DNA of 64,000 bases. It comes from Hymenobacter amundsenii (GTDB lineage Bacteria; Bacteroidota; Bacteroidia; Cytophagales; Hymenobacteraceae). The notes beneath the pieces were generated by a model, which had not been told where the DNA came from, did not search any database, and was given only the letters and a program-made list of their open reading frames with translations. This document shows positions 1 to 64,000 of the stretch, piece by piece. Each line of letters begins with the position of its first letter. Position 1 is the stretch's first letter. The DNA lies in contig NZ_NIRR01000018.1 of assembly GCF_002204745.1 (NCBI RefSeq), positions 1 through 64,000 of the forward strand, read 5' to 3'. Position numbers and translations under genes: made by a program.

Positions 1-183
1 GCCTAGCCCTGACCATGCAGCAATTTCACTTCCTGGCCTTTGCGACACTCTTGCTGGCAAAAGGCGTTTTCCGAGCCACTAGTCCATAACAGGCTCTAGA
101 CTTGCGCAACCTTTATTTTTTTAGTCGGCTATAACCGGGCATCAAATCCCTGAAAAACAGCCAGCTACCCGTGCTCTATCGTT

Positions 184-2382
184 TCAGCGAGCCGCTACCT
201 GCTGGCGGTATCGGGCTAGGCCAGCATCGAGGAAGCGCACGAAAGCTTCCGCATCGGGCTCGTAGGCAATGGGGGGAGTCAGCACGTGGGCCAGGTCAGT
301 GGGCGCAGTAGGGTCGAGCAGTACGTAATATGGCTGGGCGTTTACGTTGAAGCCCGTCAGCTGCAGATCGGCGTTCTTCTTACCGAGCGTGGTTTTCTGC
401 TTGCCATCATAGGTGGACGTGTAGACCTCGTTGGCGGGCAAGTCGGTCTTGTCATCCACGTAAAGGGCTACCACTACGAAGTCGTTTTGCAGGCGGCGCA
501 GCACCTGCGGGTCGCTCCAGACGGTGGCTTCCATTTTGCGGCAGTTCACGCAGGCGTGGCCGGTGAAGTCGATGAACAGGGGCTTGTTCTGGGCCTTGGC
601 GCACTGGCGGGCCTGCTCTAGGTCGAAGTAACCCGACAGGCCATGGGGCAGCTCCAGGAATCCGCCGTAGCGGGGCTCCTCGCAGCCGGCTACAGCTGTG
701 GCGCGGGCCGCTATGGCCGGCATGGCGGTGGTAGCCACTGTGAAGTCGTTGCGGCTCTGGGGCGGCAGGTATCCGGCCAGCAGTGGCAGCGGGGCCCCGA
801 ACAGGCCGGGCACCAGGTAGGTCATGAAGCTGAAGGCCAGCACAGCCATCAGCAGCCGGCCTACGCTCAGGTGGGGCAGGTCGGAATCGTGGGAGAGCTT
901 GAAGCGGCCTAGTAAATACAGGCCCAGCAGACCCGAGAGGGCAATCCAGAGCACCAAATACACGTCGCGGGAGAGTAGGTTCCAGTGGTAAGCCAAGTCG
1001 GCCATACTCAAAAACTTGAGCGCCAACATCAGCTCCACGAAGCCTAGCGTCACCTTCACCGTGTTCAGCCAGCCACCCGAACGGGGCAAACTTTTCAGCC
1101 AAGCCGGGAAGATGGCGAACAGCGTGAAGGGCAGCGCAAAAGCCAGCGAGAAGCCCAGCATGCCAACTACCGGCGCAATCCGCTCGCCCCGGGCGGCCAG
1201 GCCCAGAATGGTGGCCACGATGGGTCCGGTGCAGGAAAACGATACGAGCACCAGTGTGAGGGCCATGAAAAACACCCCGCCCCAGCCGCCTTTATCGGCT
1301 TGGGCATCAATTTTATTGACCATGCCGTGGGGCAGCGTGATTTCGAACAGGCCCAGAAACGAAAGGCCAAATACCACGAATACGGCAAAGAAAATCAGGT
1401 TGGGCAGCCAGTGGGTGGCAATCAGGTTGGGGCCGTCTTCGCCCAGCAACGCCGCCACTACGACGCCAATGAGCACGTAAATCACGATGATGCTCAGCCC
1501 GTATACGGCCGCCTTCAGAATCCCGCGCGAGCGGGTGTCCTGGCCGCTGGTGAAAAACGATACCGTCATCGGAATTAGCGGGAACACGCAGGGCGTAAGC
1601 AACGCCCCTAGCCCAAACACGAAGGCGGCGAAGGCAAACCCCCACAGCCCCCCAGCCGACTCCACTGAGGTAGCGGCCGCTACCGATGCCACCACGGGCG
1701 GCGTGGCGGCTACGGTAGGCGTTGCGGTGGTCGTAACAACGGCCGTAGCAGGGTCAGCCGTATCCGTAGCAGCGGCGGCTACGGGCGTTTCGGGCGTGGT
1801 AGCCGTAGGGCCAATAGCTGGCGCTACTGCCGGTGCAATGGTAGTAGTGGTGGTACCGGTAGTTGGTGCGGCCGGGGCGGTAGCAGCCGAGGCGGCCGTT
1901 CCGGTTACCTCCAGCGGGCCAAAGCTCAGGCTTTCGTCGCCCGGAATGCAGCGGCCGTCCACATCGGTGCAACTCTGGTACTCCGCTTCGGCCTTGATGA
2001 CGAGCCGGCCGGGCTGCAACACCCGGATGCGCTGGCGGATCTGGCCGGTTTTCTCGAAGTATGTGACGTTACCTTTAAATACGTCGTCGTAGTGTTGCTG
2101 CTCGCCCACCGACTTCGGCTTCCCCACCAGTTCGTAGGCGGGGCTTTTAGCAAACGTGAAGCTGAACACGGTGGGGCCCAGGTCGGGGTCGAAATTGGTC
2201 GCGTAGAGGTGCCACTTGTCGTCGATGCGCGCATTTACGAGTAGCTCCAGCTCTTCGCCTACGCGGGCCGCAGGCTGGCTCAGGGCGGTAGTGAGCTTGG
2301 TGGGACGCAACACCTGGGCCCGGCTCCCGAGCGGGAACAGCAGCACCAGCAGCAGCGGCAGAAAAAGAAGGCGATGAATCAT
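184..2382 (-). CDS. dsbD: Thiol:disulfide interchange protein, DsbD family
   Basis: Inner-membrane reductase that passes electrons from cytoplasmic thioredoxin to periplasmic disulfide substrates. The 732-aa product has a signal peptide (residues 1-22), an N-terminal DsbD-alpha-like beta domain (about 30-165), a long Ala/Thr/Pro linker (about 165-245), a multi-span membrane domain (about 245-500) carrying the motifs LLTPCVFPLIPM and SFSCTGP whose cysteines are the known membrane redox pair, and a C-terminal thioredoxin domain with the CVNC active site near residue 611. An upstream in-frame ATG would add 10 residues; the start at 2382 is preferred because it directly begins the signal peptide. 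The linker is unusually long for the family. Divergent from the CNNM gene. Confidence 0.93.
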   Translation of the reverse strand: MIHRLLFLPLLLVLLFPLGSRAQVLRPTKLTTALSQPAARVGEELELLVNARIDDKWHLYATNFDPDLGPTVFSFTFAKSPAYELVGKPKSVGEQQHYDDVFKGNVTYFEKTGQIRQRIRVLQPGRLVIKAEAEYQSCTDVDGRCIPGDESLSFGPLEVTGTAASAATAPAAPTTGTTTTTIAPAVAPAIGPTATTPETPVAAAATDTADPATAVVTTTATPTVAATPPVVASVAAATSVESAGGLWGFAFAAFVFGLGALLTPCVFPLIPMTVSFFTSGQDTRSRGILKAAVYGLSIIVIYVLIGVVVAALLGEDGPNLIATHWLPNLIFFAVFVVFGLSFLGLFEITLPHGMVNKIDAQADKGGWGGVFFMALTLVLVSFSCTGPIVATILGLAARGERIAPVVGMLGFSLAFALPFTLFAIFPAWLKSLPRSGGWLNTVKVTLGFVELMLALKFLSMADLAYHWNLLSRDVYLVLWIALSGLLGLYLLGRFKLSHDSDLPHLSVGRLLMAVLAFSFMTYLVPGLFGAPLPLLAGYLPPQSRNDFTVATTAMPAIAARATAVAGCEEPRYGGFLELPHGLSGYFDLEQARQCAKAQNKPLFIDFTGHACVNCRKMEATVWSDPQVLRRLQNDFVVVALYVDDKTDLPANEVYTSTYDGKQKTTLGKKNADLQLTGFNVNAQPYYVLLDPTAPTDLAHVLTPPIAYEPDAEAFVRFLDAGLARYRQQVAAR

Positions 2383-2559
2383 GCAACGAAATAAAAACAA
2401 CGGGAAGGCCAACGGCGAATGGCAAAGATCGGCAGAAACGGCAACAGCTACGCGGCGGAACTGGTTTTACCTACCGGCCCAAGTAGGCCAAGCGACGCCA
2501 TTACGGCTTGGCGGTGGGGGCGGGCGGGCGTTAAATCCAACCCCTTGCATCGAATGTCG

Positions 2560-2567
2560 TACTTTTG
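2560..2567 (+). promoter_or_regulatory. Promoter -7 box for the CNNM gene
   Basis: TACTTTTG fits the Bacteroidota -7 consensus TAnnTTTG and lies 45 bases upstream of the ATG at 2613. No clear TTTG is seen at the expected -33 distance. Confidence 0.5.
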
Positions 2568-2612
2568 CAGTACAAAGGAAGGCCGGGCCGGTTGAGCCTG
2601 CTTTCTACACCT

Positions 2613-3944
2613 ATGGGCTTAAAAATATTACTGACTATTCTGCTGGTAGCCGCCAACGGATTTTTTGTGGCCGCCGAATTCGCGTTCGTCAAGGTTCGTC
2701 TCTCTCAAATCGAGCTGAAAGCCCAAAGCGGTAACCGCCTGGCGCAGCTGTTGCAGTCGATGCTGCACGAAATGAACTACTACCTCTCGGCCACCCAGCT
2801 CGGCATTACGCTGGCTTCGCTGGCGTTGGGTTGGATTGGCGAAAGCGTAGTAGCCGAGGTAATTCTAGCCATCATTGCCCAGTTCGATCTGGTGGTGTCG
2901 CCCACCTCGGTTCACCAGATTGCCATCGTTACGTCGTTTTCGCTCATCACCGTGATGCACATCGTGCTTGGCGAGCAGGCGCCGAAGGTGCTGGCCATCC
3001 AGAAGCCCGAGGCCACCAGCATGGCAATTGCCATCCCACTGCGGGCCTTCGCGTTCCTTACCTTCCCCCTTATTTGGCTGCTCGACAAGCTTTCGAACTT
3101 GGTGCTGCGCGTTTTTGGGGTGGTTTCGGCCCATGGAGCCGAGGTGCACACGAGTGAAGAACTGCGGATGCTGCTCGACCAAAGCAAGCAGAGCGGGGAA
3201 ATTCAGGAGTCGGAGCACGAGATGCTGGAGAACGTGTTCGAGTTCAACGACCGGATGGTGAAGCAGATTATGGTGCCACGCACCAAAATCGTGGCTTTCG
3301 ACGTGAATACACCCGAAGACACGGTGCTGGAAATGGTGCATAACGAGGGCTACTCGCGCATTCCGGTGTACGAAAGCAACGTCGACAACATTGTGGGTGT
3401 GCTCTACGTGAAAGATTTGCTCCAGCTCATCCGGCGGCAGGAAGTGCTGGATCTGGCCAAAATTATGCGGCCGGCCTATTTCGTGCCCGAAACCAAGAAG
3501 ATTAACCGCCTGCTGCGCCAGTTTCAGCGCAAGCACATGCACATGGCCATCGTGAGCGACGAGTTCGGTGGTGTGTCGGGCATCGTTACCATCGAAGACA
3601 TCATGGAGGAGCTCGTGGGCGAAATCCAGGATGAGTATGACAACGAGGTGCCGGTAGTGGAAAAGGTATCGGAATCGGAATACCGCGTGAACACCGCCAC
3701 GCCCATCCCCGATGCCAACGAACACCTACCCTACCCCCTGCCCGAGGGCGACGACTACGAAACCGTGGGCGGCTTGCTCAACATGCTTTACGGCAATATT
3801 CCCGAAGTCGGCGACGTAGCCACGCTCGACAACTACGAATTCCGGGTGCTCAAACGCTCCCGCCGCTCCGTCGAACTGGTGCAGTTGCGGGTTACCAACG
3901 GCCAGGAAAGCGAAATGGAAGTGGGCGAGATGCTGGACTTGTAG
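2613..3944 (+). CDS. CNNM/CBS-domain transmembrane protein (HlyC/CorC family)
   Basis: A 443-aa protein of the UPF0053 family, linked in the literature to magnesium/cobalt efflux and often annotated hemolysin. It has an N-terminal CNNM (DUF21) membrane domain (about residues 1-190, several hydrophobic segments, beginning MGLKILLTILLVAANGFF), a pair of CBS domains (about 205-330; MVPRTKIVAFD and the SRIPVYE motif are visible) and a C-terminal CorC/HlyC domain (about 345-425). The start at 2613 is chosen because the first membrane segment begins there; 16 in-frame residues upstream are not hydrophobic. It converges on the carbonic-anhydrase gene across a very strong hairpin. Confidence 0.9.
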   Translation: MGLKILLTILLVAANGFFVAAEFAFVKVRLSQIELKAQSGNRLAQLLQSMLHEMNYYLSATQLGITLASLALGWIGESVVAEVILAIIAQFDLVVSPTSVHQIAIVTSFSLITVMHIVLGEQAPKVLAIQKPEATSMAIAIPLRAFAFLTFPLIWLLDKLSNLVLRVFGVVSAHGAEVHTSEELRMLLDQSKQSGEIQESEHEMLENVFEFNDRMVKQIMVPRTKIVAFDVNTPEDTVLEMVHNEGYSRIPVYESNVDNIVGVLYVKDLLQLIRRQEVLDLAKIMRPAYFVPETKKINRLLRQFQRKHMHMAIVSDEFGGVSGIVTIEDIMEELVGEIQDEYDNEVPVVEKVSESEYRVNTATPIPDANEHLPYPLPEGDDYETVGGLLNMLYGNIPEVGDVATLDNYEFRVLKRSRRSVELVQLRVTNGQESEMEVGEMLDL

Positions 3945-3949
3945 CGTCA

Positions 3950-4023
3950 CTCCAAGTAGATCATAAATCAGAAAGGCGCTTTCCTGTCGGGAAGCGCCTT
4001 TCTGATTTATGATCTACTTGGAG
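3950..4023. terminator. Bidirectional terminator with a 32-bp perfect stem
   Basis: Arms 3950-3981 and 3992-4023 are perfectly complementary (32 bp) with a 10-base loop that can pair three more bases. It sits between two convergent genes ending at 3944 and 4038 and can terminate both. The stem is much longer than a usual intrinsic terminator. Confidence 0.75.
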
Positions 4024-4037
4024 GTGATTGTCCTACT

Positions 4038-4553
4038 TTACTTCTTCTCAAACCAGCTCGCGTACAGCACGTAATTGTCGGCCGTTTGGCTGATGGTGGC
4101 CCGTTGCGCCTCCGTAACGGGCTTGATGCGGCGAGCCGGCACTCCGGCGTAGAGGTAGCCCGGCTCGCACCGCGTATTCTCCAGTACCACCGCCCCGGCC
4201 GCGATAATGCAGCCCGCGCCCACCACGGCGTGGTCCATCACAATAGCCCCCATGCCAATCAGCACGTCGTCCTCGACGGTGCAGCCGTGCACGATGGCCC
4301 GGTGCCCGATGCTCACCCGCGAACCGATGGTAGTAGCTGCCTTGAGGTAGGTGCAGTGCAGCACCGCTCCGTCCTGAATGTTGGTCTGGTCGCCGATGCG
4401 GATGCTTTTCACGTCGCCGCGCACTGTAGCATTGAACCACACGGTGCAGTTGCGGCCCAACGTTACGTCGCCCACGATGGTAGCGTTTTCAGCCACGAAA
4501 CAATCGGAGCCGAGTTGCGGGTGTTTTCCCTGAACGGGCAGAATGAGGGGCAT
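4038..4553 (-). CDS. Gamma-carbonic-anhydrase-like hexapeptide-repeat protein
   Basis: A 171-aa left-handed beta-helix protein (PaaY/YrdA-type gamma carbonic anhydrase). Repeating hexapeptides (for example NATIVGDVTLGRNC, GSRVSIGHRAIVHG, DVLIGMGAIVMDHAV) run from about residue 20 to 150, with histidines in the IGHRAIVHGC and MDHAV segments at positions where the family binds zinc. Whether it hydrates CO2 or is a metal-binding acyltransferase relative cannot be told from sequence. It follows the radical SAM gene by 36 bases and is probably co-transcribed with it. Confidence 0.88.
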   Translation of the reverse strand: MPLILPVQGKHPQLGSDCFVAENATIVGDVTLGRNCTVWFNATVRGDVKSIRIGDQTNIQDGAVLHCTYLKAATTIGSRVSIGHRAIVHGCTVEDDVLIGMGAIVMDHAVVGAGCIIAAGAVVLENTRCEPGYLYAGVPARRIKPVTEAQRATISQTADNYVLYASWFEKK

Positions 4554-4589
4554 AGAGTAAGTAGTAAAGCGTAGAACTAAGCCGGTTTG

Positions 4590-5573
4590 TTACCGCGTCA
4601 GCATCCGTTTCCAAGTGCCTTTGTCCCAGTTGTATTTAAGGGTGCTGGGCAGGGCCTGCCAGAAGTACTTGCTGGTTTCGACGGCGAAACTGGGCTGCAT
4701 GTAACAGTTGATTGTGCAACCCTCGCAGGCGGGCAAACGGCCTTCGAGGGCGGCCAGTTGCTGCACCTCAGTGGAGTGATAGAGGTCGAACAGGCGGCCT
4801 TCAATGGGAAATTTCTTTTCGCCCAAATGGTAGCAAGGCAGTACCAACTCGTTGGAAGGCGAGATAACCAGCGTGGTGCTGGCCGCCCGGCACACGGGCA
4901 CGGCCACATGGTTGCCCCCGTCGCGGCGCAACGCAATAAAGGCCTCGTTGAGGTACACGCCAGGCCGCTTCCCGAAGGCCGAAAGGTAGTCGAGTTCCTC
5001 GCTGGTGAGCTGTTCGCCGGCATCGACGCCGTTGTACTCGAAGGCCGGATTGAGAATGAGTACCAGTTTGTTGGGCCGCGTGATTTGCTGGTAGACATTC
5101 TCCAGGTCGGCCAGGTTTTCGCGGAATACAGTGAACAGCACGTCGGGCCGCTCGCCCAGTTCGCGGGCCACCCGGATGCTTTCGAGCACGAAATCGAAGC
5201 AGGCCACCCCCCGGCCCCGGTCGTGCACTTCCTTCTCGCTGGAATCGAGCGAGAAGTGCAGCATATCGACCTTGCCGCGCAGCTTTTCGGCGTATTTGGG
5301 GTAGAGCAGGCAGTTGGTGGTGAGCGTCGTAATGAAGCCCATATCGTGCGCCAGACCCACAAACTCATGAATCTGGCGGTGCAGCAGCGGCTCGCCGCCC
5401 GTAAAGTCCACCACCGACACGCCTAGCCGCTTCAGGTCGCGTAGGTTCTGCGCCACGTCCTCCAGCGTAATGTAGGGCGAAGGTTTCTCCCAGATATCAC
5501 AGAACGAGCACTTGGCATTACACCGGTAGGTAACGTAGTAATTGCACAGAACCGGATGACGAACGAGACGCAT
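4590..5573 (-). CDS. Radical SAM protein with SPASM-like C-terminus
   Basis: A 327-aa radical SAM enzyme. The 4Fe-4S motif CNAKCSFC (CxxxCxxC) is near residue 18, followed by FTGGEPLLH (SAM-binding GGE motif). The C-terminus holds more cysteines (VCRAAS, LPCYH, CEGCTINC) as in SPASM/twitch proteins that bind auxiliary clusters and modify peptides or complex substrates. The start MRLVRHPVLCNYY at 5573 is preferred over an ATG 10 codons upstream because family members begin shortly before the CxxxCxxC. The substrate is unknown. Upstream of the gamma-carbonic-anhydrase gene in the same direction. Confidence 0.85.
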   Translation of the reverse strand: MRLVRHPVLCNYYVTYRCNAKCSFCDIWEKPSPYITLEDVAQNLRDLKRLGVSVVDFTGGEPLLHRQIHEFVGLAHDMGFITTLTTNCLLYPKYAEKLRGKVDMLHFSLDSSEKEVHDRGRGVACFDFVLESIRVARELGERPDVLFTVFRENLADLENVYQQITRPNKLVLILNPAFEYNGVDAGEQLTSEELDYLSAFGKRPGVYLNEAFIALRRDGGNHVAVPVCRAASTTLVISPSNELVLPCYHLGEKKFPIEGRLFDLYHSTEVQQLAALEGRLPACEGCTINCYMQPSFAVETSKYFWQALPSTLKYNWDKGTWKRMLTR

Positions 5574-5579
5574 ATTTTT

Positions 5580-5682
5580 TGAGCTGCAAGCTATAAGCCG
5601 CAAGCTACAAGCTTTTATTGTGGAGGGTAGAAAGCAGGCTTTTAACCGGGCTTGCAGCTAGTAGCTGATAGCTAACAGCTCA
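5580..5682. repeat. Intergenic imperfect palindromic repeat (AGCT-rich)
   Basis: Short runs built from GCAAGCTA/TAGCTGATAGCT words at 5580-5612 and 5651-5681 are roughly inverted with respect to each other, filling the gap between two genes. It resembles the dispersed noncoding repeats of Cytophagales genomes; a similar style of repeat occurs at 61716-61815. Confidence 0.5.
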
Positions 5683-5684
5683 AA

Positions 5685-6446
5685 TTAATGCGCCAGTTCG
5701 CCCCAGGCCAAGTCCCAGCGGGCGGGCGTGGCGGCCAGAGCTTCGGGGGTGGCGGGGCCGTAGTGTTCGAGGTAGTAATTGCAGAAGCCCTTTAGCGGGC
5801 AGCGGGCACAGTCAGGTTTGCTGTAAAAACACACCTTTTGGCCGTGCCAATAGTTGTGCTTGTGGAAGTTGAGCAGCACCAGCACATCGGCCGGTAGCTG
5901 AGCCAACAGCAGCTGGTGGGCCTTATCGGCCGACGCTTTGGGCGGAATCATCCCCACGCGCTGGGCAATGCGGTGCACGTGGGTATCAACGGGCAGCACA
6001 GGCTTATGAAAATTGAAGAGCAGCACCAGCGAGGCCGTCTTCAGGCCGATGCCGGGCATGTCGTGCAGCCACTGCATGGCCTTTTCGGTGGGCCACTCGG
6101 CCGGGAAATCCAGCGCAAATTCGCCCCGTTCGGCCTTTATACGGCGCAGAATTTCCTGGATGCGCGGAGCCTGGGTGTCGGGCCAGCGGGTGGTGCGGAT
6201 AGCGTGGGCCAGCTCTGCGGTCGGCGCGGCCTCTACCCCGGCCCAGTCGCCAAAAGCTTCCAGCATCCGGTCGTAAGCCAGCTCCTCATCGGCGTGGGTG
6301 GTGCGGTGCGAAAGCACCGTCGAAATCAGCTCCCGCATGGGTGAGCGGCGGGGCTTTTCGAGCGTCAGGGGTGGGTAGAACTCTTGCAGCTCCTCGTAGT
6401 TCTGGCGCGTCTTCTCGGCGGCCGAAGCGGTGTAAGTCGTGGGCAT
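5685..6446 (-). CDS. nth: Endonuclease III-type DNA glycosylase/AP lyase
   Basis: A 253-aa HhH-GPD superfamily enzyme of base-excision repair. The helix-hairpin-helix reads MPGIGLKTASLV, with the lysine expected of bifunctional glycosylase/lyases; the GPD-loop aspartate is in PVDTHVHRIAQRVG. The C-terminal 4Fe-4S motif C-x6-C-x2-C-x5-C is present (CFYSKPDCARCPLKGFC). The start MPTTYTAS at 6446 is chosen because the upstream in-frame extension is Pro/Gly-rich and overlaps a terminator. The N-terminus is slightly longer than in E. coli Nth. Confidence 0.9.
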   Translation of the reverse strand: MPTTYTASAAEKTRQNYEELQEFYPPLTLEKPRRSPMRELISTVLSHRTTHADEELAYDRMLEAFGDWAGVEAAPTAELAHAIRTTRWPDTQAPRIQEILRRIKAERGEFALDFPAEWPTEKAMQWLHDMPGIGLKTASLVLLFNFHKPVLPVDTHVHRIAQRVGMIPPKASADKAHQLLLAQLPADVLVLLNFHKHNYWHGQKVCFYSKPDCARCPLKGFCNYYLEHYGPATPEALAATPARWDLAWGELAH

Positions 6447-6495
6447 AGGCAGTTGTACCACCGGGCCGGGCGGCGGGTTGCGCCCACCAGCCCAC

Positions 6496-6531
6496 AAAAA
6501 AGCGGGAGCTTCCCCGAAAGGAAGCCCCCGC
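6496..6531 (-). terminator. Rho-independent terminator of the OmpA gene
   Basis: On the minus strand a 12-bp stem with one mismatch (arms 6520-6531 and 6502-6513) is followed by a T-run. It lies 25 bases past the stop of the gene at 6556. Confidence 0.8.
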
Positions 6532-6555
6532 ATTGCAAAAGACGATTACAGGTGC

Positions 6556-7260
6556 TTAGATGGTACCTTTTTCGGCGGCTTTCTTCAGCTTTTCGTTGGC
6601 GAAAATGGCCACTTCTACCCGGCGGTTGGCTACCCGGCCGGCTTCGGTCGAGTTGTCGGCCACGGGCTGGGTCGAGCCGTAGCCTGTTACCGTGAAGCGC
6701 GAGGCATCTACGCCCTGCTGCTGGGTGTAGTTGGCCACGGCCTGGGCACGGCGCTGCGAAAGCGGGTTGTTCACGGCATCGGAGCCGCTCGTATCTGTGT
6801 GGCCTTCCACAATCACGTTGGTGTCGCCATACTTAACGAGCGTTTTAGCCAACTCCTGGATGTTGTTCTGAGCGGCGGCCGTCAGGCCCGCCGAATTTTT
6901 GGCGAACAGCAAGCCCGAGTCGAAGGTAATTTTGATGCCTTCGCCCACGCGCTCTACCGTAGCACCGGCCATTTCGCGCTGCAACTCGGCCGCCTGCTTG
7001 TCCATGCGGCGGCCAATGAGGGCGCCCCCGGCGCCACCCACGGCGGCTCCGATGATGGCTCCCTTGGCCGTGCCCGACTTGCCGCCAATCACGCGGCCCA
7101 ATATGGCCCCACCTGCGGCTCCGCCCAGGCCACCAATTACCCCGCCTTTGGCGGTTTTGCTCCAGGGTTTTTTCTCTTTGGTGGTTTGGGCCTCGGCGAA
7201 ATTGCCGCCCAGCAGCAGCACAGCCAGCAGCAGCACGAATAAAGAACGAAGGTTGGTCAT
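6556..7260 (-). CDS. Glycine-zipper/OmpA-family outer-membrane protein
   Basis: A 234-aa exported protein: signal peptide (1-24), a glycine-zipper segment (about 38-88; repeated GGxxG, GGVIGGLGGAAGGAILG) and a C-terminal OmpA peptidoglycan-binding domain (about 110-230) with VEGHTDTSG and LSQRRAQAVANY. The family anchors the envelope to peptidoglycan. A close paralogue lies downstream in this window (7788-8531). Confidence 0.9.
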   Translation of the reverse strand: MTNLRSLFVLLLAVLLLGGNFAEAQTTKEKKPWSKTAKGGVIGGLGGAAGGAILGRVIGGKSGTAKGAIIGAAVGGAGGALIGRRMDKQAAELQREMAGATVERVGEGIKITFDSGLLFAKNSAGLTAAAQNNIQELAKTLVKYGDTNVIVEGHTDTSGSDAVNNPLSQRRAQAVANYTQQQGVDASRFTVTGYGSTQPVADNSTEAGRVANRRVEVAIFANEKLKKAAEKGTI

Positions 7261-7316
7261 GGGGGTAGGGAGAAATGTTGGGAGTGAAAAGAGTGCGCCA
7301 ACTGGCTACGAGCCAG

Positions 7317-7346
7317 CAAAGCTATCCGTCAGCCGCCGCTTTACAA
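7317..7346 (-). promoter_or_regulatory. Promoter of the glycine-zipper OmpA gene
   Basis: On the minus strand TTG, 19 bases, then TAGCTTTG, an exact match to the Bacteroidota -33/-7 pattern, 56 bases upstream of the ATG at 7260. Confidence 0.6.
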
Positions 7347-7366
7347 CCACCTTGCCAGAAACACGC

Positions 7367-7397
7367 CGGGCCCACTCGTTGATAGCGAGTGGGCCCG
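7367..7397. terminator. Perfect 12-bp hairpin, possible terminator
   Basis: Arms 7367-7378 and 7386-7397 with a 7-base loop; no clear T-run on either strand. It lies past the end of the small glycine-zipper ORF, so it may end that transcript. Confidence 0.4.
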
Positions 7398-7456
7398 ATA
7401 ATTAACACAATCGGCTGTCGAAGAACGTCTTACGCAGGCCGATTGTTGCGCTACCC

Positions 7457-7681
7457 TTACAAGTTCGGGTTGTTGGTTTCCCGGGCCCGGCGGCGCTCAT
7501 CTTTACGCTTCTGCTTTTCGTTGCCGATAATGGCACCGGCACCGGCACCTACGGCACCGCCGATGCATGCATGCAGGACAAACTTCCCAAACGCAACGGT
7601 CAACATCACCAGCGCCACTAATAGCAGATTTCGAAGCCACAATTCTTCACCCCATACTGGCACGGTGGGCGCAGTTTCCAA
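7457..7681 (-). CDS. Small glycine-zipper protein, start uncertain
   Basis: Up to 74 residues: a hydrophobic segment (LLLVALVMLTVAFGKFVLHA), a short glycine zipper (GGAVGAGAGAIIG) and a highly charged tail rich in Lys/Arg/Glu. This is the pattern of YMGG-like glycine-zipper proteins, but there is no OmpA domain. The N-terminal 15 residues are encoded over an inverted repeat (7656-7703), so translation may begin further in, for example at the internal Met in MLTVAFG. It could be a free-standing small protein or a remnant of a third OmpA paralogue. Confidence 0.5.
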   Translation of the reverse strand: METAPTVPVWGEELWLRNLLLVALVMLTVAFGKFVLHACIGGAVGAGAGAIIGNEKQKRKDERRRARETNNPNL

Positions 7682-7703
7682 CTATCGTACCCACCGTGCC
7701 AGT
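7656..7703. repeat. 14-bp perfect inverted repeat with 20-base spacer
   Basis: ACTGGCACGGTGGG at 7656-7669 is exactly inverted at 7690-7703. It covers the 5' end of the small glycine-zipper ORF, so it could act as an operator or RNA structure. Confidence 0.45.
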
Positions 7704-7722
7704 GTGGATTCGGCAGGGGCAC

Positions 7723-7750
7723 AAAAAAAGCCCCCTCGGCGAGGGGGCTT
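7723..7750 (-). terminator. Terminator of the second OmpA gene
   Basis: A 10-bp stem with a 3-base loop (arms 7728-7737 and 7741-7750) is followed by a T7 run on the minus strand, 38 bases past the stop at 7788. Confidence 0.8.
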
Positions 7751-7787
7751 TACCTATTGAAGCAGGCCGCATGTGCCTGAAGTTGCT

Positions 7788-8531
7788 TTACAGCGTGCCG
7801 TTTTCAGCAGCCTTCTTCATTTTTTCGTTGGCGAAGATGGCAATTTCTACCCGGCGGTTGGCCTGCTTGCCGGCTTCGGTCGTGTTGTCGGCGATGGGCT
7901 GGGTCGAGCCGTAGCCCTGCGTTGTAACGCGGCTGGCATCTACACCCTGGCTAATCGTGTAATTAGCCACGGCCTGGGCACGACGCTGCGAGAGGGGGTT
8001 GTTGATGGCGTCGGAACCGCTGGCGTCCGTGTGGCCTTCCACCAAAATGTTGGTATCGGGGTACTTCTTCAGCGTTTCGGTCATCTTTTGAATTTCGGTC
8101 ATCGAAGCCTGACGCAGGTCGCTCTTGTTGGTGTCGAAGAGAATACCCGAGTCGAAGGTGATTTTGATGCCTTCACCCACGCGCTCTACTTTGGCGTTGG
8201 CCATATCACGCTGGAGTTCTTCGGCCTGCTTGTCCATTTTGCGACCAATCAGGGCACCACCCGTACCGCCTACGGCAGCTCCGATAATAGCACCGGCAGC
8301 CGTACCGCTTTTGCCACCGATTACGCGGCCCAGCACACCACCTACAATGGCGCCACCACCGGCGCCAAGCAAGCCACCCTTAGCTGTTTTGCTCATGCCG
8401 GTTTTGCGCGGACCCGTGCCATTGGTATCAGCTTCCGGGATGTTAGGGTTACGGGGCTGGGAAGTGGCGCAGGAGCTCATGAAGAGCACAAAGGCCATCA
8501 GGAGGGTGAAAAGAGAATTGCGAGAGGTCAT
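7788..8531 (-). CDS. Glycine-zipper/OmpA-family lipoprotein
   Basis: A 247-aa paralogue of the protein at 6556-7260, sharing the glycine zipper (SKTAKGGLLGAGGG..., about 45-95) and the OmpA domain (VEGHTDASGSDA, NPLSQRRAQAVANY). It differs in its N-terminus: a lipobox-like LFMSSC near residue 21 suggests lipidation instead of simple signal-peptide cleavage. The start MTSRNSLF at 8531 is preferred to the ATG three codons upstream. It has its own terminator, so the two paralogues are separately transcribed. Confidence 0.9.
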   Translation of the reverse strand: MTSRNSLFTLLMAFVLFMSSCATSQPRNPNIPEADTNGTGPRKTGMSKTAKGGLLGAGGGAIVGGVLGRVIGGKSGTAAGAIIGAAVGGTGGALIGRKMDKQAEELQRDMANAKVERVGEGIKITFDSGILFDTNKSDLRQASMTEIQKMTETLKKYPDTNILVEGHTDASGSDAINNPLSQRRAQAVANYTISQGVDASRVTTQGYGSTQPIADNTTEAGKQANRRVEIAIFANEKMKKAAENGTL

Positions 8532-8761
8532 AAAATTCAAAACTTAGTGAGAGAAAGGGTCAGACTGACTGGATGGAGGTACTTACTAGGTTTATGGGAA
8601 AAATGTTCGGCGAGTATATAAAAAACGCTATTCATCTTCCGCGCTGCTTGGTTTTGGCAGCGCTGCCGGTTCCCAAAAACCCACTGAAAGGGCGCCAGGC
8701 CTATTCGGCAGGGTGAGTTCAAAAAGCCTGCCGAAAAACTTCCGGCTGAAATTACGGGGCG

Positions 8762-9646
8762 TTATCGGGTCGTAACCGGCTCGCCTTCTGCTACTTTTAC
8801 CGGCTCTAGCATCGTCAGCAGATCCGACAGGCGCTGCTTGAGGTCTTTACGGTCGATGATGAAGTCGAGAAAGCCGTGTTCGAGCACGAATTCGGCACTC
8901 TGGAAGCCCTTGGGCAGGTCTTTGCCGATGGTTTCCTTGATGACGCGGGGGCCGGCAAACCCGATGAGCGCGCCCGGCTCGGCAATGTTAAAGTCGCCGA
9001 GCATGGCGAACGAAGCCGTAACGCCGCCCGTGGTAGGGTCAGTCAGCAGGGAGATATAAGGTAGGCCAGCTTCGGAGAGCAGCGCCAGCTTAGCCGAGGT
9101 TTTAGCCATCTGCATCAGCGAAAAGCCCGCTTCCATCATGCGGGCCCCACCGGAGCGCGAAATCATGAGGAAGGGCAGCCGGTGCTTACGGGCATAATCG
9201 ATGGCGCGGGCAATTTTTTCTCCTACCACCGAGCCCATCGAGCCGCCGATAAACTTGAAATCCATGGCCGCTACTACCAGCCCGAGTCCATTAAGCTGAC
9301 CGTGAGCCGTGCGCACGGCATCGCGCAGGCCGGTGCTTTTCTCGGTGGCAATCAGGCGCTGGGGGTAGGCCTTGGTATCTACAAAGTCGAGCGGATCGGC
9401 CGAGTGCATATCGGCGTCGAGCTCCTCAAACTGGTGGTCATCAAAGAGAAAATCGAAGTACTCGACCGCCTCAATCCGGTCGTGGTGATGGCAGCTGCCG
9501 CAGGTATGGAGCAGCCGTTTGTGCTCGACCATGGTGGCTACCGTTTTGCACTCGGGGCACTTGTACCAGAGGCCGTCGGGCGTCTCCTTCTTCTGCTCGG
9601 TGGGCGTGACGATGCCTTTTTCTTTGCGCTTAAACCAGGACGACAT
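8762..9646 (-). CDS. accD: Acetyl-CoA carboxylase carboxyltransferase subunit beta
   Basis: A 294-aa subunit catalysing carboxyl transfer from carboxybiotin to acetyl-CoA in the first step of fatty-acid synthesis. The N-terminal zinc ribbon is complete (CPECK near 31 and CGSC near 50), followed by the crotonase-like carboxyltransferase fold ([46 protein letters not shown]). The start [11 protein letters not shown] at 9646 is the family's usual start; the open frame continues 160 codons further but that part has no resemblance to accD. The accA subunit is not nearby. Confidence 0.96.
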
Positions 9647-9869
9647 ATCTAGAAAGGAAAGCTTGAATTCGGAAACCGGAATGATGGCCACCGCACCGGC
9701 GGGGCCAGTTGGGGAGGTGCAAGTTACAGCGGAATCTAAAAGTGTGAAACTAGGACCAGTAATGGCCGGGCCGCCACCCTGATGGCAGATGCGGCCAGCG
9801 CGGCTTATCTTGCCACAAGCCGACTGTTGGCCGGCCCGTATTTCCCTCGCTCTCTTACGCCTTTTTGTG

Positions 9870-10874
9870 GTGAATAAATCTCCTAAACCCTTGATTTTTT
9901 GCGCGCTGCTGGCTTCCCTGGCGCTGCCCAGCTGCGTAGCCTCCAAAAAGTACGACGACCTGCGGGCCCGCCAGTCGGCCACCGAGCAGGCCAAAAATGA
10001 GGCCGAGCGCCAAAACCGCCAATCCGTTGCCGAGCTTAAAAAGACCTCGGACGAAGTAGCGAAACTGCGGCTGCAAACCCGCCGCCTCACCGACGATTCG
10101 ACCGAAACCGGTCGCAACCTGGCCCGCACCCGCCAACTCTACGAGCAGCTCACCGACAGCTACGACCGGCTGCTGAAGAACTCGGACCGGACGCTGGCCA
10201 ACAAAACCACCGACTATAATAAGGTAACCCAGGACCTGGCCCGCCGCGAAGCTGAGCTGGGCGAGCTCGACCAAAGCCTGAAAAAGAGCCGCGCCGATAT
10301 CGACCGTCTCAACCAGGACTTGACGACCCGCGAGGCCAAGCTGGCCGAGCTGCAAAAGGCACTGGCCGAAAAAGACCGCGCCGTGGACGCCCTCAAGGCC
10401 AGCGTGAGCAACGCACTGCGTGGCTTTAAGGGAACCGAGCTGCAGGTGGAGATGCGTAATGGCAAGGTGTACGTGTCGCTCTCCGAGCAGCTGCTGTTCA
10501 AGTCGGGCTCGACCAAAGTGGACCCCAAGGGCCAGGACGCCCTCCGGCAGCTGGCCACCGTGCTCCAGCAGCAGCCCGATGTGAACGTGGTGGTGGAAGG
10601 CCACACCGACAACGTGCCCTTCAGCCGGGCGGTGGGCTCGATGACCGACAACTGGGATTTGAGCGTGCTGCGGGCCACCGAAATTGCCCGTTTGCTCACG
10701 ACCGGCGGCGTGGCCCCGGAGCGCGTCACGGCCTCGGGCCGCTCGCAGTACGTGCCCGTAGCACCTAACTCGTCGGCCGAAAATAAGGCCCTCAACCGCC
10801 GCACCGAAATCATCCTCACTCCCAAGCTCAACGAGCTGTTCAAAATCCTGGACTCAAATTCGGCAGGCAAGTAA
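9870..10874 (+). CDS. OmpA-family lipoprotein with long coiled coil
   Basis: A 334-aa protein starting at GTG 9870 (an adjacent GTG at 9867 is equally possible; no ATG fits). Signal peptide with lipobox-like ALPSC near residue 22, then a predicted coiled coil (about 30-190, heptads rich in Ala/Glu/Lys/Arg) and a C-terminal OmpA peptidoglycan-binding domain (about 210-325; [34 protein letters not shown]). It probably spans from the outer membrane to the peptidoglycan. Expressed alone, with a terminator at 10913. Confidence 0.88.
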
Positions 10875-10912
10875 ACAAGTTGCCAACAATTACTGCTTTA
10901 CCATATATTTAC

Positions 10913-10963
10913 AAGCGAGTAGCGTGAGGACAGCTAACTGATTCTCATGCTACTCGCTTTTTC
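10913..10963 (+). terminator. Rho-independent terminator
   Basis: Arms 10913-10923 and 10949-10960 (AAGCGAGTAGC paired with GCTACTCGCTT) with inner pairing and a T5 run, 38 bases after the stop at 10874. Confidence 0.75.
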
Positions 10964-10986
10964 TATTACACTCTTTATCCTTGCTT

Positions 10987-12426
10987 ATGTCTGTTTATGC
11001 CTGGCTTCGCGCCCTGCTTGTGGTTGGCGCTCTATTTAGCTCCGTTTCTGGGTTTGCCAGTCATGCCCGTGGGGGTGAAATCTATTACACTCCCGTACCC
11101 GGCACGGCCAATATCTACCATATCACGGTCCGGAAATACGCGGTACCGCCCTCCCCCTCAGTAGCCGAGTATGGCCCGGATATGGAGCTGGTTTGCGGCC
11201 AGGGAGGCTGTTCCTCCACTTCGCCCGGCAGCTTTGTGGCGAAACTACTGCTCACTAGCAGCACCAGGGTGCTCGCGCCCGACTGTACTGCGGGTTCTGC
11301 TATCCAGGTATTGGTGTACGAAGGAGATGTAGAGCTCCCGCCGGCCCGTTGGACGCTGAGTATGGGCGATGTAAACCGAACTTTTGGCTTACTTAATCTG
11401 GAAAACTCCGGCAATCAAAGCCAGTACGTAGAATCATTTCTGGATAACTCGTCCGGATTACGCAATTCGTCCCCCCAATTCATTGAGTCACGGGTCCCGC
11501 TCCTGCTGGGAAATCAGCGGCAGCTATACAGCTTTAGTGCCTTCGACGCCGATGGGGATTCATTGGTCTATCAGTTGGTGCAGCCCTTGCAAGGGGGCTA
11601 TCCGCAAGGGCCTACTGGCCTTGCTCCCTGTGCCCAGCCCACTGTAGGTTTCACCCCCTCGCACTTTGAAATCAATGAAGCTACCGGCGAGGCCCATACC
11701 GCTCCGTCCTCGCTGACTGTCGGCAGCTTCGTGATGGCAGTGCGCGTGCAGGAATACCGCCGCCTCAATGCTACCTGGACCTTAATCGGCAGCATTACCC
11801 GCGACTTGGTGTACTCTGCCAGAGCCAGCAGCAACAGTGTGCCGACATTCACGACCCTACAGGTAGCGGGTACGAGCCAACCATTTGACAAGGTGATTGA
11901 GGTACTTCCGGGCCAAACGATGGTGCTGCTACTGGATGCCACTGATGCGGATGTTGGCCAGATCCTCACTTTTAGCAGTGCCGCTAGCACCACCGTTCCC
12001 GGCGTATCGTTCCAGCCGGTATCGGCCACGCAGGCCCGCCTTACCTGGCAGGTGCCGGCCGATTTACCATCAGGCCGCTATTCCTTGCCCGTTACGGTAA
12101 CCGACAATGCCTGCCCCAATTTTGGCACCGAAAGCCGGAGCATCGTTTTTTCGGTTGGCGCCCGCAAGGTTCTGAGCAGCGGCCTAGGTCGGCGGCCCGC
12201 CTCCCTTTTCGCGTTTCCCACGCCCTTCCGCGAGCAGGTAGAATTCCGACTCCGCCAGCCGGGAGTTCAGCCTGTAACCGTATGGGACGCGCGGGGCCGG
12301 GTGGTAGCTCAACTGGCTAGCACGCCCGACGGTCGGGTGGTCTGGCATCCTGCTAACCACCTCGTAACCGGCCTGTACCTAGCCCGGACCGCCGATGGCC
12401 AGCAAGTGCGGCTGTTGCGCGAGTAA
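10987..12426 (+). CDS. Secreted protein with type IX secretion sorting domain
   Basis: A 479-aa exported protein with a signal peptide (1-24), a beta-rich body with cadherin/Ig-like strands (DADGDSLVYQLVQP near 190; DATDADVGQILTFSSA near 320) and a C-terminal domain of about 75 residues (FAFPTPFREQVEFRL..., ending in GLYLARTADGQQVRLL) typical of type A T9SS cargo. It is expected on the cell surface or in the medium. Its function is unknown; it resembles the many unnamed surface proteins of gliding Bacteroidota. The ATG at 10987 is preferred to an upstream TTG. Confidence 0.8.
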   Translation: MSVYAWLRALLVVGALFSSVSGFASHARGGEIYYTPVPGTANIYHITVRKYAVPPSPSVAEYGPDMELVCGQGGCSSTSPGSFVAKLLLTSSTRVLAPDCTAGSAIQVLVYEGDVELPPARWTLSMGDVNRTFGLLNLENSGNQSQYVESFLDNSSGLRNSSPQFIESRVPLLLGNQRQLYSFSAFDADGDSLVYQLVQPLQGGYPQGPTGLAPCAQPTVGFTPSHFEINEATGEAHTAPSSLTVGSFVMAVRVQEYRRLNATWTLIGSITRDLVYSARASSNSVPTFTTLQVAGTSQPFDKVIEVLPGQTMVLLLDATDADVGQILTFSSAASTTVPGVSFQPVSATQARLTWQVPADLPSGRYSLPVTVTDNACPNFGTESRSIVFSVGARKVLSSGLGRRPASLFAFPTPFREQVEFRLRQPGVQPVTVWDARGRVVAQLASTPDGRVVWHPANHLVTGLYLARTADGQQVRLLRE

Positions 12427-12453
12427 TTTTCGTGGCCCAATACCCTTTTCTCA

Positions 12454-12501
12454 AACGCCAGAAGCCGGCTCCTCCCGCGGGAAGCCGGCCGTTATGGCGC
12501 T
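12454..12501 (-). terminator. Terminator-like hairpin after the TonB receptor gene
   Basis: Nested inverted repeats (AGCCGGC arms inside an AACGCCA/TGGCG outer pair) lie 20 bases past the stop at 12521. The T-run is weak. Confidence 0.5.
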
Positions 12502-12520
12502 TGGAAAAAGCGCTGTTAGG

Positions 12521-15352
12521 TTAGCCGCCGGTGGGCAGACCCACGATCAGGCGGGCGAAGTAGAAGCCGCCGTTGTAGCCGAACTGGTTGGGGTTGTAGA
12601 CGGTGCGGCCGCGGTTGGTGTTGTCGAGGCCGGAGTTGTAGTTGAGCAGCGGGTCGACCGAGAAGTTGGTAGCGGAGTTGCGGGGGTCGATACGAAATTT
12701 ATCGGGGTACACGTCGAAGAGGTTGCTGGCCCCGATGGTTAGGCCGAGTTGCTTCGTGAACTGGGCGCTCAGCGTCAGGTCAGTCACCCACTTGGCCGAG
12801 AACGTCTGGTCGATGGAGGAGTAGAGGAAGTTGGGGTTGCCGGCGGGGCTGCCGAGGCGGGCGTCCTGGTACTGCACCTCGCCGAAGCGTACGGTGCGGG
12901 CCTCGATGCCGAAAATGCCCAAGTTATAACCAGCCGTGAGGTTGATTTTACTGCGGGGCTGGCCGTTTTCGATGCGCCCGCGCTGCTGGCGGTCGAAAAG
13001 CGTGTTTTGCAGGCCCGTCTGGTCGGCGTCGATGGTGGCCGAGCTGTTGATTTTCTCGACCGTGGTGTTGTTGAAGTTGGCCGCCGCCGTAAGCGTGAGC
13101 CGGCCCGGCCCGAGGGTGATGCGGTTGTTGGCCACGATATCGATGCCCCGGGTGCGGGTGTCGATGGCGTTGGCGAAGAACTGCACTTGGCTCACCGGCA
13201 AACTGCCCAGAATGGCGGCCACCGTAGCGTTGGCCCGGCTGAACTGCGAGGTAAGCACGATCCGGTCGCGGATATCGATCTGGTAGGCATCGACGGTGAG
13301 CGTGGCCGTTTTGAGGATGCGGGCCGTGACACCGAGGCTGTAGTTGGTCGAACGCTCTTGCTTGAGTGAGCTCACCCCGAAGCCCTGCTGCCCGGTGCCG
13401 CCCGGCGTGAAGCCGTTGCGCACGATGGGGTTGTCGTTGCTGACGGTGAGCACCTGGTTGGCCGCGCCCTGAATGAACTGGGTGCTGGTGTTGGTGAAGT
13501 AGCGCTGCTGAAGCGAGGGGGCCCGGAAACCGTTGCTGATGGCCCCGCGCACGGCCACGTCGGGCAGAATGCTGTAGCGGGCAGCTACCTTGCCGCTCAC
13601 GTTATTGCCGAAATCGGAGTAGCGCTCGGCCCGGCCGGCCAGGCCCACGAGCAGCTTCTCGGTGATGTCGCTTTCCAGGTCGAGGTAGGCCGCGCGGTTG
13701 TTGCGCGAGCGGTTAAGCGCGTCGGTGGGCTGGTAGCCCGGAAACACCTGGGCCCCGGCGGCGGCCGGCGTACCGGGACTCACGAGGCGGCCGTAGTTGG
13801 CGTACGAGCCTGGGTCGCCGGCCTGAATCTGGTAGTTGTCGTCGCGGTACTCGCCCCCGAAGGCCACGTTCAGGTTGCTCAGCCCGCCCACATCGGTAAA
13901 GCGGCGGCTGAAGTTGAGGTTGGTTGTGTTCTGGCGGAAGGCAATGGTACCGGCATAAAACCGGCTCGGACTCAGGCCGGTGGGCAGCGAGGCGTTGAGC
14001 GTGTTGCTGATGTCGAAGTCGATGGAGTTGCGGCCGTAGGTATTGCTCAGGTCAACGGCAAAACCCAGCAACTGGGCCTGCAGCCCGGCCAGCACCGACT
14101 GGTCGATGATGGTGGTGTTGATGAAGGGCAGAAAGCCGTTAGGGTAGAGCGTGAGGTCGGACTGGGTGGCCTGGTTGGGCAGGCGGTAGAAACCAGCCGC
14201 CTTGCCCGTGCGCCGCGAGGCCCCGGCCGTTACGTAGGCTTCCAGCCCGATGGTAGGCAGCAACTTGTAGCCCATGTTCAGAAAGCCCCCGTAGCTGCGG
14301 GCCTCCGACTGGCCGAGGCGCAGATTCTTGCGGTCGTAGCCGTTCTGGGCCACCAGCGCGTCGTCCTGGGCCTTCAGGGCGCGGCGCTTCTGCTCGGTGT
14401 CGGCGCTGCCCGGGTAGCTGCCCGAAGAGCCCAGGTAAATGAGCGGGGCCGTATCGATACCCGAGCGGTTGGTGTAGCCGCGGTTACTGAACTGCCCGCT
14501 CATATCCAGAAAGCCGCGCCCGTTCAGGCCCACGCCCACGTTGGCATCAGCCTGGTAGAGGTTGCCGTCGCCCTCGTAGTGCTGGCCCACGGTGCTGCTG
14601 GCCTGCACGCCGGTGGTATCGTCTTTAAGCTGAATGTTGATAACGCCGGCAATGGCGTCGGAGCCGTACTGGGCCGCCGCGCCATCGCGCAGCACCTCGA
14701 TGCGCTTGATAGAGGCGTTGGGAATCGTGTTCAGGTCGGTGCCCACCGAGCCGCGGCCCACCGTGCCGTTGATGTTCACCAGCGCCGACGAATGGCGCCG
14801 CTTGCCGTTCACGAGCACCAGCACCTGGTCGGGTCCGAGGCCACGCAACGAAGCCGGGTCCACGTGGTCGGTGCCGTCAGCAATAGCCTGCCTTGATGAT
14901 TGAAACGAAGGCGCGATGTAGCTCAGAATCTGCGAGACGTCGGTTTGGGCAAATACTTTTATTTCGCGGGCCGAAATGACGTCGACCGGAGCCGTGGTCA
15001 GGATGTTGGAGCGGCCCTCGGTGGCCCGCGAGCCGGTCACGACTACTTCGGTCAGGGCCGTTTCGTTGTCGGTCAGGCGCACATCGAAATTGGTGCGGCC
15101 GTTCACCGGAATCTGCTGGGTGGTGGCCCCAATGGCCGATACCACCAGCGTGGCCGTGGGCGCTACCGTAAGCCGGAAGCGGCCGTCGGCGTCGGTAGAG
15201 GTGCCGTTGGCGGTGCCTTTTTCGAGTACCGTTACGCCCGGCTGGGCCGCCCCGGTGCCGCTAAGCACGCGGCCACTGACGGTGATGTTCTGGCCCTGGG
15301 CCTGGCTAACGAAAGCCACGGCTACCAGCGGCAGGAGGAGAAGTCTTTTCAT
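12521..15352 (-). CDS. TonB-dependent outer-membrane receptor
   Basis: A 943-aa receptor: signal peptide (1-20), a carboxypeptidase-regulatory-like domain (about 22-100), a plug domain (about 115-235; TEVVVTGSRA, IKRIEVLRDGAAAQYGSDAIAGVINI) and a 22-strand-type beta barrel to the C-terminus, which ends in a Phe/Tyr-rich strand. The N-terminal extension is typical of Bacteroidota receptors. No SusD partner is next to it, so the substrate cannot be inferred; the plug and barrel look closer to siderophore or vitamin receptors than to SusC glycan importers. Confidence 0.92.
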   Translation of the reverse strand: MKRLLLLPLVAVAFVSQAQGQNITVSGRVLSGTGAAQPGVTVLEKGTANGTSTDADGRFRLTVAPTATLVVSAIGATTQQIPVNGRTNFDVRLTDNETALTEVVVTGSRATEGRSNILTTAPVDVISAREIKVFAQTDVSQILSYIAPSFQSSRQAIADGTDHVDPASLRGLGPDQVLVLVNGKRRHSSALVNINGTVGRGSVGTDLNTIPNASIKRIEVLRDGAAAQYGSDAIAGVINIQLKDDTTGVQASSTVGQHYEGDGNLYQADANVGVGLNGRGFLDMSGQFSNRGYTNRSGIDTAPLIYLGSSGSYPGSADTEQKRRALKAQDDALVAQNGYDRKNLRLGQSEARSYGGFLNMGYKLLPTIGLEAYVTAGASRRTGKAAGFYRLPNQATQSDLTLYPNGFLPFINTTIIDQSVLAGLQAQLLGFAVDLSNTYGRNSIDFDISNTLNASLPTGLSPSRFYAGTIAFRQNTTNLNFSRRFTDVGGLSNLNVAFGGEYRDDNYQIQAGDPGSYANYGRLVSPGTPAAAGAQVFPGYQPTDALNRSRNNRAAYLDLESDITEKLLVGLAGRAERYSDFGNNVSGKVAARYSILPDVAVRGAISNGFRAPSLQQRYFTNTSTQFIQGAANQVLTVSNDNPIVRNGFTPGGTGQQGFGVSSLKQERSTNYSLGVTARILKTATLTVDAYQIDIRDRIVLTSQFSRANATVAAILGSLPVSQVQFFANAIDTRTRGIDIVANNRITLGPGRLTLTAAANFNNTTVEKINSSATIDADQTGLQNTLFDRQQRGRIENGQPRSKINLTAGYNLGIFGIEARTVRFGEVQYQDARLGSPAGNPNFLYSSIDQTFSAKWVTDLTLSAQFTKQLGLTIGASNLFDVYPDKFRIDPRNSATNFSVDPLLNYNSGLDNTNRGRTVYNPNQFGYNGGFYFARLIVGLPTGG

Positions 15353-15530
15353 AAAAAGCAGCGAGTGTAAACATTGAACTCTGACTAAGCCTCCGGCCGC
15401 CTGAAAACCAGGCTGCTACAGCCGGATGAAGATACTCAGGACCATCATATTCACAACTTATTCCGCTTTTATTTCACTTTTCCCAGTAGGCCTCCCCTAC
15501 CACCATGTGGCTTCGGAGCCTGCTGCACAC

Positions 15531-15566
15531 AAAAAAGCGCTGCCCGACCAAATGGCCGGGCAGCGC
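15531..15566 (-). terminator. Terminator of the cystathionine gamma-synthase gene
   Basis: A perfect 10-bp stem (GCGCTGCCCG, arms 15537-15546 and 15557-15566) followed by T6 on the minus strand, 26 bases past the stop at 15593. Confidence 0.82.
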
Positions 15567-15592
15567 GAGAATCAGACGGCAGAGAAACTACC

Positions 15593-16732
15593 CTAGCCGA
15601 TGGCCTGCTTGAGGTCGGCGATAAGGTCTTCGGCATCCTCGATGCCCACGCTCAGGCGGATCAACGAGTCGCTCAGACCTGACTTGCGGCGCTGCTCGGC
15701 CGGAATGCTGGCGTGGGTCATGCTGGCGGGGTGGCCCGAGAGGCTTTCGACGCCGCCCAGGCTCTCGGCCAGCGTGAAGAGCTCAAACTTTTCGAGCACC
15801 GCAATGGCGTCGGCCTGCTTATCGCCTTTGAGCACAAACGAGAGCATTCCGCCGAAGTCGCGCATCTGCTTGGCAGCCACGGCGTGGTTGCGGTGGCTTT
15901 CGAGGCCGGGCCAGAACACCTTCTCCACCTTAGCGTGGCTGTTGAGGTACTCGGCCACTTTGCGGCCGTTTTCACAGTGGCGCTGCATGCGCACGTGCAA
16001 CGTTTTGAGGCCGCGCAGCACCAGGAAGCAGTCCTGGGGGCCGGGCGTGCCGCCGCAGGAGTTCTGATAGAACGCCAGCTTTTCGTTCAGCTCGTCGTCG
16101 TTTACGACCAGCGCGCCCATCACCGTATCGGAGTGGCCGCCCATGTACTTGGTGAGCGAATAAATAATGATGTCGGCGCCCAGATCGAGCGGATTCTGCA
16201 GGTAGGGCGTCGAGAAAGTGTTATCGACCACCAGCAGCGCCCCGGCCTTTTTAGCCACGGCCGCGGCGGCGGCAATGTCAATCACATTGAGCAGCGGGTT
16301 GCTGGGCGTTTCCACCCAAATCATCTTGGTGCGCTCGGTCACGGCGGCTTCCACGGCCGTCATGTCGTGCATGGGCACGAAGTGGAAATTGATGCCGTAG
16401 GGCGCGTATACTTTCGTGAAGAGGCGGTAGGAGCCGCCGTACAAATCGTCGGTGCAAATAACTTCGTCGCCGGGCTGGAGCAGCTTGATGGCACAGTCGA
16501 TGGCCGCCATGCCCGAGGCGAAGGCCAGGCCGTGCTTGCCGTTGTCGAGGGCCGCCAGCGCGTCCTGAAGTTGGGTGCGGGTGGGGTTGTGGGTGCGCGA
16601 GTACTCGTAGCCCTTGTTCTGGCCGGGCGAGGTCTGCACGTAGGTGGAAGTCTGGTAGATAGGCGTCATGATGGCCCCGGTAGCGGGGTCGGGATGCACG
16701 CCGGCGTGGATGGCTTTGGTTCCGAATTTCAT
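15593..16732 (-). CDS. metB: Cystathionine gamma-synthase/lyase family PLP enzyme
   Basis: A 379-aa fold-type I PLP enzyme of the Cys/Met metabolism family. Family signatures include the PLP-lysine motif YSLTKYMGGHSD near residue 196, the phosphate-binding HGLAFASGMAAI near 85 and the C-terminal SLGGVESLSGHPASMTHASIP. The sequence cannot decide between the synthase and lyase reactions; metB is the likelier name. The ATG at 16732 (MKFGTKAIHAG) is preferred to a TTG two codons upstream. A -7 box TACCTTTG lies at 16784-16791. No SAM-responsive riboswitch was recognised in the 186-base divergent intergenic region. Confidence 0.88.
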   Translation of the reverse strand: MKFGTKAIHAGVHPDPATGAIMTPIYQTSTYVQTSPGQNKGYEYSRTHNPTRTQLQDALAALDNGKHGLAFASGMAAIDCAIKLLQPGDEVICTDDLYGGSYRLFTKVYAPYGINFHFVPMHDMTAVEAAVTERTKMIWVETPSNPLLNVIDIAAAAAVAKKAGALLVVDNTFSTPYLQNPLDLGADIIIYSLTKYMGGHSDTVMGALVVNDDELNEKLAFYQNSCGGTPGPQDCFLVLRGLKTLHVRMQRHCENGRKVAEYLNSHAKVEKVFWPGLESHRNHAVAAKQMRDFGGMLSFVLKGDKQADAIAVLEKFELFTLAESLGGVESLSGHPASMTHASIPAEQRRKSGLSDSLIRLSVGIEDAEDLIADLKQAIG

Positions 16733-16783
16733 GGGCAATGGGTAGGTAGGCAGATTAAAATGAAGGACCGATTAGTTATCGGG

Positions 16784-16791
16784 CAAAGGTA
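16784..16791 (-). promoter_or_regulatory. Promoter -7 box of the cystathionine gamma-synthase gene
   Basis: TACCTTTG on the minus strand, an exact TAnnTTTG match 52 bases upstream of the start at 16732; no good -33 TTG. Confidence 0.45.
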
Positions 16792-16918
16792 CGAGGCTTT
16801 GACGGAGGGCATTTTTCGGGCAGTTTTGCCGTCCCGGCCAGCCCCCGGTGCCGTTCTTACGTTGGTAGAGTTCGGCCGGCCCAGACTGGCCGGTTCGTTT
16901 GGTTGCTGAACCCCGTTT

Positions 16919-17629
16919 ATGTCGTTTGTCAAAGCCCTTTTTCAACAGAACACCTCCACCCTTGTTTCGCTGGTGCTGCTCACGGTACTGCCGCTGGTCG
17001 GCGACAGTGTGCTGACCTGGACCTTGCACGAGCACCAGGAATGGCTGCAGAATCCCAGTATCGGGCGGATGGTGCTTTACTTCGTGGTGGTGGCCATTAC
17101 CATGACGCTTTCACTCACCCACACCACCGTGGTCGTGCTGGTGACGGCCTTTTTCTTCGGCTGGCAGGGTTTTCCGGGTATGCTGCTCACGTACATGCTG
17201 GCCGCCTACGGGGGTTATCTTATCGCCCGCAGCCTCGACCAGGGCAAGCTCATCCGGCTGCTGGAGCAGTTCCCGAAAACCCACGCCGTGATGGGCGAAC
17301 TGCGGGCCGACAGCTGGCGGCTGGTACTGCTCACCCGCCTCTCGCCGGTGCTGCCCTTCGCCCTCATCACGTTTATCCTCACGGTGATGGGCGTGCCCAA
17401 GCATCAGTTCCTGACGGCCTCAGTTATCGGGATGCTGCCCCGAACGCTGTTTTTCTACTGGCTCGGCACCAAGGCCCAGGATGTCCTCCAGCTCATTCAG
17501 TCGCCCGATACGGGCACGGCGGGCAAGGTATTGGTGGTAGTGTTGCTGGCCGTGTCGTTGTTCGGGTTGTACTTTGTGTTTACGCGGGCCCTGAAGCGGG
17601 TATTGAAGAAGGAGGCAGCAGCAGCGTAA
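16919..17629 (+). CDS. VTT/DedA-family (TVP38/TMEM64-like) membrane protein
   Basis: A 236-aa integral membrane protein with about six hydrophobic segments. The SNARE-associated/VTT domain spans about residues 55-180: an FFFGWQGFPGM re-entrant-type segment and the conserved LLTRLSPVLPFALITFILTVMGV block. The C-terminus is basic. Relatives are linked to lipid scrambling or undecaprenyl-phosphate transport; the exact role here is unknown. It is the last host gene before the tRNA and prophage. Confidence 0.85.
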   Translation: MSFVKALFQQNTSTLVSLVLLTVLPLVGDSVLTWTLHEHQEWLQNPSIGRMVLYFVVVAITMTLSLTHTTVVVLVTAFFFGWQGFPGMLLTYMLAAYGGYLIARSLDQGKLIRLLEQFPKTHAVMGELRADSWRLVLLTRLSPVLPFALITFILTVMGVPKHQFLTASVIGMLPRTLFFYWLGTKAQDVLQLIQSPDTGTAGKVLVVVLLAVSLFGLYFVFTRALKRVLKKEAAAA

Positions 17630-17700
17630 AAAAAATCCGGCTGTCATTCAGGCCCTTGCATGCTTACCCGGACTTTTTGAACCGTTTTTTTGCCCGCCCG

Positions 17701-17733
17701 TTTGCACGGCCCGGATTTTCCCTGCTATCTTTG
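17701..17733 (+). promoter_or_regulatory. Promoter of tRNA-Arg
   Basis: TTTG at 17701-17704, 21 bases, then TATCTTTG at 17726-17733: an exact Bacteroidota housekeeping promoter, 41 bases upstream of the tRNA. Confidence 0.7.
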
Positions 17734-17774
17734 CACAACCAAAACGGAAAAACGCTTCCGGTTCGCGGTAAAAT

Positions 17775-17848
17775 GGTTGTGTAGCTCAACTGGATAGAGC
17801 ATCTGACTACGAATCAGAAGGTTTAAGGTTCGACTCCTTACACGACCA
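17775..17848 (+). tRNA. tRNA-Arg (anticodon ACG)
   Basis: A 74-base cloverleaf: acceptor GGTTGTG/CACGACC, D stem GCTC/GAGC, anticodon stem TCTGA/TCAGA around loop CTACGAA (anticodon ACG), T stem TAAGG/CCTTA around TTCGACT, discriminator A at 17848. The 3' CCA is not encoded. Its 3' end is the integration site of the prophage, and the gene stays intact at the left junction. Confidence 0.95.
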
Positions 17849-17850
17849 CA
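17835..17850. other. Left attachment site core (attL)
   Basis: TCCTTACACGACCACA, the last 14 bases of tRNA-Arg plus two, repeated exactly at 60444-60459. Confidence 0.85.
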
Positions 17851-17855
17851 AGAAA

Positions 17856-17890
17856 GACCCTCAGCACATAGCTGAGGGTCTTTTTCTTTT
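17856..17890 (+). terminator. Terminator downstream of tRNA-Arg
   Basis: A perfect 10-bp stem GACCCTCAGC/GCTGAGGGTC with a 5-base loop and a T-rich tail. Its sequence is related to the hairpins at 20131-20153 and 60463-60495. Confidence 0.85.
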
Positions 17891-17893
17891 ACC

Positions 17894-17916
17894 AGTGGCA
17901 GTTTCAGTGGCAGTTC
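17894..17916. repeat. Left integrase arm-type repeats
   Basis: Two tandem copies of AGTGGCAGTT(T)C at 17894-17905 and 17906-17916. The same word occurs twice near the right end (60310-60334), which suggests arm-type binding sites of the integrase. Confidence 0.55.
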
Positions 17917-17919
17917 GGG

Positions 17920-18099
17920 CTAAAATAGCCGGCGCCGGAACAGATACCAGTGGCCGTGCACCTTCCGCCAGTAGTTATAGTAGAAGTGCCGCTTTGGCCG
18001 GGGTTCCACGACGTGTCGGGCCGGGGGCAATGAGACGGTCGTGCCGGGAGTAGCAGACTCCAGCACAGTGCTTAGCAGTAGGGCAGGTATGAAGTTCAT
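17920..18099 (-). CDS. 59-aa phage protein, left-end copy A
   Basis: A small protein of unknown function with a hydrophobic N-terminus (MNFIPALLLSTVLES) and an aromatic, basic C-terminus (RPKRHFYYNYWRKVHGHWYL). A near-identical paralogue lies at 20193-20372. An in-frame ATG five codons upstream overlaps the -7 box of the phage promoter at 18103-18137, so the start at 18099 is preferred and the mRNA is expected to be leaderless. The hydrophobic N-terminus could be a signal or anchor. The transcript would read towards the tRNA, against the tRNA terminator. Confidence 0.6.
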   Translation of the reverse strand: MNFIPALLLSTVLESATPGTTVSLPPARHVVEPRPKRHFYYNYWRKVHGHWYLFRRRLF

Positions 18100-18102
18100 A
18101 CC

Positions 18103-18137
18103 CAAAACTGCCACGGTCTAGCACGGCCTGAAAGGAC
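18103..18137 (-). promoter_or_regulatory. Phage late-type promoter motif, copy 1
   Basis: GTCCTTT, exactly 20 bases ending in GG, then CAGTTTTG on the minus strand, ending 3 bases before the ATG of the 59-aa gene. Confidence 0.7.
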
Positions 18138-18174
18138 AAGGATTGTTCCTTACCTTGGAGCCTACACTATTTAT

Positions 18175-18270
18175 AGCGGTTTCGCGAACAGTGCACCTGT
18201 TTAATCCTTGTAAGTTCCTATAAGAAAGTTTATTACAATAATAAAAGTGTGCACTAGCTGCGAAACCGCT
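18175..18270. mobile_element. 96-bp MITE-like palindromic element
   Basis: Terminal inverted repeats of 22 bases (AGCGGTTTCGC plus a diverged GTGCAC-ending half) at 18175-18196 and 18249-18270 around an AT-rich centre. No transposase and no clear target duplication. A related single end lies at 19703-19724, past the acyltransferase gene. The 318-base gap 18100-18418 holds only this element and two promoters. Confidence 0.55.
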
Positions 18271-18390
18271 GTACATCATAATGAAACAAGTAGACATTTT
18301 ATCCTACGTGCTGTACTTGGCAGGTGCTCTTATCACAAAATAATACAAGTGTTTCACCAAAAAAATATAACCAAATAATGAAATACCCAA

Positions 18391-18398
18391 TATCTTTG
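18391..18398 (+). promoter_or_regulatory. Promoter -7 box of the acyltransferase gene
   Basis: TATCTTTG, an exact host-type -7 box 20 bases upstream of the ATG at 18419, so this gene can be expressed in the lysogen independently of the late phage promoters. Confidence 0.6.
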
Positions 18399-18418
18399 TA
18401 GGACATAAATCGCAAATC

Positions 18419-19696
18419 ATGGATCAAAATCTTGCTTTATTATATCAACCGGGCTCTTTACAAACTACCAAGCCTAAGTTCAACAGCAATCTTGAAGCAT
18501 TACGTGCAATAGCCGCTTTAGTAGTGGTGTGGCATCACACTATTGTTCACCCTTTTCAACTTGATCCAAATTTCGCTCCTACTGGTACCGCAAATTTTAA
18601 TCCCCCTGGGCATTTTGCGGTATTAATATTTTTTATTCTATCTGGTTACGTAATTGGTTTAGCACATCATAAACCATTAACAACTTGGTCATCCGTTAAA
18701 ATCTATGTACGTAAGAGGTTTACTCGTATTTACCCCATTTATGCAGTAAGCCTTATATTTGCTGTTGTTGTTTCAGGATTTAAATATTCAATCATTACTA
18801 CTTTAGGACACTTAATATTTTGTCAGATTATATGGGTGCCACTTATTTTTGAGAACAATCCTCTCTGGAGCTTACAATATGAGATGTTATTCTACCTTCT
18901 CTTTATTCCCTTATCTTCATTGAGAATTTCCCCAATATTGGTTACGATAGTTTCCATATTTCTTTCCTTCATAACTGCCTACTTAGCTAATCGGGGTATT
19001 GGGGGAACTAGCTATTCATACTTCGTTGGCTTCTCCTTCTGGGCATTGGGCTGGGCTCTGGGAACCGTCCCTACATCCCCCTCAATAAATTACAGAAAGT
19101 TAATAAGCGCGTTACTGCTGCTACTAGCAATAGGGTATTTCAATGTACTACAATCAGCATACACAAAAATGGCAACTATTATTATGCCAATGATAGTGAA
19201 ACCGACAGTTTCTTCAGAGTGGCCTGAATCCTTTATAAGTCCGATTGATTTTGCAGCATTGCCATTCGCATTGCTTATTATTTTGCAATTCATCAACTAT
19301 GAAAATAAATATTTTCGATGGACAGCCATTATCTTATATATATTGCCTGCGTATACTCTTATATACATAGCTCGTAATTTTCCAAAAGAAAATACATCCA
19401 CTGCTTTACTACCTATCCTATTTTATATAATTAGTGTATTTATATTTTTTTATAAATCCGAAATTTTAGAAAGATGTAGTAAATACATAATTTCAAAGAT
19501 AGGTTTAATAGGCAGTATTTCATATGGATTATATGTTATTCACTTTCCTATCATCTCAATTTTTCATCGCATCACTATATTTAGTGGAAGCATTAAAACA
19601 TTTAGCATTCGCTTTGTTATTTATGCGATATTAAGTATAGCTACCGCTTACTGGTTGGAAAAGAAATTTCAACCGTTTATAAAAAAAATATTGTAA
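18419..19696 (+). CDS. Acyltransferase 3 family protein (OafA/YrhL-like)
   Basis: A 425-aa integral membrane O-acyltransferase with about ten hydrophobic segments. The N-terminus carries the family signature: LEALRAIAALVVVWHHTIVHP with the conserved R and the H of the WHH motif. Relatives acetylate O-antigen, exopolysaccharide or peptidoglycan. Base use is strikingly AT-rich against the GC-rich surroundings, with runs of A/T codons, so it was acquired recently from a low-GC donor. It has its own host-type promoter. In a prophage such a gene usually alters the surface receptor and excludes other phages; that role is inferred. Confidence 0.9.
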   Translation: MDQNLALLYQPGSLQTTKPKFNSNLEALRAIAALVVVWHHTIVHPFQLDPNFAPTGTANFNPPGHFAVLIFFILSGYVIGLAHHKPLTTWSSVKIYVRKRFTRIYPIYAVSLIFAVVVSGFKYSIITTLGHLIFCQIIWVPLIFENNPLWSLQYEMLFYLLFIPLSSLRISPILVTIVSIFLSFITAYLANRGIGGTSYSYFVGFSFWALGWALGTVPTSPSINYRKLISALLLLLAIGYFNVLQSAYTKMATIIMPMIVKPTVSSEWPESFISPIDFAALPFALLIILQFINYENKYFRWTAIILYILPAYTLIYIARNFPKENTSTALLPILFYIISVFIFFYKSEILERCSKYIISKIGLIGSISYGLYVIHFPIISIFHRITIFSGSIKTFSIRFVIYAILSIATAYWLEKKFQPFIKKIL

Positions 19697-19702
19697 AAAT
19701 AT

Positions 19703-19759
19703 AGCAGTTTCGTCAACAGTGAACCTGTCGTACCGTAGAGACGCAGCATTTTGCGTTTC
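19703..19759. repeat. Single MITE-type end plus GAGACGCA palindrome
   Basis: AGCAGTTTCGTCAACAGTGAAC at 19703-19724 is a diverged copy of the terminal repeat of the 96-bp element at 18175. It is followed by an 8-bp hairpin at 19738-19759 (GAGACGCA/TGCGTTTC) like short dispersed repeats of Bacteroidota. Together with 18175 it flanks the acyltransferase gene. Confidence 0.4.
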
Positions 19760-19778
19760 ATCGTTGGAAAGAAAAATA

Positions 19779-19940
19779 ATGAAATATAGCGGGATCAACT
19801 ATATGCTGGAATTATTGGAGAATAAAATGGTGGATGAGATTCAGCGGTTTATATCTAATGATGATTTTGTAAATGACAGCGCTGAGCAATTCAAGAAGAT
19901 AACTCGACTCATGGGTCACCGGCCAAAATTCAATTCTTAG
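19779..19940 (+). CDS. Small AT-rich ORF, unknown
   Basis: 53 residues (MKYSGINYMLELLENKM..., Glu/Asp/Phe-rich, no recognised motif), AT-rich like the acyltransferase gene beside it. Its last 11 bases overlap the antisense resolvase remnant. It may be a fragment that came with the cargo segment. Confidence 0.3.
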   Translation: MKYSGINYMLELLENKMVDEIQRFISNDDFVNDSAEQFKKITRLMGHRPKFNS

Positions 19941-20120
19941 CAACCATATATTTATGCACAGTCCCCACCGGCACGTTTATGGCTGCACTGATCTTACGGA
20001 CACTCAGCCCATCAGACTGCAACTGGCGGATTTCATTAACTAGCTCTGGAGCCAGTGCCCGGCGGCCGTGCATGTACACCTCGCCCTTCTCCTCAGCCTT
20101 TTGCTTTTTCCTAGCGCGAC
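19930..20120 (-). pseudogene. Serine-recombinase C-terminal fragment
   Basis: Encodes a basic stretch (GRARKKQKAEEKGEV) and a resolvase-type helix-turn-helix (LVNEIRQLQSDGLSVRKISA, then VGTVHKYMV) that align in pattern with the end of the full resolvase at 20418-20999. The catalytic domain is missing, and the fragment stops exactly at the internal att-like sequence at 20110. From its internal ATG at 20073 a 47-aa peptide could still be made. Confidence 0.65.
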
Positions 20121-20160
20121 CACTCAAAAAGCCCTCAGCAACTTGCTGAGGGCTTTTTTC
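20110..20160. other. Internal att-like sequence with terminator hairpin
   Basis: 51 bases that align without gaps to the left junction (tRNA 3' end plus terminator, 17836-17886) and less fully to the right junction. They keep CGACCAC and a CCCTCAGC/GCTGAGGG hairpin with T-run. It looks like the diverged end of an earlier related integrated element. Confidence 0.55.
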
Positions 20161-20166
20161 TTTATA

Positions 20167-20190
20167 GGGTGTCAGTTTGGGTGTCAGTTC
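20167..20190. repeat. Internal arm-type tandem repeat
   Basis: Two tandem 12-mers GGGTGTCAGTT(T/C) at 20167-20178 and 20179-20190, in the same position relative to the hairpin and 59-aa gene as the AGTGGCAG repeats at the left end. Confidence 0.5.
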
Positions 20191-20192
20191 AG

Positions 20193-20372
20193 CTAGAATA
20201 ACCGCCCCCGAAAGCGGTACCATTGGCCGTGTACCTTACGCCAGTAGGTGTAGTAGAAGTGCCGCTTTGGCTTCGGCACGACGACATGCCGGGCTGGGGG
20301 TAATAATACAGCTGTGCCGGGGGTGGTAGTCTCCAGTACAGTATTTAGCAGAAGGGCGGGTATGAAGTTCAT
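20193..20372 (-). CDS. 59-aa phage protein, copy B
   Basis: Paralogue of the protein at 17920-18099, with most residues identical (MNFIPALLLNTVLETTTPG; RPKRHFYY versus KPKRHFYY). The start at 20372 is 3 bases below the promoter's CAGTTTTG. It lies just past the resolvase gene. Conservation of frame and promoter between the two copies argues that the peptide is real. Function unknown. Confidence 0.6.
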   Translation of the reverse strand: MNFIPALLLNTVLETTTPGTAVLLPPARHVVVPKPKRHFYYTYWRKVHGQWYRFRGRLF

Positions 20373-20375
20373 ACC

Positions 20376-20410
20376 CAAAACTGCCACCCCCTGCCTCGGC
20401 CCGAAAGGAC
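20376..20410 (-). promoter_or_regulatory. Phage late-type promoter motif, copy 2
   Basis: GTCCTTT, 20 bases ending in GG, then CAGTTTTG, directly before the 59-aa gene copy B and 7 bases past the end of the resolvase gene. Confidence 0.7.
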
Positions 20411-20417
20411 AGGAAAG

Positions 20418-20999
20418 CTACTCGACCAGGTACTTAGCCACCGTGCTGGGCGAAAGCTCCAGCGCCGTGGCAATGGCCCGATTGGAGCTACCGGCAGCCT
20501 TCAGCCGCTTCACGTGGGCCACCACGCCGGCGTCGACGCCCGGCCGGCCCAACACCTTGCCCTTCGCCACGGCCTTGGCCAGGCCGGCCTTCGTGCGCTC
20601 CCCCAGCCGCACTCGCTCCTGCTTGGCAATGGTGGCTAGGATGCCGATTATGGCGTCTCGGAACAGCCCAGTGCTGTCCAGATACTGCTCTGTAAATGAC
20701 TTGAACTGTACTCCAGCGCTGGAAAGTCGCTGCAGATAGGTGAGAGTTTCCATGACTCCCTCTCGGCTGAATCGGTCGAGGGCCCAAAAAAGGACGACGT
20801 CGAAGCGGCGCTGGTGGGCATCCTGGAATAGTCGCAGGAACTGCGGACGATCTGCGCGTGCGCCGCTTTCGCTATCGACATAATCTCCAACCACCGTATA
20901 ACCGCTTCGAGCCGCGAAGGCCCGTAATTCTCTGAGTTGGTTTTCATTGTCCTGTCCTTTATCGCGGGTGCTCACGCGGGCATAGATGGCAGCTCTCAT
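20418..20999 (-). CDS. Serine recombinase (resolvase/invertase family)
   Basis: A 193-aa small serine recombinase. The catalytic serine is in AAIYARVSTRDKGQD (near residue 10); DRPQFLRLF and FWALDRFSREG carry the conserved arginines; a helical arm (about 100-135) leads to a C-terminal helix-turn-helix (SSNRAIATALELSPSTVAKY). The ATG at 20999 overlaps the stop of the upstream gene by four bases (ATGA), which fixes the start and implies coupled translation. Length fits Tn3/Gin-type enzymes. Targets may be DNA inversion or resolution sites; none was identified. Confidence 0.88.
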   Translation of the reverse strand: MRAAIYARVSTRDKGQDNENQLRELRAFAARSGYTVVGDYVDSESGARADRPQFLRLFQDAHQRRFDVVLFWALDRFSREGVMETLTYLQRLSSAGVQFKSFTEQYLDSTGLFRDAIIGILATIAKQERVRLGERTKAGLAKAVAKGKVLGRPGVDAGVVAHVKRLKAAGSSNRAIATALELSPSTVAKYLVE

Positions 21000-21715
21000 G
21001 GACGTACCCAACGCTCTGAAAAGTCCCCCAGGATGCGCGATTGACGTTCCATCTTGGGGTACAGAGGGTTATTCAATTTATTAGGAGCAGCTATTTCTGG
21101 CTCTTCCCATTTAAGAATTCGCTCGAAGTACATCCCATCACGTCGGGCCACTGGCTTTTCTCTTAACTGAATGTTTTCCGCTCTGAGTGGCAACTTATGC
21201 TCTACACGCAGGAATTCACCTACTTGATCTTCATCAATGGCACGGTAAAACTCATCGAAGAAGATATCGTCAGGAAGATGAACAGAGTCATCAATATTAA
21301 ATGACTGATCCGCTTGGCGGTTTAGTCTGGGATTATAAGCCCGCATTCTAACCGATTTGGGGAAGTGGTCGTTCTCGACCCACAAAAACCAGCCTCTTGC
21401 TTCGAAGCGCAGGTATTGCTCCTTATATGCTTCGAAGATGAAATACGGAGACAAGTTGACGAGTACCACCGCGTCAGCTATGCTATGATCCACCGGAACT
21501 CTATGCTCTGGGTGGTTGAGTGCTGCTAACTCCAGAACCCTCGTGTTGGGAGAGGCTTCTACCACTTTCCAGATTTGGCCTGCCCGCAGCAGAGGATGGT
21601 AGTTTTCATTCTCACCACCTCGTCGCATGAAATATTCACCGGGGTGCAGGCGGCTGCCATCGGCGGCCAGGAACTTAGGGTAATCGTAGGTCGGGGGAAA
21701 GTTGGAAGTAGCCAT
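20996..21715 (-). CDS. Hypothetical phage protein (tail operon)
   Basis: 239 aa, no family recognised. Mixed alpha/beta composition, many aromatic and charged residues (GEYFMRRGGENENYHP, ENDHFPKSVRMRAYNPRLNR), no signal peptide or membrane segment. The start MATSNFPPTYDYP at 21715 is preferred; 40 in-frame residues upstream are basic and unlike it. It lies between the tape-measure gene and the resolvase, coupled to the latter by an ATGA overlap, so it belongs to the tail operon by context. Confidence 0.6.
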   Translation of the reverse strand: MATSNFPPTYDYPKFLAADGSRLHPGEYFMRRGGENENYHPLLRAGQIWKVVEASPNTRVLELAALNHPEHRVPVDHSIADAVVLVNLSPYFIFEAYKEQYLRFEARGWFLWVENDHFPKSVRMRAYNPRLNRQADQSFNIDDSVHLPDDIFFDEFYRAIDEDQVGEFLRVEHKLPLRAENIQLREKPVARRDGMYFERILKWEEPEIAAPNKLNNPLYPKMERQSRILGDFSERWVRP

Positions 21716-21841
21716 ACCCAAACCTACGAAACCCCCTCCAAAAAAGGCTCGGTTTCTGGACACTTTTCCCATCCGCCAAAACGCCCCCGAAAACACTGTT
21801 TTTCGGGGAAGTTTTTCAAACCCTTTTCTGGACACCCCCTC

Positions 21842-24800
21842 TTACCGGATTTCGGCCGCCTTGCGCGTAGCCTCCCGCTCGTCGAGGGTTTGCTCTAGGC
21901 CGTACACGTCGAGGTGCACGGCCAGCTCCTTCGCCCACTGCTCCACGTTGCCGAGCCGCGAGTCGAGGCGGTCGAGCACCTGCACGAGCCGCTCTTCGCC
22001 GGCGGGCCTGGGGGCGGTAGCCGTCGGCACCACGTCGTCGGAGGTGGCCCCACCCTCGCGGAAGCCGCGAGTCTGGCGCTTGGCCTCCAGGAACTGTTCG
22101 ATCTGCACCACTTTCGGGTCGGCCCGCATCCACTCGGGAATCACGTACTCCTTCTCGTGTACGACGCCGGCGATGGGATACCCCTCGGCATCGAGCAGCT
22201 TGCCGTTGGCCGCGACCGTGAAGCCGGCCATGCTCAGGCCGCCATCTGCCTGGCCGCTACCGGTGTCGCCACCCTTGCGGAAGCCCAGGCCCAGGATTTT
22301 GGCAACGCCCGCGCCAGCCGCCGCACCAGCTGCCACGTTGGCCCCGACCGTGTAGGCCGTGCCCAGGGGGATGGTAACTGGCGGAGCGATGGCCGCAATC
22401 TTGGCGCCGGCCTCGGCGTTGGAAGCGAACTGCTTGGGCAGGCTCATGTAGATTTCGGCGATGGATAGGGCTTTCTGGACCGCCATCGCCGCTTTGTAGA
22501 GCAGGGTTTTCTTACCCGTCACCTCCAGCAGCGTAGCCAGCTCGTCGGAATGCAGCACGTTTTTGGCGGCAGTCAGAAACTTCTGGGCACGATATAGGCC
22601 CTCTTCCTGGCCCTTGCGGCTGGCCACGAAGTCCGCCTGGTCCTTCAGCTTTTCGGCCGTGAGCTTCTTATACTCGGCCGACTCTTCCCCCGATTTCTGC
22701 TTAATCAGGTCCAGTTCCCGCTCCAGGGCGGCCTGCTTGACGGCGTACACCGCATCCTGGTAGGCCCACTCATCCAGTTCGCCGTTGGCCAGCTTTAGCT
22801 CCAGCTCGGCTAGCCGCTGCTCAGTTTCGGCCTCGTCCACCGCGATGCGCTTATCGATTTCCTCCTGCTTGCGCTTCTCAGACTCCTCATCAAACTTGGC
22901 CTGTAATTCGCGCAGGCTCAAGTCACGCTCTTCGATAATGGCCTCTACCCGCTCGGTGTAGTCGGATTCCAGTCCGGTGAGCTTATCGACCTGTGCGGAG
23001 GCGGCCTGGAACAACTTGTCGCGCTGCTGCTGGCGGCGGGTCAGTTCGTCGTTGTCGGCCTGTTGCCCCAACTGGTTGCGCAGCACGTCGAGGCGGCTGA
23101 GCTCACCCAACTCCTCGGCCACGATTTTTTTTAGGTTATCGAGGCGCAGCTGGTCGGCCGCTTTCTGGTCAGCCTCCCGCTCCTTGCGGGCCTTCTCTCG
23201 GGCCGTTTGGGCATCCTTGGCCGTTTTATCGCGCTCGGCCTGGGTGGTGCCGTCGCCGCCACCGCCGGGCTTGTTGCCGGCGGCATCATCGCCACCGGCT
23301 GGGGCTGGAGCATCAGGCTCGGTGGGCCGGGCGGCGCGGGTGGCGTTGAACGCATCCAGATAAGCCCGGCCAGCGGCCCCGCCGATGCGGTTGAATTCGT
23401 CGACAGCCCCACTGATGTCACCGGCCATTACGGCCTTCCAGGCCTTGCCCACCTGCCCGAAGCTGACTTTAGCCGCGGCGCTGAAGCCCTCGAAAAATGC
23501 CGGCGAGTCGCGCAGCATGTCAAACAGCAACCGTAGCGGGGCAATCATCAGCACGAGTAGTGCCTTCGCGTTGGCCGACTGCTGGCCCCACTCCAGCGTA
23601 GCCTTGGCCATATCGCTCAGCACGCCCCACAACAGGCGGGTCGGCGTGAACAGAAACCGAATCACGGCCCCCAGCCCGTTGGCAATATCTTTCGCCAGGC
23701 TCCCCTCCTTGCTCACGAGCCCCATCTGCTCGGCTACGCGGCCCAACTCGTCCCACATCTCGCGCACCGGCGCGACTGCCTCCTTCCAGGTAGCGGCCAG
23801 CGACACGAGCAGGGTGTAGAGGAAGGTCATGGCCCCGTTGGAGAGCACCTCCATCGTGTTGCCGGTGCCTTCGAACTCTTTGGCCAGCTCGTTCTGGGCG
23901 CCGGCCAGTTCCTTCTGGGAGGCCAGCAGGGCCTCCTGCTGCTGAATGTAGGGGTTGGTGTGGTCAATCAACTCATCGATGCCGCCGCCTACGTTGCGCA
24001 GCGACTTCAGATAGTCCAGACCGGCGTCCTCGCCCGGGCCGCCGAACACGTCGGCAATCACCGTCTGCAGCTGCGCGGCCGGCACCTGGGTGTCGTTCAT
24101 CTGCGTCGACACCAGCTTCAGCGCCTCCACCGACGAGATGCTGCCGTCGTTGATGCCGGCGAACAGCTTCTTGGTGAACTCGGTGCCGAAGGCGGCCTCC
24201 AGCGACTCGCCGGTGGCCTTGGTCTGCTCCCGGATGCGCAGGCCGAACTCCTTCACCACGTCGACCCCCTTATCGGAGAACACGCCATCGGTCTGGCTCT
24301 TGCTCACGATGGCCACGAACTCGCTGGCCGACACGCCGGCGGCCTTGAACTGCGCGGGGTACTCGCGCAGCTGGTCGAGGAACTCGCCGTTGGCGTCGGC
24401 CCCGCTTATAAAACCTTTCTCTATCAGGTCCAGCGCCTCCTTCTGGGAGATGCCCATTTGCTTGCTGAGCGAGTTGCTGGCCACTAGCACCTCGTTGTAC
24501 TCCTTGCCAAACGTCTGGCTCAGGGCCCGGATGCCAGTGCTCAGCGCATCCAGCTCCTGGCCACTGGCCCCGGTCAGCGAGTTGATATCGGAGCGCATCT
24601 TGCCGATTTCGGTGGTCGTGTTGATGACCTCCGCCCCGAATTCCTTAATCATGTCGAGGGCGGCTTCCGCGCCTACGGCCACGCCGGCGAAGGACAACGC
24701 GTCTTTGAAGGTGAGGCCCGTTTCGGTGGCCTCGCCCATTTCCTTTTTCACGTCCTCGATGCGGTCCTTGAGGGCCTTGTAGTCCTTGAGCAGCTTGGCC

Positions 24801-25462
24801 CGGCCCGGGTCGTCGCCGGCCAGGTCGTCGAGCTGCTTTTCCAGCGCCGACGCCGAGGCTTTCATCTGGCCAAACGTGGCGTCCACTTTCTGGCCATTGA
24901 GCACTACCTGGCGGTTTTCCTGGTTGGTGCGCTCGGTGGCCTCCGCTAGCTGGCGCTGCTCAGCAGCCAGTTCTTCCGCCGTTTTCTGGTAGGTCCGCAT
25001 CTCGGTGCCGGCGGCCTGCACACGCTGCTGCAGCACCTGGTAGTCGCGCAGCAGCGCGGCCCGGCCCGGGTCGTCGGCCGACACCTGCTCCAGCTGCGTG
25101 GCCAGAATGCCGGCGGCATCCTTCATCTCGCGCATGGAGGCCGTCGAAAGCTGGCCACTGCGCACGGTGGCCGTCTGGGCCTGGGCCAGCTGCTCGGTCT
25201 GCTCAGCCAGCTGCTGCTGCTCGGCGGCCAACTCCTCGGCCGTTTTCACGACCGCCCGCATTTCGGCGCGGGTTTCGGCAATCCGCTGGTTCAGCCGGGC
25301 GTAATCGTCCTGGAGCTTGGCCCGACCCGGATCATCCTGGGCCATCTTACCCAACTGACTATTGAGCACGGCCAGGCCAGCCCCCATCTCCTTAATGGAG
25401 GCGTTGGGCTGCTGGGCATCGAGTACTATGCGGACTTTTCTCTCTTCGCTATTCTCTGCCAT
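21842..25462 (-). CDS. Phage tail tape measure protein
   Basis: At 1206 aa this is the longest phage ORF. Three N-terminal helical repeats of about 75-85 residues (residues 10-245), each with a DDPGRAKL(L)xDY-type signature, precede a TP901-like tape-measure core (about 250-520) and hydrophobic segments (about 535-570 and 595-720). A charged coiled coil follows (about 745-960, Arg/Glu/Asp/Gln-rich), then a C-terminal Gly-rich part. Tape measures set tail length and help DNA ejection. Its start overlaps the preceding 59-aa ORF by 14 bases. Confidence 0.9.
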   Translation of the reverse strand: MAENSEERKVRIVLDAQQPNASIKEMGAGLAVLNSQLGKMAQDDPGRAKLQDDYARLNQRIAETRAEMRAVVKTAEELAAEQQQLAEQTEQLAQAQTATVRSGQLSTASMREMKDAAGILATQLEQVSADDPGRAALLRDYQVLQQRVQAAGTEMRTYQKTAEELAAEQRQLAEATERTNQENRQVVLNGQKVDATFGQMKASASALEKQLDDLAGDDPGRAKLLKDYKALKDRIEDVKKEMGEATETGLTFKDALSFAGVAVGAEAALDMIKEFGAEVINTTTEIGKMRSDINSLTGASGQELDALSTGIRALSQTFGKEYNEVLVASNSLSKQMGISQKEALDLIEKGFISGADANGEFLDQLREYPAQFKAAGVSASEFVAIVSKSQTDGVFSDKGVDVVKEFGLRIREQTKATGESLEAAFGTEFTKKLFAGINDGSISSVEALKLVSTQMNDTQVPAAQLQTVIADVFGGPGEDAGLDYLKSLRNVGGGIDELIDHTNPYIQQQEALLASQKELAGAQNELAKEFEGTGNTMEVLSNGAMTFLYTLLVSLAATWKEAVAPVREMWDELGRVAEQMGLVSKEGSLAKDIANGLGAVIRFLFTPTRLLWGVLSDMAKATLEWGQQSANAKALLVLMIAPLRLLFDMLRDSPAFFEGFSAAAKVSFGQVGKAWKAVMAGDISGAVDEFNRIGGAAGRAYLDAFNATRAARPTEPDAPAPAGGDDAAGNKPGGGGDGTTQAERDKTAKDAQTAREKARKEREADQKAADQLRLDNLKKIVAEELGELSRLDVLRNQLGQQADNDELTRRQQQRDKLFQAASAQVDKLTGLESDYTERVEAIIEERDLSLRELQAKFDEESEKRKQEEIDKRIAVDEAETEQRLAELELKLANGELDEWAYQDAVYAVKQAALERELDLIKQKSGEESAEYKKLTAEKLKDQADFVASRKGQEEGLYRAQKFLTAAKNVLHSDELATLLEVTGKKTLLYKAAMAVQKALSIAEIYMSLPKQFASNAEAGAKIAAIAPPVTIPLGTAYTVGANVAAGAAAGAGVAKILGLGFRKGGDTGSGQADGGLSMAGFTVAANGKLLDAEGYPIAGVVHEKEYVIPEWMRADPKVVQIEQFLEAKRQTRGFREGGATSDDVVPTATAPRPAGEERLVQVLDRLDSRLGNVEQWAKELAVHLDVYGLEQTLDEREATRKAAEIR

Positions 25463-25628
25463 CGCACAGGGCGGCCCGCAGGCCTTGAATTTTATCGTTT
25501 ATGTCCAGCGCCTCGATAGTGCACCGGGTAAATTCAGCCGAGGCAACAGGCAGTCGCTTAAGCTTATTGGTGAGTACATTCAACGTGAACACCAGCGTGC
25601 TCAGGCTCTCGTTTTGGTTTGCTCCCAT
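25449..25628 (-). CDS. 59-aa ORF overlapping the tape-measure start
   Basis: A short helical protein (MGANQNESLSTLVFTLNVLT...) of 59 residues with no recognised family. It sits exactly between the gp10-like gene and the tape measure and ends 14 bases inside the latter, a tight coupling that supports a real gene. By position it could be a tail-assembly chaperone, but it is short for that role and no frameshift signal was found. Confidence 0.55.
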   Translation of the reverse strand: MGANQNESLSTLVFTLNVLTNKLKRLPVASAEFTRCTIEALDINDKIQGLRAALCDGRE

Positions 25629-25639
25629 CGTCGCTTATC

Positions 25640-26089
25640 TTAAAAGTTAACTTGTAGATCATCCGCCGGCAGCGCCTCCGACACGGCCGAAATAAGCAGC
25701 GTGCCGTGGAGCTCACTCATGAGCTCGGCCAGGCGTTTGGTCTGGTAGGCTATTTCGCGCGAGTACCACTTCTTGGCCTTGCGCTCCCGGCGCTTGAGTT
25801 GACCCCGGCTGTTGCGGATTCTGTCGTAGCCATCGTCGCCTTTGCGCACGCCCTGGCCCATCCCCCGGCCCACGCCCATATCCACGAACTTGCCGTAGAG
25901 GGCGTAGCTCAGTTGCAGCTGCAGCCGCCCGGTGGCCGCGCCAATGACCTGCTTGCGGAAGCTGGCCATCAGCGCCCCAGTCTGGCGGATGCGCAGCTTG
26001 CGAATGTTGGTAATAAAGCTCTCGACCGTGAAATCGAGCCACTTGGTGGCTACTTCCAGCTCCTGCTGGTTGAGATTGTCGAGGATCAT
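25640..26089 (-). CDS. Phage tail-completion/HK97 gp10-like protein (tentative)
   Basis: 149 aa, with an amphipathic N-terminus, a basic middle (QTGALMASFRKQVIGAA; GQLKRRERKAKKWYSREIAYQ) and no signal peptide. The RQTGALMASF segment and the strand-rich FVDMGVGRG region resemble gp10-like or virion-morphogenesis proteins that join tail to head. The assignment is by pattern and position only. Coupled to the 491-aa gene by an ATGA overlap. Confidence 0.5.
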   Translation of the reverse strand: MILDNLNQQELEVATKWLDFTVESFITNIRKLRIRQTGALMASFRKQVIGAATGRLQLQLSYALYGKFVDMGVGRGMGQGVRKGDDGYDRIRNSRGQLKRRERKAKKWYSREIAYQTKRLAELMSELHGTLLISAVSEALPADDLQVNF

Positions 26090-27561
26090 AATCGGATGGG
26101 TCGGTAGGTGAAGCGGGCGGATTCGAGGCGGCGCGACGTGTTCAGGCTCACGCTCACCTTCTCCCAGAGGTATTTGCGGTAATTGACCAGCTCCTTGCGG
26201 GCCGGGTCGAGGGCCAGCAGGTCGGCCACCCGGAAGCTGGCCGTGCGCTGCTCACTGCCGGCGCGGTCCAGAAAGCCGAGCCAGGCGCTGTACTGGTGGA
26301 AATACAAGTCGGGCCAGTCCAGACCGGGCAGCCGGTCGGGGTCGGGGCTGGCGCTACTGGCCAGCGGGTAGGTCTGGCCGTCCTGGTCGGCCGTCACCCC
26401 GAAATCGTAGAGCAGGTGCAGGCCGGCGCGGCTCTCCAGTCCGGCTTCGAACGCCGGGCTGGAGCCTTTGGCCAGGATGCCCGGCACGTGCCGGCGGCTG
26501 TTGTCGGCCGGGTCGGTGGCCACCACCATGTGCAGCGTGCCGGCGGCCGAGTCGATGGTGGTCTGGCCGGCCCCGATGCGCAGCTGGGCCCAGCTGGTGT
26601 CGAGGGTTTTGTTGAGCTCGTCGTCGGCCAGCGCCATTTTCAGCAAAAAGCCCCCGCCCAGCGCCGGGCTCAGGCGACCCGGCCCGGCCGTGCGCTCGAG
26701 GTAACCGGGCTCGGCCACCACGTCGCGTAGGCGACCGATGCGCACGCGGGGGCGCACGGGGTGGAACAGGAACATGAGCCCGAACAGCTTCTGCAGCGAC
26801 ACCAGGAATTCGCCCACGCCCATATCGGGCACGTGCTCGGCCAGGGCAAAGTCGGCGGGCAGCACCGGCACCGGGTCGTTGGGCGCGGCCAGCACCTCCA
26901 CGGCCCGGTCGGAGTAGCAGACCAGCTGCGCGGCGTCGGCCAGCCACTCCCCTTCTACCTGGTAGCCCAGGGCCCCAAACACGGCCCGCAGCAGGTACAC
27001 CAGGCGCGGGAACGGCACGATGGGGTACTGCCAGGCGGCGGGCGTGTTGGTGCGGTAGACCCCATTTCGGTAGTCATTTACCAAGCCTCCAGCCTGCTCA
27101 AATGGCTTGTTCTTACCGCCGTAGAACTGCGGGTGGTGCATGGTAGGCAGCGCGTAGGCCGCGGCATCGGGGCGCAGCTCCAGCAGCACCCGGCCCAGCT
27201 CGAGCTGGCGCAGGGTGCGGCCGGCGATGCGGGCCTGCAGGTCGGCCGCATCGGCGGCAAACGTGTAAGACCAGACGCGCTTTTGCTCGTCGGCTTCCTT
27301 GTAGAGCAGGCTGCCGCGCCGCCAGAGCACCTCATCGATGTAGCAATCGTAGGGCTCGGGGGCGATGGTTTCGCCCTGGGCGGCCCGCAGGTGCGGGAAG
27401 TTGAGCCGGCGCAGGTTGCCCGGCGTCCAGGGCACGGAAAACGAGTACGACGTGGTGCCGGGCACCGAGTCGAAGCGAAACAGCGGGCTCTGGATTTCGA
27501 GGCTGATGGTGGTGTTCTCGCTCAGGTCGAGCACCCCGGCGGCATTTTCAAAGCGGATCAT
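26086..27561 (-). CDS. Phage tail protein, unknown family
   Basis: 491 aa, beta-rich, starting MIRFENAAGVLDLSENTTIS. No motif recognised; the N-terminal 90 residues (SFSVPWTPGNLRRLNFP; PYDCYIDEVLWRRGSLLY) have the feel of tail-hub or tip proteins of Bacteroidota phages. It lies between a 653-aa SprB-repeat protein and the gp10-like gene, with four-base overlaps on both sides, so it is part of the tail module. Confidence 0.6.
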   Translation of the reverse strand: MIRFENAAGVLDLSENTTISLEIQSPLFRFDSVPGTTSYSFSVPWTPGNLRRLNFPHLRAAQGETIAPEPYDCYIDEVLWRRGSLLYKEADEQKRVWSYTFAADAADLQARIAGRTLRQLELGRVLLELRPDAAAYALPTMHHPQFYGGKNKPFEQAGGLVNDYRNGVYRTNTPAAWQYPIVPFPRLVYLLRAVFGALGYQVEGEWLADAAQLVCYSDRAVEVLAAPNDPVPVLPADFALAEHVPDMGVGEFLVSLQKLFGLMFLFHPVRPRVRIGRLRDVVAEPGYLERTAGPGRLSPALGGGFLLKMALADDELNKTLDTSWAQLRIGAGQTTIDSAAGTLHMVVATDPADNSRRHVPGILAKGSSPAFEAGLESRAGLHLLYDFGVTADQDGQTYPLASSASPDPDRLPGLDWPDLYFHQYSAWLGFLDRAGSEQRTASFRVADLLALDPARKELVNYRKYLWEKVSVSLNTSRRLESARFTYRPIRL

Positions 27562-29519
27562 AAGCGGCCGGATTCAGGGCCCACGGCGGCCGGGGTGGTG
27601 CCAGCGGGCGTGGGGGGCAGGTAGGGCGTGAACTGCTGCTCGATGGGCAGCACGAACTCCACTTCCAGCGTGGGCACGGTTTTGCCGTCGTCGAGCAGAT
27701 TCACGGTTTTGGTTTTCAAGTAGCCAGCCAGCCACCGGCCGCTATTGAGCAGCAGCACCCGACGGCTGAGCAGCAGCTCCTGCAGGGCCAGCATGGCCGC
27801 CGAACCCAGGGCCACGCCGCTGGCCAGCTTGAGCACTGGCTTGAGCTCCCGCTCCAGCACGGCCGTGTCGCCCACCAGCGGGTCGTAGGCGAGCGAGCGG
27901 GTGAGTTCCACCTGCTCGCCGCTCAACTCGGCATCGTGCTGGGCTTCGCCGGTGGCCACAAACGTATTCATGCCACCGAGGCTATTGGCGTAGAGCAGGT
28001 AGCGCCGAAACGGCTTCACCCGGCGGTCGAGCACGTAGCGGCGGGTCTCGCTGAGGCCGTTGCCCTCACCGTCGACGATGTCCACTTGCCAGTCGACCAG
28101 CAAGCGGCTGCTGGCGGGCGTGAGCTGGGCCGCCACGAGTTGCGCGTACCCCACGCCAAAGCAGAATACCTCGAACCGGGCCACGTCCAGCACACGGTGC
28201 ATGGTGCCGACCTGGCTGCTGCCATCAGTGAAATTGAGGCGAAACCGACAGCTGATCTGCGCGGTGGCAGCCAGGCTCTGGAAATACAGAAACTCGGGCT
28301 GGTCGGCAAATACCGCCTTGTCGTTGGCATCCCACGTCAGAAATGGAAAGCGGCCAGGCTGGTAGGAGTTGAACCAGGTGCGAGCCGCCGCTTCGGCGCT
28401 GCTCAGCCCGCCGAGCAGGGCGTAATGCTGCACCAGGTCGGTGGCGACGCTGCGAACCGGCGGCTCGCCCGAGAGCTGTGCATGGCGCAGGTAAAAGCGC
28501 CGAAATAGCGCCGTGGCCCGCTCCCCTACCGGCCCGGTGGCGGGCGGCACGTGGTAGGCCAACTCGGGGGCCAGCAGCTCCTGCACCTGAAACGTGGTGC
28601 GGCCGGCGCGGTCGGCCGGCTGCTCCAGCTCGGTACCCACCGGCTCAAACACCCCGCTTAAATAGTCGCGCTCCACCAGCACCTGGCACGCGAACGTGAG
28701 GCCGGGCAAGGTACTGGGGTCGGCACGGTAGTCATCGCCGGCATCGAGGGGCAGAGCGATGGGGTTGCGTACGAAGTAGTAGCGAAACTCGCTCGCCCCG
28801 ACGACTACCGTGGTCTGGCAGCCCAGCGAGTCGGTGATGGTGCACGCGTAGGTGCCGTCGGCCAGGTCGGAGCGAGTATTGGTCGTCTGGGCCGGGTCAT
28901 CGTCCCAGGCATAGGTGTAGGGAGCCGTGCCGCCCGACACGCGCAGCGTCACGAGCTGATCGGTTTTGTCAATCACGACCTCGATGCGCGTGTTCTGGCC
29001 CACCGTAACCGGCAGCAGCAGCTGGGCCCCGCTTTCGTGGCGGATCGTAACGGTGTAGTTGCCGGCCACCAGCTGGTCGCGGTCGGCGGTGGTAGCTCCG
29101 TCGCTCCAGCTGTAGGTGTAAATGCCGGCGGGCGAGTCGGCGCTTAGCTCCAGCTCCACGATGCCGCCGGCCGCGCCGAAGCACTTGTTGTCGGTGACGG
29201 TGGCCGTGGCCACGATGGTGTGCGGGTCGGTGGTGAAGCCACCCACCCCATCGTGGAAGTAGCCAGTACGCGTGGGGCCCTGCACCGTGAAATGAAACTC
29301 GAAATCAGTGGCCAGCGACAGGTTTTCGGGCGGGGCCTCGCCGGTGCTGGTCTCCTGGGTGTAGGAGCCGCCGGCGGGGAAGGCCGTAAACACGACCTGC
29401 AGCGTGTCGGTATCGAAATCGTAGCGGTCGGCGCCGTAGTAGTTACCGAACGACTGGTCGTAATCCCGGTCGCCGAAGCTGCCGTTGGGCCGCCATTCCT
29501 GGAGAAGTGTAATCAGCAT
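27558..29519 (-). CDS. Phage tail protein with SprB-like repeats
   Basis: 653 aa. Residues about 105-255 hold two tandem repeats of the SprB type (GIYTYSWSDGATTADRDQL, then GGTAPYTYAWDDDPAQT with GTYACTITDSLGCQ), a beta module best known from Bacteroidota surface adhesins. The remaining 400 residues are beta-rich with no recognised family. It is probably a tail-tip component that contacts the host surface. It ends with a four-base overlap onto the 491-aa gene. Confidence 0.7.
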   Translation of the reverse strand: MLITLLQEWRPNGSFGDRDYDQSFGNYYGADRYDFDTDTLQVVFTAFPAGGSYTQETSTGEAPPENLSLATDFEFHFTVQGPTRTGYFHDGVGGFTTDPHTIVATATVTDNKCFGAAGGIVELELSADSPAGIYTYSWSDGATTADRDQLVAGNYTVTIRHESGAQLLLPVTVGQNTRIEVVIDKTDQLVTLRVSGGTAPYTYAWDDDPAQTTNTRSDLADGTYACTITDSLGCQTTVVVGASEFRYYFVRNPIALPLDAGDDYRADPSTLPGLTFACQVLVERDYLSGVFEPVGTELEQPADRAGRTTFQVQELLAPELAYHVPPATGPVGERATALFRRFYLRHAQLSGEPPVRSVATDLVQHYALLGGLSSAEAAARTWFNSYQPGRFPFLTWDANDKAVFADQPEFLYFQSLAATAQISCRFRLNFTDGSSQVGTMHRVLDVARFEVFCFGVGYAQLVAAQLTPASSRLLVDWQVDIVDGEGNGLSETRRYVLDRRVKPFRRYLLYANSLGGMNTFVATGEAQHDAELSGEQVELTRSLAYDPLVGDTAVLERELKPVLKLASGVALGSAAMLALQELLLSRRVLLLNSGRWLAGYLKTKTVNLLDDGKTVPTLEVEFVLPIEQQFTPYLPPTPAGTTPAAVGPESGRL

Positions 29520-29522
29520 GGC

Positions 29523-30071
29523 TTAGGAAGAGAAGGCCGCCGGGTTGTAGGCCAGCGCGGCCGTGGCGGGGTTGGTGAAATCAAAATCGAAGCGCGTGCC
29601 GTACCAGGTGCCGTCGCCGACCGGGCCGATGGTGTCGGCCGTGATGGACTTCTCGTCGACGCGCACCTTCACCTGGCCGGCCAGCGCGTGCAGCACGGCG
29701 GCCATGATCTGCTCGCCGGTCTGCTCCGAGGCATCAATGGCGACTTCGACCTGGTCTTGGTCCTTGGGGTTGGCGATTTTCTGGAACACGTAGAAGGCCC
29801 CCGACCGGCGGCGCTGCTTGTGGTCGCCGCCGTTGTCGAGGTACTGGGTGTGGCAGCTTTCGACCACCAGCACCTGGGAAGTCGCGCCGGGTTTGTAGTA
29901 GCGGCCGAGCATGTTCTCGGTCATTTCGGCCAGATCCACTATTTTCTGGAACGGGTCGATGCTGACCACCACGCGGGCGAAGCGGACCACGGCGGGCGTG
30001 TGCTGAATAAGCTGGTGGCGCGTGGCCAGGTCGCGGAACAGGGCGACGTACTGGGAGTGACGGAGTAGCAT
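29523..30071 (-). CDS. Hypothetical phage protein (tail module)
   Basis: 182 aa, starting MLLRHSQYVALFRDLATRHQ. Mixed fold, no signal peptide or membrane segment, and an FDFDFTNPATA strand near the C-terminus. Its position (after a 269-aa protein and before the SprB-repeat tail protein) suits a structural or head-tail completion protein. No family recognised. Confidence 0.6.
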   Translation of the reverse strand: MLLRHSQYVALFRDLATRHQLIQHTPAVVRFARVVVSIDPFQKIVDLAEMTENMLGRYYKPGATSQVLVVESCHTQYLDNGGDHKQRRRSGAFYVFQKIANPKDQDQVEVAIDASEQTGEQIMAAVLHALAGQVKVRVDEKSITADTIGPVGDGTWYGTRFDFDFTNPATAALAYNPAAFSS

Positions 30072-30880
30072 TAGCGGGCAGTTTGGTGTTTGCGGGCCTC
30101 GCGGGCCCGGTCGTTCATTTCAGCCAGGATGGTGCGCAGGTGCTGGCCAGCAGTTTGCTCCAGCGGCCCGAACGCGCCGCCCGAAAGCTGGCGCAGCACC
30201 CGGCCCCAGTCGCCTTTCTCCTGGGCCGCGGTGGTGTTGTCGGCCGCGTCGAACACGTCGGGGTAGTCGGCCTGCAGCTGGGCCCGGCAGCCGCGGTACC
30301 AGAGCATGATGCTGAGCTTATCGGTGTCGGCCACGTGACGCAGCCGGTGCGCGTAGTGGGCCACGTTGTGCTCGTTGAAGGGCTGGCGGGCGTCGCCGTT
30401 CCAGTCGGGCTGACCCGGGCCCACACCGGCGCGGGCCGGGCGGTAGAGAGCGGCCAAGAAGTGGTCGAGCGCCTCGGGCGACTTGCGCAGGGCGTACTGG
30501 CAGAAGTAGGTGTCGGCGAACATGAACTCGCCGAAGCGCACGCCGCTCAGCGCGTCGCCGGGGCCAGTAAAGGCGCGGTCCTTACGCGGCGTGGTCTTGG
30601 CTGGCTGGTGCAGTTCGGGCAGCAGCTGGCGGGTGAGGTGGTGCTCGTCGGAAAAAACGAAGTCGGTGAGGCCGTAGAGGCCTTTTACCTGCACCTCGGG
30701 CAACTCGATGAGCAGTTCTATTTCGGCCCCGGTAATAACGCTGAGCAGGCGCAGGCGGGTGGGCCAGAACTCGGCCGGGCCATAGAGCACGCGCACCACG
30801 TCGGCGAGCTGGGCGCGGGTGAGTTCGTTCCAGGTGCTGGCCGGAGCGAACTGCCGGCCCCAGATGTCGAGACGTTCCAT
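30071..30880 (-). CDS. Hypothetical phage protein, first gene of the tail operon
   Basis: 269 aa, helical, rich in Arg/Leu/Ala with several Trp (MERLDIWGRQFAPASTWNEL). No family recognised. The ATG at 30880 lies 5 bases below a phage promoter (30885-30919) and heads a run of closely coupled tail genes extending to the resolvase. It overlaps the next gene by one base. Confidence 0.6.
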   Translation of the reverse strand: MERLDIWGRQFAPASTWNELTRAQLADVVRVLYGPAEFWPTRLRLLSVITGAEIELLIELPEVQVKGLYGLTDFVFSDEHHLTRQLLPELHQPAKTTPRKDRAFTGPGDALSGVRFGEFMFADTYFCQYALRKSPEALDHFLAALYRPARAGVGPGQPDWNGDARQPFNEHNVAHYAHRLRHVADTDKLSIMLWYRGCRAQLQADYPDVFDAADNTTAAQEKGDWGRVLRQLSGGAFGPLEQTAGQHLRTILAEMNDRAREARKHQTAR

Positions 30881-30884
30881 GCAG

Positions 30885-30919
30885 CAAAACTGCCGATGGC
30901 TGCCTCGGGTAGAAAGGAC
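30885..30919 (-). promoter_or_regulatory. Phage late-type promoter motif, copy 3 (tail operon)
   Basis: GTCCTTT, 20 bases ending in GG, then CAGTTTTG; the ATG at 30880 follows after four bases. Confidence 0.75.
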
Positions 30920-30920
30920 A

Positions 30921-30950
30921 CAAAAAAGCCCCCGGCGGGTTGCCGGGGGC
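30921..30950 (-). terminator. Terminator upstream of the tail operon
   Basis: A perfect 9-bp stem GCCCCCGGC/GCCGGGGGC with a T6 run that leads directly into the tail promoter. It ends the amidoligase transcript. Confidence 0.85.
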
Positions 30951-30955
30951 GATGA

Positions 30956-31060
30956 TTACATCATATGCTGCCAGAGCCACTTTAGCCCTAGCCATGCTAT
31001 TATTAGCGCGGCCAAGCCCAACGCGGCCAGCATCAGGCCGCCGAGGATGCGTTGGCCCAA
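30956..31060 (-). CDS. Possible 34-aa membrane peptide
   Basis: From a TTG at 31060, 34 residues with one strong membrane helix (LAALGLAALIIAWLGLKWLW) ending five bases before a terminator. The frame, hydrophobicity and terminator support it; the start codon is weak. It could be a holin-like or toxin-like peptide. Confidence 0.35.
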   Translation of the reverse strand: MGQRILGGLMLAALGLAALIIAWLGLKWLWQHMM

Positions 31061-31088
31061 GTTAGGCCAGCCATGCGGTCGTAGCGGC

Positions 31089-31322
31089 TCATGGCGCCAG
31101 CGTCAGGAAGCCACCGGCCACCAAGTCGTCGATGAAGTTGAGGGCGTTGTCGGTGCGGACCATAGTACCGTTCTGCATCTGGCAGCGCCGGGCGTATTCC
31201 TCCATGAAATCCTCGGGCCCTACGGTAGGGGCCCACTTTTGTGAATCGTCGCGCAGGGCCAGTACCAGGCCCCACGCGGAAGGGGCCGTTACCTGGCCCC
31301 CTCCGAGTAGTTCGTATGTCAT
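31089..31322 (-). CDS. 77-aa partner of the amidoligase, unknown
   Basis: A soluble, acidic 77-aa protein (MTYELLGGGQVTAPSAWGL...DDLVAGGFLTLAP) with no recognised family. Its ATG shares one base with the stop of the amidoligase gene, so the two are made together. It could be the amidoligase's protein substrate or regulator; that is inference from context only. A longer in-frame extension upstream is antisense-like and overlaps the amidoligase, so it is not used. Confidence 0.6.
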   Translation of the reverse strand: MTYELLGGGQVTAPSAWGLVLALRDDSQKWAPTVGPEDFMEEYARRCQMQNGTMVRTDNALNFIDDLVAGGFLTLAP

Positions 31323-32296
31323 TAGGCAGTTTGCAGGGCCGCTTGGCGGCGGGTGTAGTAGGTGGCGATATCGCGCTGGTTGAAGGTAGTAAATTCGGCT
31401 ACGGGCAGGCTGGGCGTTACCAGGCGCTGGGCCGAGTAGTCGATCAGGTTGTTGAGCAATTTCACCCAAAAGCTGATTTTTTCAAAGTCGGTGCTGGCGC
31501 TGTGCTGGCGAAATTCTACTGTGCCGTGGCGGAAGAAGCTCTGCATGTTCACCTTGTGGTAGCGGTTGCCGGCGTTGGCGGCGGTGCTCAGCTCCTGGGT
31601 GGTGGTAGCGGCCAGGATGGCCCGCTCGGCGGTGGCCAGCGCCCGGCCCCGGCGCAGGCTCTGGCAGTAGGTGTTGTTGCTGCCCCGGCGGCTGGCGGGC
31701 ATCAGGCGGTCGATGGTGGGCTCCAGGACCAGGTAGTTGCGGAATACCTGCCGCAGGTGCTCGATGCTCAGGTCGCGGGCGCCGAAGTGTACGTGCAGGC
31801 CGCAGGAGCGGTTTACGCGGGCGCCGCAGTTGCGTAGGGCGCGGCAGGCGCGGGCTAGGTCGTCGAGGCCGTCGCAGCCTTGTAGTACCGGGCTTACCAG
31901 TTCGAAAGCGTCGGCGCCGCTTACGCTGCCGTCGCTTACTATTTTCCAGTGGGGTCGGGCGGCGTGGTTGTAGCCCTCGGCTTCGGCCTCCAGGCCCTGG
32001 GCCCGCAGCTCGGCCAGCAGCGTGGCGCGGGGTACGCCGTAGGCCTCTATTTCTACCCCGAAGGTGCGGGTGAAGCGGGCGGGCTGGAAAGCGGCCAGCG
32101 CCGGGGCGGCAGCGGGCGTTACCAGGGCCCGGGTGGCGCGGGTGGCGACCCAGGCGGCGTACACGTTCTGGGCGAAGCCGTAGCCTACGCTCATCAGCGT
32201 GGCTACTTCGCGGCGGCTCAGGCCCAGGGCGAAGAGCTGCTGCATCTTCCAGGTTTTGGTGGTTCCGGTAGTGGCGAGGATTTGGGCGGTCGTCAT
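31322..32296 (-). CDS. Amidoligase-family enzyme (COOH-NH2 ligase)
   Basis: A 324-aa ATP-dependent ligase of the amidoligase (Amidoligase_2) family related to glutamate-cysteine ligase. The signatures are TFGVEIEAYG (near 80), WKIVSDGSV...FELVSPVLQG (near 120), CGLHVHFGARDLS (near 165) and NMQSFFRHGTVEFRQHSAS (near 255). An N-terminal helical segment (about 15-60, LGLSRREVATLMSVG) looks like a helix-turn-helix. Family members in phages are thought to form amide or peptide bonds on small molecules or peptide tags; the substrate here is unknown. The start MTTAQILAT at 32296 is preferred to 16 codons further up. Confidence 0.85.
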   Translation of the reverse strand: MTTAQILATTGTTKTWKMQQLFALGLSRREVATLMSVGYGFAQNVYAAWVATRATRALVTPAAAPALAAFQPARFTRTFGVEIEAYGVPRATLLAELRAQGLEAEAEGYNHAARPHWKIVSDGSVSGADAFELVSPVLQGCDGLDDLARACRALRNCGARVNRSCGLHVHFGARDLSIEHLRQVFRNYLVLEPTIDRLMPASRRGSNNTYCQSLRRGRALATAERAILAATTTQELSTAANAGNRYHKVNMQSFFRHGTVEFRQHSASTDFEKISFWVKLLNNLIDYSAQRLVTPSLPVAEFTTFNQRDIATYYTRRQAALQTA

Positions 32297-32445
32297 ATCG
32301 TAGTGCGTTGTTAGCGTTCCGTTTAGGTGATACAAACAACGCATCCTTTTCCGCCCCTATCAAGTTAAAACACTTGTTTTTGAGTGTATTAGCGCAGATT
32401 CCATGCACGGTACAACCGCCCGACTGGCAGGGTGCAATAGGGCAC

Positions 32446-32480
32446 GAGAAAGCCCCGGCTGGTGGGCCGGGGCTCTCGCG
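32446..32480 (-). terminator. Terminator after the 93-aa gene
   Basis: Stem AGCCCCGG/CCGGGGCT with flanking GAGA/TCTC pairing, 21 bases past the stop at 32501. The 120 bases between here and the amidoligase are AT-richer and may hold its own promoter. Confidence 0.65.
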
Positions 32481-32500
32481 TAGGGTGTGTGAAAGGGCGC

Positions 32501-32782
32501 TTATTCGAGTTCAATGATACGCTTTTCCAGCCCGGCAATTACCTGCAGCAGCTGCTGCTCTAAGTTGCTGAGCGGGCCCAGGGCCATCAGACCGTAGGCC
32601 CCGAGTATCTCCAGACCTTCGATGGTACTGACGAACACCGGGTCGGCTTTGGGCTGGCGTGGCGGCGGGCTGGATTCTTCCTGCTTATCCGCCTGCTCAC
32701 CAATATCCGAGCGCCAGCCGTCGCCAGTGCCATTGGGGTCCTCGTCCTCGCGGCCGAAGCCGATGGGTTTGTTCTTCGCCAT
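32501..32782 (-). CDS. Hypothetical phage protein
   Basis: 93 aa: charged, Gly/Asp-rich N-terminus (MAKNKPIGFGREDEDPNGTG), a Pro-rich stretch and a C-terminal amphipathic helix (LSNLEQQLLQVIAGLEKRII). No family recognised. The ATG at 32782 is preferred to one 14 codons upstream that begins a Cys-rich stretch. It stands alone between two terminators. Confidence 0.5.
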   Translation of the reverse strand: MAKNKPIGFGREDEDPNGTGDGWRSDIGEQADKQEESSPPPRQPKADPVFVSTIEGLEILGAYGLMALGPLSNLEQQLLQVIAGLEKRIIELE

Positions 32783-32954
32783 AATACAGCAGTCGTGGCA
32801 AGCCGGGGTAATCGCTGCGAACACCAGTAAACTCTTCCGAGCACCTTAGCATACGGGTCATGCTCCCGCTCTACACCCCGGCCGTATGACGACGGCCGAA
32901 GTGCTCGGATTGTGATTTTATTGGTAGTTCGCGGGGCGAAGGTAGGCAACGAAA

Positions 32955-32981
32955 CTGCCCCGGCCAGCACGGCCAGGGCAG
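32955..32981 (-). terminator. Terminator of the portal-lysis operon
   Basis: An 11-bp stem with one G-T pair (CTGCCCTGGCC/GGCCGGGGCAG) six bases past the spanin stop, followed by a short T-rich stretch. Confidence 0.6.
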
Positions 32982-32986
32982 AAATT

Positions 32987-33391
32987 TTACGTGCGCCAGG
33001 GCTTGAGCCAGAGCACCAAGCCTACGATGGCCACGATGACGGCCGCCGTGGTGAGCTGGCGGCCGGTGATGCCCTGCTGCACCGACACGTCGGAGTCGGT
33101 GTTGCCCACGTTCTTCAGCTTCACTTTGCCGCTGGCCGGGGCGTTGACGTTGGCCAGCGCCTGGGTCTGGGCGGCGGTCCAGCGCTCGACCTGTTTGGCC
33201 GAGGCCTGCGCCGGCGGCGGCACTAGGTACGCCGGCAGTTTGGCCAGCTCCTGCAGCGAGTCGGGGTTGGCCGGGCGCAGCAGCACCGGCACATCGCGGG
33301 TGGCCACGCAGCCAGCAGCCAGCCAGAAGATAAGCAGCACGGCGGCAATTAGTGCCCAGTCGCGGAAGCAGAGTCCTTTCAGCGGATTCAT
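32987..33391 (-). CDS. Candidate unimolecular spanin (u-spanin)
   Basis: 134 aa. The N-terminus is a lipoprotein signal (FWLAAGCVATRD, lipobox LAAGC near residue 28); the middle is polar, Ala/Gln-rich and about 75 residues long; the C-terminus is a transmembrane helix (TTAAVIVAIVGLVLWLKPW). This outer-membrane-lipid plus inner-membrane-anchor topology is that of u-spanins such as T1 gp11, which fuse the two membranes in the last step of lysis. It follows the endolysin with an ATGA overlap and closes the lysis cassette. Identity rests on topology and context. Confidence 0.7.
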   Translation of the reverse strand: MNPLKGLCFRDWALIAAVLLIFWLAAGCVATRDVPVLLRPANPDSLQELAKLPAYLVPPPAQASAKQVERWTAAQTQALANVNAPASGKVKLKNVGNTDSDVSVQQGITGRQLTTAAVIVAIVGLVLWLKPWRT

Positions 33392-33945
33392 ACAAGCGGG
33401 GCTGAAACGTTACCACCCGGCACGCCCAGGGCGCGGGCCGCAACCAGGAACCGAGCCTCCCGGTCGGCCAGCCCATTTACTCCTCCGTTGATGGAGCGGG
33501 TGATGCCGATGAACTTGTTCTGATCGGCCAGCGCGTTCAGGTTGCGCGAACTCCAGTACCAGCCGGCCGACAGGGCCGCGAACTGGGGCGATTCGAGCAG
33601 CAGCGGGTTGGCGCACAAGTCGACCCCGAAGGCCCGGCCCAGGGCCCCGTAGTTGGTGCGGCCGGTAATCTGGATCAGGCCGCGCCCCCGGAAGCGGACC
33701 CCGTCGCCGGGCTGGACATTGCCCAGGTCGCGGCGGCCCTCGTAGGCGACTCCGGAGGCGTACTCGCGCACGGCGTTGAAGCCGCAGCTTTCGTGGCCGA
33801 TCTGGGCCAGGAAGTGGGCCACCCGGAGCGGCGTGCTGATGCCGTAGCGCGTGAGCGTGGCGTTGATGGGGCCGAGGAAGCGGTCGGCCTCGGCAGCTGA
33901 GCAGCCCGTTACGGCCGCCATCAGCTGAGTTTTGGTCAATTGCAT
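33388..33945 (-). CDS. Endolysin, glycoside hydrolase family 19-like
   Basis: A 185-aa peptidoglycan hydrolase of the GH19/chitinase class I fold used by many phages. The catalytic glutamate is in HFLAQIGHESCGF (near residue 52); the downstream RFRGRGLIQITGRTNYGALG block is the family hallmark. No signal peptide, so release depends on the holin directly upstream. Overlaps the spanin candidate by four bases. Confidence 0.9.
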   Translation of the reverse strand: MQLTKTQLMAAVTGCSAAEADRFLGPINATLTRYGISTPLRVAHFLAQIGHESCGFNAVREYASGVAYEGRRDLGNVQPGDGVRFRGRGLIQITGRTNYGALGRAFGVDLCANPLLLESPQFAALSAGWYWSSRNLNALADQNKFIGITRSINGGVNGLADREARFLVAARALGVPGGNVSAPLV

Positions 33946-33955
33946 TGCACTGGTT

Positions 33956-34522
33956 TTAAGTGGAAACGTCGCAGTTGGGAAGCGGCTCGGGCGGCAGCTC
34001 AGGCAGGACCTGAGCGGACTGGGCTTCGGCCGTGATGGTCACCCCATCGACGACCATGGCCCCGGTTTCGCCGGGCGGGATTTTGGAGCGAAACGAGCCG
34101 GTTTCCTCCCAGTCGGTCATGCCCTGGCGCAGGAAGGCAGGCAGCGGCAGGCCCCGGCCACCGAGGCCGCGCAGGTTCTCGTCGATGGACTTGACCTCGA
34201 TGATGAGAATGAAGAAGTAGATGGCTCCTTTGAAGCCGATGGCCAGGGCGGGCGCGAAGGGCAGCAGCTGCCCGTCGATTTGAATGGAGCTCAGCACGTG
34301 AGCTACCACGATGCCCACGCTGTAGTCGCGCAGCTTGATGAACATCTGGCGCATTCCCCGCGAATGAAACCGGCCCTGCCGGAAGCTGCGGGCCATGCCC
34401 AGCATCGTATCGAGCAGGAACATCACCATGAGGAACGCCAGCGCGTTCCAGTCGGAGAAGATGTACTTCTGGAACAACTGGCCGCACTTGAGCAGCACGT
34501 CGATGGGGGTAACAAGCAGCAT
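33956..34522 (-). CDS. Phage holin family protein
   Basis: A 188-aa membrane protein with three to four hydrophobic segments (NALAFLMVMFLLDTMLGMA near 27-45; YSVGIVVAHVLSS near 68; LAIGFKGAIYFFILIIEV near 93-110) and a hydrophilic tail, matching the holin class of the toxin-secretion/phage-lysis type common in Bacteroidota prophages. It starts the lysis cassette, 10 bases before the endolysin, and overlaps the 338-aa gene by one base. Confidence 0.85.
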   Translation of the reverse strand: MLLVTPIDVLLKCGQLFQKYIFSDWNALAFLMVMFLLDTMLGMARSFRQGRFHSRGMRQMFIKLRDYSVGIVVAHVLSSIQIDGQLLPFAPALAIGFKGAIYFFILIIEVKSIDENLRGLGGRGLPLPAFLRQGMTDWEETGSFRSKIPPGETGAMVVDGVTITAEAQSAQVLPELPPEPLPNCDVST

Positions 34523-35538
34523 CAGGACAGGCGATAAACTTTGGATTCGGGGGTATTGAGCGGCACCACGGCCGCGTTGGGGGCACGGTAGGGCCCCAGG
34601 CGGAAGTAGGTGGCATAGCGCGTGGCCGAGGCCCGCTCGTTGAGAAAGCGTCGCATCTTTTCGAGCAGGATATCGGCCGAATGCTGGGCATCGAAGGCGC
34701 GGGCCCGCAGCAGCTGGTCGAGGCCGGCGTCGGCCTCCTTGCTGTTGTCGGTATCGATGCGGGCTACGGCCAGTTCGATACCGTCACCGGTGAGGCGCAG
34801 GCCCAGTTCGGGCACGGCCCGCGCCAGCGTGCAGGCGGCCAGCGCCGGTTCGACGAACTGGGTCAGCAAGTCGCGGTTTTCTTCGCTGAGCGTGCGGGTA
34901 CGGACCTGGTCGCGCAGCTCGCTCAGGAAATCGTAGCCGATTTGAGGCTCGAGCACGAATAACTCCTGCTTGCGAATCAGCGGCACGAGGGCGGCAAACA
35001 CAGTCCACGAGGCCGAGATGTTCTCGTACTGGCTGAACTGCTCGGCACTCACCAGCAGCTGCCGGCGGTACACCTGGCCTTCGCCGGCAGCCCAGGCCTC
35101 CAGCTCAGGCGAAGCGGCGCGGTTAGCTTCGAGCCAAGCCAGCAGCGCGTTCATATCCTGGTAGCCCTTGCGGGTGAGGGTTTTGCGCAACGCCGCAATC
35201 TGCCACCCAAAGGCGGTTTTCTGCGTGTCGGTGCTCACGATGTGAATGCCCGTCTGGTCGATGCTCACCTGCAGCTCGTCGAGCGAGCCGGCCACGGCCA
35301 GGCGACCCAGCGGGGCCTGCACGCGGGCCAGCAGCTTGCCAGCCAGCGTGTCGTCGGTGGGCGCGACAGTGCCGGCGTCGTACTGGTCGTCGAGCCAGTG
35401 CAGCAGCGTGGCCCCGAGCACGGGCAGCAGCAGGTGGGTGCGCAGGTGTTCTTCTTCGCGGTGCACTGGCTCAGGCACGGTGGTGCTGTCCACGGTCACG
35501 TAGCGGCGCAGCTCGTCGGCGGTTTTAAGCAGGCTCAT
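34522..35538 (-). CDS. Phage structural protein, possible head-tail connector (DUF6712-like)
   Basis: 338 aa, mostly helical (MSLLKTADELRRYVTVDSTT...). The sequence style resembles the uncharacterised DUF6712 proteins found beside portal genes in Bacteroidota phages, but this is from memory. It overlaps the portal gene by 14 bases and precedes the holin. No catalytic motif. Confidence 0.55.
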   Translation of the reverse strand: MSLLKTADELRRYVTVDSTTVPEPVHREEEHLRTHLLLPVLGATLLHWLDDQYDAGTVAPTDDTLAGKLLARVQAPLGRLAVAGSLDELQVSIDQTGIHIVSTDTQKTAFGWQIAALRKTLTRKGYQDMNALLAWLEANRAASPELEAWAAGEGQVYRRQLLVSAEQFSQYENISASWTVFAALVPLIRKQELFVLEPQIGYDFLSELRDQVRTRTLSEENRDLLTQFVEPALAACTLARAVPELGLRLTGDGIELAVARIDTDNSKEADAGLDQLLRARAFDAQHSADILLEKMRRFLNERASATRYATYFRLGPYRAPNAAVVPLNTPESKVYRLS

Positions 35539-36916
35539 TAGCATCGGGGTTGCCGCCGGTGGCGGATTCAGAATTGGATTTGCTCACGTCGGCCGTGTGG
35601 GCTAGCGGGTTGAGGAAGCGGAATTCGAGGTCGTCGGGCCAGCCGTTGTAGTCGCGCACCAGGTAGAGGGGCTCCAGAATCAAATCCTGGTGGAAGCGGT
35701 GGGTGCTGATGAAGTTGTTGAAGGCGATGCGCTTATCGGAGCCGCTGCCGGCGCCCATCCCCTTGCCGGGCGAGATGCCGACCAGCGTCGGGTCCACGCT
35801 CAGGGCCGTGTAGATGTGGGAGCTGGCCTCCTGCGAGTCCTCGATGTAAATGCCCGACTTGATCTTGTCGTCGATGGCCGTGACCTTGAAGGCGCTAATC
35901 GGCTCGCCGGTGCGCGGGTCGGTGATGGTCAGGCTCAGGATGGACTTGCCCGCGCCCTGAGCACCGCTCATCGTTTTCTCGAAGTCGGCCAGCTCATCGC
36001 CGATGATGCGACGGCGCTCCTCGGTGGGCTTGGCGTCCCAGTCCGGGTATTTCCACTTCCAGTAGCCCTCGTGCGCCTCAATCAGGTACTTGACGCTGAT
36101 TTGGTTGGCGAACAGGGCCTTCTTGAATTCGGGAATGGCCTGGGCAATATCGAGCCAGCCCGAGCGGCGGATGCTGTTCCAGCTGGCCAGCTGATACAGC
36201 GCCTTGCCGGGGCTGGGCAGCGCCAGCGGGTACACGTACTTGAAGCCCCGGGTGTCGGCTTTGAGGGCCTCCACCGGCTCGTAATAAGGGTCGAGCACCG
36301 GCACGCTGGTCGTGTACTCGTCACCGGGCTTGGCTTCGGGCCAGTTGGCGGAGATGTGCACGTAGTCGGGCACCGGCTGCCCGGCTTTGGGCAGCCCGTA
36401 CCGGCAAAATGCCGCGTCCTGGGTCGTGAGCGCCGTTATCTTCTGCTTATTGAGCGACTGAATGAGCTCCGGGTAGCTCTGGCCGAACGTGAACAGGTTC
36501 TGCAGGCCCTCGTAAGCGTAACGCGGAATGTTGCTGCGCCGGAAAAACAGCTCCACGTCGGGCAGACGCTGGCGCTCAAAGATTTCGTTGCCGGCCTTAT
36601 CGAAACCGGTTACCCGCCCGTACACCACGCCCCCACCGTACACGGCCCGTGTTTTCCACTCCAGGACGCTTGGCAGAATCGTGTTGGTTTCGATGGACTT
36701 AATGACCTGCTGCGGGAAGTCGTTGGCCTCGCCCCACAGCGCCACGTCGCCGCTCTGCCCCTTTTCAACGGGCGAAGAGGGCGCGGCCCCGTCGCCGGTA
36801 GCCGAACTGCCGGCGCTGCCGGCGGCGGCCCCCAGGGCCCCACCGAGGCGCACCATCGAACCCGTACCGGGCGAGTAGGCCAGCATTCCATTGCCGGCAA
36901 AAAGTAGCTGCTGCAT
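35525..36916 (-). CDS. Phage portal protein
   Basis: A 463-aa portal protein, the ring at the capsid vertex through which DNA passes. Recognisable features are the N-terminal low-complexity Gly/Ala region (residues 20-55), then PQQVIKSIETNTILPSVLEW, LFFRRSNIPRYAYEGLQNLF and the helical IEAHEGYWKWKYPDW region near 280. The start MQQLLFAGNGML at 36916 shares one base with the upstream stop; the in-frame extension beyond it is the shadow of the 108-aa gene. Confidence 0.82.
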   Translation of the reverse strand: MQQLLFAGNGMLAYSPGTGSMVRLGGALGAAAGSAGSSATGDGAAPSSPVEKGQSGDVALWGEANDFPQQVIKSIETNTILPSVLEWKTRAVYGGGVVYGRVTGFDKAGNEIFERQRLPDVELFFRRSNIPRYAYEGLQNLFTFGQSYPELIQSLNKQKITALTTQDAAFCRYGLPKAGQPVPDYVHISANWPEAKPGDEYTTSVPVLDPYYEPVEALKADTRGFKYVYPLALPSPGKALYQLASWNSIRRSGWLDIAQAIPEFKKALFANQISVKYLIEAHEGYWKWKYPDWDAKPTEERRRIIGDELADFEKTMSGAQGAGKSILSLTITDPRTGEPISAFKVTAIDDKIKSGIYIEDSQEASSHIYTALSVDPTLVGISPGKGMGAGSGSDKRIAFNNFISTHRFHQDLILEPLYLVRDYNGWPDDLEFRFLNPLAHTADVSKSNSESATGGNPDANEPA

Positions 36917-37242
36917 CAGATTATGACTTTGCGGCCTTGCACGGCCACGATGAGGTAGATATGCACCTTCACCAGCTCCCCGGTGAGGGTATTGACCAGG
37001 TTGCGCGTGGCGTTGGTGAAGTGGCCCGGGTTGCGGGGCGTGGCCACTGGCCCGGCCGGTACCGGGGCCTGCTTGGCAGCAGCCTGGCGCTTGCCCGAGC
37101 CAATGCGGGCGGCCTTCAGCTCCCGGAACTCGCCGCCGGTTTTGCGCCGCCGGTCGCACGTGACGAACCGCACGGCCACCGGCGTACCGCTTTCAAGCAA
37201 GGCCAGCGCGTCCTTTAAGCGAATCGGGGCGGGTGTTTCCAT
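36916..37242 (-). CDS. Hypothetical phage protein, first gene of the portal operon
   Basis: 108 aa, basic (METPAPIRLKDALALLESGT; RKTGGEFRELKAARIGSGKR), no family recognised. Starts 5 bases below a phage promoter (37247-37281) and shares one base with the portal start. Its fixed place ahead of the portal suggests a role in head assembly. Confidence 0.6.
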   Translation of the reverse strand: METPAPIRLKDALALLESGTPVAVRFVTCDRRRKTGGEFRELKAARIGSGKRQAAAKQAPVPAGPVATPRNPGHFTNATRNLVNTLTGELVKVHIYLIVAVQGRKVII

Positions 37243-37246
37243 GTCG

Positions 37247-37281
37247 CAAAACTGCCGATGCCTGACACGGTACGAAAGGAC
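37247..37281 (-). promoter_or_regulatory. Phage late-type promoter motif, copy 4 (portal-lysis operon)
   Basis: GTCCTTT, 20 bases ending in GG, then CAGTTTTG; ATG at 37242 after four bases. No terminator is attached directly to this copy. Confidence 0.75.
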
Positions 37282-37478
37282 ACTAAACCGCCCCTACGAC
37301 CCGCAAAAGGCACAAAAAGCCAATCTCACAGCGTATTTAGTTTGCGGCGCGTGGGGGCCGTTTTCGGGGCGTCTGAGCGTTTCGCAGTCTCACCAGTCTA
37401 GCGCGATGCCCCGGCTTGCACTGTCGCCCGCCGGCAGCTGCCGAGGCCTGCCTCGGTGATATCTGTGGGGACCGGACA

Positions 37479-37510
37479 CAAAAAAGCCCCGACCACTGGG
37501 CGGTCGGGGC
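37479..37510 (-). terminator. Terminator of the terminase operon
   Basis: A perfect 9-bp stem GCCCCGACC/GGTCGGGGC with T-run, 25 bases past the terL stop. A separate 16-bp perfect palindrome (37519-37534) lies between it and terL. Confidence 0.85.
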
Positions 37511-37534
37511 TTGACTGGCCGACATCGATGTCGG

Positions 37535-39193
37535 TCACACGATGATCAGGGTACTGAAGTCGGGCGTGCTCATCACCACTTCGGTACCGATGTAGAGCAT
37601 GTGCAGATCCACCGTGTCGGTGAAGTGGGTGGCGTGCTCCTGGGGGAAGCTCTCCTTGCGCTCACTCGTTTTGATCTTGCTGATGTTGCCCTTGGTATCC
37701 TGACCCACCGGGGCCAGCAGCATGGCCTGCACCACGTCCTTGGTATTGACCTTATTGAAGCGCATGCGGTAACGACGCGGGTCCTGCTCAGCCAGCACCT
37801 CCTGCCCTACCAGGTAGCGCGTGGGGTGGCCCGGCACGCGGCCCAGGTTGGCCCGCGTGATGCGCCAGCCCCGCGACTGCAGCACCTTGATGAACGTCTC
37901 GTTGAGCGTCCAGGGGCTGGCGGGGTTGCGGTTGTTGCCCCACTCAGCATCCTCCAGGAAGATGAGCTCCTTGCGCAGATGATTCTGGTAGTAGTCGCAG
38001 AAGCTGTTGGCCAGGTCACTTACCATGAGCGGATGCTTCACATACATACCCTTCAGCATGCGGTACTCGCGAGTATCGTCGTGCTTCTGGCCCAGCGTGA
38101 GCACGCTGATCTTACCACCCCAGTCCACGGCCCCTACGATGGGCAAGTGAGTGCGGCAGTCGCTATCCATCAGGCTGCTGGGCGTGCTGAGCTTCTTGAG
38201 GTTGTACTCCAGCCCCAGCACATAATCGTCGTTATCCGCATCCACCACGTGATCGGACTGGCTGAGCTTGGGATAGAAGCCCCCCTCCACGGTCGTGGGT
38301 CGCCGGTTCATGATTTCGATCATGAACGTGAAGTCAGTCATGAACCGGCGCTGGTCGAGCAGGTACTGCAGGCCCAGATTCTGGATGTTGTCGAACGCGT
38401 TGGCCTCGGAGTAGAACGTGCCCTTGTTGGCCGCCGAGGGGTAATAGCGGATGTCTAGCATCAGCTGCACCACCTGCTCGCGCCAGATGTGCAGGCGCTC
38501 CTCGTCTGTTTCCGCGTCGATAAAACGCACTTGCACCTCGATAAGCTCGTTTTGCCGAGCAATTAGGTCAATACCGTCGTTTTCGTAGTATTTACCATCC
38601 TCCAGTAACCAGCGACCCTGATCGCCCCAGGGCATCGAAGAGAACAGGAAAACACCGTGGTGCTTCGGGTTTTTGCCGAAAATGTGCCCGTTGCCCCGAT
38701 TGGTGGCCGACAAGTCGGCATCGAGCTTCTCCTTGCTGAATAGCAAGGCTTCGTCGCCGATAAAGCCATCCACGTTCAGGCCCCGCGAGGCCGACCCACC
38801 GGCATCGAGGCTCACCAGGTGAAACCCGGTGCCGTTCTTGAAAATAATGAAGTGGTCGTAGCTCAGTGGCCCCTGCAGGGGCCGCTCAAACAGCTTGGAG
38901 GGGGCTGGCTTGCGACCCACGTAGAAGTCGCGGTCCAACTTGTAGCCTAGCTTTTCGAGCTGCGCAATCGTTGAGGGCAGCGTGCGGGTAAGCACTTGCT
39001 TGTAGGTCGAGCCTACGATGACCCAGCAGCTGCGGGGCATGGTCTGCACGATTTCATGGATATCCCAGGCGAGAATCGTCGACTTGCCCGTCCCCCGCCC
39101 CCAAACGCTACGTCCGTGCTTCTTATTCTTCGCCGTGATATAGCGCAGCTGGGGCTGGTTGAAACTGAGCTTGACGCGGTCAACGATTACCAT
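37535..39193 (-). CDS. terL: Terminase large subunit
   Basis: A 552-aa packaging motor. Walker A is SVWGRGTGKST near residue 30 and Walker B is likely VDGFIGDEALLF near 145; the C-terminal RNase H-like nuclease begins at VGAVDWGGKISVLTLG with further acidic residues (FLEDAEWGNNR). The start MVIVDRVKLSFNQPQ at 39193 fits the family; it overlaps the upstream small subunit by 14 bases. Confidence 0.92.
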   Translation of the reverse strand: MVIVDRVKLSFNQPQLRYITAKNKKHGRSVWGRGTGKSTILAWDIHEIVQTMPRSCWVIVGSTYKQVLTRTLPSTIAQLEKLGYKLDRDFYVGRKPAPSKLFERPLQGPLSYDHFIIFKNGTGFHLVSLDAGGSASRGLNVDGFIGDEALLFSKEKLDADLSATNRGNGHIFGKNPKHHGVFLFSSMPWGDQGRWLLEDGKYYENDGIDLIARQNELIEVQVRFIDAETDEERLHIWREQVVQLMLDIRYYPSAANKGTFYSEANAFDNIQNLGLQYLLDQRRFMTDFTFMIEIMNRRPTTVEGGFYPKLSQSDHVVDADNDDYVLGLEYNLKKLSTPSSLMDSDCRTHLPIVGAVDWGGKISVLTLGQKHDDTREYRMLKGMYVKHPLMVSDLANSFCDYYQNHLRKELIFLEDAEWGNNRNPASPWTLNETFIKVLQSRGWRITRANLGRVPGHPTRYLVGQEVLAEQDPRRYRMRFNKVNTKDVVQAMLLAPVGQDTKGNISKIKTSERKESFPQEHATHFTDTVDLHMLYIGTEVVMSTPDFSTLIIV

Positions 39194-39872
39194 CCGATGC
39201 GCCCTCCTCGCGCCGCTCGGTGAGCATCTTTTCCATTGCCTCACCCCCGAATACGTTCTGCTGCACGGCTTCTACCACCAGCTCATAATCCGCGTCTTGG
39301 ATGCTTTCCGGGTCCATCAGGTTAATGGTGCGGGCTTTGCGCCCCTCTACCTGCAGGTTGATGATGTAGCTCGTGCTGCCGCCACCGGCACCACCTGCTT
39401 CCTCCTGGCCCGCGTCGGCCCGCAGCAGCCCGGCCACGTTGGCCTCGAACTTCATGGCCGCCAGCGCTGCCCGGGTGTCCGGGGGGCGCTGGGTGAGAGC
39501 CAGCTGCAGAATCTTGCGGGCAAACTCCAGCAGGATGGCCTTGCGGCCCTCCTTACGCACTTTCTTCAAATCACCCATCAGGTTCTGCGCATCGGCCAGC
39601 CGGCGGTAACACGTCGCGCGACTGATATCGAATTGCTTGGCCAGCAGCGGCCAGGCCTGGTCGAAGGTGTGGTAGTTGCTCAGCAGCGCGTAGGCCGACT
39701 CGATTTGCTGGTTGATCAGCTGGTCGGCCGGCGACAGTGCCTTCAGCCCCGGCCCTTCGCCGTTGGCCTCAGCGATGCTGGCGGCATAGATGCGCTCGAC
39801 AGCCGTGCTCTTGTGCAGCACCACGTCCGAGGCGCCGGGCAAGTCTTTAGGCTGTAGCTGCGTAGACGACAT
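39180..39872 (-). CDS. terS: Terminase small subunit-like DNA-binding protein
   Basis: 230 aa with an N-terminal helix-turn-helix (WPLLAKQFDISRATCYRRLA near 80), a basic helical linker (DLKKVRKEGRKAILLEFARK), a Gly-rich break near 160 and an acidic C-terminus. HTH-plus-oligomerisation layout and position immediately ahead of terL support the small-subunit role that recognises packaging sites. Confidence 0.72.
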   Translation of the reverse strand: MSSTQLQPKDLPGASDVVLHKSTAVERIYAASIAEANGEGPGLKALSPADQLINQQIESAYALLSNYHTFDQAWPLLAKQFDISRATCYRRLADAQNLMGDLKKVRKEGRKAILLEFARKILQLALTQRPPDTRAALAAMKFEANVAGLLRADAGQEEAGGAGGGSTSYIINLQVEGRKARTINLMDPESIQDADYELVVEAVQQNVFGGEAMEKMLTERREEGASDGNR

Positions 39873-41136
39873 ACTCGCTCAGTTGTGCCTCGGAGAGTTC
39901 CTCCCCGTTGCGGGTGATGGTAAAACGGCGCTGGTTGTCGCCCATGAACTGCACGAAGCGGCGCACGTGCACGTCGCAGTAGCGCGGATCGAGTTCGATG
40001 GCGTGGCAGGCCCGCTGGGTCTTCTCGCAGGCAATGAGCAGGCTGCCCGAGCCGCCGAAACCGTCGAATACTACCTCGTCCTGCCGGCTGGAGCACTCGA
40101 TCAGGTACTCCAGAATATCGAGCGGCTTCATCGTCGGATGGTCGGCATTGCGGCTCGGGCGGTCGAAGTGGAGCACCGTGGTCTGCTTGCGGTCCGAGTA
40201 CCAGGGGTGGGCCGCGCCCTCCTTCCAGCCGTAGAGAATGGGCTCATGCTGCCAGTGAAAGTCCTGGCGGCCCATGACGAAGGCTTGCTTGACCCACACC
40301 AGGCACTGGCTCAGCTTGAGGCCCGCGTCCTTAAGTGCTGCGCGAAAATTGGCACCCTCGCTGTCAGCATGAAACACGTAGATGGGTGCCCCCGGGGCCG
40401 AGTAGGCGTACACGTTAGTGTAGAAGTCATAGAGGAACTGCCGGAACTCGTCGTCGCCCATGTCGTCGTTCTCGATGGTCAGGGCATCCTTGGTTTTGCC
40501 CTCGTACTTGACGTTGTAGGGCGGGTCGGTGTTGGTGAGTTGGATCAGCCGGCCCTGCAGCAGCGTCTGTAGCACGTCAGCCTCAGTCGAGGAGCCGCAC
40601 ACGAGCCGGTGGGTGAGCCCGCGGCCCACGCTCTGGAACTCGTACACGTCGCCGAGCACCGTTACCGGCACGGCCGGCGGCGTGGGGTCAAACGCCTGCT
40701 CCTCGGCCGGCGGTAGCGTGAGGGCCTGCAACTCGGCCAGCTGCTCGAGCATCGGCGCATCGAGGATGCTGGCCAGGTCGAGGTGGGCGAAGTTCTCCAG
40801 CAGGCTCTCGTAGTCCCACTGGCCCGCGCCTACGTTGCTGGTGAGGTTGTACTCGTCGAGTTCGTCCTTGGTGAGCTGCCGGTTGGGCACGCGCACGTCG
40901 ATGAGCTCCTCGCCCCGGCCCAGGTCCACGAGCACGGCCAGGCGCTGGTGGCCGGCCAGCACCACGTTATCGAGGTTGATAGCCGGGATTTCGGCCAGGT
41001 TGAACTTTAGGATGCTGCGCGTGAGCCGCTCGCGGCCCTCGTCGGTGAGCGTGCGCGGGTTGTAGCTCAGGGGCACCAGTTCGCGCACCTGGCGCTGCTG
41101 GGTGGTCCAGCTTAAGGGAAGCAATTCTTCAGACAC
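39847..41136 (-). CDS. ParB-domain DNA methyltransferase
   Basis: A 429-aa fusion: an N-terminal ParB/sulfiredoxin-like domain (about 20-120; PLSYNPRTLTDEGRERL, VLAGHQRLAVLVDLG) and a C-terminal DNA-amino methyltransferase (about 165-420) with the catalytic motif TDPPYNVKYEG and the SAM-binding GFGGSGSLLIACE. Such enzymes methylate adenine or cytosine N4 and may protect phage DNA or mark packaging sites. No ATG fits; GTG 41136 is chosen (8-base overlap with the upstream gene), GTG 41160 is possible. It lies directly ahead of terS. Confidence 0.85.
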   Translation of the reverse strand: MSEELLPLSWTTQQRQVRELVPLSYNPRTLTDEGRERLTRSILKFNLAEIPAINLDNVVLAGHQRLAVLVDLGRGEELIDVRVPNRQLTKDELDEYNLTSNVGAGQWDYESLLENFAHLDLASILDAPMLEQLAELQALTLPPAEEQAFDPTPPAVPVTVLGDVYEFQSVGRGLTHRLVCGSSTEADVLQTLLQGRLIQLTNTDPPYNVKYEGKTKDALTIENDDMGDDEFRQFLYDFYTNVYAYSAPGAPIYVFHADSEGANFRAALKDAGLKLSQCLVWVKQAFVMGRQDFHWQHEPILYGWKEGAAHPWYSDRKQTTVLHFDRPSRNADHPTMKPLDILEYLIECSSRQDEVVFDGFGGSGSLLIACEKTQRACHAIELDPRYCDVHVRRFVQFMGDNQRRFTITRNGEELSEAQLSEYVVYAATA

Positions 41137-41785
41137 GTTGGGTAGGGGTAAGTTTTTCACGGATAAGGCTGATTTCTTCTTCCAGCGCCGGCAGCTCACT
41201 GGCCCGGTCAAGGCGCTTGCGCAGCTTGGCGCGGCGGCTGATGGCGTTGCTCAGGCGTCGGCGCAGCTCGCCGGCATCCACCAGCTCGTCGGTGGCCAGC
41301 GGGCCGGGCAGGCGGCCATGCTCCAGCAGGTGGGCCTCGGTGGCCAGCAGCTCACGCACCTGGTCGGTGAGGGCCACGATGCGGTGGGCCATCGTATTGC
41401 GGATGACTCTGGAGAGGCGCGGGGTGGTGAGCTGGGCGTGCAGCTGGCTGCGCTCGTCGCGGGTGGCTTTCAGGCGGGCCCGCACATCGGCCAGGGCCTC
41501 GGGTTCGGGCGCAGGCGGCGGTTCGTTGAGGATGGCTCGTTGCCAGTCCTGCTGGCTTATTTCAGCCCGCATCTGCTTCAGGTAGTCTTGCGAGAGGTTT
41601 GGCATTTCCTCGACCGGCCCCACCAGCTTGCGCAGCTGCTGCTCCAGCACCTGGCGGCTGTAGCTCGTCTCGCCCAGGGCGAAGAGTTGCCCGTACACGC
41701 CCGCGCCGCCGGCTTCAGCGTACAGCGCCACGCCCTGGGCGAAATCGACTGGGTTAGCCAGCCACGTCACGATAGAGACACTCAT
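41129..41785 (-). CDS. Hypothetical coiled-coil phage protein
   Basis: 218 aa. The C-terminal 120 residues are a predicted coiled coil (ALADVRARLKATRDERSQLH; LEEEISLIREKL) and the N-terminus is unremarkable. No family recognised. It overlaps both neighbours (ATGA at its start) in the terminase operon. Confidence 0.6.
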   Translation of the reverse strand: MSVSIVTWLANPVDFAQGVALYAEAGGAGVYGQLFALGETSYSRQVLEQQLRKLVGPVEEMPNLSQDYLKQMRAEISQQDWQRAILNEPPPAPEPEALADVRARLKATRDERSQLHAQLTTPRLSRVIRNTMAHRIVALTDQVRELLATEAHLLEHGRLPGPLATDELVDAGELRRRLSNAISRRAKLRKRLDRASELPALEEEISLIREKLTPTQRV

Positions 41786-42144
41786 TGCGGCGAGTAGCTA
41801 TTGCCCCAGGTGTAGTGCGTCCAGCGCGTGCGCAGGCAGGTATAGGTGAGCACCTCACCATTCCGCGCCACCGCGTAGCCGGCACCGGTAGTGCTCACCT
41901 GGGCCAGGCCGCCGGCGCTACGCACATACAGGCAATAGGAGGCCGCGTGGTACACGGTGTGGCACGAGTTGCGGCCATTACTGGTACTGCAGCTCAGGGA
42001 GGTGTAGGGCGGCGTGTACTGGCGCCCCTCCACGATGCCCGGCACCCGCTCCTGCCGGCCGCCAAAGCAGTCCGTCAGCAGCAGGCTCAGGACCAGCAGG
42101 CCGGCCAGTAAATGGCTGTTTTCTTGTATATCGCTCCATTTCAT
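41782..42144 (-). CDS. Small exported or membrane-anchored phage protein
   Basis: 120 aa, first gene of the terminase operon. An N-terminal hydrophobic segment (LLAGLLVLSLLLTDCFGG) could be a signal anchor or lipoprotein signal with Cys near residue 26; the rest is Ser/Thr/Tyr-rich with several Cys. The start at 42144, 5 bases below a phage promoter, excludes the 32-codon upstream extension. Possible roles include superinfection exclusion or envelope modification during lysis; unproven. Confidence 0.55.
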   Translation of the reverse strand: MKWSDIQENSHLLAGLLVLSLLLTDCFGGRQERVPGIVEGRQYTPPYTSLSCSTSNGRNSCHTVYHAASYCLYVRSAGGLAQVSTTGAGYAVARNGEVLTYTCLRTRWTHYTWGNSYSPQ

Positions 42145-42148
42145 GCAG

Positions 42149-42183
42149 CAAAACTGCCAATGGCTGCCACGGTGAAAAAGGAC
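42149..42183 (-). promoter_or_regulatory. Phage late-type promoter motif, copy 5 (terminase operon)
   Basis: GTCCTTT, 20 bases ending in GG, then CAGTTTTG; ATG at 42144 after four bases. Confidence 0.75.
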
Positions 42184-42184
42184 G

Positions 42185-42217
42185 CAAAAAAGCCCCAGCC
42201 ATGTGGCTGAGGCTTTT
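42185..42217 (-). terminator. Terminator of the head operon
   Basis: A 10-bp stem with one G-T pair around ATG, then a T6 run that leads into the terminase-operon promoter. Confidence 0.78.
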
Positions 42218-42247
42218 CCCCTCACTCCCCGTTCTCTCACTTCCGGG

Positions 42248-42475
42248 TTACTTGTTCACCGCTGGTGCAGCTCTCTTCCGCTTGGCCTTCTTCGGCACCA
42301 GGTAGATGAACTTGGGGTCCTGAACCAGCTCATTGGCCTGCTCCAGCGTAAGCTGGGTCAGGTCAACGGTACGGCCGAGTCGCTGGATCTCGATAACACA
42401 GGGCGTTATAGTGGCGGTGTACTTCTCCGCTACTTCAGGCCGCAGCTGGGGCTGGTTCAGGGTTTTCTTTGCCAT
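42248..42475 (-). CDS. Small basic phage protein
   Basis: 75 aa, Lys/Arg-rich at both ends (MAKKTLNQPQLRPEV; VPKKAKRKRAAPAVNK), last gene of the head operon. No family recognised. The ATG at 42475 is preferred to an upstream one that would overlap the preceding gene. Confidence 0.5.
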   Translation of the reverse strand: MAKKTLNQPQLRPEVAEKYTATITPCVIEIQRLGRTVDLTQLTLEQANELVQDPKFIYLVPKKAKRKRAAPAVNK

Positions 42476-42479
42476 CGAT

Positions 42480-43055
42480 TTATTCGATAGGTGCTGGGGC
42501 ACCGTTGACGCTGTTGTCAGGCTTCATCAGCACGTCGCCGGCGTAAATCTTGATGCCGGCAGCGTAGCACTCGGCTTTCACCGTAATGCCCCGACGGCCA
42601 CCCGAGATTTTACCCGAGCCGTAGGCCGGGGCCAACTCTACTGGCAGACCATCGGCACCGACCTGAATGTAGGTACCATCGGCGTCGCGCACGAGCATGA
42701 TGCCATCGATGTTCTTCACCAGGTTGAAGAATTCGAGGGCTGCAGGGCGGTTGCCGGGGTGGAAGCCTTCCAACTCAAGCTTCTGGCCCCGGCCGTCCCG
42801 CTCGCCTACTACGGCTCCCTTCAGCTCGCTGCTGTCCAGGGTCAGGTAGATGCGGATGAAGCCGAAACCCTCCTTAAACGCGTGGTCGGTGGCGATAATG
42901 GCCGAGGTGCCGGCTGGGGCGTCAGCCGAGTACTTCGGAGCCTTGGCGATGGTCGTAAACCAGTCGCTGGCCGCCCAGAGCACGTAGTTGAGCAAGCCCG
43001 GCGTGTTGTCCTCGCCGTTGAGGCCGCCCAGGCTGTTTAATTTCGACAGATCCAT
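42480..43055 (-). CDS. Phage structural protein, possibly tail tube or head completion
   Basis: 191 aa, strand-rich, beginning MDLSKLNSLGGLNGEDN. No family recognised. A regular mix of beta strands (GFIRIYLTLDSSELKGAVV; GIKIYAGDVLM) and its place after the capsid candidate suggest a structural role. Confidence 0.55.
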   Translation of the reverse strand: MDLSKLNSLGGLNGEDNTPGLLNYVLWAASDWFTTIAKAPKYSADAPAGTSAIIATDHAFKEGFGFIRIYLTLDSSELKGAVVGERDGRGQKLELEGFHPGNRPAALEFFNLVKNIDGIMLVRDADGTYIQVGADGLPVELAPAYGSGKISGGRRGITVKAECYAAGIKIYAGDVLMKPDNSVNGAPAPIE

Positions 43056-43111
43056 GGTGGGGTCGTTAGTCGTGATGGGATGATTGAATTACTACTGCGA
43101 GGCAGGCCGCG

Positions 43112-43561
43112 CTATTTCTTCTCGATGGGCACCAACAGGCCGCTCTTCGATTCGACGAGGAACTTGAGGGCCTCCTTGTTCTTACCCAGCTCCTCGGCCT
43201 TCACTTCCACGTTTTTGATGCGGAACTTCTTGCCCAGCACGCGGTACTGCTGCTTCTCGTAGGTCACGACAATCACGTCGGCCTGCGTTTGCGCTGCTTC
43301 CACGTTGGCCAACTGCTCGGCCTGGCCAGTGATGATGGCCTGAGCAGCTGCACGTTCGCCATTAGCGGTAGCTAGTTCGCCCTTCACAGCATCCAGCTGG
43401 TTCTTGTAGCCGGCTAGTTTTTCCTCTGCCTTAGCCAGTTGGCTCTTGGTGGTAGCCAATTGGCCCTTAGCGGCATCGACATCCCCTTGCAGCTGGGTAT
43501 TTTGTGCCGTCAGCGACTCAATGGTAGGCTGGCGGGTTTCTTCGTTAGTATTCTCAGGCAT
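43112..43561 (-). CDS. Coiled-coil phage protein
   Basis: 149 aa. Residues 10-95 are a long heptad-bearing helix (AAKGQLATTKSQLAKAEEKL), then a short folded tail (EKQQYRVLGKKFRIKNVEVK). Its position between the capsid candidate and the 191-aa structural gene suggests a capsid-associated or decoration function; no family recognised. Confidence 0.55.
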   Translation of the reverse strand: MPENTNEETRQPTIESLTAQNTQLQGDVDAAKGQLATTKSQLAKAEEKLAGYKNQLDAVKGELATANGERAAAQAIITGQAEQLANVEAAQTQADVIVVTYEKQQYRVLGKKFRIKNVEVKAEELGKNKEALKFLVESKSGLLVPIEKK

Positions 43562-43610
43562 GGCCAGTAGAAGCTAAATTTTGAATTGAAATTGGGGGGT
43601 GATTGGCATG

Positions 43611-43650
43611 AATAAGGGCCGGCCCCTGCTAGAGGAACCGGCTCTTATCG
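43611..43650 (-). terminator. Possible attenuating hairpin after the capsid gene
   Basis: Imperfect stem AAGAGCCGG/CCGGCCCTT in the 95-base gap after the capsid candidate. Such hairpins often keep capsid mRNA abundant relative to downstream genes. Confidence 0.35.
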
Positions 43651-43656
43651 GCAGGC

Positions 43657-44616
43657 TTATACCAGCTCCTGGTCGTTGGTGAAGACGATTTCGGGAATGA
43701 TGAAGCCGATACCCATGCTGAAGTCGGTGAAGAACTTGAGCAAGCGGTCCACGCTCTCTACCTGCACCTTAGTCTGGTTCTGGATGCGCTTGCGCAGCAT
43801 GATGGCGTTGCCTTTCGGCGTGCACCAGATTTTCTGGGTGTTGCGGTGCGAGGGCAGCGGCTGAAGCGTGATGTTAGTGTTGTTCACCGTCAGGCCCAAG
43901 GCCCCACCGCCGGTGTTCTTGCCGTACTTGCGCTCCTGGCCCCGCAGGAACTGGCGGGCCACTGTTTCCGAGCAGCCAAGCATCATTGGAATGCTCCAGT
44001 AATCTTTGTGGATACCATCCACGAAGGCCTCGAACTGATCCACCAGGGCGAGGGGGTTGGTCAGCTCCAGCGCACCCGTCACGATGGGCTCGATGCGGCC
44101 GGCCGTGATTTGGGTGTTGATGGTGTACTTCAGACCGTCGAGTGACGTGCCGGCGGCACCAGGCGTACCAGCTACCGGAGCGACATACTTGCCCTGGAAA
44201 ATCTCTTCGTGCTCGATGTCCTGCTTGATTTGCGGAATCAGGTACACTTCCACGTACCAGCGCACGAAGGGCCACTGCTTACGGTCGATGTCCTCGCCAT
44301 CCATGAAACCCAACCAGCTCGACTCCAAGTCGTCCGGATATTCCTGGGCATCAATCTTCATTTTGAACTGCTTGATCTCCAGGGGCACGAATGTCACGCC
44401 GGCCAGCGGGGTGAAACCGTTCTGGAAGGGCTGCACCACGCGGGTGAACAGGGCCTTGGCCGCTCGCCAGATGGTATCATCCGAGTTGATGGGCGTGAAC
44501 ATGCTCTCGGTGCTCGTGGCCGAGCGCAGCAGCGTGTAGAGGCGCGTGAGGTTCTGGCCTTGATTGAGGTAGTAAGCGCCGAATTGGGCAACTACGTCGG
44601 TAATTTCTAATGCCAT
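43657..44616 (-). CDS. Major capsid protein (candidate)
   Basis: 319 aa (MALEITDVVAQFGAYYLNQG...). Mixed alpha/beta without signal or membrane segments; follows the protease and a scaffold-like protein in the classic order protease-scaffold-capsid, has its own downstream hairpin, and is not followed by another candidate. No motif confirms the HK97 fold by eye, so the call rests on order and size. Confidence 0.62.
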   Translation of the reverse strand: MALEITDVVAQFGAYYLNQGQNLTRLYTLLRSATSTESMFTPINSDDTIWRAAKALFTRVVQPFQNGFTPLAGVTFVPLEIKQFKMKIDAQEYPDDLESSWLGFMDGEDIDRKQWPFVRWYVEVYLIPQIKQDIEHEEIFQGKYVAPVAGTPGAAGTSLDGLKYTINTQITAGRIEPIVTGALELTNPLALVDQFEAFVDGIHKDYWSIPMMLGCSETVARQFLRGQERKYGKNTGGGALGLTVNNTNITLQPLPSHRNTQKIWCTPKGNAIMLRKRIQNQTKVQVESVDRLLKFFTDFSMGIGFIIPEIVFTNDQELV

Positions 44617-44666
44617 GTTAGTCGGCTGATTAGGTAAGCTGGAAAATGAGTTAGGATTGCGATGGG

Positions 44667-45116
44667 CTAGACCTCGCCGAGCATCTTGGCGTGCAGCGCG
44701 TCCACCGTTTTCTGGTGGTCGTTGGCGCTGGGCTCCTGCACGTCGTTTTTGGCGGCGTCCTTGCGGGGCGCGGTGGGGGCAGCACCAGACTGAGCACCGA
44801 GGCGCACCACTTCAGCCTCAGCCTCATCGGCCCGCTTAGTGGCGGCGGCCAGCGCATCGGTGGCGGTCTTCTCGGCTCCCTGAGCCGTCGTGACAGCAGC
44901 TTCAGCCGTGTCGACGCGGTCGGCTTTGGCCGTGAGTTCCTCCAGCGTGCCGGTGGGCACGAGTTGAGCCCCCTTCATGCCGGCGGCGTCGAGTTCTTGG
45001 TTGGCAGCATCGATTTGCTCGGCCGAGGCCGATTCGTTGCCGATGATGGCCAGCATGGCCGTGCCCATCAAGGCGGTGGCCAGGCCACCGGATTTACCGA
45101 AAAATTTGAGTCCCAT
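44667..45116 (-). CDS. Scaffold-like phage protein
   Basis: 149 aa: Ala/Glu-rich helices (ELTAKADRVDTAEAAVTTAQ; TKRADEAEAEVVRLG) with a Pro/Ala break and a short C-terminal acidic helix (HQKTVDALHAKMLGEV). Composition and position between protease and capsid fit a scaffolding protein. The N-terminal hydrophobic segment (LATALMGTAMLAIIG) is unusual for that role. The ATG at 45116 is used; the upstream frame is antisense-like. Confidence 0.55.
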   Translation of the reverse strand: MGLKFFGKSGGLATALMGTAMLAIIGNESASAEQIDAANQELDAAGMKGAQLVPTGTLEELTAKADRVDTAEAAVTTAQGAEKTATDALAAATKRADEAEAEVVRLGAQSGAAPTAPRKDAAKNDVQEPSANDHQKTVDALHAKMLGEV

Positions 45117-45138
45117 TGTGGTTGAAAAAAGTGATGAA

Positions 45139-46082
45139 TTAGCTGTCCTGAGTAGTCTTCTGAGCCAGGCGGGCGCACTCAGCCAGGGCATCCGAAAAGG
45201 AGCCCTCCGCGTCGATGAGCCCAATTTCCCCGGCCTGCGAGGTGAAGAAGGTTTTGCCCGCCGAGGCCCCCGATTGGGTGAAGAGCTTCTCGTTGAGGCG
45301 GCTGCCGCGGCTCTCGCGCACGTGGCTGAGAAAGCCCCCGGCAATGGCCGTGAGCTGGGCCTGCAGGGGCTTGTAGTCGCCCTTGCCGGCAGCGGCGAAG
45401 TCGGCGTTTTTCTGGCTGCTCTGCTCAGCGTACACCTCGTGGAACTTCACGCCCATCTTCTCGAAGTAGGGCTGGGCGTCGGCCCAGGAGGCCATCACGC
45501 CGATAGAGCCAATGCAGCAGGTTTCGTGGGTGGCGATAATCGAGTCGCAGGTAGCGCCGATCCAGTAGGCGGCCGAGCACATGAGCCCGTCGTCGCACAG
45601 GGCCACGACGGGTTTGCCGGCGGCCTGGCAGGCGCGGATGCCGTCGGCTACGCTCTGGGTGCCGTACACCTGCCCCCCGGGCGAGTCCACGCGCAGCACC
45701 ACGCCCCCTATTTCGGGGTCGCGGGCGGCGCGGTTGAGGCTGGCGGCCAGGCTCATCAGGCCCAAAGGCCCGCAAAACTGGTCGGCCTTCATCAGCGGCC
45801 CCTCGGCCCGCAGCACCCGGATAATCGTTTCATCCGAGCCGCACCGGTGCCACTACCATCGGCGGCCACCCCGCGGGCGGCATAACTCACCGCCCCGAAG
45901 CTGGAAGGCCTCACGGTGAAATCCTTCGGTGCAGCCTCAGCCCGCAGCTCGGCCAGGTTGATGGCCGACTCCTGAGCCGAGCCGCCGAGCAGCATGGCCG
46001 CCAGCGGTAGCATATAGGGCTGCGCGTGCTCCATGGACATGAGCCAGGGCGAAGAAGCTAAACGGGAGATAAGTGCCAGCAT
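45139..46082 (-). pseudogene. Head maturation protease, S49 family, frameshifted
   Basis: A prohead protease of the SppA/S49 type, which trims scaffold and capsid. The N-terminal part (MLALISRLASSPWLMSMEHA..., 46082 to about 45792) and the C-terminal part (GPLMKADQFCGPLG, GGVVLRVDSPGGQ, LMCSAAYWIGATCD with the serine, to 45139) are in different frames; restoring one base near 45840 joins them (GSGTGAGSDETIIRVLRAEG). The span is 944 bases, one short of a multiple of three. The first stop overlaps an ATG (TGATG) that could restart at MKADQ. Either a real mutation or a missed base. Confidence 0.72.
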
Positions 46083-46102
46083 CGATTTCAGATTGATCGA
46101 TG

Positions 46103-46137
46103 CAAAACTGCCGCCCTCAGCCCCGCGCCAAAAGGAC
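46103..46137 (-). promoter_or_regulatory. Phage late-type promoter motif, copy 6 (head operon)
   Basis: GTCCTTT, 20 bases ending in GG, then CAGTTTTG, 20 bases upstream of the protease ATG at 46082. Confidence 0.75.
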
Positions 46138-46138
46138 A

Positions 46139-46170
46139 CAAAAAAGCCCCCGACCGAGTGGGTCGGGGGC
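46139..46170 (-). terminator. Terminator before the head operon
   Basis: A perfect 10-bp stem GCCCCCGACC/GGTCGGGGGC with T-run leading directly into the head promoter. It ends the small frameshifted gene at 46192-46373. Confidence 0.85.
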
Positions 46171-46191
46171 CTATAGAAGTGGTCGGACGGA

Positions 46192-46373
46192 CTAAGCCAG
46201 CGTATCGAGATAGGCCAGCTATTGCTTCGCTTCTGCGTCGGTTAGGGCTTGGTACCAGATCAGGCACGAACGGCTGCGGGCCCTGGTGGCAGTGGCGGTG
46301 GAAGTGTGGTATTGATGTAGGTTTGCAAGGGCGCGAGGGTGCCCGCTGACAGCGGAAAAAATTTTCGGCGCAT
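46192..46373 (-). pseudogene. Small tail-fibre-assembly-like gene, frameshifted
   Basis: Encodes MRRKFFPLSAGTLAPLQTYI... to a Pro-rich stretch ending in a premature TGA; one base restored there gives ...LIWYQALTDAEAK, and an in-frame TAG then splits it from LAYLDTLA. The 182-base span is one short of a multiple of three. The WYQALTDAEAK-like end recalls small fibre chaperones. The rest of the 346-base stretch 46083-46429 holds a terminator and promoters only. Confidence 0.45.
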
Positions 46374-46429
46374 GAACTTTGCTTGGCATTAATATATTAT
46401 CGTATTTAACGAATAAATTAAACCTATCT

Positions 46430-46633
46430 ATGAAAAAACAATTACTCGGTATCTTGAAAAAGGCAGTCTATCTGCTTGTAGACACCAGCGATAATCAGGC
46501 CCCACCCTACCCGCTCACAGCAGACGAATGGCAGACTCCAGTGGTGCTACCGGAGCAAGCTGCTCCGGTAGCACCACTGGAGTCTGCCTTGGTCGCCCTG
46601 CCTACCCCACGCCCGCTTGCCGGCGTGGGGTAG
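46430..46633 (+). CDS. Small plus-strand ORF, unknown
   Basis: 67 aa (MKKQLLGILKKAVYLLVDTS...), the only plus-strand gene inside the late region. The 5' half is AT-rich, preceded by a TTTG at 46378 and AT-rich spacer that could be a host-type promoter. Its 3' half is formed by a 28-bp perfect palindrome, so the C-terminus may not be a natural protein end. No family recognised. Confidence 0.4.
   Translation: MKKQLLGILKKAVYLLVDTSDNQAPPYPLTADEWQTPVVLPEQAAPVAPLESALVALPTPRPLAGVG
46530..46588. repeat. 28-bp perfect palindrome with 3-base loop
   Basis: Arms 46530-46557 and 46561-46588 are exactly complementary (starts GGCAGACTCCAGTGG). Lies within the plus-strand ORF and 58 bases before the end of the convergent fibre gene. 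Confidence 0.85.
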
Positions 46634-46635
46634 GC
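46600..46635. terminator. 14-bp perfect hairpin between convergent genes
   Basis: Arms 46600-46613 and 46622-46635 (GCCTACCCCACGCC), loop of 8; covers the stop of the plus-strand ORF and lies 11 bases from the fibre-gene stop, so it could terminate either strand. Confidence 0.5.
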
Positions 46636-46645
46636 GGATGCCGGC

Positions 46646-48232
46646 TTAGACGGGCACCTTGTAGAAGCCACCATCGAGCGCCTCGAACGCCTGGAACATC
46701 CAGTAGCGCGAATTCGCATCGTACACCTCCCGCTCGTAGAGCAGCACGCGGTCTATAGCGGTCGGGAAGGTGGCTAGATAGGTGCGGGTGGTGCCCTCGG
46801 GGCCGTTGGCGTCGATATTCTGGACGGCTATGGCGCCGTTGGCCAACAGCCAATGTTTGGCGTCGCCCGAGCCAAACAGCGGCACAATAACGCGTACCTG
46901 CGTCCCGGTGAAGCCAATTTTTACCCCGCCGTATCTAGCGCCTGACACGTAGGCCCGGCCGCCGCCCACCTCATCGAAAGCATAGAAGCTACGTTCTGGC
47001 AGGTAGGTAAGTAGATCACTGTCCTTGCCCACAATGCCCGGCCCGGTGTTGAGGCGCGGGGAGGCTGTCGCTGCGTCCGAAAACGGGCCGGTTCCTACGC
47101 TGTTAATAGCGGCTACTTTCACTTGGTAGTTTAGCCCGTTTACAAGGCCACTTAGCAGTTGGATGGCCGTTGCGGAAGCTGACCGGGTGACGGCCACGAA
47201 CACGTTACCGTTTTGGCCGGTATCGCGTAACTGCACCGCGTAGTTGGTAATGGCCGCGCCGTTAGCAGCGGGCGCGTTCCAAGCTGCCGTTAGTGCCTGA
47301 TCGGACGGGGTCAGCGCGAGGCCCGTTACCTGCCCCGGTACGGCTGGCGTTCCACCGCTGCCCCCTGTAGCTGCGGCCGGAATTGGCAGCACCCACTCGT
47401 AGGCCGGAACAGGTACGGCGAAATACTGCGCATTGAGCGCGAGAATCCGGTCGTATTTGCTTTTCGCCTCGAAGCCAATACCAATGTCGGAAGGGTGAAT
47501 ACCGTCCACGTAGCTACTTGGGTAAGCTATCGGGTCGATATACTGATGGCTGGACAAATCCTCGAAACCATCAACGCCCCACGTCTGCCAGTTGGCGCGG
47601 ATAATCGTGTTTACCGCATCAATCCGTACTTGCACCTGCGGCCCCGCATAACCCGCATCGGCTGGCCGGCGGGCCTGATAATCGTGGTCGCAATCCGTAA
47701 TAGTCGAAACCACGGTTTTGTACCCGGCTGCTTTGGCCTTTGCCATTTGCTGACGGACCTCCTCCCCGACAGTCGCGGCGGTTGGCGTGTCGCTCTGGCG
47801 GACGCTATTTACGCCGCCTTCAAACAGGTGAATGCCCCCGCAATATTTGGCGTCAATAGGGGGCAACTCGGCGGCTAATTGCGCGGCTACGGTATTGCCC
47901 CCCCGCGCTGTCCAAATCAGGTCATAATTGGCAGCCGAGAACGTGAAGTTAGCCCCGGTATAGGTAGCCCCTAATGCCGTGGCCACCCGGTTAATCGGTG
48001 CCCCGAATTGGCCGAAACTAGCATCGTTTCGAGAGTCGCCGCCAAACACAAGCAGCAGCGGCTTGCCGTTCCAGCTCACGCTGCTGGCCGGGGGCGTGGT
48101 ACTGCCGCCCATAAGCTGGCTTTCCAGTTGCTGAATGGCATCGCGCAGGTTGGCAAAATTGGCATCGACCTCGGCATGCGAGAGGCGGCGGCCGAGCGCA
48201 GTGCGCAGATGGAGCAGGATGTTTAAGGGCAT
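46646..48232 (-). CDS. Tail fibre with SGNH hydrolase and fibronectin III domains
   Basis: 528 aa. A short N-terminal head (residues 1-50; RRLSHAEVDANFANLRDAIQ, typical of fibre N-termini) joins an SGNH/GDSL hydrolase (about 55-275: VFGGDSRNDA with the serine, GGVNSVRQSD with the Gly-x-Asn, VDGIHPSD with Asp and His). A fibronectin III domain (about 300-390) and a beta C-terminal domain follow. The enzyme may deacetylate a surface polysaccharide, as in esterase-type receptor-binding proteins. Last gene of the fibre operon. Confidence 0.8.
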   Translation of the reverse strand: MPLNILLHLRTALGRRLSHAEVDANFANLRDAIQQLESQLMGGSTTPPASSVSWNGKPLLLVFGGDSRNDASFGQFGAPINRVATALGATYTGANFTFSAANYDLIWTARGGNTVAAQLAAELPPIDAKYCGGIHLFEGGVNSVRQSDTPTAATVGEEVRQQMAKAKAAGYKTVVSTITDCDHDYQARRPADAGYAGPQVQVRIDAVNTIIRANWQTWGVDGFEDLSSHQYIDPIAYPSSYVDGIHPSDIGIGFEAKSKYDRILALNAQYFAVPVPAYEWVLPIPAAATGGSGGTPAVPGQVTGLALTPSDQALTAAWNAPAANGAAITNYAVQLRDTGQNGNVFVAVTRSASATAIQLLSGLVNGLNYQVKVAAINSVGTGPFSDAATASPRLNTGPGIVGKDSDLLTYLPERSFYAFDEVGGGRAYVSGARYGGVKIGFTGTQVRVIVPLFGSGDAKHWLLANGAIAVQNIDANGPEGTTRTYLATFPTAIDRVLLYEREVYDANSRYWMFQAFEALDGGFYKVPV

Positions 48233-48234
48233 GG

Positions 48235-48645
48235 TTAGGCGCTGTATTCGGGTTCGGTATAATCAGTCTCGGTGTAGGAGTCGCCAGGGTCAGCAGTTGG
48301 TGGTGGCGTGGTTGTGGAGCCACTGGGCAGCTGTCGCAGGATGTAGGCCAGTAACGGCCGCAGCGTGAGGCCGGCGGCGGCAGTGTGGGCGGCCGGCAAC
48401 TCCGAAGCGGCGAACGGTTCCAGCTCCAGCGCCCGGTAGGTGGCCGTGGTGGTGGAGCCGGGTGGCACCGCGCCGTTTGCCCGGGCCGTGGTCGTCAGGT
48501 AAACCAGCCCGGCCGATTCCACCAGTGTGCCTGCCACCTGCGCTCCCGCCGTCCAGGGGCGCACGGCAGTCACCAGGGCGTTGAGGACGCCGCCAGCGGG
48601 CAACTCCTGTAACTCTCCCTCGAGCTGGACTAGCGGCCGGAGCAT
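48235..48645 (-). CDS. Hypothetical fibre-module protein
   Basis: 136 aa. An Ala/Leu/Pro-rich body, then a Ser/Thr/Pro linker and an acidic, Tyr-rich tail (GDSYTETDYTEPEYSA). No family recognised; two bases from the fibre gene, so probably a fibre connector or chaperone. Confidence 0.5.
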   Translation of the reverse strand: MLRPLVQLEGELQELPAGGVLNALVTAVRPWTAGAQVAGTLVESAGLVYLTTTARANGAVPPGSTTTATYRALELEPFAASELPAAHTAAAGLTLRPLLAYILRQLPSGSTTTPPPTADPGDSYTETDYTEPEYSA

Positions 48646-48654
48646 CGCCACCGC

Positions 48655-49158
48655 TTACGCTAGCTTAATGGCGGGCCCGACATTGACGTGCAGGGTCGTC
48701 GCGGATGTAGCCACGCCGACCTTCTGCACGATCTGGCCAGCAGCCGTTGGGGCCGCTCCCGTCGTTTTACCGGCCTGCGTAGCCGAGAGGAACTGTTCCC
48801 CAGCCGTCAGGCCCGACACCTGGTTGTTGGAGTCGTCGAAATACACGTTGGCCAGGGCCCCGGAGGCAACGCCGGCAATCACATAGCCATGCGCTTTAGT
48901 GCCGGGGCCGGTGGCAATGGCCTTGCGTACCGATGGGATGCCGGCGTTGTTGTAGATATTCACCAGGTCGCCGGCAGCCAGGGCCTCCGAGGCCTGGATG
49001 GCTACTACATCCGCTCCGATACCGGTGGGCAGCAACGAGGCATCGAGCTTGCCGGAAGCATCCGTCTGCACGGCCTTGCTGGCATCCGAGGCGCCGGTCG
49101 ACTGGGTAATGGGGGCTACTTCTTCAATTTCCCCGTTGTTGTTGGTCAGGAGCTTCAT
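48655..49158 (-). CDS. Phage fibre/decoration-like protein
   Basis: 167 aa (MKLLTNNNGEIEEVAPITQS), Ala/Gly/Thr-rich with a repeated beta pattern. The middle (ALAAGDLVNIYNNAGIPSVR, GTKAHGYVIAGVASGALANV) resembles decoration or fibre-shaft domains with the DUF2190 look, by eye only. Confidence 0.55.
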   Translation of the reverse strand: MKLLTNNNGEIEEVAPITQSTGASDASKAVQTDASGKLDASLLPTGIGADVVAIQASEALAAGDLVNIYNNAGIPSVRKAIATGPGTKAHGYVIAGVASGALANVYFDDSNNQVSGLTAGEQFLSATQAGKTTGAAPTAAGQIVQKVGVATSATTLHVNVGPAIKLA

Positions 49159-49725
49159 TTAGCTGAGTTTGATGATGGACTGTGGTTGGAAAAGCAGGCT
49201 GTCGGCCGTCACGGCCCGCCCGATGATTTGCGAAAAGGCCAAGCCAGCACTGGCGGTGGCAAGTGCGCCACCGTTGCCAGCGCGGTAGGTGGTGCCCGTG
49301 ACCAGACCCCAGCCGGGGATGGTGGCCAGGCCCTCCGTCTGCACGCGCACTGCTGTCCCGGCTGAGGCGCTGCTCAAGGCCACGCCCAGCAGCGCGTGGC
49401 GGTGGGCCAGATTAGCAGCAGAGTAAGGGTAGATGCCGGTTGCGGACCGGGCCACCAGCTGGCCCACCAGGATGGCCACGTCGGCCAGCACCGTGACTTG
49501 GCCTTCCGGCTGGGCGCTGCCCCCACCACTGCCCAAGGCCCGCCAGTTCAGGCCCGGCGTGAGGCTGTAGTGCTGATCCTCGTCCTGCACGTAGCACACG
49601 TGGCCCGGCAGAATGCGCGGAATCAGCGCGTCAAGCAGGCTGAAGGTGGCCACTGGATACCGCTCCCGATCCAGGTGCTGCTGGACGGTAACATTGAAGC
49701 CGTTTGCGAGGGGATAGCCAGCCAT
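49159..49725 (-). CDS. Hypothetical fibre-module protein
   Basis: 188 aa, Ala/Gly/Leu-rich, beta-type composition (MAGYPLANGFNVTVQQHLDR). The C-terminal half (GVALSSASAGTAVRVQTEGL) looks like the 167-aa neighbour's fold, so the two could be paralogous shaft proteins. Ends one base before its neighbour's start region. Confidence 0.5.
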   Translation of the reverse strand: MAGYPLANGFNVTVQQHLDRERYPVATFSLLDALIPRILPGHVCYVQDEDQHYSLTPGLNWRALGSGGGSAQPEGQVTVLADVAILVGQLVARSATGIYPYSAANLAHRHALLGVALSSASAGTAVRVQTEGLATIPGWGLVTGTTYRAGNGGALATASAGLAFSQIIGRAVTADSLLFQPQSIIKLS

Positions 49726-51011
49726 TAGAAAGAGAGGGTGTAGCTGGCCGTATTGGCCACGGTGGCATAATCGTTTTGCACCAGCTCGACGTAGTCAGCC
49801 GTATCGGTGCCTTGCGTGAGCTGCAGCCGGCGCTGGGTCCAACTGCTGAGCGCGTCGAACCCGTTCTGGTCGGTGATGGCCGTGGCCAGCTGGGTGCCGG
49901 GCACGTAAATGACGTTCCGCTCCCCGGCGGCCTGGGTGAAGGTGAGTTGGCGGCTGCCGCCGAACGGAGCCACCAGCATGGTAAAGCCGGCCAGATCAAC
50001 CGGGCCATTCGGAGCCGTGCCGTAGAGCGTGGCGTACACAAACTCCAGCGGGCGGCTGGCCTGCAGCACGGTGTTGGTGCTGCGGCTGGCCGAGGGGCCG
50101 AACGTGGCGCTCGACGCCACAGCTGTAGTGGCCACCAACTGCGTGGCCACCTGCCGGGGCGACATCAGCCCCATGAAGGGCTCCGGGGCCGCGGGCGGAA
50201 TGGTGAGCGTGGAGCTGGTAACCGCGCCCACGCTGCCCCGGTTGGCGCTGAGCGTGATGGAGAGCGCCGTGATGGTATCGAAGCCGCGCCGCCAGTAGCC
50301 AGTAGGCCGCGCCGCCGGCGTGGCCACCACCTGCATCGAGAAGGAGGGTTCGTGGAAGAGCTGCGCGACCAAGTAGTCGAACATTTCACGCGTGACGTGC
50401 CAGTGCTGGGTAGCACTGCCGCCCTGCAGGCCGCTGAGCTGCTCGTGGTCGCTTACCCCGCCACCGCCAGTGGCCGGCACGCCGGGCAATACGTCCCCCG
50501 TCGCTGGAGCCGGGGCCACTGGGCCATCGGCCAGGTACGGGCGGGCCGGGCGGGCCGTGTCGCCCACGAATTGCCAATCGTAGCCATTGCGGCTGGTTTC
50601 GCTGCCCGAGTCGGCCGAGTACTTCCACTCGAGCGGCTGATCGGGCGTGCCAGCCAGCCACAGCTCCCCGTTCAGGTCGCGGTAGAGCACTACGAAGCGC
50701 CCCCCGAGCATCCACTCCATCGCCGTGGCCAGCGCGGCACTCTGCCGTGCTATGGAGCCCACGAGCTTTTGGCTGAACACGTCGCCGTGCCGGCCCAGCG
50801 GTTTCGACGGCTGCGAATGGCGCACCGACCCGCGCACCGATTGGATGCGGTACCAGTAAGTGTCCGGCTGCAGCGCCAGGCTCGAGAGCGTGAGCGGGCC
50901 CAACGCCGGGAAGCTGACCAGGTTGGCGGCCGGCGTGTACCAGAGCGACTCTACCCCGCCCAGGTTGTCGAAGCCCGACTCCTGCACCAGGTTGCTATAC
51001 AGAAGCTCCAT
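49725..51011 (-). CDS. Tail/fibre structural protein
   Basis: 428 aa, beta-rich, with an N-terminal Trp/Tyr-rich domain, a Pro/Ala linker with AGGGG-like stretches (near 165-185) and a C-terminal beta region. No family recognised. By operon position it belongs to the receptor-binding module. Overlaps the upstream gene by 17 bases. Confidence 0.55.
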   Translation of the reverse strand: MELLYSNLVQESGFDNLGGVESLWYTPAANLVSFPALGPLTLSSLALQPDTYWYRIQSVRGSVRHSQPSKPLGRHGDVFSQKLVGSIARQSAALATAMEWMLGGRFVVLYRDLNGELWLAGTPDQPLEWKYSADSGSETSRNGYDWQFVGDTARPARPYLADGPVAPAPATGDVLPGVPATGGGGVSDHEQLSGLQGGSATQHWHVTREMFDYLVAQLFHEPSFSMQVVATPAARPTGYWRRGFDTITALSITLSANRGSVGAVTSSTLTIPPAAPEPFMGLMSPRQVATQLVATTAVASSATFGPSASRSTNTVLQASRPLEFVYATLYGTAPNGPVDLAGFTMLVAPFGGSRQLTFTQAAGERNVIYVPGTQLATAITDQNGFDALSSWTQRRLQLTQGTDTADYVELVQNDYATVANTASYTLSF

Positions 51012-51639
51012 TGCGCTGGCGAATCAGGTCGGTGAGCTGCACCGGGGATTTCATAAGTTCCTCATGGACAGCACGGTGCTGGGCCTCGCGGGACAATCCG
51101 CCGCTTTTGCGCGACAATTCGCCGCTTTTACGGGACAATTCGCCGCTTTTGCGGGACATATTCACTACCGATTTCGGCTTCTTTTTTTTCAGCCCCTTCA
51201 AGTCACAGTTGCGCTGCACGGCCTTGCGCAACGTCTCGTACTGCACGTCCTCCTCGCGCAAGTCATAGGCGCCCATGAAGTCGACGATGACTTCCTTGAT
51301 GGTGCACTGGGTGTTGACAAAGTTGCGCACCCACACGTAGAGCTCCTCGCGCATCGTATCATCCACGAAATCGTTGAAATGATAGATGCTATAATCCGTT
51401 AGCTCCGTGAGCCCGTACTGATGCACCGGAAAGTTTTGCATGTCCAGCAGCAGCACCTGCGTACAATTCTGGCGGCTGCCCACGTGGCTCAGGCGGCCCG
51501 CCGACTGGCGGCGCAGCAGGTGGAACAGCAGCTTACCGAAACGGTCAGCGGTGCTCAGCGTGTAGGTACCGTGGCCTAAGTGGCCGTTCAGATACTTACG
51601 AACATGCGGTTTAACCGGGAAATTGAGGGTCTTCGGCAT
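50995..51639 (-). CDS. Phage protein with tandem SRKSGEL repeats
   Basis: 214 aa, first gene of the fibre operon (promoter at 51660-51694). The N-terminal two thirds are mixed alpha/beta with basic patches and a KKKKPKS stretch; residues about 165-185 hold three copies of a 7-residue repeat SRKSGEL encoded by a 21-bp tandem DNA repeat (51089-51160). No family recognised. It could bind nucleic acid or be a fibre base component. Confidence 0.5.
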   Translation of the reverse strand: MPKTLNFPVKPHVRKYLNGHLGHGTYTLSTADRFGKLLFHLLRRQSAGRLSHVGSRQNCTQVLLLDMQNFPVHQYGLTELTDYSIYHFNDFVDDTMREELYVWVRNFVNTQCTIKEVIVDFMGAYDLREEDVQYETLRKAVQRNCDLKGLKKKKPKSVVNMSRKSGELSRKSGELSRKSGGLSREAQHRAVHEELMKSPVQLTDLIRQRNGASV

Positions 51640-51659
51640 TGCTGGGGCTTAGAATAGGT

Positions 51660-51694
51660 CAATAATACCGCTCGTAGCACCCGCACAAAAGGAC
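51660..51694 (-). promoter_or_regulatory. Phage late-type promoter motif, copy 7 (fibre operon)
   Basis: GTCCTTT, exactly 20 bases ending in GG, then TATTATTG (closer to the host -7 box than the other six), 20 bases before the ATG at 51639. Confidence 0.7.
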
Positions 51695-51851
51695 TTGCCG
51701 CCGGGCCTGGACCCCGCGGCAAGAAATAGTAATTCTGTTGTCATATAGGGGATATCAGGGGGGTGTTCGCAGGGAACAATTTAGCTAATATCCAACAATA
51801 TGCCAAAGATTCAATTAGAGGTAATCGTTTGATTATGCAATAAATACGCTC

Positions 51852-52018
51852 TTATTTATCGAGTGTTGGTTGAGTCTTCACGTATCCATCCTGCTCGTAA
51901 GCTACTCCGCAGAATGGGCAGTAGGAAAACAGGAGGCTTAGGTTGGCCGATTGCGGCTTGCCGGGCTGCCCACCCTTCCTGAATCGGGCAGATCGAATAC
52001 TTTGCAGAAGGGATGCAT
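51852..52018 (-). pseudogene. Small zinc-ribbon gene, frameshifted
   Basis: An ATG at 52018 begins MHPFCKVFDLPDSG, and a different frame continues to ...NLSLLFSYCPFCGVAYEQDG ending at 51852. One base restored in the G-run near 51970 joins them into a 55-aa protein with a CPFC zinc ribbon. The span is one base short of a multiple of three. The gap 51695-51851 has no other gene. Confidence 0.45.
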
Positions 52019-52022
52019 GGGC

Positions 52023-52319
52023 TCAGCTTTCCGTTACGCGGCCAAGACCATCACCCCGGCTCAGGATAGACAGTGCTTCGACTACTATCCGGCTGACGTG
52101 CACGATGCCGTTATCCATCGTTACACTTACCTCCACTGCTTCTACCAGCTGACCATGCTCAAGCGAGGCAGCAGGATCAACCTTGCGGGTCATCTGGATA
52201 TTAACCACCCGGTGGCCATACACGTGCTCTTGCAGGGCCTGCTCCATTTCTGTGCGGTCGGAACCGCTCGTAATGCGGGCGTCGGCCGAATAGTCTTCTT
52301 TGTTGAACGGATTCTTCAT
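52023..52319 (-). CDS. Hypothetical phage protein
   Basis: 98 aa, MKNPFNKEDYSADARITSGS, mixed fold with strands (RVVNIQMTRKVD; AVEVSVTMDNGIVHVSRIVV). No family recognised. Coupled to the frameshifted gene upstream by an ATGA overlap. Confidence 0.55.
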   Translation of the reverse strand: MKNPFNKEDYSADARITSGSDRTEMEQALQEHVYGHRVVNIQMTRKVDPAASLEHGQLVEAVEVSVTMDNGIVHVSRIVVEALSILSRGDGLGRVTES

Positions 52320-52581
52320 CGTATGTTGATTTTAGAGGTGGCTATTTCCTGGAGCCTGGCCGGCAGCAGCTCGAGGTTGCTGATGCGGCCGGCCAGCCGC
52401 TCCCGGCTCAGGTAGTAGGCCAGCGCCGGGGCCGTGCGAGTGAACGGGTTTACCTGGCGGCCGTGGGTGTCGAGCACGGCCCAGCCCTCGAACTCGCTCA
52501 GGTGCTCCAGTAATAGTTCGCCACTGGGGGCCGGGCCGGCCGGCTGCCGGGGCCGGCGCCCAGGGTGGGGGGTGGTTTCAT
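52316..52581 (-). pseudogene. Small phage gene with frameshift in a G6 run
   Basis: ATG at 52581 (ATGA overlap with the upstream stop) reads MKPPP and then runs out of frame. Adding one base in the six-base homopolymer 52567-52572 gives MKPPPHPGRRPRQPAG... and continues to a stop at 52316 as an 88-aa protein with a helical core (SGELLLEHLSEFEGWAVLDT). The span is one base short of a multiple of three. Function unknown. Confidence 0.6.
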
Positions 52582-52922
52582 ACCTGCTCCAGCGCAGCTT
52601 TCTTAAGCACCGCGAGAATTGCTTGTCGTGCTTCGTTATCAATGCGCATTCCATAGCCCGTGCTCTGCACAATTTCAAGTAACTCCCTGGCGTGTCGCTG
52701 CTGGAGCGTCTCTATTATTATAGCACAGGCACTGATGTCAATCGGCAGTTCACAATCCGCCTGCACCAGCGCTTCGCCTTTGGGAAATTGGCCGACCGTC
52801 TGCAGCCTTATCCCCAGCACGGAACCAGGGCATGTGGGTTTGGTACAAGGGCAGTCGAATGCGGCGATGCAGATGAGCAGTTGGTGGCCAGCCGTTTCGA
52901 ATAATTTGGCGGAACGAATCAT
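52578..52922 (-). CDS. Hypothetical phage protein, Cys-rich middle
   Basis: 114 aa (MIRSAKLFETAGHQLLICIA), with cysteines clustered as FDCPCTKPTCPG near residue 27 and a helical C-terminus. ATGA overlap with the upstream gene fixes the start at 52922. No family recognised. Confidence 0.5.
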   Translation of the reverse strand: MIRSAKLFETAGHQLLICIAAFDCPCTKPTCPGSVLGIRLQTVGQFPKGEALVQADCELPIDISACAIIIETLQQRHARELLEIVQSTGYGMRIDNEARQAILAVLKKAALEQV

Positions 52923-53308
52923 AATTCGAAGAAGCGGTTGAGGTTGAGGGCCTTCTGATTGATACGGCCGTAAATGCAGTTGAAATAGTTCTGATGCTGA
53001 GCCTGGGCCGCGTGTAGCTCCTCGTCCACCATCAGCCGGTTGAGCAGCACGAGCTCCTCGACGCGCAGCCGCCACTTGCGGGCTTTCAGCCGCCGCAGCC
53101 GGTCGCGGGGCCAGTTGCCGGCCAGTAGCCCGGTCAGGCGGGTGAGCACGCGGGTAAGGGGCCGGATGCTGAGCAGCTGCTGGCGGTAGATGGGCCGGTA
53201 GCCGCTCACCACATTGAGGCGGTAGAGGTACAGGCGCAGCGCGTGGCAGAGCGCATCGGCTTCAGCCTGGTGTAGCTCCACTACCTGGTCGTGTTCGCTC
53301 AGATTCAT
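52919..53308 (-). CDS. Hypothetical helical phage protein
   Basis: 129 aa, strongly helical and basic (MNLSEHDQVVELHQAEADAL; RDRLRRLKARKWRLRVEEL). No family recognised. Follows the replication-type gene after eight bases. Confidence 0.5.
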   Translation of the reverse strand: MNLSEHDQVVELHQAEADALCHALRLYLYRLNVVSGYRPIYRQQLLSIRPLTRVLTRLTGLLAGNWPRDRLRRLKARKWRLRVEELVLLNRLMVDEELHAAQAQHQNYFNCIYGRINQKALNLNRFFEL

Positions 53309-53315
53309 GACGCGG

Positions 53316-54683
53316 TCAGCTTGTAGCGGCTTTCGTCGCCAGGGACTGCCCCGCCATTTCGTAGAAACGCTTCAGCGCCGATTCCCGTCCCAGCAACCGA
53401 ATCCGGTTCTCATGCCAGCGGTATAGCTCCCAGGCCGTGAATTCCTTCACGCGTTTGGTTGCGGAGATTTTCAGCCCCCGTTGCAGCTGCTTGAACTGCG
53501 AAAACTCTGTTTCTGCGGCCTGTAGGGCAGTTGTGATCCGGCGATACCGCTGCTTGACCTCGTTTTCGGCCAGCCATTGCTCGGTACGAATGAAGCCGTT
53601 GGGGTTGTGAGCATCAAAATAACCCAAGCCGTTGGTATACAGCGCGTAGGGCCAGGATACTTCAGCATCCGTGTGGCGGGCAAACCACTTGCCGGCCAGC
53701 CGGACGCGCTCCAGGCAGCCGGCGTGGTACTGCTGCCACTGGGGCAACGTGAGGTGCGTGGTATCCAGGTGCCGGTAGACGCCGGCGGCAATGGCGTCTA
53801 GGCTCAGCTGGTACTGCTCGGCGGTGAAGCGCTTGCGGGGATACAGCATCCTGCAGGCTTTTGTGAATAACTCTTCGCTGAACAGGGCCAGCATTCGGGC
53901 TTTTTGCGCTTCTACAGCACTCTGCTGACGAATGATCTTCGCTGGTGCCTTAGGCCCTAAAAGTGCCTTCAGCCGCCCCCCAGCCCCTTGTTTCCCCATT
54001 TTCGGCGCCGCTTCGTCCCCCGCCGCGTCCGCTCCGCCAGCCCGGGCACTAATTTCTTTTTCCTGGTTTTCCGGTGTTTTCCACTTTTCCACCTGGTTAG
54101 TTAGAGTAGTATTTATTAATCTATTTGGAGCCTGTATAGGCGGAAGTTTTGTACCGTAATCAGAAACACAAACGGGCTGGCATATACCTGAACCCCCGTT
54201 ATTTAGTCCTCCTTTTTGTGTGTTTTGTACCATTTCAAACAGGTACTTTTTGCTGATTACCAACTCCAAATTCCGGCGCCAACCGTGGAAATACTTCGCT
54301 ATAATGAGGCCGGCATCCATCAGCTGGGCGATGTGGGTGCGCATGGTCCGGTCTGAGAGGCTACGCTTCTTGCCTAGCTCAACACAGTTAACTTCTATTA
54401 CCACCCCTTCCGATAGCCCCCCCTCGTGGCCTTCCTGCAGGAATTGTACTTGACGCAGTTGGTGAACTGCATCCAAGGCGCGCTTGATCAACAGCGCACC
54501 CGTATCCTTACAGCTGGCAGAAAAGGGCTTCTGCGGCACATAGACCACCTGCTGGGTGCCAGCCCGGGTGCCACGCTTAATGAGCCGCGTGAGTTGCTTG
54601 GTCTCGCTTTTGCTGAGAAGAAAGTTGTAGAAGTCGTGCCAGTGGCGGCGGGCCTTACGGAGAGAGAGAGGCTGTGGAAACAT
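53316..54683 (-). CDS. Winged-helix replication-type protein
   Basis: 455 aa, likely DNA replication initiator or helicase-loader-like protein. An N-terminal winged helix (about residues 100-145; LSDRTMRTHIAQLMDAGLII) is followed by a long low-complexity Ala/Lys/Glu linker and a C-terminal helical domain rich in Tyr/Trp (about 290-430). The start MFPQPLSLRKARRHW at 54683 is chosen because the upstream in-frame part is antisense-like. It is the first gene after a 346-base noncoding gap. Function inferred from winged helix, size and position. Confidence 0.6.
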   Translation of the reverse strand: MFPQPLSLRKARRHWHDFYNFLLSKSETKQLTRLIKRGTRAGTQQVVYVPQKPFSASCKDTGALLIKRALDAVHQLRQVQFLQEGHEGGLSEGVVIEVNCVELGKKRSLSDRTMRTHIAQLMDAGLIIAKYFHGWRRNLELVISKKYLFEMVQNTQKGGLNNGGSGICQPVCVSDYGTKLPPIQAPNRLINTTLTNQVEKWKTPENQEKEISARAGGADAAGDEAAPKMGKQGAGGRLKALLGPKAPAKIIRQQSAVEAQKARMLALFSEELFTKACRMLYPRKRFTAEQYQLSLDAIAAGVYRHLDTTHLTLPQWQQYHAGCLERVRLAGKWFARHTDAEVSWPYALYTNGLGYFDAHNPNGFIRTEQWLAENEVKQRYRRITTALQAAETEFSQFKQLQRGLKISATKRVKEFTAWELYRWHENRIRLLGRESALKRFYEMAGQSLATKAATS

Positions 54684-55030
54684 TTTAAATTTCGTAAAAA
54701 ATGGGCAAAGCGCTGCCAGCGAGCCGGAAAACGCGTTTTTCGGCAACCAATAATTTTGGGGTAAAGCGAGGTCAGAAGCCTGTATCAGGCCGCCGCCACG
54801 GCGCCGGCATCCTGCCGGCATTCGCTCCTCGCCCGGCCTCACGACCGGCACTGCCACTCTTCAGGCTTTCCCCAGCCATGGGTTACAGCGGCCCATGCGG
54901 GCACGAGGAGGTATGCTAAGCGCCGTAGCGGGTGGCCCTGGTAGCCGCGCCACCTAATGCGGCTACCAGGGCCGGGAAACCGGCTGCGGCGGGCGGCCCG
55001 GGTGGGCGCGCTGGGCGTGGAGGCGGCAGC
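54684..55030. other. Noncoding gap with 15-bp hairpin
   Basis: 346 bases without a convincing gene. It holds a perfect 15-bp hairpin (arms 54934-54948 and 54959-54973, GGCCCTGGTAGCCGC) and an AT-rich stretch upstream of the replication-type gene. Possible content: terminator of the early operon, promoter of the replication gene, or phage replication origin. Confidence 0.5.
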
Positions 55031-55234
55031 TCATGCGCGGGTGGCTTTGCGGGCCAGCAGCAGCAGCGCGGCGGCCACGAGTACTAAAGCCCAGGGCCCC
55101 CAGAGCGGCAGCCAGATCCACCACCAGCTCCAGCCGGCTACCGGCGTGTGGCCGTTGAGCTTGAGCACGAGTAGCGTAAGCAGGGCCAGCAGCAGCAAGC
55201 CAATGATGCGGTTGAGGCGTGGGGTCGTTGTCAT
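55031..55234 (-). CDS. Small two-helix membrane protein
   Basis: 67 aa with two membrane helices (IGLLLLALLTLLVLKLNG; WGPWALVLVAAALLLLA) separated by a Trp-rich loop (GWSWWWIWLPLW). Bacteroidota phages often carry proteins with such a WSWWW loop, sometimes named transmembrane fragile-X-F-like; role unknown. Overlaps the upstream gene by four bases, at the end of the early operon. Confidence 0.55.
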   Translation of the reverse strand: MTTTPRLNRIIGLLLLALLTLLVLKLNGHTPVAGWSWWWIWLPLWGPWALVLVAAALLLLARKATRA

Positions 55235-55650
55235 AGCGGCGCTTCTTCTAGGTCAGTGGGGGCCAGCGGCTTGAACTCCTTGGTGGTGCGGCTGGTGAAG
55301 GCCACGAAGTAGAGCCGGCTCTGCGGGTCGTAGCGCTGAATGCGGCCGATGGCTCCTTTCAGCTCGCCTTTTATCACGCGCACCCGGGTTTCGGGCGAAA
55401 GCTCCGTGGCGGGGCCGGGCTGCGCGGCGGCCAGGTGGTGGCCCTTCTTAAAGTGTAGCAGGCACGAGGAGCAGGCGTCGGGCGGTACGCGCTTAGCATC
55501 GCCCCAGGGCGTGAGCAAGCCGGCTTTGCGCTCGTAAGAGCAGAGGGTGCCGCCGTCCCCATCGAAGTAGTGGAAGCGCGTCTGGCCGGGCTTGGTGCTG
55601 GCCCAGACGCTGGCCACCGTGAAGCTGAGCTGATCATGTTGCTTAGCCAT
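55231..55650 (-). CDS. Early phage protein with KOW-like segment
   Basis: 139 aa. An N-terminal beta region with three cysteines (CSYERK, CSSCLLHF) could form a zinc site, and a C-terminal segment (ETRVRVIKGELKGAIGRIQR) has the pattern of a KOW/SH3-like RNA-polymerase-binding motif, as in antiterminators. That is speculative. ATG overlaps the upstream stop region by eight bases. Confidence 0.5.
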   Translation of the reverse strand: MAKQHDQLSFTVASVWASTKPGQTRFHYFDGDGGTLCSYERKAGLLTPWGDAKRVPPDACSSCLLHFKKGHHLAAAQPGPATELSPETRVRVIKGELKGAIGRIQRYDPQSRLYFVAFTSRTTKEFKPLAPTDLEEAPL

Positions 55651-55978
55651 CAGCCGGCCCTCCCTCCTGCGCCAGCTGCTGGTCGATTTCGGCGATGCGC
55701 TGCTCGTAGCGCGACATGTCGTACTTGATGTCGGCCACTTCGGGGGCCAGGCGCACGTGAGCGCGGGCCAGGCGCACCAAGTCGCGGTCGGCAGTCAGCT
55801 TTTGGGCCAGCGCGGCCCGCTCGGTGCGCAGGCGCTGCCGGCGGATGGTGTCGGGAGCGGGCAGCTCACTCAGGTCGCGCAGCTGCACGGGCTGCTCCTG
55901 GGCCAGCAGCGTGGCCAGGCTCCGGAACCCGGCGTCGGCCGGGTTGGAGGTATAGAGGTTGAGAACTGGCTGTTGCAT
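55643..55978 (-). CDS. Hypothetical early phage protein
   Basis: 111 aa, helical, Arg/Glu-rich C-terminal half (TERAALAQKLTADRDLVRLA; SRYEQRIAEIDQQLAQE), coiled-coil-like. No family recognised. Confidence 0.5.
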   Translation of the reverse strand: MQQPVLNLYTSNPADAGFRSLATLLAQEQPVQLRDLSELPAPDTIRRQRLRTERAALAQKLTADRDLVRLARAHVRLAPEVADIKYDMSRYEQRIAEIDQQLAQEGGPADG

Positions 55979-55982
55979 GGCA

Positions 55983-56246
55983 TCAGGCGGCTACGGCGGT
56001 GGTACCATCGACTACCTCGGCCTCAACCCACAACTGCTCGTGCAGGGCGTGCACGTGGATTTTGCGCAGGTTTTGACTGCGGCGGGCTTCATCGAGCAGA
56101 ATCTCCGTCGTTTCCGAATCGGGAAACAGGCGCAGCTTCCGCTCCAGCTGGGTCAGGCGCTGCGAGTAGGTCTGGATAGCGAGGGCGTGGTCGGCGGGTT
56201 CGAGACGCATAAATTCATCCGGGGTAAGGGTGTCGATATTGCTCAT
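55983..56246 (-). CDS. Hypothetical early phage protein
   Basis: 87 aa, helical (MSNIDTLTPDEFMRLEPADH; RLTQLERKLRLFPDSE). No family recognised; small soluble protein of the early operon. Confidence 0.5.
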   Translation of the reverse strand: MSNIDTLTPDEFMRLEPADHALAIQTYSQRLTQLERKLRLFPDSETTEILLDEARRSQNLRKIHVHALHEQLWVEAEVVDGTTAVAA

Positions 56247-56282
56247 GGGGAAAGCGGGAAGAGTGAGAGAAAAGCGTGTTTT

Positions 56283-56621
56283 CTAGGACGCCACGCGCAT
56301 GCGCGGCATCTCTTTCAAGTCGTGAATCGTGAAGCCGATACCCTCGCCGTAGGCCAGCAGCGCAGCGCGGGGAATGCGCAGAAAACCCGGCGAAAACTCC
56401 AGCGCGAAGAGCTGCACGAGCTTGCCCCGGCGGTCGGCCTTGCCCTCCTGCACCCACTTTTTCACCGTCCGGGTGCTCACGCGGGTGGCCGTGGCCACCT
56501 CCTCGAGCGTGAGGTACTCGTCGGGCCCGGTGGCCGGCGCGGCCGGGGTGGCCAGCAGCTGCGCCATGCGGGCGAAGAGCTGCTCCAGGTCGGCTTTGGT
56601 GGCGAGTTCGTCGGGGCGCAT
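56283..56621 (-). CDS. Excisionase/MerR-like DNA-binding protein
   Basis: 112 aa. A helical N-terminus (MRPDELATKADLEQLFARMA) precedes a winged helix-turn-helix of the HTH_17/excisionase class (YLTLEEVATATRVSTRTVKK, then WVQEGKADRRGKLVQLFALE). Excisionases direct prophage excision; the position in the early operon fits. It could instead be a transcription factor. Confidence 0.65.
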   Translation of the reverse strand: MRPDELATKADLEQLFARMAQLLATPAAPATGPDEYLTLEEVATATRVSTRTVKKWVQEGKADRRGKLVQLFALEFSPGFLRIPRAALLAYGEGIGFTIHDLKEMPRMRVAS

Positions 56622-56625
56622 AGGC

Positions 56626-56850
56626 TTAGCTGGCTATTGCCATGATGGTGGCGGCGCCGGCCAATGGGCCGGTGCGCATGCGGAAGTGAAGCTCTTCGGC
56701 CAGGTTGGGGTGGCGCGGGGCCAGCACCTGGTAGAGCTGGTCGTAGCGGGCGGGGTCGTGCACCTCGATGCAGGCCGCATCGAGCACGGCATCGGCGACC
56801 GGCAGCTCGGCCGGGTTCACGGGGCCGGGAGGGGGCGGGATAGTGAGCAT
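56626..56850 (-). CDS. Hypothetical early phage protein
   Basis: 74 aa, Pro-rich start (MLTIPPPPGPVNPAELPVAD) then a helical region. No family recognised. Start overlaps the upstream stop by one base. Confidence 0.45.
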   Translation of the reverse strand: MLTIPPPPGPVNPAELPVADAVLDAACIEVHDPARYDQLYQVLAPRHPNLAEELHFRMRTGPLAGAATIMAIAS

Positions 56851-57194
56851 CAGGCGGCTAGGCTAAGCGGTGGCACCATCACCCGGAACTCGCGGCGGCA
56901 GTCCGTCAGGTCGATTTCGCGGATGCCGGCGGGCAGTGGCAGCAGCAGCACCTCCTCGTGGGTGTAGTCTTCCTGCACGGCTGAGCGCAGCTGCGCGGGC
57001 ATCGAGCCGGCCACGTACACCAGCAGGTTGCCGGCGTGGCGGCAGTACCCGACGATGGGCTGGGGCGCGGCCAGCTTTACTGGCTGGCTGCTGGTGAGGG
57101 CGCATAGGGCGCTGCCTCGCTCGAATCCGGACACGCGGATTCGCTTGCCGTTCAGGCCCGTCAGGCTGATGGGGCGGCAAAAGGTCTTCTTCAT
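56850..57194 (-). CDS. Hypothetical early phage protein
   Basis: 114 aa, beta-type composition (MKKTFCRPISLTGLNGKRIR; GIREIDLTDCRREFRVMVPP). No family recognised. Confidence 0.5.
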   Translation of the reverse strand: MKKTFCRPISLTGLNGKRIRVSGFERGSALCALTSSQPVKLAAPQPIVGYCRHAGNLLVYVAGSMPAQLRSAVQEDYTHEEVLLLPLPAGIREIDLTDCRREFRVMVPPLSLAA

Positions 57195-57226
57195 GGGGAA
57201 ATTGGAAGAGTGTGAGAGGATAGGAT

Positions 57227-57460
57227 TTAGGCGGCTACTGCCTCAGGGAGTAGGTGCGCGGGAATCTCAAATTCTGGCAGCGCGTGCTTCACCAGCGCGA
57301 CGAGGTCACGCAGGACTGGCCGACGGCCGATGCGAACCAATTCCAGCAGGTTAGCTGGGGTCTCGTAGCCTGCCCTGACGGCATATGTAGAGGCCATCGT
57401 TGGCAATATTTCGCATACCTCACCCATCAGATGATAGTATTTCTGCTTGTCCGTCATCAT
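57227..57460 (-). CDS. First early-operon protein, possible Cro/CII-like regulator
   Basis: 77 aa, first gene divergent from the repressor. A helical start (KYYHLMGEVCEILPTM) and a middle that may form an HTH (ANLLELVRIGRRPVLRDLVA). By position it would be a Cro/CII-type regulator. Starts at 57460 or 57457 (two adjacent Met codons). Confidence 0.5.
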   Translation of the reverse strand: MMTDKQKYYHLMGEVCEILPTMASTYAVRAGYETPANLLELVRIGRRPVLRDLVALVKHALPEFEIPAHLLPEAVAA

Positions 57461-57599
57461 CGTGTTTGCACGGTTTCTTCGCGCAATTCATTACTTGCGC
57501 TATCTTGTTACCGACTGTCTGTCAGGTCAACAAACATACGCGCAATTGTCTAAAAACGGGCAATTGATAATTAATTAATTTCTCAATTGTCTCTGATAT
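57461..57599. promoter_or_regulatory. Lysis-lysogeny switch region with operators
   Basis: Divergent region between the early operon and the repressor. Three CAATTG hexamers lie at 57543-57548, 57561-57566 and 57584-57589. On the minus strand TATGTTTG (57531-57538), an exact host -7 box, faces the early genes, with one hexamer in its spacer. A GCGCAA/TTGCGC inverted repeat lies at 57481-57500. The hexamer at 57584 is 10 bases before the repressor ATG, so the repressor may also control itself. Confidence 0.6.
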
Positions 57600-58052
57600 A
57601 TGCCCCAAGAGACTGTAAGTCAAAGGATTAAAATTCTCATAAAAGCACTAGGATTGAATCCAAAGAGCTTTAGTGAGAAGTACGGAGTCAATGAAGGGAC
57701 TACGCGTGGCTACACTACACGCGGTTCTGTTCCAAATGCTGAATACATCGGCACGCTCCTAAGAGCAATTGAAAATTTAAATGCGCAATGGCTCTTACTA
57801 GGAGAAGGTTCGATGTTCACTGGCGCTGCTGAACAGGCCTCCACCTACCAAAAAAATTCCGGGGGCAACAATATCGGCCAGAACACCGGCACCGGTAGCG
57901 TGACCCAGACGCACACCGAGGCTACCTCCAGTGAGCTTCAGCAGCACTTGGAGGCAGCCCGGCGTGAAAACGAACTTCTCAAAAACCAGCTCCGCGATAA
58001 GGAGCGCATCATCCAACTGCTCGAACGCCACTCCCCCATGCCCCCCACCTAA
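57600..58052 (+). CDS. Phage repressor-like HTH protein, copy 1
   Basis: 150 aa. An N-terminal Cro/CI-type helix-turn-helix (SQRIKILIKALGLNPKSFSE; NAEYIGTLLRAIENLNAQWL; LLGEGSMF) and a C-terminal tail: a Gly/Asn-rich turn (NIGQNTGTGSVTQTH) and a coiled coil ending in LRDKERIIQLLERH. The coiled coil probably dimerises the protein. It is the likely lysogeny repressor acting at the CAATTG sites; no LexA-type protease domain is present, so induction would need another signal. Confidence 0.75.
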   Translation: MPQETVSQRIKILIKALGLNPKSFSEKYGVNEGTTRGYTTRGSVPNAEYIGTLLRAIENLNAQWLLLGEGSMFTGAAEQASTYQKNSGGNNIGQNTGTGSVTQTHTEATSSELQQHLEAARRENELLKNQLRDKERIIQLLERHSPMPPT

Positions 58053-58061
58053 CCCCACTCA

Positions 58062-58520
58062 ATGCCGTGTCGCCCAGCAGAACGCATGGGCCACTTGCGG
58101 ACAGTATTGCAACTCAACACCAGTGAATTCGCGCTGCTGCTGGATCTGCCCCGAAAACGGATGAAACGCATCCTGCGGAGCACGGCCAAGCCCAGCGTAT
58201 CGCTTCTGGCCCGCGTCAGGCGGGCACTGCCCTACATTAATCCCGATTGGCTCCTCACCGGCGAGGGGCCGGTGCTTTACACACCTGCTACCGCCCCCGC
58301 CGACCCGCTCTATTTGCCCCTGCCAAGCACACCTATCGCTCTATCCCCCGGCAACGCCATCCACACCAATCATGGCACCGCCAACCAAACGCTCAACATC
58401 CTGCATTGCCAGCAAAGCCTGAATGTCTGCCGCCAACACATGGCCATGCTCCAGCAGCAGCTGCGGGATAAGGAGCGCATCATTCAATTACTTGAACTGC
58501 AGCTTAATTCCGCTCACTAA
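58062..58520 (+). CDS. Phage repressor-like protein, copy 2 (paralogue)
   Basis: 152 aa, nine bases after copy 1. Its layout repeats it: a degenerate N-terminal HTH (NTSEFALLLDLPRKRMKRIL; PYINPDWLLTGEGPVLY), a Pro-rich linker, a Gly/Asn turn (GNAIHTNHGTANQTLN) and the same coiled-coil end (LRDKERIIQLLELQ). The shared end suggests the two can form heterodimers. Start could be 58062 or 58086. Confidence 0.65.
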   Translation: MPCRPAERMGHLRTVLQLNTSEFALLLDLPRKRMKRILRSTAKPSVSLLARVRRALPYINPDWLLTGEGPVLYTPATAPADPLYLPLPSTPIALSPGNAIHTNHGTANQTLNILHCQQSLNVCRQHMAMLQQQLRDKERIIQLLELQLNSAH

Positions 58521-58897
58521 TGTCCAAGAAAACGATTCTTATCATCAGCTTTTTTGCCTTGCTTATTTACGGCGCGGTAACATCAAAATCTTCGCCGCCT
58601 GAGAAAGATTATGTTGACATACACCCTGGAATCAAAGCTATTACGGCGGGGCTGGTAGTAAGCAACACGGACACCTTCTCCTACTACCGCCCAGAAATCA
58701 CCATCAACAAAGACTACAAGTATATTGCCCCAAGCGTCGGTAAAAACGGAAACATAGTAGTGCGCTGGGACGATTTTGTTGACAGCGACGGCAAACGGTT
58801 TTCCGCTGTTAGCTCCAAAGTGGCCCATCTTAAAATCGTCACGGCCGCCCCTAACAAGAAGCTGGGTATATTCATTACTCAGGAAGTAGGCCGGTGA
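58520..58897 (+). CDS. Small exported protein of the lysogeny operon
   Basis: 125 aa, unknown. An N-terminal signal or anchor (KKTILIISFFALLIYGAVTS) and a beta-rich exported domain (KYIAPSVGKNGNIVVRWDDF). Its ATG shares a base with the repressor stop (TAATG), so it is expressed in the lysogen. This is the usual place for superinfection-exclusion or phage-defence genes; the function is not known. Confidence 0.6.
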   Translation: MSKKTILIISFFALLIYGAVTSKSSPPEKDYVDIHPGIKAITAGLVVSNTDTFSYYRPEITINKDYKYIAPSVGKNGNIVVRWDDFVDSDGKRFSAVSSKVAHLKIVTAAPNKKLGIFITQEVGR

Positions 58898-60297
58898 AAA
58901 TCACTCGGCAGCTGCGCGAAGACTTGCTCAACCAAAACGGCTACGCGCCCATCCAGGTCACCATCTGCTGGCAGGGCCACCGCAAGCGCGTGAGCAGCGG
59001 CGAGGTGTGCCGGCCGGCGCACTGGAACCCCGAGTCCAGGGAAGTCAACTTCGTGCGCGGCAACTTCTCGGCCGACATCAACAAGCGCCTGGCCGATATC
59101 AACTACGCGGCCGTGTCGGCACTGAACCTGGCCAGTACTGAGCGGCGCCTGTTGCCGGCCGAGGAGCTGCTGGCCGCCGTCAACGGCATCGTGCGGCCGG
59201 CTGCGGCCGTGGCGGCCCCGGTGGCGGAGCAGCCGGCAGCCGCTGGCACGCCCACCCGCATGATCGGTACGCCCGAGGCCCGGGGCTGGTACGACGAGTG
59301 GGTGGAGGAGCAGGCCGCCAAGATGTCGAAGAAAACCAAGCGGCTCACCTCCAAGAACACCATCCGCGCCTACCGCTCCACCCAGCACCGCCTGCAGGCC
59401 TACGAAGAGTACCGCCAGGCCCCGCTGCAGTTCGCTGACATGACGCTTACCAGCTTCTACCAGCCATTTTGCGCTTACGTGCTCGACCACCTGGGCAAGG
59501 AACTCAACACGTTCGGCAAGTACATGTCGCACCTAAACACGTTCCTGCGCTGGTGCGACATCGAGCAGGATCTGCCGGTGCACCGCCACTACCGCAAGTT
59601 CACCGCCCCCGAGGAGTACATCGGCGTCGACGCGCTCAGCGACGCCGAGCTGCTGGCCATCGCCGCCCTGCGCTTCCGCGACCCGGAACTGCAGCCGCTG
59701 CTGCTCGAGGGCTACGCGGCCCAGTGCCAGGCCCAGGCCGACTTCTTCCGCAAACGAGGCAAGCAGCAGTACACTACGTCGAGCCCCAGCGTCGAGAGCC
59801 CCGGCTTCGCCTTGTTCGTGCAGCGCATCGAGCTGGCCCGCGACAAGTTCCTGCAGTGCTGTTACCTGGGCGTGAGCATTTCCGATGCCGACACCATGCC
59901 CCGCACCACGGCCCGCAACCAGGTCATCGAGTGGCGCCGCGGTAAAAGCGGCAACGCCTGTTACATCCCCTACTTCGACGACGACATCTTCAAGCCGGTG
60001 GCCCTGGCGGCCAAATACGCGGGCCAGACGCCCCTGTTCGTACCGTGCTGCTACGACGTCAACGAAATGCTCAAGGTGATAGCCCGGCTCATCGACCTGA
60101 CCCGGCTGAACCTGAGCACCAAAATTGGCCGGAAAACTTTTGTTACTATTAAGCTCTTCCAGGGCGTGCCGCAGCGCATGGTGATGATGGCCACCGGCCA
60201 CTCCACCGAGGCATCGTTCAACCGCTACGTGGGTGTGGATCTGCTCAAGCTGCTGGAGCAGTTCAAGCGCCACTCGCCCGCCCAGAAGGCCGCCTGA
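58894..60297 (+). CDS. int: Tyrosine integrase, phage type
   Basis: 467 aa; GTG start at 58894 overlaps the upstream gene by four bases. An N-terminal arm-binding region (residues 1-65), an Ala/Pro-rich linker (near 110), a SAM-like core-binding domain (about 130-230) and the C-terminal catalytic domain with GRKTFVTIKLFQG (R-K in place of the usual R-H), MATGHSTEASFNRYV (the GH and the Tyr nucleophile). The first catalytic Arg box reads GVSISD instead of the usual GLRxSD. A long insert lies before it. Right end of the prophage, 147 bases from attR. Confidence 0.85.
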   Translation: MKITRQLREDLLNQNGYAPIQVTICWQGHRKRVSSGEVCRPAHWNPESREVNFVRGNFSADINKRLADINYAAVSALNLASTERRLLPAEELLAAVNGIVRPAAAVAAPVAEQPAAAGTPTRMIGTPEARGWYDEWVEEQAAKMSKKTKRLTSKNTIRAYRSTQHRLQAYEEYRQAPLQFADMTLTSFYQPFCAYVLDHLGKELNTFGKYMSHLNTFLRWCDIEQDLPVHRHYRKFTAPEEYIGVDALSDAELLAIAALRFRDPELQPLLLEGYAAQCQAQADFFRKRGKQQYTTSSPSVESPGFALFVQRIELARDKFLQCCYLGVSISDADTMPRTTARNQVIEWRRGKSGNACYIPYFDDDIFKPVALAAKYAGQTPLFVPCCYDVNEMLKVIARLIDLTRLNLSTKIGRKTFVTIKLFQGVPQRMVMMATGHSTEASFNRYVGVDLLKLLEQFKRHSPAQKAA

Positions 60298-60309
60298 GCG
60301 CATTAATTC

Positions 60310-60334
60310 AGTGGCAGATTGGAGTGGCAGTTTC
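60310..60334. repeat. Right integrase arm-type repeats
   Basis: AGTGGCAGATTGG at 60310-60322 and AGTGGCAGTTTC at 60323-60334, the same word and same spacing (12-13 bases) as at 17894-17916. Confidence 0.55.
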
Positions 60335-60443
60335 TATGATTTCGGTTGCCAGCAGCTTCCAACGGCTACTTGGCAATATTCTCTAACAGCCTGCAAACGC
60401 GGAAAACGATGGAAACCAGTGGAAACCAAAACCCTACCATGCT

Positions 60444-60459
60444 TCCTTACACGACCACA
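60444..60459. other. Right attachment site core (attR)
   Basis: TCCTTACACGACCACA, the copy of the tRNA-Arg 3' end left at the right junction. The 400-base stretch 60298-60698 holds only the arm repeats, this site, a terminator and the next promoter. Confidence 0.85.
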
Positions 60460-60462
60460 TAA

Positions 60463-60495
60463 ACGCCCTCAGCATTGCGCTGAGGGCGTTTTTTA
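60463..60495 (+). terminator. Terminator at the right junction
   Basis: Stem ACGCCCTCAGC/GCTGAGGGCGT with a T-run. This is the original tRNA-Arg terminator, displaced by integration; the copy after the tRNA (17856) came with the phage. Confidence 0.8.
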
Positions 60496-60572
60496 TTGTC
60501 CTGAAAATACTGATATAACTTAACTTCTGCGGCTTGGCTTAACCTGTTGAACGGAGCTGGCAGCGGGCTGCC

Positions 60573-60580
60573 TATCTTTG
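60573..60580 (+). promoter_or_regulatory. Promoter -7 box of the ferredoxin reductase gene
   Basis: TATCTTTG, exact host -7 box, with TTG 23 bases upstream (60547-60549). The leader to the ATG at 60699 is about 110 bases. Confidence 0.5.
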
Positions 60581-60698
60581 CGCCCGCGTAGCGGCCGGTA
60601 CCCAATCTGCTTTGGCTTTTTAGCCAACGATTTGGGCGGTTTGGTTGTTAAGCAGGCGGCCCCTACGGGCCGGATGTTCCGTTTTTCGTTGCTTGTAC

Positions 60699-61715
60699 AT
60701 GACCAATTCCATTTCCACTGATATCTGCATTATCGGGGCGGGCCCGGTGGGGCTGTTTGCCGTGTTTGAAGCCGGGCTGCTGAAGCTGCGCTGCCACGTG
60801 GTAGATGCCCTGCCCCAGGTGGGCGGGCAGCTCTCCGAAATCTACCCCAAGAAGCCGATTTACGATATTCCGGGCTTCCCTGAAGTACTGGCCGGCGACC
60901 TGGTGAACAACCTCATGCGCCAGATTGAGCCTTTCCACCCCACGTTCACGCTCGGCGAGCGGGTGGAGGAATTCAGCAAGCTCGACGACGGCTCGTTCCA
61001 TCTTACGACCACCGACGGCACCCAGATTAGCTGCAAAGCTGTAGCCATTGCCGGCGGCCTGGGTTCGTTTGAGCCCCGCAAACCTGCCATCGAGGACCTG
61101 ACGACGTTTGAGGGAGGCAAGGGCGTGTACTACATGGTGCGCGACCCCGAAACCTTCCGCGACCAGCGCCTCGTAATTGCCGGTGGTGGCGACTCGGCCC
61201 TCGACTGGACCATTTTCCTGGCCAACGTGGCCAAGGAAGTAACGCTGGTACACCGCGGCACCACGTTCCGCGGCGCGGCCGACTCGGCCGAGAAGGTGCA
61301 GAAGCTGCACGAAGCCGGCAAGGTAAAGCTCGTGCTCAGCAGCAACGTCACCCACGTGCATGGCAACGGTCGCTTGAACGCCGTGACCATCACGGCCAAC
61401 GGCGGCGATACCGAGCAACTCGAAGCCGATTCTTTCATCCCGCTCTTCGGCCTCACGCCCAAGCTCGGGCCGATTGGCGAGTGGGGCCTGGGCATTAACG
61501 AAAATGCAGTGGAAGTGAATACGGAGGACTATTCGACCTCCGTACCGGGTATTTTCGCCATCGGCGACATCAACACCTACCCCGGCAAGCTCAAGCTCAT
61601 CCTCTGCGGCTTCCATGAGGCCGCACTCATGTGCCAGGGCGCGTTCAAGTACATATACCCCGATAAAAAGTACACCCTCAAATACACCACCGTCAACGGG
61701 GTACCTACTCTTTAG
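60699..61715 (+). CDS. Ferredoxin-NADP reductase, TrxR-like type
   Basis: A 338-aa FAD/NADPH enzyme of the thioredoxin-reductase-like ferredoxin reductase class. N-terminal FAD site ICIIGAGPVGLFAVFEAGLL near residue 9, NADPH site LVIAGGGDSALDW near 155, C-terminal FAD site PGIFAIGDINTYP near 285. The CxxC of true thioredoxin reductases is absent. Likely supplies electrons to the ferredoxin gene that follows. The start MTNSISTDI at 60699 is preferred to 18 codons further up. Confidence 0.88.
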   Translation: MTNSISTDICIIGAGPVGLFAVFEAGLLKLRCHVVDALPQVGGQLSEIYPKKPIYDIPGFPEVLAGDLVNNLMRQIEPFHPTFTLGERVEEFSKLDDGSFHLTTTDGTQISCKAVAIAGGLGSFEPRKPAIEDLTTFEGGKGVYYMVRDPETFRDQRLVIAGGGDSALDWTIFLANVAKEVTLVHRGTTFRGAADSAEKVQKLHEAGKVKLVLSSNVTHVHGNGRLNAVTITANGGDTEQLEADSFIPLFGLTPKLGPIGEWGLGINENAVEVNTEDYSTSVPGIFAIGDINTYPGKLKLILCGFHEAALMCQGAFKYIYPDKKYTLKYTTVNGVPTL

Positions 61716-61815
61716 AAGACAGGAGTTAGGAGCTAGCAGATAGAATGGCCTCTCCTCTATTGTGAGGGCGTTTCTCCTTCTAGATCCTGACTTCTAACTT
61801 CTAGCTTCTTAAAAA
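61716..61815. repeat. Intergenic imperfect palindromic repeat
   Basis: AGGAGTTAGGAGCTAG-type words at the left are inverted as CTTCTAACTTCTAGCTTCTT at the right, filling the gap between reductase and ferredoxin. Same style as the repeat at 5580-5682. Confidence 0.45.
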
Positions 61816-61818
61816 AAC

Positions 61819-62145
61819 ATGACCGACGAAGTACGGGTGTACGTGGAGGAATCTCCCGGCCACCGCCACGAGATTACGGCCCCCACGGATATGGGGCTGA
61901 GTTTGATGGAAATCATGAAGGCCGATGGCTACGACATTCAGGCCACGTGCGGGGGTATGGCGCTTTGTGGCACCTGCCACGTAGAGGTGCTGGCCGGCCC
62001 CGAGTTGCCCGAGCCCTCCGACGATGAGCTGGCCATGCTCGAAAGCCTGCCCATCATGACCCAGGGCAGCCGCCTCTCCTGCCAGATTCGCCTACACCCG
62101 CGTATAGACGGGCTGGTGGTGCGCCTCATGCCCCAGGATGCCTAA
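61819..62145 (+). CDS. 2Fe-2S ferredoxin
   Basis: 108-aa plant/adrenodoxin-type ferredoxin. The cluster ligands are CGGMALCGTC (C-x5-C-x2-C near 44) and a fourth Cys in RLSCQIRLHP near 86. Pairs with the reductase upstream as an NADPH-reductase-ferredoxin chain; the final acceptor is not in the window. Confidence 0.93.
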   Translation: MTDEVRVYVEESPGHRHEITAPTDMGLSLMEIMKADGYDIQATCGGMALCGTCHVEVLAGPELPEPSDDELAMLESLPIMTQGSRLSCQIRLHPRIDGLVVRLMPQDA

Positions 62146-62183
62146 TCCAGCATCAGGCGGCGCTTCACCATCGCTTACCTTTT

Positions 62184-62229
62184 CAACAGAAAGCCCCGTT
62201 TCGCGCTTGCGAAACGGGGCTTTCTGTTG
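62184..62229. terminator. Bidirectional terminator, 21-bp perfect stem
   Basis: Arms 62184-62204 and 62209-62229 with loop GCTT, between the convergent ferredoxin gene and the 117-aa gene. Confidence 0.85.
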
Positions 62230-62253
62230 ATGATATTCGGGATGTAACGGCGC

Positions 62254-62607
62254 TTAGCGGCGGGCTGATCTTCTTTTGATAACCACTTTGCGCTTTTCGA
62301 CTGGCGCGGCTACGGGCTCAGGTGTGGCAGCTGCTTCAGCGGCGGCGGCGGCGCGGGCCGTGAGGGCAATTTCAGCCTGAACCTGGGCTTCGGCCTTGCG
62401 GGCAGCTTCTTCGGCGGCTTCGAGGGTAGCGGCGCGTTTGCGGCGGGTGGGCATCAGGAAATCGCGCTCGGCGCGCTCCTGGGCCGGGAGTTCTTCTTCG
62501 CCGGGCAGGCTGGTGGGCGTAACGGTGGCCGAAGCCTTGGCGTCGTCCTGGGCCCAGGCAGAAGTGCTGCCGAGCAGCACGGAAAGGAGCATGAAAAGCT
62601 TTCGCAT
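62254..62607 (-). CDS. Small exported Ala-rich protein
   Basis: 117 aa. Signal peptide (MRKLFMLLSVLLGSTSAWAQ), then an Ala/Glu-rich helical middle (AATLEAAEEAARKAEAQVQA) and a basic C-terminus (KRKVVIKRRSARR). No family recognised. The second Met is used as start (62607). A classical host promoter lies upstream. Confidence 0.65.
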   Translation of the reverse strand: MRKLFMLLSVLLGSTSAWAQDDAKASATVTPTSLPGEEELPAQERAERDFLMPTRRKRAATLEAAEEAARKAEAQVQAEIALTARAAAAAEAAATPEPVAAPVEKRKVVIKRRSARR

Positions 62608-62644
62608 CAACTTTTTTCTTTTCTAACCAACACTAAACGAAGCG

Positions 62645-62675
62645 CAAAGGTACGGCTTTGGGGGGCGCGTGTCAA
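62645..62675 (-). promoter_or_regulatory. Promoter of the Ala-rich protein gene
   Basis: TTG, 20 bases, TACCTTTG on the minus strand; an exact host-type promoter 37 bases upstream of the ATG at 62607. Confidence 0.65.
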
Positions 62676-62752
62676 CCCGGAAGGCTAAGTAAGCTCGGCA
62701 ATCAGGCGTAGCGCCGCGTACAGGCGCAAAAGAGCAGCCTTCCCTGGTCGGC

Positions 62753-64000
62753 TCACCGCTGTGCCCCTATGGTGAGTCGCGTGCCGGCCGAGTGGGTCGT
62801 GAACTCGGGGGCGTAGAGGCACTGCAGCTGCGAGAGGCCGCCGCTGAAATTGCCCGCCTGCGCCGCCCGCAACCGGTACTCGAAGGTGTGAGTGCCCTTG
62901 GGGAAAAAGCTGATGAAAAAGTTGGTGGCCGCGTCGCGGGGGCTCTCGTAGTAGCCCAGTCCGTTCTGGTAGCGGTAGCCACTGGTCTGGCCGATGAGCT
63001 CCAGCCCGGCGGCGCGCTGGTCCTTGAGATGAACGTACTCCAGGTCGCGGTCGGCGCGTAGCACCAGGCGCACCACCAGCACGTCGCCCACCCGCAAGGT
63101 GCTGGCGGGCGTGAGGGGTTCAAGCACGGGGCCGGCGGCAGTGCGCTGCTCGCGGTAGAGCTGGCGCTCCAGGCTCAGGCCGGTGGCGGCGGGCGTTAGC
63201 TTGTCGAGCTGCTCGAAATACTGCCAGTAGAGGGCACCCCAGGCCACACCGGCATCAGGCTTGCGCACCGTCACGCGGCCCTGGGCAGGCTTAATGGCGG
63301 CGGCGGGCCAAGTGATTTTATAGTAGCCGGTGCCGGCCTGCTGGCTGGTGGGCTGGGCGGGCTGCCCTCCTACCGTCACCACCAGGGGCTCGGCGGCAGG
63401 TTTGAGCCAGTCGGAGCCACGTAGCAGCAGGGCGTAGCAGGCATCGGCGGTGGCGCGGGTGCTGGGCCAGTTCTGCACCTGCTTCTGCTTGAGCAACCAG
63501 AGCTTCATTTCATCCACGGCGCGCTGGTCGTTAGCTACTTCGTCGAAGGCCTCGATGAGGGTGGCCTGGGTTTCGGTGGGGGCATCGCGCCAGTAGTAAC
63601 CGGGGCGTACGTCTTTCCAGTACATGCCCAACTCCTGGCTGTGCAAGGCGTTTTCGCGCAGGGCCGTCAGGATTTGGGCGGCGGGAGTGGGCATTTTGGC
63701 GCGGTGCAGGGCCAGGGCCAGCTGGGCCTGCAGGTAGCGGGTGCGGCCGGGCCAGTAGGTGGCGCTTTGCTGCTGGTAGTAGCCGAAAGCCGCCTGCGCC
63801 GCCTTGGGCACGGCCGGTGCCGACCAGAAGCTGCGGGCGTACTGGGCCTGAATCTGGAGGTCGGTGAGGTGGTCTTTGGTCAGGTCAACCTTGGGCTGCT
63901 TGAGCAGGCGGGCATAATCCTGCTGCAACTCGCCGTCGAGGTAGGCCAACGCGCTTTGCAGCAGCGGGCGGGCTTGCTCGTCCTTCAGGGCATCGAAAGC
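62753..64000 (-). CDS. Alpha-2-macroglobulin-like protein, C-terminal part
   Basis: At least 415 codons, open to the window edge; the N-terminus is outside. The helical thioester-like domain (residues 1-230 of the visible part: WPGRTRYLQAQLALALHRAK; WLLKQKQVQNWPSTRATADA) and the C-terminal MG10-type beta domain (AGLELIGQTSGYRYQNGLGY) are seen. Bacterial members coat or trap proteases in the periplasm. The thioester motif is not in the visible part. Confidence 0.82.
   Translation of the reverse strand, partial: AFDALKDEQARPLLQSALAYLDGELQQDYARLLKQPKVDLTKDHLTDLQIQAQYARSFWSAPAVPKAAQAAFGYYQQQSATYWPGRTRYLQAQLALALHRAKMPTPAAQILTALRENALHSQELGMYWKDVRPGYYWRDAPTETQATLIEAFDEVANDQRAVDEMKLWLLKQKQVQNWPSTRATADACYALLLRGSDWLKPAAEPLVVTVGGQPAQPTSQQAGTGYYKITWPAAAIKPAQGRVTVRKPDAGVAWGALYWQYFEQLDKLTPAATGLSLERQLYREQRTAAGPVLEPLTPASTLRVGDVLVVRLVLRADRDLEYVHLKDQRAAGLELIGQTSGYRYQNGLGYYESPRDAATNFFISFFPKGTHTFEYRLRAAQAGNFSGGLSQLQCLYAPEFTTHSAGTRLTIGAQR

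Follow-up and report, generated by a model that had tools for sequence, protein, structure and literature searches.

Composite elements and exchanged integration modules

Phages are known to exchange their integration modules, but the joints can seldom be seen. In the accretion-mobilisation model of cis-mobilisable elements, cargo is bounded by att-like sites. The prophage described here, which lies in a 64,000-nt stretch of Hymenobacter amundsenii contig NZ_NIRR01000018.1 (the window, to which all coordinates refer), likewise carries cargo between att-like sites, but these are probably not of one kind. No published description of these Hymenobacter prophages was found among the matches listed in our literature searches.

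As far as its available text goes, PMC10111431 describes a tandem PICI pair in which the outer att sites are those of tRNA-Ile2 and an internal fis attP is unrelated to them, and its authors suggest that a circular element entered by homologous recombination in a common segment. This satellite tandem is a precedent for our locus, where the outer att sites also share one target and the internal att probably belongs to another. The PICI pair retains both satellites in tandem with a long duplicated region, whereas here the inner phage is recognisable by its left end alone and the junction lies within a truncated resolvase. The available parts of PMC8978831 describe the composite genomic island CGI48 with GI21, name CIME302, define tandem accretion and discuss secondary-site insertion. 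Our prophage is, like CGI48, a composite mobile element, but GI21 is, in those parts, an intact nested island that excises, and nothing comparable is intact here.

A prophage with two left ends

The prophage is a single insert of ~42.6 kb (17835 to 60459) in a host tRNA-Arg(ACG) gene (17775-17849, + strand, ARAGORN). The attachment site lies at the 3' end of this gene, the common target of both outer att sites. The attL core of the present prophage, TCCTTACACGACCACA (17835-17850, + strand), recurs as an identical 16 nt at attR (60444-60459, + strand), which is followed by the original chromosomal terminator. These outer ends are fixed by empty-site relatives, because they show the tRNA uninterrupted: it stands whole between both flanking genes in 9 of 29 loci, over 248-297 bp in 6 of these 9. 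The only tyrosine integrase found in the prophage (58894-60297, + strand; domain matches to Arm-DNA-bind_5 and SAM_5) precedes the right-end arm-type repeats CAGTGGCAG / GAGTGGCAG (60309-60333, + strand), and the terminase has matches in 34 of 120 genus genomes. With its 16-nt attL/attR pair, integrase, terminase and empty site, the element is the prophage of a temperate tailed phage, integrated at the 3' end of a tRNA gene, and excision today would be expected to proceed via 17835 and 60444 only.

The left end is present twice, at 17835-18138 and 20109-20411, each copy consisting of an att core, a hairpin, arm-type repeats and a small gene. The original prediction had read this order as duplicated, subject to the alignment being better than chance, and both points held: 236 of 304 columns are identical in a global alignment that scores 166, the highest score from 200 mononucleotide shuffles being -39, and the copies find each other in own-genome blastn at E 1.9e-63. 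The repeat search resolved an ungapped block of 82 nt (17835-17916 vs 20109-20190, 73%, spacing 2274) and a second of 220 nt (17919-18138 vs 20192-20411, 80%, spacing 2273). Both hairpins, identified by repeat search and folding, are terminator-like (17853-17883 and 20126-20158, + strand), with predicted folding energies of -25.1 and -24.1 kcal/mol, and -24.3 for the hairpin at attR. The arm-type direct repeats are two copies of CAGTGGCAG in copy 1 (17893-17916, + strand), with similar pairs in relatives' left ends, and two of GGGTGTCAG in copy 2 (20167-20189, + strand), where a 20-nt arm block, GGGTGTCAGTTTGGGTGTCA, is also found unchanged in G036, at the intact left end of a tRNA-Arg(CCG) prophage. 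By eye, a AAAGGACA-like motif was seen at the putative phage promoter position in several relatives.

The small gene, taken from the ORF list, lies on the - strand in both copies (17920-18114, with no Pfam match in the profile search, and 20193-20387) and encodes 64 aa from a GTG or 59 aa from an ATG at codon 6. Searches with the 64-aa protein found it in 3 of 59 genomes, own genome included; the genome-contig collection gave no match, and the single match in viral contigs was the same genome. The copies differ by 19 synonymous and 11 non-synonymous codons (dN 0.086, dS 0.839). Two small serine resolvases are present, both on the - strand: an intact type-B gene (20418-21011, PF00239, 1.5e-34) and a type-A C-terminal fragment assigned by homology (19930-20115), which shares 59-75% identity with full-length or near full-length relatives at ten loci (L035-L044). 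As had been predicted, the fragment ends at the internal site, its homology reaching 20115, where it is cut off inside the internal att core. Because dS between the small genes is 0.84 and the fragment is of a different type from the intact resolvase, comparison of the copies supports two distinct but related phages as their sources. Collinear order and an alignment without gaps would also suit a local duplication within one phage followed by divergence, but the same dS, the differing flanking resolvases and a junction within the resolvase gene make such an origin highly improbable.

The region between the copies was predicted to be AT-rich, which it is (34.4% GC in 18170-19790 vs 60.8% in the window). 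It holds a MITE-like inverted-repeat insertion with ~30-nt ends (18172-18276; repeat search and alignment), ahead of the N-terminal remnant of a cargo gene (18278-18340, + strand) that is intact in the aligned left end of G094. The C-terminal remnant of this older gene, 78% identical in amino acids to G094, follows at 19785-19940 (+ strand, by alignment), the two being split by an AT-rich acyltransferase gene (Acyl_transf_3, PF01757, profile match; 18419-19696, + strand).

The junction and the origin of the buried left end

The truncated type-A resolvase meets the buried left end in a joint of ~7 nt, TCCTAGC (20109-20115), inside the internal att core TTCCTAGCGCGACCAC (20108-20123, + strand), which ends in GCGACCACT. 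These positions follow from the own-genome tRNA match and from the limits of homology: A-type left-region homology (cargo C-terminus plus resolvase in G094, 331 nt, 78%) ends at 20115, and left-end-block homology begins at 20108/20109. The internal core matches another chromosomal target, the host's own tRNA-Arg(CCG) at C40:16656, at 16 of 16 positions, compared with 13 of 16 for attR and 12 of 16 for attL. Its left half is resolvase-compatible coding sequence, with the codons Ala-Arg (GCT AGG) running in frame into the core, and if this half is taken as resolvase-derived, a single base (20116 G) distinguishes CCG from ACG. That coding half, and the mismatch of the core at 3-4 of 16 positions, also argue against 17835-20108 as a small CIME-like passenger, cargo between two att-like blocks that the prophage integrase could move alone; the 2.3-kb unit by itself was not found in the small-gene search of 59 relatives and two collections, and we give this idea very little credence.

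Among the 24 distinct tRNA-Arg(ACG) copies compared, none carries the internal 16-mer; it occurs in 35 of 36 tRNA-Arg(CCG) copies, a count inflated by most loci having been fetched with that same pattern, and exactly in 45 of 120 genomes. Copy 2 has the hairpin stem CTCAGC, a kind found at 13 of the 24 ACG copies and only 1 of the 36 CCG copies, in a comparison that includes some loci retrieved for their similarity to the copy-2 block, and all three CCG prophage left ends compared (G036, G069, G091) have CTCACG instead. Given this ACG-like stem and a core that may in part be resolvase-derived, assignment to CCG is probable rather than proven, and we think it quite likely that the buried left end came from a tRNA-Arg(CCG)-type phage. 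In viral contigs, the CCG core was found in 9 stretches, with the hairpin-arm build in 0 of the 8 inspected by eye, and the GTGTCAG arm pair in 8 stretches.

Arm repeats were considered as proof of the integrase's own left end, since those of the first copy (AGTGGCAG) initially looked matched to attR and those of the second (GTGTCAG) did not. We dropped this argument because an ACG prophage, G016, has mixed arms (GGGTG(G/T)CA on the left, CAGTGGCA on the right) and because AGTGGCAG arms occur at tRNA-Arg(CCG) in G069, which, like G036, has a prophage left end of the same build there.

The original prediction explained the locus as tandem accretion at one tRNA followed by deletion. Two of its elements stand, the contribution of two related phages and the loss of sequence between the left ends, the latter because the type-A resolvase N-terminus was not recovered in the window, where alone it was sought. 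A single tRNA target fits less well, with an internal core that matches tRNA-Arg(CCG) throughout and has only the resolvase C-terminus directly before it, no right-end or integrase module. If two related phages accreted at tRNA-Arg(ACG), an added deletion would be needed that ran from the resolvase of the first element as far as the internal core and took out that element's body and integrase. Also needed would be a resolvase with TTCCTAGC, as here (present in 1 of 12 relatives' resolvases), together with an ACG core ending in GCGACCAC (2 of 24 copies). The copy-2 stem speaks for it, as do the pairing of the second left arms with the right arms, which is like that of G016, and a comparable event in H. 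montanus (L235), where a single tRNA-Arg(ACG) carries a left end and, ~230 bp from it, a second core that is degenerate. So does G094, apparently an intact tandem; there an integrase or right-end module precedes the internal core, unlike the arrangement here. Overall we regard accretion as unlikely, though a serious competitor.

A probable recombinant of two temperate phages

Because the internal core is a full match to CCG, the one tyrosine integrase found lies at the right end and buried att blocks recur in relatives, we favour, with moderate confidence, an origin by recombination between two related temperate phages, with the left end of the second kept as a fossil; the ACG-like stem of copy 2 counts against it, and the arm repeats are not diagnostic. 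Phage A, of tRNA-Arg(ACG) type, would have supplied the outer core, the first hairpin, arm repeats and small gene, the cargo and, from the 3' side, the first part of the type-A resolvase gene. Phage B, probably of tRNA-Arg(CCG) type, would have supplied a complete left end (core, second hairpin, arm repeats and small gene, type-B resolvase), a fossil that the resident integrase is predicted not to use. Two crossovers would be enough on this inferred path, one in the ~7 nt that the resolvase gene of A shares with the att core of B, the other somewhere in the phage body common to both. For the first, the agent could have been B's integrase acting at a secondary site, or else short-homology recombination. 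Among the relatives compared, neither parent, A or B, turned up intact.

Relatives show both simple and layered left regions. G061a, a simple relative at tRNA-Arg(ACG), has one left end with the resolvase directly after it. The prophages of G012 and G006 are comparable to ours: in them an att core of tRNA-Arg(ACG), with its hairpin and arms, lies buried under a newer outer module. That module differs from ours in being a tRNA-Met integrase module at the left end, G006 being a ~10 kb remnant between tRNA-Met cores. A scan of 50 left-end segments, of which at least four are duplicate loci (L217/G101, L220/G119, L224/G083, L234/G061), found free-standing blocks in the left region of G012, G006, L235 (degenerate) and G131 (unclassified, at 6235).

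More doubtfully, the left end may serve as an exchange joint in this Hymenobacter phage family, where an integrase could link the att core of its phage with short secondary sites elsewhere. Such sites would lie in the other phage's left region, here 7 nt of a resolvase gene, and each new outer end stacked on an old one would bring a new target tRNA, so that buried blocks would record the order of targets. The joint is resolved here to ~7 nt, in an att core, with a comparable buried att block in two relatives. If the recombinant origin is confirmed, att-like repeats within a prophage would be no sure sign of where it ends today, and fossil att blocks would offer a way to read the former integration targets of a lineage of phages; the locus would then be a recombination scar between two viruses, showing how such viruses change their place of insertion.

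Boundaries of the prophage

The prophage begins after a tRNA-Arg(ACG) gene (17775-17849), with the attL core TCCTTACACGACCACA at 17835-17850, and ends in an attR core of the same 16 nt (60444-60459) just 3' of the tyrosine integrase (58894-60297). An empty-site comparison covered 29 loci of relatives with the right-hand flanking gene: tRNA-Arg(ACG) lay upstream of that gene in 10, nine of which also had the left-hand flanking gene, and was not found within the 1.5 kb examined in the other 19. The distance from tRNA to right-hand gene is 248-297 bp in six of the relatives' loci, and the window is alike, with 240 bp from the end of attR. The relatives thus show a single insert that extends from 17835 to 60459, and the hairpin 3' of attR is the original chromosomal terminator. 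A public viral contig of this prophage (IMGVR_UViG_2852063445_000001; 38,776 bases) has the start codon of the acyltransferase as its first position, and so is without the true left end. Beside the integrase lie two adjacent, weakly related repressor-like ORFs (57600-58052, 58062-58520); a relative, G094, also has two, and several relatives apparently one.

The duplicated left end

The left end is present twice, as the original prediction held, and well beyond chance: the outer copy (17835-18138) and the buried copy (20109-20411) are identical in 236 of 304 aligned columns, scoring 166 against a best of -39 in 200 shuffles. Both share one build: a core ending in CGACCAC (which the second copy was rightly said to keep) is followed by a terminator-like hairpin, two arm-type repeats and then a small gene with no Pfam match. 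Between the two small genes, 19 codons differ synonymously and 11 non-synonymously (dN 0.086, dS 0.839), which speaks for two lineages under protein selection and disfavours a recent duplication. The simple form occurs in the relative G061a: tRNA-Arg(ACG), hairpin, arms and resolvase, with one attR 3' of the integrase.

The resolvase junction and the cargo

A resolvase C-terminal fragment does end at the internal site, as predicted: the frame of a type-A serine resolvase (19930-20115) enters the internal core (20108-20123) from the left, and its homology stops at 20115, inside the core. Nucleotide homology with the G094 left region spans 19785-20115 (cargo-gene end and resolvase), homology with other phages' left-end blocks begins at 20108 or 20109, and the overlap, TCCTAGC, is readable both as resolvase and as att core. 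The fragment has 59-75% identity at ten loci (L035-L044), and TTCCTAGC stands at the junction position in one of 12 related genes. Those relatives of the resolvase that come from named genomes belong mostly to Hymenobacter. A search of the window for the N-terminal half of a type-A resolvase matched nothing but the type-B resolvase (20418-21011). Many of these prophages carry, besides the tyrosine integrase, a small serine resolvase at the left end, either type A or type B.

The left region of G094 runs from the small gene through the promoter region and the cargo gene to the type-A resolvase. Because the window splits this cargo gene (start 18278-18340, end 19785-19940) around an acyltransferase (PF01757, 18419-19696) and repeats of ~30 nt, the outer left region is that of a phage like G094 into which DNA was inserted later. 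The ~32-nt repeat flanks the acyltransferase (18172-18276, 19700-19731; 25/32 identical), and a third copy, at 18242-18276, is inverted; in 2.65 Mb of loci only the window and its own copies matched the motif used, and the repeats resemble MITE or IS ends. The acyltransferase family occurs in 81 of 120 genus genomes (E ≤ 0.001), the nearest other copy at 57% identity; judged by family only, this prophage-edge gene is a candidate lysogenic-conversion gene for surface polysaccharide.

Origin of the internal core

The internal core TTCCTAGCGCGACCAC (16 nt) matches the 3' end of the genome's own tRNA-Arg(CCG) (C40:16656) at 16/16 positions, against 12/16 for attL and 13/16 for attR. This 16-mer is present in 45 of 120 genus genomes (reversed control, 0) and lies inside tRNA-Arg(CCG) in 29 of 30 loci (best 30 of 48 matches). 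Left ends of this build stand at tRNA-Arg(CCG) in two relatives, G069 and G036, the arm block of G036 sharing 20 identical nt with that of the buried copy. The prediction of tandem accretion at one tRNA followed by deletion stands as to two lineages, but the CCG match speaks against a single tRNA and we consider that history unlikely. In its favour, the stem of the buried hairpin, CTCAGC, occurs in 13/24 tRNA-Arg(ACG) copies vs 1/36 tRNA-Arg(CCG) copies, unlike the CTCACG of the three CCG prophage left ends examined; two of the 24 ACG copies also end in GCGACCAC, and if the left half of the core came from the resolvase, a single base (20116) would separate CCG from ACG. The arm repeats have no diagnostic value here. 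Accretion-like remnants at a single tRNA occur in Hymenobacter montanus (L235, reverse complement 2682-3036), where tRNA-Arg(ACG) and a left end are followed ~230 bp on by arm-like repeats together with a second, degenerate core; this is apparently a prophage of which deletion has left only the two ends. The ACG-like stem, the one deciding base, the undiagnostic arms and L235 are why we hold a tRNA-Arg(CCG) origin of the buried left end to be likely, and not firmer.

A probable recombinant of two phages

On balance, we lean towards the whole prophage being a recombinant of phage A, donor of the outer left end, and phage B, donor of the buried one. Prophage A and phage B, the latter either circular or integrated, would have exchanged DNA twice, once at the TCCTAGC common to the resolvase gene of A and the att core of B, and once within a body that both have. 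The first joint may be the work of B's integrase at a secondary site, or may have arisen through short homology. B could have inserted into A's resolvase, with later collapse between both bodies, or entered by homologous recombination, with deletion later; both paths would give the same product.

Passages of PMC10111431 describe a satellite tandem in tRNA-Ile2 with a fis attP as internal att, proposing entry by homologous recombination, and others in PMC8978831 define tandem accretion and discuss secondary sites. Because such arrangements are described there, the event type is, on these passages, already known, and the H. amundsenii prophage is a further case with a well resolved joint.

G094 (L097-L099) has apparent tandem prophages, an integrase standing directly before the next prophage's terminator-like att; in the joined stretch an identical att tail recurs at 8102 and at 53458. 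Free-standing blocks were found among 50 scanned left-end segments (duplicates included) in G012, G006, L235 (degenerate) and G131 (unclassified). G012 and G006 sit at tRNA-Met with the integrase on the left (bounding tRNA-Met cores at 2749 and 50245, and at 28863 and 39056, the latter a ~10-kb remnant), and behind it hold a tRNA-Arg(ACG) core, hairpin and arms. Because of these two, phages of this family have on more than one occasion buried an older att block beneath a more recent module.
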